NCBI GenBank assembly: GCA_028276165.1
Contig: JAPYWV010000004.1
Span: 1 to 39,324 of the forward strand
DNA: 39,324 nt
DNA from: Acidilobaceae archaeon
GTDB taxonomy: Archaea; Thermoproteota; Thermoprotei_A; Sulfolobales; Acidilobaceae
Direction of reading: 5' to 3'
The translations under genes and the position numbers were made by a program. Position 1 is the stretch's first letter. Every line of letters begins with the position of its first letter. Under the pieces are notes generated by a model. That model was not told the origin of the DNA. It worked only from the letters and a program-made list of their open reading frames with translations, and made no database searches. This document shows, in pieces, positions 1 through 39,324 of this stretch.

Positions 1-115
1 CTACATCACTTCTACTCAACGACCCCCCGCTCTCCTCCCATAACTCTAGCACTTTATTCCACACATCCATTAATATGCTGATCCTCCTCTTTACATCAAC
101 CCTCCCTCTAGCCAT
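1..115 (-). CDS. partial hypothetical protein running off the left edge (MARGRVDVKRRISILMDVWNKVLELWEESGGSLSRSDV...)
   Basis: Reverse-complement frame from ATG at 115 is open to the window edge; the frame is also open upstream to about 220 but without a standard start codon. Confidence 0.3.
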   Translation of the reverse strand, partial: MARGRVDVKRRISILMDVWNKVLELWEESGGSLSRSDV

Positions 116-235
116 AATCCTACTACACCCTCTCTGGTCTCTTGTAGCCCCGCTTCCCCCTAGCTCCTCAATATAAACTCCTACTGGGAGATAGAAATAA
201 GCTTTTCCCCTCTACTAGATACTTAGGGTAACCTA

Positions 236-418
236 ATGGAGTACGAGTTTTTAAGAGAGGATGTTAGGGTTTACAGGCTGGAGGATTGCGGGGATCCAGA
301 CGATTGTATTAGGAGGTGTTTTGAAGACACCATTGTAGAGGTTAAAGCGGGGGATCTTAGCAGACTAGGGTGGATCCCGAGGGATTGCGTGGTAATCGTT
401 AGAGCGGATGGCGGGTGA
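236..418 (+). CDS. small hypothetical protein (60 aa)
   Basis: ORF directly upstream of and co-directional with the SpoIIM-like gene; acidic composition; no family recognised. Confidence 0.5.
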   Translation: MEYEFLREDVRVYRLEDCGDPDDCIRRCFEDTIVEVKAGDLSRLGWIPRDCVVIVRADGG

Positions 419-424
419 GGTGCA

Positions 425-1018
425 GTGTATGACTGGCTTCTTGATAGAACCTTCATACTCACATGGGTTTCCCTTATAGCCCTCTTCTACATAGCTATGC
501 TAGCTGGAAGCACGTTATACCATACCAGCCCACTTGGTGTTAGAGAGCAGGTTATATCCTTTGTAAGGGAGTACTATGAGAGCAGGATACCTGAGGGTTA
601 CCTCAACCCTCTAGTGTTCTTCACGGTAATCCTCATTAACAACTCCGTGGTAGTCGTGATAGCAACCCTTCTATCCATAACACTTCTCGCCCCCCTACTC
701 ATAATGATTGCTAATGGCCTTATAGTGGGATTTATTATATCCCTCTCAGCGGAGATTGGAGGGGTGGCTGGGGGTGGTCTCAGCTATCTCTCGATATACC
801 TATCTATAGCACCGCATGGTGTGATAGAGATACCGGCTATAGCGTTAGCTTCATCAGCTTTCTCCATAGCATTTAGAAGAGGGCTTAAGACCTTCCTCTC
901 ATCGCTACCAAGCATACTACTGCTATCCCTGTCCATGATATTTGTTGCGGCACTCGTAGAGTCAACGGTGACGATCATCTTAGCTACTATAGTAGCCCGT
1001 TTAACCTGGATGTGGTAG
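425..1018 (+). CDS. SpoIIM-like (DUF95-type) integral membrane protein
   Basis: Several hydrophobic helices and a 'NNSVVVVIATLLSITLLAPLLIMIANGLIVGF...APHGVIEIPAIALASSAF' pattern typical of SpoIIM/DUF95 proteins. Confidence 0.7.
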   Translation: MYDWLLDRTFILTWVSLIALFYIAMLAGSTLYHTSPLGVREQVISFVREYYESRIPEGYLNPLVFFTVILINNSVVVVIATLLSITLLAPLLIMIANGLIVGFIISLSAEIGGVAGGGLSYLSIYLSIAPHGVIEIPAIALASSAFSIAFRRGLKTFLSSLPSILLLSLSMIFVAALVESTVTIILATIVARLTWMW

Positions 1019-1021
1019 GCC

Positions 1022-1786
1022 ATGGTGGTTGTAGCATTACTATTAATAGCCCTTATATCACCTGGAGGGGCTGTCTACGAGCTCTCAGACGGAGCTAGGC
1101 TGAGTGTTGAAAGGGGGAGTTATAGGGTTGAAGTGGGGGGTAGTTGGAAGGCTTACCTATGGCTCCCCGAGGGCTTGTACAACGTTACAGTTAGAACACT
1201 AAACTTGAAAGGCGGCCTTACCGGGGTAATCGTGATCCTAACCAATACTAGCATGGGGATTCAAGAGGTCTTGATGGAAGAGAACCCACTTGAAAGGGGG
1301 GGCTTTAACTTGAAAGCTAACATAACACTAGTGAACGTAGCTGACTGCACTCCAACCAACATCACGTTCTGGAGGGGGGCTTATCTAGGGTCGTTAACAA
1401 TAATGTTAAGGCATGCGGTTAACTGGAGGAGTCTTGATGGCGTATGCGTGATTAACGTGGATACCGTGAGGAGCGTGGGGACGGCTTCGTTCCTCTATGT
1501 TACACCAGATCACTGGGTTACAATGACCATAACTGGGTCAGACTATGTTATAGCACTGGTTTACGGTGTTCTAGGGGGCCGGCTTGTAGATAACAGTATT
1601 ACGGTTAGCCCTGGTGGGCGGGATGGTCCCGGCACGGTTCTACCTGAGACGCCAATTCCAATTGAGGCCTTCAAGGGGGGATTTTACAGCGGGTCTAGGG
1701 TTAGCTACGGGGTTTTGCTAGGCCTACTCTTAGCCCTCATCCTAGTGGTGGTGGTCGAACATGTCTCGGCTAGAAGAGGTGATTGA
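1022..1786 (+). CDS. secreted/membrane-anchored hypothetical protein
   Basis: N-terminal hydrophobic signal, beta-rich middle, C-terminal TM segment (GVLLGLLLALILVVVVEHV); overlaps the start of ribB. Confidence 0.65.
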   Translation: MVVVALLLIALISPGGAVYELSDGARLSVERGSYRVEVGGSWKAYLWLPEGLYNVTVRTLNLKGGLTGVIVILTNTSMGIQEVLMEENPLERGGFNLKANITLVNVADCTPTNITFWRGAYLGSLTIMLRHAVNWRSLDGVCVINVDTVRSVGTASFLYVTPDHWVTMTITGSDYVIALVYGVLGGRLVDNSITVSPGGRDGPGTVLPETPIPIEAFKGGFYSGSRVSYGVLLGLLLALILVVVVEHVSARRGD

Positions 1787-2453
1787 TACCCTTAGATCCG
1801 GGCTCCCAATACTGATATTCGATGATGCTAGTAGGGAGGCTGAGGTAGACCTCGTGTACCCAGCGTGGGCTGTGGGGCCTGATGAGGTTTACGATCTTAG
1901 AGTTAACGCTGGTGGCCTCATATGCTATGCTACAGACTCAAGGGTAACCCTTGCACTTGGCATACCGTGGGGTGACGAGCTTCTAGCTAGCTACAACTCG
2001 TACCTTAAGCTTCTAGCCTCTCGTAGGCTTAGCTACGGTGATAGACCTGCTTTCACCATATGGGTTAACCATGTTGGTGTTAGAACTGGTGTTAGCGATA
2101 GCGATAGGAGTCTCACCGTTAGGAAGCTAGATGAGGTTGTAAAGCTGTACTATGAGGGTAGGGTTGATGATGCAAGGGATATGTTCTACAGGGAGTTCCA
2201 AGCTCCAGGCCATGTACCGATACTAGCTGCTAGAAGCCTAGAGGAGAGGAGGGGTCACACAGAGCTTAGCATAACGCTCATGAAGCTAGCAGGGCTAAGA
2301 CCCAGTGTTGTTCTAGCAGAGGTCCTAGTAAGGGGTAGGTCCGCTAGCTTGGATGAGGCGAGGGATATGGCTAAGAGGAGGAGGATACCCATTGTTACTG
2401 GGAGTGAAGTGGTGAGGTGGTGTACCGGGAGTGAAGTGTGTAGGGGTCGTTGA
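1761..2453 (+). CDS. ribB: 3,4-dihydroxy-2-butanone 4-phosphate synthase
   Basis: 'LPILIFDDASREAEVDLVYPA', 'LRVNAGGLICYATD', 'GHVPILAARSLEERRGHTELSITLMKLAGLRPSVVLAEVL' match the RibB family. Confidence 0.9.
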   Translation: MSRLEEVIDTLRSGLPILIFDDASREAEVDLVYPAWAVGPDEVYDLRVNAGGLICYATDSRVTLALGIPWGDELLASYNSYLKLLASRRLSYGDRPAFTIWVNHVGVRTGVSDSDRSLTVRKLDEVVKLYYEGRVDDARDMFYREFQAPGHVPILAARSLEERRGHTELSITLMKLAGLRPSVVLAEVLVRGRSASLDEARDMAKRRRIPIVTGSEVVRWCTGSEVCRGR

Positions 2454-2895
2454 TACCACCTTTGCTAGAGTTGATATGGCAAGGTACGTTATCGACGTTA
2501 TTGAGAGGGAGCTCCCAGGCTACAAGATTGTAAGGCACACAGTACCAGGTATAAAGGATATACCGGCAGCGGCTAGAAGGCTCATAGACTTGGGCTGTGA
2601 GGGTATCATAGCACTAGGGTGGGTTGGGCCAGGGCAGGTGGATAAATACAGCTACCTAGCATCAAGCATAGGGCTTATAATGCTGGGGGTCATGACAGGG
2701 AAGATAATAATAGATGTGACGGTGCACGAGGATGAAGCTGAAGAACCTGAAGAGTTAAAGAGAATAGCAATACATAGAGCTAGAGCCCACGCAGAAAACC
2801 TAGTAGCATTACTGAAAGGAGGCCTGCAAGCACTAACACCTAAAGCCGGCATGGGGGTCAGGCAGGGCTACCCAGACGTAGGCCCCATAAGATAG
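2431..2895 (+). CDS. ribC: archaeal-type riboflavin synthase
   Basis: 'VGVVDTTFARVDMARYVID', 'VPGIKDIPAAARRLID.GCEGIIALGWVG' typical of archaeal riboflavin synthase; overlaps ribB by 23 nt. Confidence 0.88.
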   Translation: MKCVGVVDTTFARVDMARYVIDVIERELPGYKIVRHTVPGIKDIPAAARRLIDLGCEGIIALGWVGPGQVDKYSYLASSIGLIMLGVMTGKIIIDVTVHEDEAEEPEELKRIAIHRARAHAENLVALLKGGLQALTPKAGMGVRQGYPDVGPIR

Positions 2896-3091
2896 CTGTT
2901 CTAGCACGCCCTTCGGCAACCACGATTACCCTTCGTTGCTCTTTCAATCCTAATATCCACTACACCACCCTGTTTAAGCTTGAGGGCTCCACAACCTCTC
3001 ATGCATAAAACTCCCATAGAGAGTTCATCAAAAGTATTCGCTTATACACCCTATATACTTCAACATAAATACCTCCCCATCCATAGTTAGC

Positions 3092-3535
3092 TTGGTGTAT
3101 CGCATGCACATAGCTATTGCGTCAACAAAGGAGGGGCGGGTTTATCCAGGTCACTTTGCACACGCAGAGGTATTCTATGTCTTTGAGTACACTGATGATG
3201 GTAAGGTTAAACCGGTGGGTGTGAGAGAGAACCCTCTAGGCCGAGCTCCGGATATCGACTTGGAGGAGGGGCACCACCATCATATTAGGGTTGAGAATAG
3301 TGGCATACCATTACACGGGCCTCCAAAGTACATGTGGCTTAGGGAGAACGTGTTGCACGACGTAGATGTGGTTATCGCTGCTGATGCCTGTCAGACAAGC
3401 TATAGGGTGTTCGTATCGCAGGGTGTTAAACTGATATTCACAGACCCGGTACCAGTAGAGGCCATAGTGACGTACATTGAGGGGGAGGGTAAGGAGGAGT
3501 TTAAGAGACTGTTGGAGGAGTATCCTAGAGAGTAA
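3092..3535 (+). CDS. dinitrogenase iron-molybdenum cofactor biosynthesis (NifX/NafY-type) domain protein
   Basis: 'MHIAIASTKEGRVYPGHFAHAEVFYVFEY', 'DVVIAADACQTSYRVFVSQGVKLIFTDPVPVEAIVTYI' fold signature; HHHH motif in the middle. Confidence 0.75.
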   Translation: MVYRMHIAIASTKEGRVYPGHFAHAEVFYVFEYTDDGKVKPVGVRENPLGRAPDIDLEEGHHHHIRVENSGIPLHGPPKYMWLRENVLHDVDVVIAADACQTSYRVFVSQGVKLIFTDPVPVEAIVTYIEGEGKEEFKRLLEEYPRE

Positions 3536-3609
3536 GTTCCAAAACAGTGTAAGATTTGTGTAGACTGTAATCTTTCGTAGAACCTCATCATCTTAGTATG
3601 TCTCTCACA

Positions 3610-4485
3610 CTAGCATTTTCTCATATACAATCTTTGTGCAATCTCTCTCGCGGTCTCCCTCTCGACTACGTTTGAGAGTATGTCTTCGACTCTCCCCCTA
3701 GCATTTTCTAAGCTTAGATCCCTTGGAGCCCACCCTGTTAGCCATAGTAGGGAATCTAGGTTTAATACTGGTATCCCCGTCCTCCTGGAGACTTCATTCC
3801 ACGCTTCCTGGGCAGGCTTCGGGCTCCTCATTACCTCCATGTAGCTCCCCGCTTCTACTACCATTGAGGAGTAGGATGCGCACGCCACCCTTGTATCCAC
3901 GGGTATCGGGATGTTTAGGTTCACGAGCCTCCTATCTCCAGGGTCTCTTATAGCATAGTACACCATCTTAGCTGTGAATACCACTGTTTTCCTCCACTCC
4001 TCGACATCAAGTGCTCTAGCTAGAGCTTTCACCATCACCTCCATGTTAGAGTAGAAGTACTCCGGGTCTAAGGCTAGTTTTTCGAGGAGCTCCCGGGAGC
4101 TCGTGTAGACCTTGAGTATCCTCCTCTTCCTAGCATCTCTTGCTAGAGCCGAGCCCCTACAATTGTCTATGAACCATATGACGTCATCCACCGCATCCCT
4201 CACACTGGAAGGGGGTCTTCCACCCCTCCTGCTAGCTATGAATGATGACATGCAATCCCACCACTCCTCACCTCTCATGAGTAGCTTGTAGCTAACAAGT
4301 GATACTAGGAGTGCGTAGACGGAAGCCCACCCCTTTCCAACAACCTGAGCTAGCCTCTTTAAAGCCTTAAACTGGGGGTCTAACTTCTCCTCTAACTCCA
4401 TCAGCTTATAGGGGCCTAGGATTGATAGGAGCTCTGAGACCTCTCTAACCCTAACGTAGTTAACGTGAACCCTCAATCCCCTCAA
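3610..4485 (-). CDS. AGOG-like N-glycosylase/DNA lyase (archaeal 8-oxoguanine DNA glycosylase)
   Basis: HhH-type core with 'KRRILKVY', 'VVFTAKMVYYAIR', 'IPIPVDTRVACAS', 'GIPVLNLDSLLWLTGW', resembling archaeal GO glycosylase. Confidence 0.75.
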   Translation of the reverse strand: MRGLRVHVNYVRVREVSELLSILGPYKLMELEEKLDPQFKALKRLAQVVGKGWASVYALLVSLVSYKLLMRGEEWWDCMSSFIASRRGGRPPSSVRDAVDDVIWFIDNCRGSALARDARKRRILKVYTSSRELLEKLALDPEYFYSNMEVMVKALARALDVEEWRKTVVFTAKMVYYAIRDPGDRRLVNLNIPIPVDTRVACASYSSMVVEAGSYMEVMRSPKPAQEAWNEVSRRTGIPVLNLDSLLWLTGWAPRDLSLENARGRVEDILSNVVERETAREIAQRLYMRKC

Positions 4486-4488
4486 TCC

Positions 4489-5403
4489 TCATTCAAGACC
4501 AAATCTCCTAATGAGCTCTCCAATAACCCTCCTAGAACCCCTCTCAATCCACGTGTAAAGGGTATCCCTGGGGATCGCTATCCTAGCTGACTTCAACTCC
4601 CTCTCCAAGCCCCCGATGATAGACTCTCTAATGCTATCGCTAACCCCGAACATGTAGAGCATGTGGGTAGCCCTCTCCTCCCTCATAACCTCCTCTACCC
4701 CCCCAAGGCTGTAACACCTAGCTAGTGCTACGATGTAGGAGGAGAGCTTTGTGACAGGCACCCTCCTATAGATACCCCTGGGGCCCATGCTTGTAACGTA
4801 GTTGAATATACTCCTGTTGTCTGGTAGGAACCTTGTCTTAACCCTCTTGAAACCCCTCTTCTCGGCCTCAACTCTAAGCCACTCAGCCCTCTCGTAGCTT
4901 GAAATGCTATTCTCCTTACCAACAATCTCTATCTCGTCACCACGCTTCTCGGGGATGTAGAGGAGGTTCTCGTAGGCCACGTTAACCTGGATTCTAAAAG
5001 CTGAATCGAGAGCCTCCATCACAGGCTCTGAGACCCTGGATAGGACGGCTACGGGGGCTAGGTATGGTAGGACGGCGATAACCCCCACTCTGTTGCTGAT
5101 GGTATCTTCGAGGATCCTAGCTAGATCCTCGTACCTACTCCTACCCTCAGCTAGCATATCGTACTCGTAGAATCTAAGGGTCACGTTTTGTGTTGAGAAG
5201 GCTGATATGATGGCGTTGAGAACGGGCACCTCGTCAAAGCTAATCTCTTTAACACTCTTAACTATAACGGCGACACTATTAGACTCTACTGGTCCGGGCT
5301 CTCCTCCAAGGATTTCAAGGTCTCCCCCCAGGATCCTAAGCCTCGAGTACACCTTCATATACTCCCATGTGCACGAGTCTATAAGTTCTCTAAGAGTCTC
5401 CAT
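4489..5403 (-). CDS. conserved-looking hypothetical protein (304 aa)
   Basis: Long ORF directly upstream of and co-directional with the AGOG-like gene (3-nt gap); no family recognised. Confidence 0.6.
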   Translation of the reverse strand: METLRELIDSCTWEYMKVYSRLRILGGDLEILGGEPGPVESNSVAVIVKSVKEISFDEVPVLNAIISAFSTQNVTLRFYEYDMLAEGRSRYEDLARILEDTISNRVGVIAVLPYLAPVAVLSRVSEPVMEALDSAFRIQVNVAYENLLYIPEKRGDEIEIVGKENSISSYERAEWLRVEAEKRGFKRVKTRFLPDNRSIFNYVTSMGPRGIYRRVPVTKLSSYIVALARCYSLGGVEEVMREERATHMLYMFGVSDSIRESIIGGLERELKSARIAIPRDTLYTWIERGSRRVIGELIRRFGLE

Positions 5404-5506
5404 CTAGCTTACCACTCCGCCCAAGCTCTCCCCTATTAACTGTTGGAATTTAAACCTCTTTAACCTTAACCTAGAGAAATGCTCTCGAGCGAGAAGGCGG
5501 GCTACC

Positions 5507-6904
5507 TTGGATGTAGAGAGCGTAAGGAGGGCTATATTGGATCAGGTGGACAGGTTAGCATTCAAACACTTGAAGCACTCCCTGGAAACCCTCGTGGACA
5601 TCCCGACGGTCTCGGCCTGGGGGGATCATCGTGTAATGTTGGATGGGGCTAGTGCTGTTGCATCACTCCTCAAAGAACTGGGGTTCAAGACCGAGGTAGC
5701 TAGTAATGGAGGGTACCCAGCGGTCCTAGCGGAGATTAGAGGCGGGGATAAGGCTACAGTACTACTCTACAACCACTACGACGTCCAACCCCCAGATCCT
5801 CTTGAGCAGTGGGATAGCAACCCATTCAAGCTAGTGGAAAGGGAGGGTAAGCTTTATGGTAGGGGTGTTGCTGACAACAAGGGTAATATTGCTGCTAGGC
5901 TTGCAGCACTCGAAGCTCTAATACCGTACATTGATAGACTAGGGTTGAATGTCAAGTACGTTGTTGAAGGGGAGGAGGAGGTGGGATCCCCGACTCTCGA
6001 GAGGCTCGTAGTGGATAGGATTGAGTGGTTTAAGGCTGATGGTGGTGTGTGGGAGACAGCCTATGTGAGGAGGGATGGGAGGCTCTCCATAAGCCTAGGC
6101 TTCAAGGGTATGGTGTACCTGGAGGTTAGGATTAGAGGTGCGCTTAGGGACGTTCATAGCGGTTACTCACCACTAGTACCCAACCCTGCCTGGAGGATGG
6201 CAAGGCTACTAGCTAGTTTGAAGGATGAGGGTGGTAGAGTCTTAATCCCAAACTTCTACGACGACGTGGACCCGGAGTTCCTGGACATGGGGGAGAAGCT
6301 CTTAGAGCAAGTTGATGTAGGTGAGCTTGAAGCTCTAAAGGAGGAGTTAGGGATAGCGGGGTTCGTTGGAGGTGTGAGCGGCCGTGAGGCTTTAAAGGCT
6401 TTGTACCTAAACCCATCCCTCAACATCTCAGGGTTATACTCTGGTTATACTGGCAAAGGCTCTAAAACCATAGTGCCCGCGGAGGCTGTAGCTAAACTAG
6501 ATATAAGGCTGGTACCAGGCCAGGATCCGAAGAAGGTGCTCGATAGTACGATCAGATACATTAGAACACTAGGGTTCGAAGACGCGGAGATACACGTGGA
6601 GAGCATGTACAAAGCAGGTTACACCAGGCCACATGAGGTCATAGTAGAAGCCTCAATTGAGGCAGCAGAGCAAGCTTACGGCCTCAAACCACATGTAACC
6701 CCTATGGCTGCAGGGTCAGGGCCCATATACATCTTCACCGATATAGCACGTATACCCATGACGGGAGCCGGGGTCGGATACTATGGGTCTAGGGTTCACG
6801 CCCCCAATGAGAATATAAGGGTGGAGGATTTCGTAAAGGGGGTTAAGCACGTTGCATTAACTCTGATAGAGTTCTCTCGTAGAATGGGGGAGCGTAGGGC
6901 ATAG
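5507..6904 (+). CDS. M20-family metallopeptidase (dipeptidase/ArgE-DapE type)
   Basis: 'LLYNHYDVQPPDPLEQWDSNPF', 'LYGRGVADNKGNIAARLAAL', 'VVEGEEEVGSP', 'GSGPIYIF' metal-site motifs. Confidence 0.92.
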   Translation: MDVESVRRAILDQVDRLAFKHLKHSLETLVDIPTVSAWGDHRVMLDGASAVASLLKELGFKTEVASNGGYPAVLAEIRGGDKATVLLYNHYDVQPPDPLEQWDSNPFKLVEREGKLYGRGVADNKGNIAARLAALEALIPYIDRLGLNVKYVVEGEEEVGSPTLERLVVDRIEWFKADGGVWETAYVRRDGRLSISLGFKGMVYLEVRIRGALRDVHSGYSPLVPNPAWRMARLLASLKDEGGRVLIPNFYDDVDPEFLDMGEKLLEQVDVGELEALKEELGIAGFVGGVSGREALKALYLNPSLNISGLYSGYTGKGSKTIVPAEAVAKLDIRLVPGQDPKKVLDSTIRYIRTLGFEDAEIHVESMYKAGYTRPHEVIVEASIEAAEQAYGLKPHVTPMAAGSGPIYIFTDIARIPMTGAGVGYYGSRVHAPNENIRVEDFVKGVKHVALTLIEFSRRMGERRA

Positions 6905-6906
6905 GC

Positions 6907-8070
6907 CTAAGAGTACACATCCTCTATGGCGTTAACAACCTCTCCTACATTCACATTAAACCCCATATCCTTTAAGCTCTTTGCTAGAGCTGTGTAGGCT
7001 GTTAGCAAGTGCGTTCTCGAAGCTTGTAACCCCATATGCCCTACCCTGATAACCTTACCTTCAAGCTTACCCCAGCTCCCGGCGATCATCACGCCATACC
7101 TAGCCCATATGTGATCCCTTAGCTTCCTCTCGTTAACACCGGATGGTACTATTATAGCTGATACTGTGGGGGAGGAGTGGTTTAGAGAAGTAGGGTAGGG
7201 TTCTAGGTTTAAAGCTTCTATAGCCCTCCAGGAGGCTTCCCTAGCTTTAAGATGCCTGGCGTACACCGCTTCTACGCCCTCCTCGAATATCATGTTTAAT
7301 GCTTCATCTAGAGCGTATATGAGCGTATCGGACATCGTGTACGGGAACACCCCCTTGGTGTCAAGCATATCCCTCCATGCTTTGAGGTTCATGTAGAAAC
7401 CTCTATAGCCAACCCTCTCCACCCTCTCCCAAACATCATCGCTTAAAACCATTATTGTTAGACCTGGGGGTGTGTTTAACACCTTCTGGCTACCCCCTAT
7501 CAGTACATCTAAACCCCAGCTATCAAACTCTATGGGTAGACCGCCAACAGTGGATACAGCGTCGACAACTGTTATGACGCCAAAGCTCCTAGCTATCCTT
7601 GCGACACCTTCAATGTCGTTTAGAATAGCTGAGGGGGTGTCACAGTGCACTATCGTCAGTAGTGAAGCATCCTTATTAACCTCGAGAGCTCTTTCAACCT
7701 CACCTAGGTCGACGCCTCTACGCCAATCCTCGGATGCGATTAGTACAGGCTCCCCCCCGTAGGCTTTCACGATGTCAGCGAAACCCTCCCCGAAAACCCC
7801 GTTTGCAACCACGATAACCTTATCTCCTGGTCTCATGGTGTTAGCTATTGCAGCTTCAAGACCCATTATGGCCTCTCCAACTATTACGTATACGCTCGAC
7901 CTGTCAGCTTTAAGGAGCCTCTTAATTTTACCCCTAACTTTGTTGTAGAGCTCCAGGAATGAGGGGTCTAGGTCTGGGTTTGTAGACTCTCTCATCATAG
8001 CCCTTTTAACCCTTAATGGGATCTCCGTGGGCCCCGGGGTCATTATTAGCCTGTCCGTGTAGAACCTCAC
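6907..8070 (-). CDS. class V aminotransferase (alanine-glyoxylate/serine-pyruvate aminotransferase-like)
   Basis: 'MTPGPTEIPLRVKRAM', 'VDAVSTVGGLPIEFDSWGLDVLIGGSQKVLNTPPGLTIMVLS' PLP-Lys motif. Confidence 0.92.
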   Translation of the reverse strand: MRFYTDRLIMTPGPTEIPLRVKRAMMRESTNPDLDPSFLELYNKVRGKIKRLLKADRSSVYVIVGEAIMGLEAAIANTMRPGDKVIVVANGVFGEGFADIVKAYGGEPVLIASEDWRRGVDLGEVERALEVNKDASLLTIVHCDTPSAILNDIEGVARIARSFGVITVVDAVSTVGGLPIEFDSWGLDVLIGGSQKVLNTPPGLTIMVLSDDVWERVERVGYRGFYMNLKAWRDMLDTKGVFPYTMSDTLIYALDEALNMIFEEGVEAVYARHLKAREASWRAIEALNLEPYPTSLNHSSPTVSAIIVPSGVNERKLRDHIWARYGVMIAGSWGKLEGKVIRVGHMGLQASRTHLLTAYTALAKSLKDMGFNVNVGEVVNAIEDVYS

Positions 8071-8474
8071 TTCCTACCACCCTCCTCTCTAGCTTTCTCC
8101 ACTTGTTTCTCCGTAGCACTCCTAGCTCTTGCCTCCCTAAGATTTCTTATCCTCTCTACGGTCTCAATCACGTTAAGCCATTGTATGAGCTCTGACGTGT
8201 CATCAGAGTTTATTAGCTGGTAGGCTCTCCTAGCAGCGTGTAACTCTATCTTCCTCACAACATAGTCTATCTCGACTTCCTCAGCCTCAGCCTCACTAGA
8301 CACAATCCAGACTTTACCGTGAACAGGGCACACTACATCCCCGCTCTTAAGCTTAAAGAGGGGGAGACCATCTACGGGGCAAGTCTCGGCTAGCATTGTA
8401 GCACCTTCAGCCATAAGCCTTGTCATCTTCATGACAACATCCCGATCCTTATATGCCTCCCTACCCCCACTCAT
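8067..8474 (-). CDS. UPF0148 / Sjogren-scleroderma autoantigen p27-like zinc-binding protein
   Basis: 'LMAEGATMLAETCPVDGLPLFKLKSGDVVCPVHGKVWIV' with CP..D.C..H pattern. Confidence 0.8.
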   Translation of the reverse strand: MSGGREAYKDRDVVMKMTRLMAEGATMLAETCPVDGLPLFKLKSGDVVCPVHGKVWIVSSEAEAEEVEIDYVVRKIELHAARRAYQLINSDDTSELIQWLNVIETVERIRNLREARARSATEKQVEKAREEGGRK

Positions 8475-8729
8475 ACCATCTAACCCTACACTACTGGGTT
8501 CAAAGGAGCGGAAATAAACTAAACTCGGCTTACGACAATACTGTAGCTCCCTAGCACACGGATATCCCGGCCTCCTCAGGGTTTAACCGGTTCATGGAGG
8601 AATACTAGCCTCTACAATCTAGGGGCTTTACCTCTATTTCCTCTAGCTCGCTCAGACACTACTTCACCTCCCATTTTAAGGCCTTTAAAGCCCTCCATAG
8701 TATTAAAAGGCTCTAATGTTGTATTTGAC

Positions 8730-9602
8730 TTGGCGGTTAGGTTGCAATCTCTCTCAGGTTTGGGAGGTTTAGCTAGGTTCCTGGCCGGCGTGTACCTAGT
8801 GTATTTTCTAGGCGTTTTCCAAGCTGTGTACTTGGAGCTTGAAAGAGCGAGTTTTGATGTAAGGTATAATGCTTATAACATAGACTATGTTGGAGAGCGG
8901 TTGAATGTAGCGACGGCTAACATTATAAACTCTCTGGAGAGCTCACTAGCCCCCCTGGCTATAGTGGCTCTCGTGTGGATTATCGGTGGTATACTATTGG
9001 CATCCGGGTGGGATCATCTGAGGTTTAAGTGGCCTGGGAGGGTTAGATTGCTTTACTCCCTTACTGTATACGCTATCTATGCTATCCTAGCCCTAGCCGT
9101 ACTCTATCCAGCTTTAAAAGTTTTTGGAGCTCTAGAGCGTTTGGGCTCGATGGAGCTTGTAGAAGCTCTAAGACCCCTTGGGGAGACGATCATAGTACCC
9201 CATGCCTACGCGCTCCCCCTCATACTACCTCTAGTGAGGTCAATCCTAGCGGTTAGGTATAGTGGGGTTGGGAGGGTGGCCGGAGCACTCCTAATCCTAG
9301 GAAGCATCCTATACCTGGTAGGTGCCTACAACGTCTACCAGGCTGTAAAACCCTTCACTGTGATCAAAGAGCACTGGGCTAACCTCACTTCAACAGGTTT
9401 CACCGAGGAAGGCTTGATAGAGTTGAGCATCGTAACCCTTGAAACCTCCAAGCTCATGATACTCAGGGTTGTAGAACTAGTTAAAGTTCTAGCCCTCGCA
9501 TCCCTCCTCTACGGCCTAGCATTCATAACAATGAATAGGAGGGTTCAAGAAACCCTAGGAGGCTTAGCTAGAACCTTAAGGGAGAGGATAAGGCCTAGGT
9601 AA
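8730..9602 (+). CDS. multi-pass membrane protein, hypothetical
   Basis: Long ORF with several hydrophobic segments. Confidence 0.65.
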   Translation: MAVRLQSLSGLGGLARFLAGVYLVYFLGVFQAVYLELERASFDVRYNAYNIDYVGERLNVATANIINSLESSLAPLAIVALVWIIGGILLASGWDHLRFKWPGRVRLLYSLTVYAIYAILALAVLYPALKVFGALERLGSMELVEALRPLGETIIVPHAYALPLILPLVRSILAVRYSGVGRVAGALLILGSILYLVGAYNVYQAVKPFTVIKEHWANLTSTGFTEEGLIELSIVTLETSKLMILRVVELVKVLALASLLYGLAFITMNRRVQETLGGLARTLRERIRPR

Positions 9603-9774
9603 GTAGAGCACGGTAATCCAGCTTCTACTCATACCGGAGATCTAGGCTTTCCACACTCCTTTGGATTAGTAAACCAGAACTAAGGCTTTCAAGGTGGCGG
9701 GCTCGAGTGGCATCCCTTGTTTTGAGGGAGCGAGGCTTTCACCTGTAGCTAGGTGGATGGCAGCGGGGGTGGCT

Positions 9775-10329
9775 CTATGGTTCTCTAAGTCTCCCGTATA
9801 TCGATGTCATAGTCATTAGTAGTCCTGAGAGTATGGGGAGTAGTAGTGTTGATCCAGCGATGGCCGTGAGTAGCACGCTATACCCTACGATACTTAGCAT
9901 TCGCTCTCTAGATTTAATGGAGGCCAGATGGAAGGCTTTTAGGAGGCTATAAGCTCCCAGTAGTAGTAGAGTGTAGAAGGTTATGATAGTTATTAACTGT
10001 AGCATGCTTGCCAATGTTATAGCATTTACAAGTGCTGGTATCAAGGTAACCCCCAGCATGTAGGGGGTGTTAAAAACCTCTTCAAGCCCGCCTAGACGAG
10101 CTATAATAAAGCAGCTAACCATTAGTAAAGCTGATAGCTTAGCGTAAAACTGTATGAGAGGTTCATCGTAAACCCTGGAGAGCGTTCTAAGAAATACTAG
10201 GATTACAGTGAACCCCGTGATAGCCGAGAGGAGGCCGACGACAGCTAGGTTGCTGTAGATAAGTAGGGGGGATAGGAGTAGGAGTAGTCCACCGCTAAAA
10301 CCTTCCAGCTTGCTAATCCTAAGGCTCAC
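9775..10329 (-). CDS. DUF996-like archaeal membrane protein
   Basis: Multi-helix protein with 'SLRISKLEGFSGGLLLLLSPLLIYSNLAVVGLLSAITGFTVILVFLRTLS' resembling DUF996. Confidence 0.5.
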   Translation of the reverse strand: MSLRISKLEGFSGGLLLLLSPLLIYSNLAVVGLLSAITGFTVILVFLRTLSRVYDEPLIQFYAKLSALLMVSCFIIARLGGLEEVFNTPYMLGVTLIPALVNAITLASMLQLITIITFYTLLLLGAYSLLKAFHLASIKSRERMLSIVGYSVLLTAIAGSTLLLPILSGLLMTMTSIYGRLREP

Positions 10330-10400
10330 CTGTGAAACACCTTTTTAAATCCATGGGGGCATTATTCACTTAAAGCTTATATACCTTAACCCTACAATAT

Positions 10401-10420
10401 ATTTTATGATATAAAATACT
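10401..10420 (+). promoter_or_regulatory. TATA-like promoter element of the sufCB operon
   Basis: AT-rich 'attttatgatataaaatact' about 25 nt upstream of the ORF start at 10434; isolated AT-rich patch in a GC-richer region. Confidence 0.5.
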
Positions 10421-10433
10421 AATTTTAGCCTAA

Positions 10434-11201
10434 TTGTTTTCGGTTGGTATCAACTACTTGGGGGCCCTGGCTTTGAGTTTGCTAAGCTTAGAGGCTGTGA
10501 GTGTATGTGTAGATGATAGGATCATAGTTAGGGATGTTAGTTTAAGTATCAACCCCGGTGAGTTACACGTCATAATGGGACCTAATGGTGTTGGTAAGTC
10601 GACTCTCCTAGCTGCTATCATGGGCTTATCCCACGTGCGGGTTTGTGGTGGTAGGATTCTGTTTAACGGTGTTGATATAACTCATCTCCCTTCCTATGAG
10701 AGAGCTAAGCTCGGCATATCCCTAGCTCACCAGGTAACTCCAACGTTTAGAGGTGTTAGATTCCTAGAGGTTGCTAAGGCTATCTCCAGTAGGTTTAATA
10801 CTGACTGGAGGAGTCTAGCTTCCCCCTTGAGAGTTGAAGGCCTCTTGTCAAGGGATTTATTCCATGGTTTTAGTGGTGGTGAGAGGAGGAGGGCTGAACT
10901 CTACCTAGCATTACTTCAGAACCCTAAGCTACTCCTACTAGATGAGCCTGATAGCGGTGTTGATGTTGATACCCTGAGGGTTCTAGCGGGTCTTATAGAG
11001 GATGTTGTGTACAACCGGGGGGTTTCAGCTATCCTGGTAACACATTCTGGTGCTATCGTAGAGAAGATGTCCGGGGTTACAAGGGTTCACGTTATGGTCG
11101 ATGGATCCATAGTCTACAGTGGTGATCCATCTCACGTGATACCAGTCATACTAAGGTATGGTTATGTGAAGGGGCTGGAGGTGCTTAGGGGTGGTTGTTG
11201 A
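10434..11201 (+). CDS. sufC: SufC-type Fe-S cluster assembly ATPase
   Basis: 'IMGPNGVGKSTLLAAIMGL' Walker A, 'GFSGGERRRAELYLALLQNPKLLLLDEPDSGVDVDTL' typical SufC; true start may be a downstream TTG. Confidence 0.9.
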   Translation: MFSVGINYLGALALSLLSLEAVSVCVDDRIIVRDVSLSINPGELHVIMGPNGVGKSTLLAAIMGLSHVRVCGGRILFNGVDITHLPSYERAKLGISLAHQVTPTFRGVRFLEVAKAISSRFNTDWRSLASPLRVEGLLSRDLFHGFSGGERRRAELYLALLQNPKLLLLDEPDSGVDVDTLRVLAGLIEDVVYNRGVSAILVTHSGAIVEKMSGVTRVHVMVDGSIVYSGDPSHVIPVILRYGYVKGLEVLRGGC

Positions 11202-12408
11202 GAGGGGTGATGTTGAGAGAGCTCTGGATAAGCCGTCACCCTTCGGTCTCGACCTAGACGTGTTTAGATACATTGTGGAGGAGCCTTCGATCGAGGAGCT
11301 TAGGGTTTTAGAGTTAGAGGAGCCTGTTAGAAGGGCTAGTGAGAAGCTTGGCTTCGATGGTGTTAGGCCTAGCTATGTTCAAGTTGACCAGACCGCTCTC
11401 TACAGGTTATTGGATAGAAGACTTAGAGAGCAGGGTGTCATAGTAACCCCCCTTAGGGTTGCTCTCGAGAAGATGGATCTTGCAAGGAGGATCTCGTGGA
11501 GGCTCGTAGACCCTAGGAGTGATAAGTACACAGCATTAGCCTACCTCAGGGGAGGGGAGCTCGGCTACTTCGTCTACGTGCCCCCCAATGTTAGAGTTCT
11601 AACACCCATATACACATGTCTAATCCTTAGGTTTGAGAGGAGGGCTCAGATAGCACACAACATAGTATACGTCGACGAGGGTTCCGAAGCCCACGTGGTA
11701 ACAGGGTGTGCTGTACCACATGGTGTAAGAGAGGGGCTCCACATCGGTATAAGTGAGTTCTACGTAGCAAGGGGGGCTAAGCTAACGTTCTCCATGATAC
11801 ACGCCTGGTCACCAGGCGTCCATGTTAGACCTAGGACGGCAGTGTACGTAGAGGATGGGGGTGAGTATGTTAGCTACTACATGACGTATAATCCGATAGG
11901 ATCTCTACAGACGTACCCTCAGGTTAGGCTAGGGGAGGGGGCTAAGGCCTACTCAGCCTCGGTAGTCGTAGGCCTCGGGTCGGGTGATTACGATGTAGGG
12001 ACTAGGATAGTACTTGAAGGTCGTGGATCGACGGCCGAAATAGTATCTAGGACCATGGGGTTACACGAGTCCAGGGTTAAGGCGAGAGCCGAGATTATCG
12101 GTAGGGCTCCCGAGGCTAGAGGTCACATAGAATGCCTGGGGCTCCTCGTATCGGATAAAGCTAGCATAGCAGCGTACCCCCACATAGTATCCGAGAACCC
12201 GGGATCCACTCTAAGCCATGAAGCAGCCATAGGTAAGATATCGAGGGAGGAGCTAGAGTACCTTATGAGTAGGGGGTTTACAGAGGATGAAGCTAAATCG
12301 ATAATAGTAAGGGGGTTTATGAGGGTAGATGCTCCAGGTCTACCGGAGGTTGTCAGAAGACATGTTGATAGCATAGTTAGTACGATCTCGAAGCTAGCCA
12401 TAGGCTGA
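11191..12408 (+). CDS. sufB: SufB/SufD-family Fe-S scaffold protein
   Basis: SufBD core (beta-helix, 'VYVDEGSEAHVVTGC', 'GRAPEARGHIECLGLLVSDKASIAAYPHIVSENPGSTLSHEAAIGKISREELEYLMSRGFTEDEAKSIIVRGF'). Confidence 0.92.
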   Translation: MVVERGDVERALDKPSPFGLDLDVFRYIVEEPSIEELRVLELEEPVRRASEKLGFDGVRPSYVQVDQTALYRLLDRRLREQGVIVTPLRVALEKMDLARRISWRLVDPRSDKYTALAYLRGGELGYFVYVPPNVRVLTPIYTCLILRFERRAQIAHNIVYVDEGSEAHVVTGCAVPHGVREGLHIGISEFYVARGAKLTFSMIHAWSPGVHVRPRTAVYVEDGGEYVSYYMTYNPIGSLQTYPQVRLGEGAKAYSASVVVGLGSGDYDVGTRIVLEGRGSTAEIVSRTMGLHESRVKARAEIIGRAPEARGHIECLGLLVSDKASIAAYPHIVSENPGSTLSHEAAIGKISREELEYLMSRGFTEDEAKSIIVRGFMRVDAPGLPEVVRRHVDSIVSTISKLAIG

Positions 12409-12635
12409 GGGGCTGTCATGGAATACTATGATCGACCACCTGCCTCCCAACGACACGAGCTCGGGCAGGCCATGGGAGCTCGTCAACCCCTCTCACCAGG
12501 GGCTTCCTTCTACTCCCACCACACACTCAAGCCTCACAGCCTTCGATCTCGGGGGAGCAGGTTTCCCCATAGTGAACCCTGGGGACGACATTCCTTTTAA
12601 ACGAATGCTACAACTCTGATTGATGGTGGCTTGAG

Positions 12636-13289
12636 TTGTCTGAGGAGATTAGGAGGATTATGGCGGCCATAGAGAAGGCTATTATACTCGAGGTTAGCGA
12701 GCTTACAAGGGCTCCCCCGAACGTGGTCTGGGTTACAGAGGTTTCAAGGTGTATAAGGCAGTCCTTCTACTCAAGGATATTCATTAGATCTCCTGACTTC
12801 GGTGCAGCTTACACGATATTAAGGGGGAGGCTTCTACATGAGGTTATTCTAAAGAACATGCCTATTGGTGTGACTGAGGTTGAGGAGGGTACGAGGAGTA
12901 TCACTGTTGAGGGAGCTGGGGGTAGGGTTGAGATTAGGGGTAGGGCTGACATGGTTATAGGTGACTATGTGGTCGACTTGAAGACTAGTGAGAGGGCTCC
13001 CGAAAGGCTCCCCGAGGAGTATAGGGATCAGGTTCAACTCTACATGGAGCTCTACGGTAAGAGTAAGGGTTTGGTTGTGTACATAACCAGGGATGGTTTA
13101 AAGTACTTCTACGAGGAGAGGGATGAGGGGAGGATATCGAAGCTTAAGGAGAAGGCTTTGAAGCTGAGTAGAGCCCTAAGGGAGAATAGGCTACCTGAAG
13201 CCGAGGTGGGGGTCTGGTGTAGGTGGTGTGTGTGGTCCACACAGGAGCTATGCCCTGAGGGTTATAGTTACAAGAGTGTTGGTAGGTGA
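12636..13289 (+). CDS. Cas4-like RecB/PD-(D/E)XK nuclease with four-Cys Fe-S signature
   Basis: 'VTEVSRCIRQSFYSR', 'GRADMVIGDYVVDLKTSE', 'YRDQVQLYMELYG', 'CRWCVWSTQELC'. Confidence 0.85.
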   Translation: MSEEIRRIMAAIEKAIILEVSELTRAPPNVVWVTEVSRCIRQSFYSRIFIRSPDFGAAYTILRGRLLHEVILKNMPIGVTEVEEGTRSITVEGAGGRVEIRGRADMVIGDYVVDLKTSERAPERLPEEYRDQVQLYMELYGKSKGLVVYITRDGLKYFYEERDEGRISKLKEKALKLSRALRENRLPEAEVGVWCRWCVWSTQELCPEGYSYKSVGR

Positions 13290-13299
13290 AGTGGCTCTC

Positions 13300-14229
13300 T
13301 CAACCCTGGGGGAGTCCTCCAACTCTAGGCTCCTCGCCTAGACTCGCATAAGCCCATGGCATGGCCTCGGTGTTATATGATGCCTCAACCTCCCCCCTAT
13401 GGCTTAAAGCTATCAACCCCAGGGTTCCAGGACCCCATCTCCTGGTATGCTCTTCTACAACCCGCTCCACAGCCACCCTTAGAACCCCTATGGCCTCGTA
13501 GAACTGTGCTACCCTAAGGGAGCTCATTGACATTATTATGGTCTCCCCGATACCTGTAGCTGATACTGCAACCCTATCGTTAGCGTAGAAGCCTGCACCC
13601 GGGATACAGCTATCCCCAACCCTACCTGGGAGTTTTAGGGCAACACCTCCCGTGCTTGAACCAGCTGCAAGACACCCCCTAGAGTCTACTACCACAGCCC
13701 CGACGGTATCATAGCCTAGAGCTCTCGCAGCCTCAACCCTCTTCGCAATCCAAGCAGACTCTGGAACCCTGGACTTTAGGCTCCTCCACCTCTCAAGAGC
13801 TCTGGGATGAGGGCCCGGGTGCCTCTCCAAGCCAAGCCTTGAAGCTAGCTCGTCAGCCTTAACACCAGCCATTATGATATGGGGGGTTCTCTCCATAACA
13901 ATCCTAGCAAGCCTTATAGGGTTCCTAGGGTAGGTTACAGCAGCTACAGCCCCAGCTCTACCACTACTATCCATTAAACCAGCATCCATCGATACCCCCC
14001 CGCTGTAGTCGAGAACACTACCAACACCAGCGTTAAACAAACCCGAGTCCTCCAGAAAGGCTATAACCTCGACAACCATATCGATACAATCACCACTCCT
14101 GGCAACATCCAACCCCACGGAAACAGCGTCCCTTAAAACCCTCGCCACTACCCCAATATCAACATCCAGCCCCCTCCAGGCACCAGCCCCACCATGAACA
14201 ACAACCATAGGCCTAGCCAACCACACCAC
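13300..14229 (-). CDS. isoaspartyl peptidase / plant-type L-asparaginase (Ntn hydrolase)
   Basis: 'VVVHGGAGAW', 'LFNAGVGSVLDYSGGVSMDAGLMDSSGRAGAVAAV', 'YDTVGAVVVDSRGCLAAGSSTGG' (autocleavage Thr). Confidence 0.92.
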   Translation of the reverse strand: MVWLARPMVVVHGGAGAWRGLDVDIGVVARVLRDAVSVGLDVARSGDCIDMVVEVIAFLEDSGLFNAGVGSVLDYSGGVSMDAGLMDSSGRAGAVAAVTYPRNPIRLARIVMERTPHIIMAGVKADELASRLGLERHPGPHPRALERWRSLKSRVPESAWIAKRVEAARALGYDTVGAVVVDSRGCLAAGSSTGGVALKLPGRVGDSCIPGAGFYANDRVAVSATGIGETIIMSMSSLRVAQFYEAIGVLRVAVERVVEEHTRRWGPGTLGLIALSHRGEVEASYNTEAMPWAYASLGEEPRVGGLPQG

Positions 14230-14303
14230 CCAGCTCCCAGGTAGGCTCCTAGGATTAACATGTATTAAAGGCTTAACCCTAGGGCCTCATCGGGCATCTG
14301 ATA

Positions 14304-14437
14304 AGATCATGAGGGGTTACCTAGAGCAATAGTAGGATCCCGATTTATCGAACCCCCGAGCTCCTGATCTACGATATGCTAGAGACCTTAAACCCTACCT
14401 ACACCATTGCTCTAAGTAACCCCCGATGTCTCGATCT
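14304..14437. repeat. imperfect inverted repeat, core arms 14313-14330 and 14406-14423 (17/18 match), about 75-nt spacer
   Basis: ggggttacctagagcaat versus reverse complement of attgctctaagtaacccc; partial similarity continues on both sides ('aagatc', 'gtagg'). Confidence 0.65.
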
Positions 14438-14596
14438 TTGAGTTTGATTTGCTGTAGCTGGGGGCCTCCATGATGAGGGGTTTGGGTGGTGTTAGGGGTT
14501 ATCTGGTGCACGCCTAGTACGGTAGATGGGGGTGCTAGCCGGTAGACCCTAACCCCCTCTTAGGGTGTTATGGGTTAGAGTTTCCCTTAGGGTGTA

Positions 14597-15076
14597 GTGC
14601 TCATGGCTCTCCCGGGGAGACTTGCCGTTAGCCATGTTGTAGGGGTTACTGCTAGGCCTCAGCCAGCGGGGGTTGATATAAGTGTTTGTGAGATCTACAG
14701 GTTTAAATCAGCTGGTTTCATGGGGGTTGAGGGTAGGCTTCTGCCTGATGTGGAGCCTGTTGCTAGTGATGGTGGGTTCTGGTACCTGGAGCCGGGAGCC
14801 TACAAGGTTAGGTACTGTGAGGTGGTAGAGGTGCCTCTAGACGTGGTGGTACTATGCTTCCCCAGGAGTAGCCTGTTGAGGATGGGTGTAGATCTAAGGT
14901 GTACTGTCTGGGATCCAGGTTATAAGGGTAGAGGGGAGGGGTTGCTCGTAGTCCACAACCCACATGGGGTTAGGATAGAGGAGAAGGCTAGGGTAGCTCA
15001 GTTGGTGTTCATAAAGCTTGTTGAAAGACCGGATGAGGGCTACAGTGGTGTATACCAGGGTGAGGGCTTAGGTTAG
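14597..15076 (+). CDS. dUTPase/dCTP deaminase-family protein
   Basis: 'RSSLLRMGVDLRCTVWDPGYKGRGEGLLVVHNPHGVRIEEKARVAQLVFIKL' matches dUTPase/DCD motifs. Confidence 0.85.
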   Translation: MLMALPGRLAVSHVVGVTARPQPAGVDISVCEIYRFKSAGFMGVEGRLLPDVEPVASDGGFWYLEPGAYKVRYCEVVEVPLDVVVLCFPRSSLLRMGVDLRCTVWDPGYKGRGEGLLVVHNPHGVRIEEKARVAQLVFIKLVERPDEGYSGVYQGEGLG

Positions 15077-15237
15077 ATGTGGGGGTTTAGCAACCGGCAT
15101 AGCGGGTATCTTAGAAGAGGGTGGTTACGGCGTGTAAGGGTTCTTGTGGCTCATATTCGCTGGGCCTCGTCATATTTCAGCGTCGACGGTTCCAATCATC
15201 GCCGTACTACTCATTTGTAACGCTAGGGTTTTAAGGG

Positions 15238-15531
15238 TTACCTTACCTCTACCCTGGGCTCCTCCACTAGCTTCACTCCAGCTACTACCTGGTCTATGCT
15301 GTGTATAACGCATCCTAGGAGCTCTAGCTTCTCCTCAAGCTTCTTGAAGTCTATGTCCTTCCCTTCAACTGTAACACTTAAGGTCATGGTATCAACGTCT
15401 ATCTCCTTAACCGTTATGTTGACCCCCTCGACTCCGTCGAGGGACGCTAGCTCCACACTAACATCGACTATGCTAGGCCCCTTAACTGGTTTCACGACAT
15501 CCAATACTAGCCTTCTGATCGAGGCCTTCAA
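15238..15531 (-). CDS. DUF211 family protein
   Basis: 'RRLVLDVVKPVKGPSIVDVSVELASLDGVEGVNITVKEIDVDTMTLSVTVEG' typical of archaeal DUF211. Confidence 0.88.
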   Translation of the reverse strand: MKASIRRLVLDVVKPVKGPSIVDVSVELASLDGVEGVNITVKEIDVDTMTLSVTVEGKDIDFKKLEEKLELLGCVIHSIDQVVAGVKLVEEPRVEVR

Positions 15532-15589
15532 CTAGACCTCTCCACCCCCAATCCTAGGTAATACCGGGTTGGTTTTAAAACTAACATTA

Positions 15590-16021
15590 TTAACCCCGGC
15601 CCCTCTCCCTCGCACCAACGGATTTCAGGAGCTCCCTTAGCTGGCTTGGGATCTCTATACTCTTCATCACACTAGGGTCGACTATGGCGACCACTATTTC
15701 GCAATCAGCGGCTTTAACAGCTCTACTCTCGTTGAATACCTCGAACCTGTACTTGAGACTCCTATTACCAATCTCTATATCCACTATGTCGACTCTGAAA
15801 TCATCGTGAGGGTATATTGGGTGGTGGTAGTCGCATGAAGCCTTAACCCTGGGGACTATGACTCCATAGCGGTTGAGGATGCCTGGGAAGCCTCCCAGGA
15901 GTTTCCTGAAGAACTCCTCCTCAGCCCTCTCACAGTACCTAAAGTAGTTTGAGAAGTGCACGATGCCAGCAGCATCGGTTTCACTCCAGTACGCTGTAGA
16001 CCTGTAACTGTAGATGGCCAT
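15590..16021 (-). CDS. 4HBT-type acyl-CoA thioesterase
   Basis: 'YWSETDAAGIVHFSNYFRYCERAEEEFFR' hotdog-fold motif. Confidence 0.9.
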   Translation of the reverse strand: MAIYSYRSTAYWSETDAAGIVHFSNYFRYCERAEEEFFRKLLGGFPGILNRYGVIVPRVKASCDYHHPIYPHDDFRVDIVDIEIGNRSLKYRFEVFNESRAVKAADCEIVVAIVDPSVMKSIEIPSQLRELLKSVGARERGRG

Positions 16022-16072
16022 CGGGTACCACCACCTAGTGTTCCCCCCACCAAGCCAGTTTAACCTTAACGT

Positions 16073-17572
16073 TTAGTACTCGCCCAGATCCCTTTCATAC
16101 CTTCTAGCCAGCTCCTCCCCCCATCCACCGATATCTTCTAGCCTTCCTAGGAAGAATCTCAGAACAGGTGGCTCGTAAACCCACTTTAACCCCTTCACGG
16201 CATCCCTGTTCTCGTAGAGCCATAGTATCCTATCCACCAGGTACTCTGCGTGGGATCTAGTGTAGGTCCTTCTCGGGAACGCTATCCTGACAAGCTCTAG
16301 GTCTGCGTAAACCTCCCTCCCATCCCTAGCTCTATCCATGGACATGGTGCCCCTCTCCATAGCTCTAACACCTGATGCTAGGTAGAGGGCTCCCGTTAGT
16401 GATGCTGCGGGGTACAGGTTCCTAGGTAGGTGTTCTAGGAATCTAGCTGCGTCCAAGTGAACCCCCAGCCCTCCAGGTGGTCTAACGACAGGAACCCTCC
16501 TCTTGTCGAGCTCCTCTACAACATACCTTATGAGCTCTAACTCTGATCCAACCAGGCTCTCGTCAACCATCTCCTTTAAACCTACAGCCATGGCCGCTAG
16601 CTCCTTAACAGACATACCGCCGTATGATGGGAACCCCTCGTAGACTGGGAGTAGTACCACCAACTTCTCATAGTACTCCCTCTTATTGGTTGCAATTAAA
16701 CCCCCTCTAACTGCTGGGGCTTTCCGAGCACTCATGTAGATTATGTCAGCGTATCCAGCCATCTCCCTCACTATCTCAGCCAGGCTCTTGGACGCGTACC
16801 CGGGCTCCCTCTCCTTTATGAAGTAGGCGTTCCAATCAATCATACTAGCGTCCAGCACAAGGGGTACATTGAATTTATCGCAGAGCTCCCTCACGAGACG
16901 TATATTCTTCATGGATACAGGTTGCCCTCCGAGTAGGTTGGCTACAGCCTCTAACCTAACGTAGGCAACCCTACCCCTCATACTCGATATAAGTTCCTCG
17001 AGCCTACTAACATCCATGTCACCCTTGAATGGGTAATCGCTGGTAGTATCGAGAGCTTGTGGCACCGGGATCTCTATCATCTCACCACCAGCAAGCTCGA
17101 CGTGAGCCTTAGATGTTGTGAAGTGATAGTTCGTTATAACAACCATCCCAGGTCTCACGAAGACCTTGGCTAGGAGGTGCTCGGCAGCCCTCCCCTGGTG
17201 GACGGGGAGCACATAGTCCATTCCGAAGACCTCCCTCACAGCGTCAACGAGCTCGTAGTAAGACCTTCCTCCAGCGTAGGCATCCTGAGCTGTTATCATA
17301 GCAGCTAACTGCCTATCACTCATAGCGTTAACACCACTATCAGTAAGCATATCGAGGAAGACATCGTCAGCTCTAAGGAGGAATGTGTTCCAACCAGCAC
17401 CCCTAATAGCCTTAAGCCTAGCCCAGATACTTGGTAACGCTAGTCTCTCCACAACTCTAATCCTAAAGCCGTCAACCTTCAAGACACCTCCTCTAGAGGA
17501 TCTAACAACTATCACAGCCCACACCCCCACACACGGGAAATGCTGGAGGAGAAAGGCTCTTATATACCCCAC
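16073..17572 (-). CDS. tnaA: tryptophanase / beta-eliminating lyase family PLP enzyme
   Basis: 'TDSGVNAMSDRQLAAMITAQDAYAG', 'LPVHQGRAAEHLL', 'YMSARKAPAVRGG' (PLP Lys), 'EGFPSYGGMS', 'RIAFPRRTYTRSHAEYL', 'YEPPVLRFFLGRL'; true start probably near 17482. Confidence 0.88.
   Translation of the reverse strand: MGYIRAFLLQHFPCVGVWAVIVVRSSRGGVLKVDGFRIRVVERLALPSIWARLKAIRGAGWNTFLLRADDVFLDMLTDSGVNAMSDRQLAAMITAQDAYAGGRSYYELVDAVREVFGMDYVLPVHQGRAAEHLLAKVFVRPGMVVITNYHFTTSKAHVELAGGEMIEIPVPQALDTTSDYPFKGDMDVSRLEELISSMRGRVAYVRLEAVANLLGGQPVSMKNIRLVRELCDKFNVPLVLDASMIDWNAYFIKEREPGYASKSLAEIVREMAGYADIIYMSARKAPAVRGGLIATNKREYYEKLVVLLPVYEGFPSYGGMSVKELAAMAVGLKEMVDESLVGSELELIRYVVEELDKRRVPVVRPPGGLGVHLDAARFLEHLPRNLYPAASLTGALYLASGVRAMERGTMSMDRARDGREVYADLELVRIAFPRRTYTRSHAEYLVDRILWLYENRDAVKGLKWVYEPPVLRFFLGRLEDIGGWGEELARRYERDLGEY
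17559..17568 (-). promoter_or_regulatory. TATA box of the tryptophanase-like gene
   Basis: Minus strand reads ggtatataag, lying inside the ORF-caller 5' extension of the gene. Confidence 0.5.
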
Positions 17573-17638
17573 GCATGGTTACACATGCTAGCCCTAAAGC
17601 CTATGTGAGGCTACAGGGAGGGCATCCCATGTAACCCC

Positions 17639-18547
17639 TTAGATTTTCGTAAACCTCCTCTTTAAGCATAGCTCAGCCTCTCTTATAGGGTCTCGCGTAT
17701 TCAAACCCCTTACGTAAAACCACTCATTGGACTCGAACATCTCCACGTTCTCACCACCTATTATCGTGAGGAAGGAGCTCACCACCCTTTTACCCCTCTC
17801 GTCTAACTCTAGCTTCACCACCCTCCCCCTACTTTGCTCTCTACAGTTAGCGATATAGCCTTCCAGGACTAAACAGTCATTCACATAGTAGAAGCCTGTT
17901 TTAAACCTAGTGGTTCCAATGATCACATCCCTATCCTCTACCTTAATGCACCCCGTAATCCTCGATTGTCTACCTCTAAACCACGTCTCGACCAGGATAT
18001 CCGGTAGAACGTTGATATCAAGTTGGAGTCTTAGCGAGTAGCTTGGTATGGCTGCATCCCCTGCTACCACCTCTAGAACATGGGATCTACCTATCCTACG
18101 GCCCTTGACGCATAGTAGTGGGAGCTCCTCCAGCACATCGTTTAACCTCGTGGACACGAGAGGGTCTATGCATGGGGCCGCCACACTCCTCCTAAGCTCC
18201 TCCAGGCTCCTAGCTAGCGGTAGCATGCTGTTAAATGTTAGCTCAAGCCCTTTAACCAGGAAGTCTACAAGCTGCCTCTCCTCCCCCACCAAGCCCCCAG
18301 CTGGTATTATGCTTTGAAGCCAAACACTACCCACCAGCATGGCGACAGTGCATCCACTCTTAGACTCTCTCAACTGGTTAACCATTATACTGTGTAGAAG
18401 CCTTCTCACAAGCTCATCTACGCTAACGTACTCCGTAGAGCATACATCAACACCGAAAACAGTTGATATGAGTGACGCCTCCTCCCTTGTAAGCTCAACC
18501 TTCAGCCTCCAGTACCCGTTAACCTTAGAAGCCTCTATCAGCCTCAA
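17639..18547 (-). CDS. hypothetical protein (302 aa), third gene of the ParA cassette
   Basis: Co-directional, 5 nt downstream of the RHH-like gene; no family recognised. Confidence 0.6.
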   Translation of the reverse strand: MRLIEASKVNGYWRLKVELTREEASLISTVFGVDVCSTEYVSVDELVRRLLHSIMVNQLRESKSGCTVAMLVGSVWLQSIIPAGGLVGEERQLVDFLVKGLELTFNSMLPLARSLEELRRSVAAPCIDPLVSTRLNDVLEELPLLCVKGRRIGRSHVLEVVAGDAAIPSYSLRLQLDINVLPDILVETWFRGRQSRITGCIKVEDRDVIIGTTRFKTGFYYVNDCLVLEGYIANCREQSRGRVVKLELDERGKRVVSSFLTIIGGENVEMFESNEWFYVRGLNTRDPIREAELCLKRRFTKI

Positions 18548-18552
18548 CCCCC

Positions 18553-19161
18553 CTACCCTCTAATCCTCCTTCTTAGGAGCCTGGCGACGTAACCGTAGTA
18601 CATTGATAGGAGGTTGACGTTATTGAACTTAATGGCTTTAACTGAGCCCTCCTTCTCCACAATATCTATCCCGAAGGCCTTCGCTACACCTCTAATCTCT
18701 TCAACCCTACCTAGAATGTAGGTTATGGGGTTTAGCTCCCTACCTCCAACTCTACTCCTACCAACAATCCTTCTAAGCGCGCTGGACAACCTCTCCAGCT
18801 CCTCACCACTCATACCCTCTAGTACGAGCTCTCTAGGTATATCGCCGTAGGCGTCCCTGAGTAGTGTTACAAGCTTACCGAGACTTGAGGCTACCCTCTC
18901 AGCCTTCACCCCCTTCTTGATAAGACCTTTACCCAGTGCTACCTCGATAAGCTTCCTAGTCTCCTCTACAACCTGCTCGTACTTGAAGCGGTAGTGGTCG
19001 TCTATATCCTTTGCTACGCTCACATAGGATCTTATAGCCTCCAATGCTACGAGCTCAACACTAGTACCCTTAATGTAGGCTATCTTCTCTAAAGCCTTGT
19101 AGATCTGCTCTGGGAGCTCCAGCTGGATCACGTTACGCTTATGCTGGCTCAACCCCGCCAA
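18553..19161 (-). CDS. putative RHH-type DNA-binding / partner protein of ParA (202 aa)
   Basis: N-terminus 'NVIQLELPEQIYKALEKIAYIKGTSVELVALEAIRSYV' resembles ribbon-helix-helix; overlaps the parA 3' end by 23 nt. Confidence 0.65.
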   Translation of the reverse strand: MAGLSQHKRNVIQLELPEQIYKALEKIAYIKGTSVELVALEAIRSYVSVAKDIDDHYRFKYEQVVEETRKLIEVALGKGLIKKGVKAERVASSLGKLVTLLRDAYGDIPRELVLEGMSGEELERLSSALRRIVGRSRVGGRELNPITYILGRVEEIRGVAKAFGIDIVEKEGSVKAIKFNNVNLLSMYYGYVARLLRRRIRG

Positions 19162-20083
19162 CCTCCTTCAACTTCATCTCAAACTCTCTAGCTAAACCAC
19201 TTATATCGTTTACCAGCAACCTCTGATCCCTACGACTCCTCTCCCCACCAAATCTACCGTGGAGATGTCTAACAATGTAGGGCTCCCTGGTCCACGGCAT
19301 GTTCCTTAACTTAGTCAGTATCCTGTTGTAATGTATTATGGTGTTAAACACACCACCATAACTGATACCCCCTATGATGCCCGCACCCTTAAGCCTCTCA
19401 AAAGCATCTTTAATCCTCTTCTCAACAGCAGCCTTAACATTGTTTACAACTTGTGTCTCAACAGTGCTAAACTTCATCAAGACAGCTCCTAGGAATGTTG
19501 TAGGCTTCTTCGTATAACTCCTAGCCACGTTGTAGTATGTGTCTATTAGGTAACCCACACTATCAACGCTAAAAGCACCCTTTATAACGGGTGTTATGAT
19601 GTAATCTGTTATAACGGACGCTATGGGGACTACTACACCGTACATTTGGGGTGGTAGGTCTACGATGATGTAATCCAGGTTATGCTTTTGAGCTAGGGAT
19701 CCTAGGATACTCCTAAAGAATTGAACTTTATCCTGTGTAGGCTCTATAACCCTCTGTGCAGCCCACAACATGTACTTTGGATGCGAGGGTACAATGTAGA
19801 GGTTGTCAACACCACCAATGGGGTATACTAGGGGTTCACGGCCTTGGAGTAGAGCCTCGTAGGAGAAAGCGAGGTTGTAGGATTCAGCTCTACCAATGGC
19901 ATCAAGCATGTTAGTCTGCGTTAACAAAGCCTCCGTAAGATTAGCTTGAGGATCGAAATCCACAAGCAGAACACTCCTTTTAGAGAACATGGATAAGCCC
20001 AAACCTAGACATGTGGCTAGAGTAGTCTTACCAACACCCCCCTTGAAAGCCACCACACCGATAAGCACAGTCACTTTAAACAC
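19139..20083 (-). CDS. parA: ParA/Soj/SegA-like partition ATPase
   Basis: Deviant Walker A 'FKGGVGKTTLATCLGLGL', 'VLLVDFDPQANLTEALL', 'DYIIVDLPPQ'. Confidence 0.9.
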   Translation of the reverse strand: MFKVTVLIGVVAFKGGVGKTTLATCLGLGLSMFSKRSVLLVDFDPQANLTEALLTQTNMLDAIGRAESYNLAFSYEALLQGREPLVYPIGGVDNLYIVPSHPKYMLWAAQRVIEPTQDKVQFFRSILGSLAQKHNLDYIIVDLPPQMYGVVVPIASVITDYIITPVIKGAFSVDSVGYLIDTYYNVARSYTKKPTTFLGAVLMKFSTVETQVVNNVKAAVEKRIKDAFERLKGAGIIGGISYGGVFNTIIHYNRILTKLRNMPWTREPYIVRHLHGRFGGERSRRDQRLLVNDISGLAREFEMKLKEVGGVEPA

Positions 20084-20186
20084 ACCTTGATCCCGGGAAA
20101 GCCCCTATGTTAAGTAAGAGCACTTCACATATTTATCTCTTCATCGTCGATATAAGCGTGGATACAGGGGATCAGATTATAAACTG

Positions 20187-20942
20187 CTATACCTCTAACA
20201 CCCACTCTCTAACAACCCTGTCTACGTGGAGCTCCATGTCGAACTCAAGGTAAAACCCTGATATCACGCTCCTAACCTTTACCCTATCCAGCGGGTCTTC
20301 AGATGTACCATTGAGCTTTAAGTCTGCAGGGCCTGTTAGAGCTTTCACCCTCTGATCTAAAGCTATCTTAGCATGCCATTGGACTAGCTGAGCTAACCCC
20401 TTACTACCAGGTAGTGGTGGGAGCACTCTAATTGATAGGAGCGGTATCTCTTCCGGTATTAGCTGTCTTAAACTCCCAATATCGACCTTCTCCTTCGGGT
20501 ACATTGCTATCTCCATAAGCTTAGAGTTCCTGAATAGAACCCCTCGTATCCCACTAGCACTCCGCCATAGCTTTATCCTAGCAAGCTTCTTAGGGGCTCC
20601 AAGTAGCTCCCTCCCCGAGGTTAAAGCCTTGTCGTTAGTGACATATATGTAGGGGATATAGTAGGCTAGGGGTAGCTCTTTGGATGTAACCTGGACTGCT
20701 ATCAAGGCCTCATAGTAGGTACCAACGTTAGATATGGGGTAGTACCCTATCCAGAATGCTGTTAGAGGCTCGCTTGAAGCAACATCTACGCCTTCAGGTA
20801 GCACGGGGTCTACAGAGGCCCCGTCAACTGTTGCTAAGGCTATTAGCACTCTACAACCATAGTACACTATAGGAGTCCCCGTTGGGTATAATGGGGAATC
20901 CAGAGGTATGCTATAACCTCTAATCCCACCTTTAAGAACCAA
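20187..20942 (-). CDS. acetoacetate decarboxylase-family protein
   Basis: 'YYEALIAVQV', 'YYIPYIYVTNDKALTSGRELLGAPKKLARIKL' (PKK catalytic-lysine context). Confidence 0.85.
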   Translation of the reverse strand: MVLKGGIRGYSIPLDSPLYPTGTPIVYYGCRVLIALATVDGASVDPVLPEGVDVASSEPLTAFWIGYYPISNVGTYYEALIAVQVTSKELPLAYYIPYIYVTNDKALTSGRELLGAPKKLARIKLWRSASGIRGVLFRNSKLMEIAMYPKEKVDIGSLRQLIPEEIPLLSIRVLPPLPGSKGLAQLVQWHAKIALDQRVKALTGPADLKLNGTSEDPLDRVKVRSVISGFYLEFDMELHVDRVVREWVLEV

Positions 20943-22161
20943 TAGATCCCACCTCCTCTACAATCTTATCGGATATGGTTAAAAGGTTTATCTCATTCGT
21001 ACCCTCGTATATCTGGGTTAACTTTGCATCCCTCAACAGCTTCTCCACAATAAAATCCCTCATATAACCATAGCCTCCCATAACCTGTATCGCCTCCAGA
21101 GCTACGTTGACAGCCACGTTGCTAGCGAATACCTTAGCGGCACTCGAATCCTCTAAAGGCGGTGGGAACTCCTTCTCCAACCTCTGTGAAGTGGAGTACA
21201 CGAGAGCCTCCGCTGCTAGGATTAAGGTGTACATGTTAGCAAGCTTCTCCCTAATTATCTGATGCTCTATTATCCTAAGACCCCCTTGAACTCTAGTGGA
21301 AGCATACCTGGTAGCCTCCCAATAAGCTCTCTTCGCTATCCCCAATGCTATACCACCAACAGGAGCTCTAGAGTATGCTAGCGTAAGCTGGACCACATCC
21401 CACCCAGTACCTGGAGGGCATACGAGGTTTGAGCTGGGCACCCTCACGTTCTCCAACAAGATCTCCCCTGTAGGGCTACTCCTATGACCCATCTTATCGA
21501 ACACAGAGCCTATCCTAAAACCCTCAGTCCTCGTTGGGACGACAAAACAGGCCATAGACTTAACCCCTAGGGCTTTATCTGTTATCGCAAATACGGTGAT
21601 GAAATCCGCTATGGGTGCGTTGGAGATAAACACCTTCCTCCCACTTACAACCCAGTACTCACCCTCCCTTCTAGCATATGTTAGTAGCTCCGGCTGGGGA
21701 GCTCTAGGCTCAAGCCTCTCATAGTCAGACCCGGCTGTAGGCTCCGTTATAGCGAAACCCCATATTTGTGGATCACCCCTAGCATCTGCCTCGGTGAAGG
21801 GTTTAAGCCATAGATCTCCAACATCAGGGTTACCTGTCATGCTCGCTATTAGGACTGGTAATAGCCCTAGCCATGTAGCTCCAATTGATGTAGCGAACCC
21901 GGCATCGTGGAATGCTAGGGCTTCCAGGGCTACGGTTGCTCCTAGGGTGAAGTATCCTGAGCCGCCGAATTCAACTGGTATAGGGAGGCTTAGCAGCCTT
22001 ATCTTACTAGTCTCCTTGATAAGCCTCCTAGCCTTTCCCACCACCTCCTCGTGCCTCATTCTATCGAGTTCTAACAACTCTGGTTCAAGCGCTTCCGCTA
22101 GCCTCTTCACGCTATCGTATAACAGTTTATACTCTTCTGGGAGCAGGTAGCGTATACGCAT
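20932..22161 (-). CDS. acyl-CoA dehydrogenase
   Basis: 'WGFAITEPTAGSD', 'GRKVFISNAPIADFITVFA', 'QVMGGYGYMRDFIVEKLLRDAKLTQIYEGTNEI'. Confidence 0.93.
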   Translation of the reverse strand: MRIRYLLPEEYKLLYDSVKRLAEALEPELLELDRMRHEEVVGKARRLIKETSKIRLLSLPIPVEFGGSGYFTLGATVALEALAFHDAGFATSIGATWLGLLPVLIASMTGNPDVGDLWLKPFTEADARGDPQIWGFAITEPTAGSDYERLEPRAPQPELLTYARREGEYWVVSGRKVFISNAPIADFITVFAITDKALGVKSMACFVVPTRTEGFRIGSVFDKMGHRSSPTGEILLENVRVPSSNLVCPPGTGWDVVQLTLAYSRAPVGGIALGIAKRAYWEATRYASTRVQGGLRIIEHQIIREKLANMYTLILAAEALVYSTSQRLEKEFPPPLEDSSAAKVFASNVAVNVALEAIQVMGGYGYMRDFIVEKLLRDAKLTQIYEGTNEINLLTISDKIVEEVGSIGS

Positions 22162-22172
22162 TGTAGTTCACC

Positions 22173-23228
22173 TTAAAACACTATAACCTGCCTGTACAAG
22201 GCCTCCCCCCTAGCCAGCCTCTCCATGGCCTCGTTCACCTCCTCTAATCTAACCCTCTCAACCACATCCCTGTAGTTGATTAAACCCCTCCTGGCCAGGT
22301 CTACTAGGGCTTCAAGCTCCCTATAGGAGCTGTAGAGCACTGTTTTAATTGATATCTCGCTTGTAACCATTCTACGAACGGGTATTGTTGCATGCTCGCT
22401 CCCAAGCCCTACGATGACGTAAACGCCTAGGGGTGAGAGCATGTCCATGTACGTGCTTATAGTCCTCTCGCTCCCAACAAAGTCTAGGACGGCCTTGATC
22501 GTGCTACCACCCGTTGCCTCGTAGATAGCTCTCCTAACGTCCGTCGTCGAAGCGTCTATCAAAGTATCACCGCTAGCCAGCCTGACTATCTTCCGGGCCC
22601 TCTCAACCTTCTCACTCCTAACATCAACCCCTATGATCCTAGCCCCTGTTAGGAGCCTAGCCAGCTGTAACCCGAATATACCTACACCCCCTAAGCCTAC
22701 AACAGCTACGTACTCGTCCTCCTCAACCTCACCCACTATCTTCCTCACAGCTCTCATAGCTGTAGCTCCAGCATCTGAGAGAACAGCTGCAGCAGCCAGA
22801 TCCTCCAAGCCCCTCGCTGGGACTAGGTACCTATAGTGTGGTACTAGCACGTACTCAGCGAAACCCCCATTGTACACGGCTATACCAGCTCCAGCTCTAA
22901 GAGAGCATAGCTGGTATAATCCTCTAAGAGCGTACTTATCCTCCTGCTCACAGTAAGCCCAGTACACTAGGACCTCCATGCCAGGTTGTATTGATGGGGG
23001 GACTAGCTCTCCAACCTCCTCTACAACGCCCGAGATCTCGTGGCCTAAGACGAGGGGGAATGTTGGTGGTACAACGCTCTCAAGCTCGCCTCTCCATAGG
23101 TGTAAGTCGCTATGGCATATACCGCTACCAACAACTCTAACCAGAACCTCTGCACCCTTAGGGCTTGGCTTCGGTATATCCTCTATCCTAAAAGGCTGCC
23201 CATACCCATAGAGTACGGCTGCCTTCAA
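22173..23228 (-). CDS. zinc-dependent medium-chain alcohol dehydrogenase
   Basis: 'GSGICHSDLHLWRGE', 'LGHEISGVVEEVGE', 'VAVVGLGGVGIFGLQLARLL' Rossmann motif. Confidence 0.93.
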   Translation of the reverse strand: MKAAVLYGYGQPFRIEDIPKPSPKGAEVLVRVVGSGICHSDLHLWRGELESVVPPTFPLVLGHEISGVVEEVGELVPPSIQPGMEVLVYWAYCEQEDKYALRGLYQLCSLRAGAGIAVYNGGFAEYVLVPHYRYLVPARGLEDLAAAAVLSDAGATAMRAVRKIVGEVEEDEYVAVVGLGGVGIFGLQLARLLTGARIIGVDVRSEKVERARKIVRLASGDTLIDASTTDVRRAIYEATGGSTIKAVLDFVGSERTISTYMDMLSPLGVYVIVGLGSEHATIPVRRMVTSEISIKTVLYSSYRELEALVDLARRGLINYRDVVERVRLEEVNEAMERLARGEALYRQVIVF

Positions 23229-23671
23229 CTAGTAACCCCTCCAACCCTCTGGGCAGCCTTAACCATCTCTATAGCAGCACTAGCGTACCTAAGCACAGCA
23301 GCCATATCACCCTTCCTGAGAACAAGCTTCCTCCTAATCAGAGCGGATACGGGGCTCTCCCTACCCAGTATAATGTCCACCCAATCACTGAACCTAGCTG
23401 ATATGATGAAGGGGGCATCGGCCTTCGAAGAGTCATCAAAGAACTTGTAACCCCTACACTCACCATCATAGAGATCCAGTAGGAAGCCGGGGTTATTCGA
23501 TGGATAGATGCTCCTAAGATCCTCGGGGAGATCTGTAGCGATAAACAGTATAGGCCAAACCCAACCCCTACCAGCCCTCCTATACTCAGGAGACTCGTTC
23601 AAAGCCCTACAGTACGCTTCAACCCACTCAGGGCTAGGAAACCTAGCGGGGGACAAGACGTTCACCGACAA
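23225..23671 (-). CDS. SCP-2 (sterol carrier)-like domain protein
   Basis: 'ILFIATDL', 'DGECRGYKFFDDSSKADAPFIISARFSDWVDIILGRESPVSALIRRKLVLRKGDMAAVLRYASAAIEMV' typical SCP2-like; 4-nt overlap with the ADH gene. Confidence 0.7.
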   Translation of the reverse strand: MSVNVLSPARFPSPEWVEAYCRALNESPEYRRAGRGWVWPILFIATDLPEDLRSIYPSNNPGFLLDLYDGECRGYKFFDDSSKADAPFIISARFSDWVDIILGRESPVSALIRRKLVLRKGDMAAVLRYASAAIEMVKAAQRVGGVTS

Positions 23672-23918
23672 TGCTATTACATTAAAGGTAGTTAAATAAC
23701 TGTCACCTACACTTGCAAGCTGGAGCTCGCTCTTCAGGGTGAAGCGAGGAGATCTAAGCTACACTAGCTAACACAGCCTCAGCACCCCTTCGCCTCTAGT
23801 CTTTCAAGGCCTACCTTTAGAAGTCTAGGAGGCTCATGTCATCCCTTAGGTTAACGTGTACTTCAAGGTCGGAGTTGCCTTGATGGGTGTAGTTGAATGC
23901 CCTAGGGGAGTGATGGAA

Positions 23919-25577
23919 CTATATGTTAATCTGCCCTCCTAGGCTTACCACGTCAACGAAGTCTTCGTCGTTAAGTAGCGGTATGGGGCGTCCTAGGAGC
24001 TCTCTTTCCAGTATGGTTTCAGCTATCACATGGTATCTCTTTTCCCAAAGCCTAGCGGCTACGTTCTCTAGTAGGATGATTGAGATTGCGTAGCCGAGTT
24101 TCCTCAATAGGTCTTTAGCCTCATACTCTACTACTTCAGGTTGTCTTACAAGCATTTCCTCTATCGTTGTCTCTATAACTGTTAGAGCTTTCCTCGAAGT
24201 ATCCACGTTCATAGTCTCCCTAGCTCTCCCCCTCATCTCCTCTAAGAGCGTCTTATGCGCACCCTTCTTCGCCATAACCTCGAGCATATCCAGTGCTTGG
24301 ATGTTACTCGTACCCTCCCATATGGGTGTTATTAGAGCCTCCCTATGCCATCTCTCCACGGGGTACTCTGTGAGGAAGCCAAGCCCTCCTAGGAGCTCCA
24401 TGGAGGTAGTGGTTACCCTTAACGCTATCTCTGCTGTAACATTCTTAGCTATGTGTGTTAGGAGTCTAGCGTAGTGGTATGCTGGAGTGTAGGGTGGCGT
24501 GTCCCTAGACGACCTCTGGAACATCTCTGTAGCCTCGTGTGCTAGCACAAGCCCAGCTTCTATCAAGGACTCCGCTTCGAGGAGATCCCTTCTAACAAGC
24601 CTATGCTCCACAAGCCTCCTACCAAAAGCCCTCCTATGCAGTGTGTAGAGTACAGCCTCTAGGTAGGCTTTCCTAGCTATCCCTAGAGCTCCGTGGGAGT
24701 TAGCAAGCCTTGACACCATTAAGCTCTCAAGGGCATAGTATACGCCCTTCCCAGCCTCCCCTACAAGGTAACCCTCACTATCAACTAGCTCAACCTCGCC
24801 CGTTGGGACGGCAATGGTGCCACTCTTAGCCTTCAACCTCCTCACATAGAAGTTTAGAGATCCATCCCCCCTAACCCTTGGTACAGCGAAAAGCGATAAG
24901 CCCTTAGCCCCCGGAGGGGATCCAGGCGTCCTAGCTGTAACCAAGGCTACATCGGCTAGGCCAGCACCGCTAGCAAAGTACTTGTAGCCGTTAAGCCTCC
25001 ACAAGCCGTTAGACTCCCTAGCTACAGTAGCATTAGCTCCTAGATCGCTCCCACCCTGGATTTCCGTAAACCATGTAGCTCCGAACATTGTAGGCTTCGA
25101 TAGCCCAGATAAGCTCCTATAGTAGCTCCTCACAGGCTCTAAAGCGTACTTCTCCAACGTGTAGGCAGTCTGTATCGTTATGGTTAGTATACAGCTAACC
25201 CCTGGATCTCCGATTATGTTTAGGGAAGCGTAATGCTCATGCCAGCTACCACCATTGAATGGATACCTGTTAACACCGATATCCCAGATAAGCTTCTCTA
25301 AAATCAACCTCTCAGCAGGGTCGAGCCATACAGAGTCCACCCTATCACCTCTAACACTCCATGTTATGAGTAGGGGCTCGCTCAGCCTATCCACCCTATA
25401 AGCTACCTCATACAACTCCCTCCCAGCTAGTTCTCCTAGGGTTCTGAGATCGGGCTCTGAGCCGAGGTAGACTTTCAAGACATCCCTTAAAGGTTTATCA
25501 ATAGCATAGTGGTTCAAACCATAGGCTAGGGATAGATCCTCAATCCCCTTTAAAGTCAAATCACATCGACCCACCAC
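23919..25577 (-). CDS. acyl-CoA dehydrogenase, AidB-like
   Basis: 'MFGATWFTEIQGGSDLGANAT', 'LNGYKYFASGAGLADVALVTAR', 'ELLGGLGFLTEYPVERWHREALITPIWEGTSNIQALDML'. Confidence 0.9.
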   Translation of the reverse strand: MVGRCDLTLKGIEDLSLAYGLNHYAIDKPLRDVLKVYLGSEPDLRTLGELAGRELYEVAYRVDRLSEPLLITWSVRGDRVDSVWLDPAERLILEKLIWDIGVNRYPFNGGSWHEHYASLNIIGDPGVSCILTITIQTAYTLEKYALEPVRSYYRSLSGLSKPTMFGATWFTEIQGGSDLGANATVARESNGLWRLNGYKYFASGAGLADVALVTARTPGSPPGAKGLSLFAVPRVRGDGSLNFYVRRLKAKSGTIAVPTGEVELVDSEGYLVGEAGKGVYYALESLMVSRLANSHGALGIARKAYLEAVLYTLHRRAFGRRLVEHRLVRRDLLEAESLIEAGLVLAHEATEMFQRSSRDTPPYTPAYHYARLLTHIAKNVTAEIALRVTTTSMELLGGLGFLTEYPVERWHREALITPIWEGTSNIQALDMLEVMAKKGAHKTLLEEMRGRARETMNVDTSRKALTVIETTIEEMLVRQPEVVEYEAKDLLRKLGYAISIILLENVAARLWEKRYHVIAETILERELLGRPIPLLNDEDFVDVVSLGGQINI

Positions 25578-25654
25578 ATATTGGTAGCTTTAGAGTTTAA
25601 ATTACACCACATTTATATAAGTCCCCTCCCCGCCCCCACTGGTTGGTGTCCTAG

Positions 25655-27347
25655 TTGAAAGCCTACACTTACATTGTTGCAGTACTAGTGGTGGTCGCTC
25701 TCATATCGTATACCTCAGGGTACACCGCTCTCAATGCTTATAAAAGCTGGGTTAACTATAGTAACCCCTATGCCGGAGCTCTTGAACGTGTTAGGTACGG
25801 GGATGTAGGTGTATTTCAACCTCTAGCCGATAACCTAGTGTTCATACTACTCGATGGTGTAACCGTGGACGTGCTACTTGATCTAAGGAAGTCTAATAGC
25901 GATGTAGACAGACTACTATCCATGGGGGCTCTTTACGCTAATGGGCTCTCCATCACTCCTAGCTACTCAGTACCAGCTAGAGCTTCAATACTAACCGGAG
26001 CTCCTCCCGAGATTCACGGTGTTTCATCTAACGAGTATAAGGGGTCTCTTGGAGTTGATAGTATTGTGAGGGTCGCGTGGGAGAGGGGTTACACTATCCT
26101 ATGTAGTGGTGACGGATCGTTTAAGAGGTTCTTTAGAGACTATATAAGGGAGTGTGTTGACGTAGAAGAGGGGGCAGGTCACGGAGCAATATCTCTAGCT
26201 GCTGGGCTAGATCTGCTACGACGGTACTCGAACACCAGCAAGGTACTCCTCTGGATAGGGGTAGCGGATGCGGATATGATAGGCCATAGGGTGGGAGGGC
26301 CTGCGGAGGTGGAGTATAACGCTACCATTATAAACATTATACGGTTAACACTAGAGCTAGTGGAAACCCTTAAGAGGGAGGGGCTTCTCAACAAGACCCT
26401 CCTCGTAATCCTAAACGATCATGGTTTTAAGAGAGGAGGGCATCATGGAGGTCTCGAACCCGAGGTTAGGAGGGTTTTTCACATTATTCATAGGACCTCA
26501 CGTTAAACCAGGTTTCTACGAGACCCCCTTCACACAGTACGATGTAACCCCCACGATATCAATGTTAATGGGTTGGAGGATCCCCATAGTATCTATAGGA
26601 AGACCCCTAACAGAAGGTTTTAACATTGACTCTGATAGGGTCACTGCATATGTTGAAACCTCTAGGATCCAAGGCTACAATCTTGTGAAAGCCGTAGCTG
26701 AAATGGCTGGTGTAGAGGTGAGAGGGGTAGCAGATCCTCTGGAAGCCTACAGTATCCTCGTTGAATCTAAGCTAAGAGATGGTATGTATGTGAGGTTGGT
26801 TCTAGCATTAGCCATCGTAACCTCCACTCTACTTGTAGCCCTCCTACTACTAAGAACAGCTAGGCACTCGATAGGAAAAGCTGATATTGTAGTGGTAGCT
26901 CTTAGCGTCATAGCGTTTGAAGCTTCCTACTGGCTGGCATACACAGCTATGCGAGGTCCCTGGAGCCTCTCAGACATATACTCTTTCGATGAGGTCGTAT
27001 CAAAGATAAGAGCTTCAACAGCAGTAGGAGGATTAGCCTTAGGTTTAACCATTGGGGTTGCAGAGGTAACCCCCTACAGGTCTGGTTTTAGGAGAGTTCT
27101 TGTGAGAGCTCTCACAGCAATAGCAATTGTGGCGGTAATAGGCCTCCTATACTCTCTACCAACCATCATAACATACGGGTTAACAGTTAGATTCCCGTTT
27201 CCAGACTGGGGTAGCGCAGTACTATACTTCACATCCCTAATGAGAGTAGCTTTCACCGGGTTCACAGCACTCCCCATAACTCTAGCTACAAGCATACCTT
27301 TAACAGTAATAGGCGCGTATCTGTTCAAAGGGCTTAAAACAAGTTAA
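25655..27347 (+). CDS. alkaline phosphatase superfamily / type I phosphodiesterase-like membrane protein, interrupted by a frameshift at about 26475-26479
   Basis: ORFs 25655..26506 and 26421..27347 give a continuous family-like product ('DGVTVDVLLDL', 'PARASILTGAPPEIHGV', 'NDHGFKRGGHHGGLEPEV' + 'FTLFIGPHVKPG', then C-terminal TM segments) if one T of the T5 run is skipped. Confidence 0.8.
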
Positions 27348-27459
27348 CACGTTATGACCCCTTCCCCACCCTTTAAGGGCGTAGTTTCGAACCTCCAGAT
27401 CAAGTGTGTTACTCCCTCTAGTGTGGGAGATTATAGTTTCTAACAGCATCCCATCCAGA

Positions 27460-27590
27460 CTTGGGGATATGCCGTGTTCTGAGCAGGTTTCCCCGACCCC
27501 GTAATCCCCAAGCCCTCGACCCTAGTTGAACCCCACAGCTACCCCCGGTGGCGTACCGGGGTCTGAAGCTACGTGAGCCCTTGAAGGGCT
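27460..27590. other. structured intergenic region with three hairpin-forming inverted repeats
   Basis: cttggggat/atccccaag (27460-27468/27504-27512), ccccggt/accgggg (27543-27549/27555-27561), agcccttgaagggct palindrome (27576-27590). Confidence 0.6.
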
Positions 27591-27607
27591 GGCTTTGATA
27601 AACTTCA

Positions 27608-28132
27608 ATGCTGGGGGTTTGGATGGTTTTAAGCTTCTCAGCTAACCTCTCTACCCTAGGTTTGCCTGTTTTGAGCTCTGGTAGGGTTAAGGTTGAGGAT
27701 TGGATTAAGTCTCGGGGGCTTGGCTGGAGGGTTCTCGTAATGCCGTCTACGACTAGGACTGTTGATGATGCTGCTAGAGCTCTCGGTGTTAGTAGGGATG
27801 TTATAGTTAAGACTCTAGTGGTCACCTGTAGGGATGCCATCCTAGCTGTTATCATACCTGGGGGTAGGAGGCTTGATATGTCTAAGCTTAGGGGTATCGC
27901 TAGGGATTGTAGGCTTGCTAGACCTGATGAGGTTGAGGTTCTAACAGGTTACCCTGTTGGCGGTGTCCCCCCCATAGCGCTCCCCGAGGGTGTTAAAGTT
28001 ATACTGGATAGGAGTCTCCTGGATAGAGATGTTGTCTACGGTGGTGGGGGTGACGTTAACCTGCTATTGGAGTTTCAGCCTAGGGTTCTCGTGGAGCTAG
28101 GTCTCGCCATGGTCCTCGATGTTTCAAGCTAG
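27608..28132 (+). CDS. YbaK/EbsC-type aminoacyl-tRNA deacylase (prolyl-tRNA editing domain)
   Basis: 'RTVDDAARALGVSRDVIVKTLVV', 'GGRRLDMSKLRGIARDCRLARPDEVEVLTGYPVGGVPPIAL', 'YGGGGDVNLLLEFQP'. Confidence 0.9.
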   Translation: MLGVWMVLSFSANLSTLGLPVLSSGRVKVEDWIKSRGLGWRVLVMPSTTRTVDDAARALGVSRDVIVKTLVVTCRDAILAVIIPGGRRLDMSKLRGIARDCRLARPDEVEVLTGYPVGGVPPIALPEGVKVILDRSLLDRDVVYGGGGDVNLLLEFQPRVLVELGLAMVLDVSS

Positions 28133-28218
28133 CTCTGTTCCCACCACTAGCCTAACGCTTTGATCTGCATATTATTTATAAATATCCATCACCATCAAAC
28201 TCACATGGGTGGGGATCT

Positions 28219-29481
28219 GTGAGCATCCACATAGACCCCTACGAGGAGGCTAAGAAGCAGCTTAGGGCTACGGTCGAGATACTGGGTTTGAGCGAGGACG
28301 TCTACGAGGCTTTAGCTGTTCCAGAGAGGGTTGTACAGGTTAAGATCCCGGTTAGGATGGATGATGGTAGTGTTAAGGTCTTCATTGGGTGGAGGAGCCA
28401 GCATAATAGTGCTCTAGGCCCCTACAAGGGTGGTGTTAGGTACCACCCTAACGTCACCATGAACGAGGTCATAGCCCTTAGTATGTGGATGACTTGGAAG
28501 TGCAGTCTTGCAGGGTTACCCTATGGTGGTGGGAAGGGTGGTGTTAGGGTTGACCCTAAGAGGCTTAGCTTTAGGGAGTTGGAGAGGCTTAGTAGGGGCT
28601 ACTTCGCTGCTATAGCGGAGATCGTAGGCGAGGATCTAGACATCCCAGCTCCCGATGTATACACGGATGCACAGGTCATGGCCTGGTACCTGGATGAGTA
28701 CTATAGGGTTAGAAGGGGTCATTACTTCGGGGTTGTGACTGGGAAGCCTTTGGATCTAGGTGGTCTAATGGCTAGGGTTTACTCCACGGGGTTAGGGGTG
28801 GCTATAACCGCTAGGGAGCTAGCTAGGAGGATCCTAGGCGGTCTTGAGGGTGCTAGTGTTGCTGTACAGGGTTTCGGTAACGTGGGCTACTATGCTGCTA
28901 AGTTCTTGGAGGAGATGGGTGCTAGGGTTGTAGCTGTTAGTGATAGTAAGGGTGGAATATACAAGGCTGATGGGCTTAGGGTTGAGGAGGTTAAAGCTGT
29001 TAAGGATAAGACAGGGTCTGTTATCAACTACGAGGGGGCTGATAGGAGGGTATCTAACGAGGAGCTCCTAGAGCTCAAAGTCGACATACTAATACCGGCG
29101 GCTCTTGAGAATGTCATAACAGAGCATAATGCTAGGAATATAAAGGCTAAGCTTATAGTGGAGGGTGCTAACGGGCCTACTACAACGGAGGCGGAGAGGA
29201 TCCTAACGGAGATGGGCGTAGTAATAGCCCCCGATATACTAGCTAATGCTGGAGGCGTCATAATGAGCCACATAGAGTGGGTTAACAACAGGATGGGTGG
29301 GTGGATTACAGAGGAGGAGGCTAGGAGGAAGCTGGAGGAGAGGATGATGAACTCCATACAAACCACATGGAGCTTCTGGGAGTCTAAGCTTGATAAGAGG
29401 AGGCACAATCTTAGGGTTGCAGCGTACGCTGTAGCGGTAGATAGAGTTGTAAGGGCTATGAAGCTAAGGGGTTGGATATAG
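28219..29481 (+). CDS. gdhA: glutamate dehydrogenase (Glu/Leu/Phe/Val dehydrogenase)
   Basis: '[43 protein letters not shown]', '[21 protein letters not shown]', '[17 protein letters not shown]'. Confidence 0.96.
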
Positions 29482-29482
29482 C

Positions 29483-30178
29483 TTAGGCTAGTAGGGTTCC
29501 ATCCACTTTTTCTCCACGCACAACCCTCACTATTACTGTAGGATCATCCCCTCTAACGAACAACACCTTAACCCTACTCCTCTCAGCCACCCTTAACGCA
29601 ACGTTATCGAATAACTCGTAGGTGCCAGCCAGCTGGGGGTATCCTCTAATCAAGCCTTCGAGCTCACCATAGCTAATCCTACTAAGCCTCCTACTACCCT
29701 CAAAACCAGGTGGTGGCACGTAGACACCATCAATCCCAGCTAGCATGTTAATAACGATATCGGCTTTGAGAGCCTCAGCTAGGGTTACAGCAACAGCATT
29801 AGTACTCTGCCCAGGCTGGAGGCCCCCCAGTACCGGGATTAAACCCCTAGAGGCTAGCTCAACAGCCTCCTCAATACTCTCAATAGGTCTTGGCGGTGAA
29901 TGGGGGGCTAGTGCTAGTGCTAGGGCTAGAGCGTTAACCCTTGAAACAGCTATCCCCATTAGATCCAGGAGAGCCTCTGGGATGTGGAGAGCTCTTAGAA
30001 CATCAATGTAACCTCTAGCTGTAGGACCACCACCACACACTATAGCTAGACCAGAGTAACCCCTAGCCTCAAGAACAGCATCCCTAAGCCTCCTATAGTA
30101 GTCAACGTTAGGAGGGTTTAGGAGCCTACCGCTAACCTTGACAACAACATACCCCATCTCGTGACCCCAGCTATCCAC
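29483..30178 (-). CDS. pyrH: UMP kinase, archaeal type
   Basis: 'VVKVSGRLLNPPN', 'GLAIVCGGGPTARGYI', 'GGLQPGQSTNAVAVTLAEALKADIVINMLAGIDGVYVP'. Confidence 0.9.
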   Translation of the reverse strand: MDSWGHEMGYVVVKVSGRLLNPPNVDYYRRLRDAVLEARGYSGLAIVCGGGPTARGYIDVLRALHIPEALLDLMGIAVSRVNALALALALAPHSPPRPIESIEEAVELASRGLIPVLGGLQPGQSTNAVAVTLAEALKADIVINMLAGIDGVYVPPPGFEGSRRLSRISYGELEGLIRGYPQLAGTYELFDNVALRVAERSRVKVLFVRGDDPTVIVRVVRGEKVDGTLLA

Positions 30179-30205
30179 CCGCTAGAGGCCCCACTATGCC
30201 AACCA

Positions 30206-30538
30206 CTAGATCCCATACTCTATAACCCTACGTCTATTAACATCATCCAGGGATCTTGCAACCTCCCTAACAACCCTAGCCTGGAGGGCTGCTAGTAGAT
30301 CCTCCAGCTCGCTAGACTCCTCCACGAAAACACCCTTAAAGGAGTCCTCAAGCCTTATGTGTAATGCTAGCCTCTCTGGGACGACCCCCCTACGGCTCTC
30401 CCTCCTAGGTAGTTTAACGAGCTCCACCACAACCCTCCCCACCTTAACCAGAGGTCTCCTCTCCCAATCCCTCATGCTCTGTAGTAGTTCTGAAAGCCTC
30501 CCAGACACCTCAGCTCCAGTTCCACTCACACAGATCAC
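30206..30538 (-). CDS. small hypothetical protein (110 aa)
   Basis: ORF 27 nt upstream of pyrH on the same strand; no family recognised with confidence. Confidence 0.5.
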   Translation of the reverse strand: MICVSGTGAEVSGRLSELLQSMRDWERRPLVKVGRVVVELVKLPRRESRRGVVPERLALHIRLEDSFKGVFVEESSELEDLLAALQARVVREVARSLDDVNRRRVIEYGI

Positions 30539-30632
30539 CTCTATAGATGCTTCTCCAGCTTAAACCTAATAAAAGGCTATCCCATGGATTAAAGGCGCTG
30601 TTCTAGAAGTTAGTTGGATGGTTGAGGATTAG

Positions 30633-31376
30633 TTGAAGGTCATCATAGGGGTTCCTGTGACCGAAAGAGGTGTTTGGAGGCTTTCGAGGAGGCTAGCTGT
30701 GTATGCCAGGAGGTATGGTAATATAGCTCTACCCCTACCTCAAAGCCTATGCGTGAGGATCGCCACGGGGGGCAGGGATGCCCTGGACTATGCCCTTAAG
30801 CTATTGAACCCCTCCGGCCTCAGGGTGTGGGGTAGCCTGCTTACAGCGTTGAGAGCTCTAGTTCTAGACTATCCTGGTGTTGAAGTTGGATGCTATGCTT
30901 CGGAGGAGAGCTATGCTGCTTCAGAGGAGCGGGGTTACACCATAGCAGCTTTAACAGTTAAAGCTAGAGCGTACAACATAGTCAACCCAGAGGAGTGGCT
31001 TAAGGTTTTCGAGAGCCCACCGCCTAGAACTATAGTGGGTAGCCTCGCAGGCTACAACGCTATAGTAGCTGACGGCTATAGCTGGATGGTAAAGCTTAGA
31101 AGGGAGATTAGGCCCAGCAAGCTCCTAATCCTAGACATTATGGCGCCAACACCACTCGACATACTAGACCTGATGGCGTCCGGTTACCTAGACACCTCAA
31201 GTGTAAGAGAGGTCATAGACTATGCTGTAAAGTACATAGGAGAGTACGTGGTGACATCACGCACGCTAACACAGGCATATGATAAGCTCTTAATGGATAA
31301 GGGTTACCTAGAGCTCCTAAAGAGGCTTAGACTCAAAGTGTACAAGCCTGGTAGGAGGGGGGAGAGCAGCCGATAG
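30633..31376 (+). CDS. conserved-looking hypothetical protein (247 aa)
   Basis: Long ORF with coding-like composition and alternating secondary-structure pattern; family not recognised. Confidence 0.6.
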   Translation: MKVIIGVPVTERGVWRLSRRLAVYARRYGNIALPLPQSLCVRIATGGRDALDYALKLLNPSGLRVWGSLLTALRALVLDYPGVEVGCYASEESYAASEERGYTIAALTVKARAYNIVNPEEWLKVFESPPPRTIVGSLAGYNAIVADGYSWMVKLRREIRPSKLLILDIMAPTPLDILDLMASGYLDTSSVREVIDYAVKYIGEYVVTSRTLTQAYDKLLMDKGYLELLKRLRLKVYKPGRRGESSR

Positions 31377-31585
31377 CCAATAGAACCCCCCGGGTGAGCC
31401 TAGGCTATCTAATCTCAGTCAGGAGACGGTTTTAGAGGAGTAAACCTGACTCCACTTCAAGCTCTGCAACCGAACCCCATGTAGTGTCGGGCTCATCCTA
31501 GGAGCTTTCGACCTTCGGTGTCCCCTGTTGGAGCTCCTCATACGATCTCATATGATGGGGGTTATATGGGGCTTTTGAAGATCCT

Positions 31586-33703
31586 TTAGTATCCGAAGAG
31601 CTGGTATGATATGTCATAGTGTGCTGTTAGCGGTGTTGTTGTTTGGACGAATATGTAGCCTCCTCTGTACACGTGGCTTAATACCACCATTAGCCTGTCT
31701 GGGAGTCTTGGTAGCACCTCTTTAACCTCCCCTGGTACATCTAGTCTTTCTACGTGTTGGGGTTCCGTTCTAAGTATTATCTTTGTGTTGGCAAGCTGGA
31801 CTATTATGTCGTGGAGGTCTTTGGGGCTGTGGGTACTGAATATAAGGCCTACCCCTCTAGCTCTACCCATCCTAGCTATACGTGATATCATTGACGCCAC
31901 CTGCCTACTAGCCTCCTGCTCCTCCCTAGCACCCCTCTCCTGGGGGAAGAACTGGTGTGCTTCGTCTATGACCACCACTATACTCCTCCCTAGCACCCTT
32001 CTGGCCCACTGTGAGTGCTTCCACTCTATCAGCGCTTGGAGCATCCTGTACGCGGCCATACGGGGGCCCTCCAGGCTCTCCAACCCCTTATCCATAGGCC
32101 ATTTAAGATCTAGCACTATAGGGGCTCCTAGCATCTCAGCCTCCGAAACTATATCCTCCCATCTAGGTTCACTCATCAGGGTAACCCTGCTTGCAGGCCA
32201 CCCGCCCATAACAGCTACATCGACTATCTCAGTGTCGAGTAGTGATAGCAACCTCCTATAGAGGGCTCTATACGTCTCCCTATGTGGGTTGGAGAGCTCT
32301 AGAACCTCAAGACAGTCGTCTACTAGATCCTCTAGGGTCCTATCGAAGCCTTCAAGCTTAATAGTCCTTAGGAGGCTCTCATCACTAACACCCTTAGCTA
32401 TAACCCTAGGTGCTATCACCTCCCTTATGGACTCGAACAACTCATTCCTATCACCACTCCTAACACCATCATTGTACGCCTGGAGAGCTCCTAGTATGGC
32501 TTGGAGTGGTGGGTAGAGGCTTGTCTTAGACCTCCTCCTAAACCCCCTCCTAATCCTCTCTAGGAGGGCTCTAGCAGCCTCAGTTAAACCGGGCATTAGG
32601 GATGAAACTTTATCAGAGTCGAGTATAGTGGTGTTTATAACGTATGGTACCAGTACCAGGGGGCCCCATGGGGCTTGAGCTCTACACACAACACTCCTAC
32701 CTTCCTTAACCAAGCAGTTCAAATCCCTCATCTTAGCCCCCACTAGGGGTTCTATACTCTCCTCATAGTACATCCTAGCAATACTCCTTGCAATCTCCAG
32801 TAGCGATATCCTGTCAATGCTGAACTCCTCGTAGACGACCTCCACAACCCTTAGTGGTAGTGGTGTTACAACGACTAGAGCTCTAGGCGGCCTAACACCC
32901 TTATAGGCCGTTAGCGCCACGGGGTCTGAGGGGCTCCTAGCGGGTTCTAGGGGTAGTTGTATGAAGTCCTGGTTCATATCCACAGCTACCACTACGGGTG
33001 TGTTCTGAGACCACTCTGAGTACATTGATGCTATCATGTTCTTGATCAACGTCGTCTTACCACTACCGGTAGTCCCGGTTATCAGGACGTGTTGTAGGAG
33101 AGCCCTATACGGTAACCTCACGGTTAGAGCCCCGCCTTTAACAAGACCTGATGGTGTTGCAAGGGATCCTATAACGGGGCCCCTCTCACTCCTTAAACCT
33201 AGTAGTTTTGCCAACACCTCAGGCTTAGGGTCTATTACGGGGCTTTGAGGCTCCAACCCTATGGTTGCTGGTACTGGCTCGCTATCAACCTCAGGGTCTA
33301 GCTCTAGCAGGATCCTAGCCTTAACCTTAGTTGTTGTTAGGAGCCCTGAGGGTTCTGGTTTAAACTCGTAGCTTGATAGTGGAGGCTCTACGCCTATAAC
33401 TGCTAGCTCATCCCTCCTCTTAATAGCAACAATCCTTAGTAGGACTAGCCTACCAGACTTAGGCTCTACAACTGCAACGTACTCACCAATCCTCTGGACA
33501 GCCCCACCCCTCTCAGAGTAGTACACTTCAGGCTCTACATCGAACTCCACCAGCCCCTCCTCGCTAACCTCAACCCTAGAATACCTTGAAATCCTACCCA
33601 CAACATCCCCGTACCTCGATGCCCTGGAGTACGCTTGCTCCAGGAGCCTCGATACAGTATCCAGAGGCCCCCTCTCCCTGGCACCCGTGGCTACTCTCTC
33701 CAC
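31586..33703 (-). CDS. herA: HerA-like bipolar helicase/ATPase (705 aa)
   Basis: 'HVLITGTTGSGKTTLIKNMIASM' Walker A, 'SIVVVIDEAHQFFPQERG' Walker B, 'RIARMGRARGVGLIFSTHSPKDLHDIIVQLANTKIILR'. Confidence 0.9.
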   Translation of the reverse strand: MERVATGARERGPLDTVSRLLEQAYSRASRYGDVVGRISRYSRVEVSEEGLVEFDVEPEVYYSERGGAVQRIGEYVAVVEPKSGRLVLLRIVAIKRRDELAVIGVEPPLSSYEFKPEPSGLLTTTKVKARILLELDPEVDSEPVPATIGLEPQSPVIDPKPEVLAKLLGLRSERGPVIGSLATPSGLVKGGALTVRLPYRALLQHVLITGTTGSGKTTLIKNMIASMYSEWSQNTPVVVAVDMNQDFIQLPLEPARSPSDPVALTAYKGVRPPRALVVVTPLPLRVVEVVYEEFSIDRISLLEIARSIARMYYEESIEPLVGAKMRDLNCLVKEGRSVVCRAQAPWGPLVLVPYVINTTILDSDKVSSLMPGLTEAARALLERIRRGFRRRSKTSLYPPLQAILGALQAYNDGVRSGDRNELFESIREVIAPRVIAKGVSDESLLRTIKLEGFDRTLEDLVDDCLEVLELSNPHRETYRALYRRLLSLLDTEIVDVAVMGGWPASRVTLMSEPRWEDIVSEAEMLGAPIVLDLKWPMDKGLESLEGPRMAAYRMLQALIEWKHSQWARRVLGRSIVVVIDEAHQFFPQERGAREEQEASRQVASMISRIARMGRARGVGLIFSTHSPKDLHDIIVQLANTKIILRTEPQHVERLDVPGEVKEVLPRLPDRLMVVLSHVYRGGYIFVQTTTPLTAHYDISYQLFGY

Positions 33704-34974
33704 GAGATCTCAGCCTCTCTAAGACTCCAGTAGCTTAGTGGAGCTCCAACACTAATAATGTTCATTAGAAGGGCTTTCTTAAGAGCATGGGATAGGAACG
33801 AGGATCTTAGATCGGAGAGCCTTATGGATAGAGGTTCAAGAGCACCCCTCCCCACGCTATCACCACCTATAACGGCGTCCGGCTCTAAACCCATATCCTG
33901 GAGTATATTTAGCGTCTTGAGAGTGTACTCCAACCTGTAGACTCTAACCAGTGGTGGTGATAGCTGGAATTTACCCGGGGGTATGACGATGTACTGAACA
34001 ACCTTCTCCAGAACCCCCACCTCGGGTAGCTGGGGTGTCCTAACGATTATCCTAGGTGTAACGTATATCCTACCAGGCACCCTATCACCTAGCATTGTCA
34101 TAGCCCTTAGTATGATACTCTTATCACCCTCCATAATGTCACCTCTAATACCTTCAAGCCCCCTCGTCCTGGAGAGTATCGTGCTCTTCTCAACCCTCTT
34201 AACAACACCTATAACGGGTACACCCCTAGACTCAAGACCCCTTATAGCCTTAACCCTACCTTCCAGGAGTTTAACCCACACATCCCTAATCCACGGTTGA
34301 ACATCCCTCGTGAGAGCCTTAGCTACAACGTAGAGAGGCCCATCGACCATAACAACGGGGTTGACTTGAGCCTCTAAGAGTTCCCCTAGAACCTCTAGAA
34401 CCCAGTTCTCAAGGCTAACCCTCATCTCATCACAAGCCTCACCAACACTATAGCTTATATCAAAGGGCCTACCGGATGGGTTAACAGTTGATACAAGTGG
34501 ATCGTCCAAGCTAAACTGAACCCCGGCATTGGATAGTATGTAGAAGACCGGGTGCAGCCTACCGGTGTAACGTAGAGGGCCTAGGCTAGGCCACTCAAAC
34601 GCAATAGAACCCAGGGAGCTTATGGCGGCAACAGCGCCTACAACAACGTCCGCCACAGGAGTCTCAACATGCCTAGAGCTTGAATCCACACCAACAGGGG
34701 TGAACATAACACCATCACGGTAAGGTCTCCTAGCGATCAGAAGCCTGGAAGAGTACTCCATGAGGGATGCCGAGAACTCACCTGAATCCTCAACAGGCTC
34801 CCTAACCCAGATGACATCATCAAGCCTGAGAACACTCCTAGAGGCATAGGTGGAGCTTGCAGAACTAGCCCTCCTAATAACCTCAACAACCCTGGATAGA
34901 GAGGCCATAATAGTGCTACCGACAACCTCCAAAATCTCAACCCCAACAAAGCACACGCACATACCAAATATCAT
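33691..34974 (-). CDS. nurA: NurA-domain nuclease
   Basis: 'TPVGVDSSSRHVETPVADVVVGAVAAI', 'PVVMVDGPLYVVAKAL', 'GVPVIGVVKRVEKSTIL'; overlaps herA by 13 nt. Confidence 0.87.
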   Translation of the reverse strand: MIFGMCVCFVGVEILEVVGSTIMASLSRVVEVIRRASSASSTYASRSVLRLDDVIWVREPVEDSGEFSASLMEYSSRLLIARRPYRDGVMFTPVGVDSSSRHVETPVADVVVGAVAAISSLGSIAFEWPSLGPLRYTGRLHPVFYILSNAGVQFSLDDPLVSTVNPSGRPFDISYSVGEACDEMRVSLENWVLEVLGELLEAQVNPVVMVDGPLYVVAKALTRDVQPWIRDVWVKLLEGRVKAIRGLESRGVPVIGVVKRVEKSTILSRTRGLEGIRGDIMEGDKSIILRAMTMLGDRVPGRIYVTPRIIVRTPQLPEVGVLEKVVQYIVIPPGKFQLSPPLVRVYRLEYTLKTLNILQDMGLEPDAVIGGDSVGRGALEPLSIRLSDLRSSFLSHALKKALLMNIISVGAPLSYWSLREAEISWRE

Positions 34975-35106
34975 TGATTAACAGTATTACCTTATAAACT
35001 CCTCCCCTTGCCGATGACCCTCCAAGGAGCCTGGGGTTTAAGGTTCGAGGTTGCGAAGAGGGGGATGTTAAAAAGACTTGGGCTAGCGGGGGGGTTAACC
35101 TTACTG

Positions 35107-36414
35107 TTACAGTTGCATCGACTCTAGGAATATCTCCTCCAGTAGCTTCCTGGTTACAGGGATTGGCGAGTGTACTAGGAGTCTCTGTTGCTTTAGAGAA
35201 CCCTCCACCAGGGCTGGTACATCGCTCTCCTTGTATCCTACGTCCTTAAGCCCTCTTGGCACTGTTTTTAGATCCTCTATTAAGCTTACAAACGCCTCGT
35301 ATACAGCTTCACCAACTTTCCTTGGGTGCATTGACTCGGGGGTTACTCCTAGGAGCTCCGCTATCTTAGCTACCCTCTCTGGTACTACTGGAGCGATCTT
35401 CTTGAATGTAGCTGGTGCTGTTAATGCCACCGATATACCATGTGGTACTAGTGGGTGATCCACCCTATAGTCTGGTGGTGTGTAGTCTCTAACCATGCCG
35501 GCTATCGGGTATGCATTAGCATGTGGTATGTGTACCCCCGCGTGCCCGAAGCTGGCGCTCGCAAGCTCGCATGCTAACATCATGTAGTACCTAGCCTCCA
35601 TATCGTACCCGTTGTAGTAGGCCCTCCTAAGGTACTTTCCTACAAGCTCTATGGCCTTCTCGCTGAAAACATCTGTTACAGGGTTAGCCCCCTGATATAC
35701 CGGTCTCTCAGCTGGACTCTGATACCTTGGCCTAGCATAGTAGGGTTTCGTTGTGTAGGCTTCAGCAGCATGTGTTAGGACGTCGAGGCCTGTGGCTGCC
35801 GTAACAGTGGGTGGCATTGTGACTGTTAGCAGGGGGTCTACTACTCCTATCGTGGGTTTCAGATAGTGGTGTGAGATCCCTGTTTTAACCCTCTCACGCT
35901 TGATATCTAGGACTGCTACACCTGTATTCTCACTACCACTACCCGCTGTAGTGGGGACAGCTATTAGTGGTTTAAGTGGCCCTGGTACAGGTTTACCAAG
36001 CCCTATGGGCTTGTTAACGTACTCCATTATGTTGGCAGGGTACATTGTCAGCAGGTTTACGACCTTAGCGTGGTCTATAACACTACCACCGCCAACAGCC
36101 ACAATCCCGTCGAAAACCCTACCTCTAGCCCACTCCGCGGCCTTAACCATAGACACGTCGGTGGGCTCGATCTCAATATCATCGTAGACCTCGACCTCGA
36201 CACCTTCACCCTCAAGGTTGTCTATAACCTTCTTAGCAACCCCTATCTCCATCAAATTCCTATCAGTTATAAGTAGAACCTTCTTAAGACCTAGTCTTGA
36301 AGCCTCAAGGCCAACCTCGTTACTAGCGCCAATCCCGAACTTCAAGGTTACAGATGCTAGGGTGAAAACCCCCTCGTTAACATATGTGTAGAAGACCAAC
36401 CAAGGGCACCTCAA
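35107..36414 (-). CDS. iron-containing alcohol dehydrogenase
   Basis: 'DGIVAVGGGSVIDHAKVVNLL', 'PLIAVPTTAGSGSENTGVAVL', 'GLDVLTHAAEAYTT', 'HAGVHIPHANAYPIAG'. Confidence 0.95.
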   Translation of the reverse strand: MRCPWLVFYTYVNEGVFTLASVTLKFGIGASNEVGLEASRLGLKKVLLITDRNLMEIGVAKKVIDNLEGEGVEVEVYDDIEIEPTDVSMVKAAEWARGRVFDGIVAVGGGSVIDHAKVVNLLTMYPANIMEYVNKPIGLGKPVPGPLKPLIAVPTTAGSGSENTGVAVLDIKRERVKTGISHHYLKPTIGVVDPLLTVTMPPTVTAATGLDVLTHAAEAYTTKPYYARPRYQSPAERPVYQGANPVTDVFSEKAIELVGKYLRRAYYNGYDMEARYYMMLACELASASFGHAGVHIPHANAYPIAGMVRDYTPPDYRVDHPLVPHGISVALTAPATFKKIAPVVPERVAKIAELLGVTPESMHPRKVGEAVYEAFVSLIEDLKTVPRGLKDVGYKESDVPALVEGSLKQQRLLVHSPIPVTRKLLEEIFLESMQL

Positions 36415-36429
36415 GGTGTAAGGTAGGCC

Positions 36430-36482
36430 CGGGGGTTTATAAAAAGCCTTACATACTTTTTAACATGGTAAACTTTAAATAG
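36430..36482. promoter_or_regulatory. divergent promoter region with two TATA-like elements
   Basis: 'gtttataaaaag' (minus-strand reading ctttttataaac) before the Fe-ADH gene and 'actttaaatag' before the MBL hydrolase. Confidence 0.5.
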
Positions 36483-36517
36483 CCGGGCACTCAAACCTGT
36501 CTAGTAGACTCCTAGAG

Positions 36518-37360
36518 GTGGGTTGTATGCCTCAGGAGACCGGGGTTAAGAGGGTGTACCTACTGGATTACGGTGTTCTAGCTGGGGAGCCTGGATGGTT
36601 CATACCTAACCCTCTACTCTACGTTGAGATGGGGGATGTGAGGAGGATTGCTGAGAAGCATAAGTGGATAGAGATACCGGTTACCGGGGCTTTGGTAGAG
36701 CATAGGGATGGCTATGTCTTATTCGATACTGGAAGCCATCCTGAGGCCTCTAAGGTCTGGACTCAAGCTACATGGCAGGTCTTCCCTATGGTTAAATTCT
36801 CCGACGAGAATAGGGTTGAGAACCAGCTTAAACTAGTTGGCTTAAAGCCTGAGGATGTAACCTTCATAGTCTTATCCCACATGCACCTAGACCATCTAGG
36901 GCAGGCCTACGTGTTCAAGGACGCTAAGACACCGCTTATAGTTCACAAGAAGGAGATACAGAATGCACTCTACTTCTACTGGCTTAACAGGATCGGGGCA
37001 TACCAGCCAGTAGACCTGGAAGCCCTTAAGGGTGCCAACTGGTACCCCATTGATGTAACCCATTTCGAGCTACTACCAGGAGTAGAGATAATATGGGTTG
37101 GAGCTCACACACCGGGGAGCATAATGTTAAGGGTTACAACCAACGAGGGTAACAGCTACATATTCACAGGGGACTTCACACACCTACCCCAAGAGCTTGA
37201 GGTGGAGAACAAGGGGTGGCTACTAGCAGATCTAGACGAGTACATATCGGGGATGAAACTCCTAAAGCTAATGCTAAGGAGGCCTAGGACAAACGTTGTG
37301 ATAAGCCACGACCCAGACCTGTGGAGCAAATACCCCAAGGCCCCCAAGTTCCTAGTATAA
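36518..37360 (+). CDS. MBL-fold metallohydrolase (N-acyl homoserine lactonase-like family)
   Basis: 'VLSHMHLDHLGQAYVF' HxHxDH motif, 'VGAHTPGSIMLRV', 'FTGDFTHLP'. Confidence 0.9.
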   Translation: MGCMPQETGVKRVYLLDYGVLAGEPGWFIPNPLLYVEMGDVRRIAEKHKWIEIPVTGALVEHRDGYVLFDTGSHPEASKVWTQATWQVFPMVKFSDENRVENQLKLVGLKPEDVTFIVLSHMHLDHLGQAYVFKDAKTPLIVHKKEIQNALYFYWLNRIGAYQPVDLEALKGANWYPIDVTHFELLPGVEIIWVGAHTPGSIMLRVTTNEGNSYIFTGDFTHLPQELEVENKGWLLADLDEYISGMKLLKLMLRRPRTNVVISHDPDLWSKYPKAPKFLV

Positions 37361-37476
37361 CCTTACACCACCCTCCCCCTCCCCTTTTTGAACTTGACTG
37401 TAAGGTAATACACGGGTGCTACACTGCTAACACCCTCTACTCTATGGCAGAGTATACTTCAGCCTAGGGTTGGGGG

Positions 37477-38709
37477 TTGGAGAGGTTTATAGTTGATGTT
37501 GCGCTTCTCGTTGCTACAGCTAAGCTTTCGGAAGCGGTTTTAGGCAGGGTTGGTGTCCCCTCGGTTGTCAGCTATATACTCGCTGGGTTTCTCCTAGGGC
37601 CTTCTATGCTGGGTCTTATATCCTATGGTGAGGAGCTTCGTGTTATGAGTGGTATTGCTCTATTCTTCCTCGCTCTCTACGCTGGCCTTGAGGTTTCTTA
37701 TGGCGAGTTTCTTAGGTCTAGTTTGAGGTCTACATCTCTATCCCTTATATCATTCCTCCTAACCTTCGCTTCTGCCATGGTTTTATGCTACCTCCTAGGC
37801 TTGGGTTTTAATGAGTCTACCGTTGTTAGCCTTGTTCTAAGTGTTACAGCTCTTCCTGTTGCAGCTGCTATCCTATCGGAACTCGGGGTTCTCAATACAA
37901 GGGTTGGAGCTCTAGTGATGGGTGCTGCTGTAGCTACAGATGTCCTGGTTGTATTCCTCCTAGGGCTCCTTGTAGGTATCGCTGTAACAGGGTCTCCTAC
38001 TCTAAACTCTCTGACTAAGACTCTGGCCGGGGTTACCCTACTAATCCTAGCGGTTGTCGCAACCCACATGATCATATCCAGGTTTGCAACGCTAGGTCAT
38101 GAGTGGTTTTCAAGGATATCACAGCTGTTCAGATTACAGGAGGCTGGATTGGCTATGCTCATGCTATCCGCTCTAGCTCTCGGAGCTCTAAGCGAGATTC
38201 TAGGTCTACACTTCATAGTGGGGGTGTTCCTGGTAGGGCTTCTAGTTGATGAGAGTTGGTTGGGTGAGAGGTTGTATAGGAGGGCTTTAGAGCCGATTAA
38301 AGGGGTTACCTTAAGCCTACTACTACCACTTTTCGCCTCAACAATAGGTGTTATAGCCTCAATGGAGGGTTTAGCCGGGGTGCTCAACGCGGATACCCTA
38401 AAACTCGTTATAGCATTCACACTCGTAGCTGTGGTTGTAAGGTTCACAGCAGGCTATATTGGTGCTAGAGCTGTAGGGTTATCACATGTTGAGAGCAGGC
38501 TCGTGGGGATAGCGTTAACATTTAAAGGTGCAATGGACAAGGTTGTACTCCTAGCAGCATACCAGACGGGGCTTATAACACCACAACTCCTACTAACGCT
38601 AATGACATCACTTATAATAGCGACAACCATAGCACCAACAATGTTAAAAGCGACAGTAGACATAACGGTTAAAGAGAGGATAGCAACGGCAATGAAGATC
38701 GTTAATTGA
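37477..38709 (+). CDS. cation:proton antiporter, CPA2/KefB type
   Basis: 'VPSVVSYILAGFLLGPSMLGLI', 'LFFLALYAGLEVSYGEF', 'SVTALPVAAAILSELGVL...GAAVATDVLVVFLLGLLV'; TTG start. Confidence 0.9.
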   Translation: MERFIVDVALLVATAKLSEAVLGRVGVPSVVSYILAGFLLGPSMLGLISYGEELRVMSGIALFFLALYAGLEVSYGEFLRSSLRSTSLSLISFLLTFASAMVLCYLLGLGFNESTVVSLVLSVTALPVAAAILSELGVLNTRVGALVMGAAVATDVLVVFLLGLLVGIAVTGSPTLNSLTKTLAGVTLLILAVVATHMIISRFATLGHEWFSRISQLFRLQEAGLAMLMLSALALGALSEILGLHFIVGVFLVGLLVDESWLGERLYRRALEPIKGVTLSLLLPLFASTIGVIASMEGLAGVLNADTLKLVIAFTLVAVVVRFTAGYIGARAVGLSHVESRLVGIALTFKGAMDKVVLLAAYQTGLITPQLLLTLMTSLIIATTIAPTMLKATVDITVKERIATAMKIVN

Positions 38710-38716
38710 TGGACAC

Positions 38717-39301
38717 TCAACCTCCACCCTCAAGCTTCCCCTCCTCCTCAAGCTTCTTCCTCAAAGCCCACCCAACCATGATAGAAGCGTATATGTGCAG
38801 CTTCCAAGCCTCAATCCTGTCACCATACTCATCGGTAACCTTCCTAGCAAGCCTCCTAAGCTCAAGAGCCTCCTCTAAGGTCAGCTCATCCTTCTCCAGA
38901 TACCTCCTAATCTTCTCCCACTCCTCCCTGGTCAAAGGGTTCATTGTAGACAGCCTTGTAAACCTCTCAATCTCACCTTTAAGCATTGAAGCCTCCGAGG
39001 GCCTCAGAAGCCCTTTAACTGAGAGGTATTCTATGAAGAACTCCTGATAAGCTCTACTAGCTTCAGCCAACCTATTAATCCTCAAATCCACGTATGTCTT
39101 AATCTCCTCGAACCTCTTATCTATACTCTTGAACCTCTCATCTATTCTTTCAAACCTCTCGTCTATTCTCGCGAACCTCTCATCTATCGAGGCAAACTTG
39201 CCTCCGAGCCAGTACGCTAGTGTTATCAGGCTTAGTAGAACTGGTACTAGTGTCCCTATGATCGTTATCAAGGCTTGAGTTAAATCAACCACTTGGAGCA
39301 C
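38717..39301 (-). CDS. membrane-anchored coiled-coil protein with heptad repeats
   Basis: N-terminal TM then 'FASIDERFARIDERFERIDERFKSIDKRFEEI'. Confidence 0.75.
   Translation of the reverse strand: MLQVVDLTQALITIIGTLVPVLLSLITLAYWLGGKFASIDERFARIDERFERIDERFKSIDKRFEEIKTYVDLRINRLAEASRAYQEFFIEYLSVKGLLRPSEASMLKGEIERFTRLSTMNPLTREEWEKIRRYLEKDELTLEEALELRRLARKVTDEYGDRIEAWKLHIYASIMVGWALRKKLEEEGKLEGGG
39110..39200. repeat. 21-nt in-frame tandem repeat (about 4 units) encoding the (R/K)FxxIDE heptads
   Basis: gaacctcttatctatactctt / gaacctctcatctattctttc / aaacctctcgtctattctcgc / gaacctctcatctatcgaggc. Confidence 0.8.
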
Positions 39302-39324
39302 ACCCCTTCTAGTAAGAGGTGGGG

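Follow-up and report, generated by a model that had tools for sequence, protein, structure and literature searches.

A three-gene cassette of a ParA-type ATPase, a ribbon-helix-helix partner and a conserved third protein in an Acidilobaceae archaeon

Cassette layout and gene calls

Three tightly packed minus-strand genes were found in the window (the whole 39,324-nt stretch of Acidilobaceae DNA that was analysed), flanked by ordinary metabolic genes (acetoacetate decarboxylase-like and beta-eliminating lyase family protein). An earlier note on this DNA had described such a trio, and its open reading frames were confirmed exactly, with a 23-nt overlap between parA and the ribbon-helix-helix (RHH) gene as called and a 5-nt gap between the RHH and third genes. 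The features are as follows:

19139..20083, minus strand: ParA-type ATPase with deviant Walker A motif, 314 aa, GTG start (from motifs, Pfam and PDB matches)
18553..19161, minus strand: 202-aa RHH partner, with 19152 as the more probable start; N-terminal RHH and predicted C-terminal winged-helix-like domain
17639..18547, minus strand: third protein, 302 aa, TTG start; conserved domain at residues 1 to ~121
20084..20186, minus strand: intergenic region upstream of parA, the sole space for a promoter or operator

Alignment with relatives favoured a TTG at 19152 over 19161 as the start of the RHH gene, so the real parA/RHH overlap would be ~14 nt. Against the nearest species (G002, a sister species in the window genus), dN/dS was 0.11 for ParA, 0.10 for the RHH protein and 0.23 for the third protein (amino acid identity, 81%, 69% and 59%, respectively). 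This purifying selection indicates that all three are real, selected genes; the low dN/dS, together with same-order homologues in two other congeneric species, argues against chance open reading frames. Computed pI values were 9.5 (ParA), 9.7 (RHH) and 7.5 (third protein). The cassette has the same GC content as neighbouring genes, and recent transfer, as judged by GC, was unsupported.

An intergenic stretch upstream of parA (GATGAAGAGATAAATATGT) is common to the window and G002. No convincing iterated or long palindromic centromere-like repeats were detected around the cassette or in three relatives, and a search for RNA genes found none. Elsewhere in the window (31586-34974, minus strand), HerA-type ATPase-like and NurA-like genes overlap by 13 nt and appear, from sequence, to be an ordinary DNA-repair pair.

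The ParA-type ATPase and its RHH partner

The window ParA carried the clear deviant Walker A motif reported by the earlier note (KGGVGKT, with the signature lysine), which was invariant across 13 homologues; the motifs DxDPQxN and PPQMY were also kept in these, and Walker A' (D-x-D-P-Q) and Walker B are likewise present. The protein was assigned to AAA_31/CbiA (Pfam AAA_31, 78.7 bits; cut-off, 27). Its best PDB matches were 5u1j and 5k5z (E, ~1e-20; annotated as uncharacterized protein and ParA, respectively), which we take to be pNOB8-type ParA structures, and SegA (7dut) matched at E 5.8e-13. In the tree, the 12 tested members formed one clade (support, 99/99), apart from the SegA of G104 (presumably S. 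tokodaii) and beside pNOB8-type ParA and a separate ParA-RHH group, the latter placement with weak support (81/59). Tree and PDB matches both put the window ParA nearer to pNOB8-type ParA than to SegA, subject to that weak support for the pNOB8 grouping. As a member of this ATPase class, the protein would be expected to dimerise, to bind DNA when ATP is present and to have its ATPase stimulated by a partner.

Close ParA relatives (E < 1e-30) occurred in 13/197 genomes of the order, spread over three genera: the window, G002 and G004 (window genus), two genomes of genus g67 and eight of Ignisphaera (g16). No SegA-like ATPase was found in the tested genomes carrying window-type ParA; other ATPase matches in these genomes were weaker, and those inspected look to be of the CooC, Mrp or ArsA kind.

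In the AlphaFold model of the RHH partner (mean pLDDT, 79), RHH helices at the N-terminus are followed by a long helix, and the C-terminal part forms a helix-helix-hairpin resembling a winged helix. Fold matches to the N-terminus were short RHH proteins, including VapB (5x3t; probability, 0.97), CdbA (6sbw; 0.92) and further CopG/NikA-like proteins (0.98 to 1.00), and winged-helix matches to the C-terminal part were weak. Structure prediction and fold matches thus back the RHH-like start that had been proposed for this 202-aa protein, ahead of a helical region. In Pfam, NCBIfam and PADLOC, no family scored above threshold. All five RHH partner sequences, from both genera that have them, share a YG motif (YG..T) followed by a basic C-terminal tail (conserved RLLRRRIRG in the window protein). 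Outside the RHH, similarity between the proteins of the window genus and g67 was suggestive only (E, about 0.01 to 0.02). A profile search of 214 genomes recovered the partner only in the window genus and g67, with none in ParA-bearing Ignisphaera.

The third protein and its distribution

The 302-aa third protein had no match in Pfam, NCBIfam, PADLOC or PDB, and its best PHROG match was below threshold (E, 0.096). This agrees with the earlier note, which could place it in no recognised family and had allowed for an unrelated metabolic one; it matched none. Its N-terminal domain is homologous to small proteins of 119 to 128 aa that adjoin ParA in 10/10 ParA-bearing genomes of g67 and Ignisphaera. 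The g67 operon runs ParA, RHH (173 to 175 aa), then a 119- to 124-aa protein; in Ignisphaera, parA and the gene for a 120- to 128-aa protein lie within ~1.5 kb of each other, separated by a nitroreductase gene. The small proteins of both genera form one family (hhalign, 98%), which matched the N-terminal part of the window third protein in profile-profile comparison (E, 3e-7; 66 columns). Run against several hundred neighbourhood open reading frames (E < 1), the small-protein profile recovered only its own family and the three long proteins; searching in the other direction, with the long third proteins, matched the small-protein family alone. A plain search of 197 genomes with the window protein gave a single match outside the genus (E, 8e-4), to an Ignisphaera small protein adjoining ParA. 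Four residues (G32, D34, C36 and C66; G-x-D-x-C plus a second Cys) were invariant in 14/14 family members. The C-terminal part is confined to the window genus; by sequence comparison, the conserved unit is the N-terminal ~120 aa, found as a stand-alone protein elsewhere.

AlphaFold modelled residues 1 to 121 at pLDDT mostly 70 to 90 (two strands, helix, helix, strand, two helices) and the remainder mostly at pLDDT <50. No structural match was found among solved structures for this model, which is weak beyond residue 121 and by itself is no evidence of novelty. The window protein is near neutral in charge, and the family is neutral to acidic. Internal duplication gave no signal.

Among 229 genomes of the class, 14 had the family, and all but one of these (13) carry window-type ParA; the exception (G106, Ignisphaera) has a diverged copy, and a fifteenth match (G121; E, 0.006) was too weak to be counted. 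Co-occurrence with ParA was therefore 13/13 by genome and, by lineage, spanned three genera, with matched absences of both in two of the three (three window-genus species, and G047 in Ignisphaera). In every ParA-bearing genome, the family adjoins ParA: right after ParA-RHH in the window genus and g67, and nearby in Ignisphaera. Of the five other window-genus species, two had the three genes in this order (G002, with the same flanks, and G004, at a different place), and the other three lacked all three genes; cassette flanks differ between species. Several sampled genomes are incomplete metagenome-assembled genomes, and the window's own is 87% complete. Conserved linkage, on which the earlier note had made its proposal depend, held for ParA and the third protein in three genera, and failed for the RHH gene, kept in two and missing in Ignisphaera. 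Because Ignisphaera keeps ParA and the third protein without the RHH partner, these two form the conserved core.

A diverged second type of small third protein, unlinked to ParA, was seen in two Ignisphaera genomes (L181:5379-5807 and L184:4122-4316), the L184 copy being interrupted by a stop; in G066, this diverged type is a second, broken copy of the family. In most Ignisphaera loci, the small third gene is directly followed by a LysE-type translocator gene, which in G004 lies upstream of the cassette (L041:3237-4271, L051:7681-8361) and is absent from the window neighbourhood. It was rejected as a fourth cassette component since the family is widespread (88/214 genomes of the order), and the link is probably coincidental. 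In G004, a co-directional gene for a Tfx-family (TFX_C) regulator (L051:7138-7596) immediately precedes parA; the window lacks it. The distance from parA to the nearest orc1/cdc6 was ~260 kb in one complete Ignisphaera genome and ~150 kb in another.

Proposed function, alternatives and known systems

Given the observed gene order, protein families, ParA clade, co-occurrence and purifying selection, we consider the cassette, at a probability of roughly one-half, to be a divergent chromosomal ParA-type DNA segregation or positioning module with an undescribed adaptor family, belonging to neither SegAB(C) nor AspA-ParB-ParA. Neighbourhood and phylogeny suggest how DNA binding, ATPase cycle, protein contacts, cargo and function might fit together. 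The basic, pNOB8-like ParA would bind nucleoid DNA with ATP. The RHH/winged-helix protein would serve both as centromere-binding protein and as autoregulator by recognising a particular DNA site, its own promoter probably being among the targets; the conserved basic tail at its C-terminus is a candidate ParA contact. We propose the third protein as a ParA adaptor or regulator that would connect ParA with its DNA-bound partner or with some other cargo, a position held by ParB in AspA-ParB-ParA, where ParB bridges DNA-bound AspA and ParA (PMC5120986). As a ParA adaptor, this candidate family had no match in the family and structure libraries searched. As the third protein is kept where the RHH partner is missing, we regard it as the more fundamental ParA partner, and since it accompanies window-type ParA in every relative having that ParA, it probably belongs to the core of a small, undescribed machine for DNA segregation or positioning. 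The lack of the RHH partner in Ignisphaera suggests that a DNA-binding partner is non-obligatory or encoded elsewhere.

Where no SegA was found, the cassette could serve in place of SegAB, and its absence from sister species indicates that it is not universally needed. Such patchiness (3/6 window-genus species without all three genes) ill suits an essential chromosome-segregation machine; the lack of a detected centromere-like repeat and the distance of the Ignisphaera locus from orc1/cdc6 also count against a segregation module. A more specific version, possible though doubtful, is that ParA has an obligatory partner from an undescribed family of small non-DNA-binding domains (G-x-D-x-C...C), the two acting alone in Ignisphaera and an RHH module having been gained or lost elsewhere; this would be a new class of ParA adaptor, and crenarchaea without SegAB might rely on the pair as their system for chromosome segregation or positioning. 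We know of no account of how these crenarchaea segregate or organise their chromosomes. The cassette makes that question testable: from genomes in which no SegA was seen, it supplies a conserved set that is small and can be expressed (ParA, RHH and third protein, or ParA plus the ~125-aa protein in Ignisphaera).

The earlier idea of a divergent archaeal segregation or cargo-positioning system with an extra component is borne out as regards the divergent ParA clade and the conserved third protein; the RHH partner is not conserved throughout, and segregation itself we infer. As for its being undescribed, the protein families are new, but the concept of a ParA/RHH pair with a third protein is not, SegC having been published (PMC11381335). 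A literature search, with most subscription journals outside its scope, found no paper on the window ParA clade or its partner.

It is somewhat unlikely that ParA and the third protein instead control where, or in what dose, a protein complex sits on the nucleoid, by McdAB- or MinD-like logic, with the RHH protein as operon regulator only. The eight Ignisphaera genomes with ParA and third protein and no RHH would fit this, as would a neutral to acidic third protein (no obvious DNA binder), patchy occurrence and the failure to find a centromere; however, no dedicated cargo gene is conserved beside the cassette, the LysE-type neighbour being widespread and absent near the window cassette, and the ParA is closest to plasmid-partition ParAs. 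That its nearest relatives include the pNOB8 plasmid type, together with patchy distribution and species-specific flanks, could also mean that the partition cassette came from an integrated plasmid or virus and was domesticated or survives as a remnant, the chromosome either maintaining it or letting it decay. We judge this origin improbable, as no integrase or plasmid genes were seen in the window, plasmid and viral collections yielded no close relative (generic ParAs only, and nothing for the third protein), and neighbour-like GC content, purifying selection on all genes and ancient divergence over three genera speak against it.

An anti-virus defence or toxin-antitoxin cassette is very unlikely: RHH proteins are common as antitoxins and the distribution is accessory, but there was no significant PADLOC match (best E, 0.01), the third protein occurs without RHH, no defence neighbours were seen, and ParA is not a usual component of such systems. 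Membership in the Sulfolobales SegAB(C) chromosome segregation system is scarcely credible, even though the make-up recalls SegA-SegB-SegC; in Sulfolobaceae, too, the gene for a ParA-family ATPase overlaps a downstream RHH gene and a third protein is associated (PMC11381335, PMC12284271). The window ParA falls in a clade outside the SegA group, and its RHH partner is larger, has the RHH at the N-terminus and showed no detectable match to SegB (one SegB sequence compared). SegC (165 aa, encoded upstream of segA, divergently transcribed, in three genera only, with a ThDP-type fold) differs from the third protein in size, gene position and orientation, and the two are unrelated in sequence (PMC11381335, PMC12284271). 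The SegC chain 8WQ8 was absent from the PDB matches of the third protein up to E 10, as was a SegC-like fold from the structural matches of its weak model. The SegB palindrome core AGA(G/C)TCT occurred at chance level (11 in the window versus 10.9 expected), with none between 18369 and 27809, and a SegB motif upstream of the ATPase gene was accordingly rejected.

Bacterial plasmid type Ib partition (ParF-ParG, delta-omega) has ParA followed by an RHH centromere-binding protein, the same gene order as in the window cassette; in contrast, ParG and omega are small and without a winged-helix domain, and there is no third protein. Two-gene cassettes of ParA and an RHH/integrase-SAM protein (G072 and others) likewise have a related ParA with an overlapping or adjacent RHH partner, and differ in the phage-integrase SAM-like domain at the C-terminus of that partner (1.7e-5 in Pfam for one member), the separate ParA clade (100/99) and the lack of a third gene. 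Such an arrangement, ParA then a protein with an RHH-like segment at its N-terminus and the SAM-like domain at its C-terminus, was seen in five genomes (L048:5228-6545, L049:4367-5716, L052:2410-3661, L176:263-1528 and L183:3883-5200) and looks like an undescribed partition pair with a borrowed integrase DNA-binding domain.

AspA-ParB-ParA (pNOB8 and related chromosomal loci) resembles the window cassette as a three-protein archaeal partition cassette and perhaps in its ParA, which is presumably the best PDB match, although the tree groups the window ParA with pNOB8-type ParAs at no more than 81/59 support. Neither a PadR/wHTH gene of the AspA kind nor a ParB carrying a Spo0J-like or CenpA-like domain was found beside the window cassette. 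The window cassette has instead a predicted RHH plus winged-helix protein and an unrelated third family, and its ParA gene comes first in the operon, whereas that of AspA-ParB-ParA comes last.
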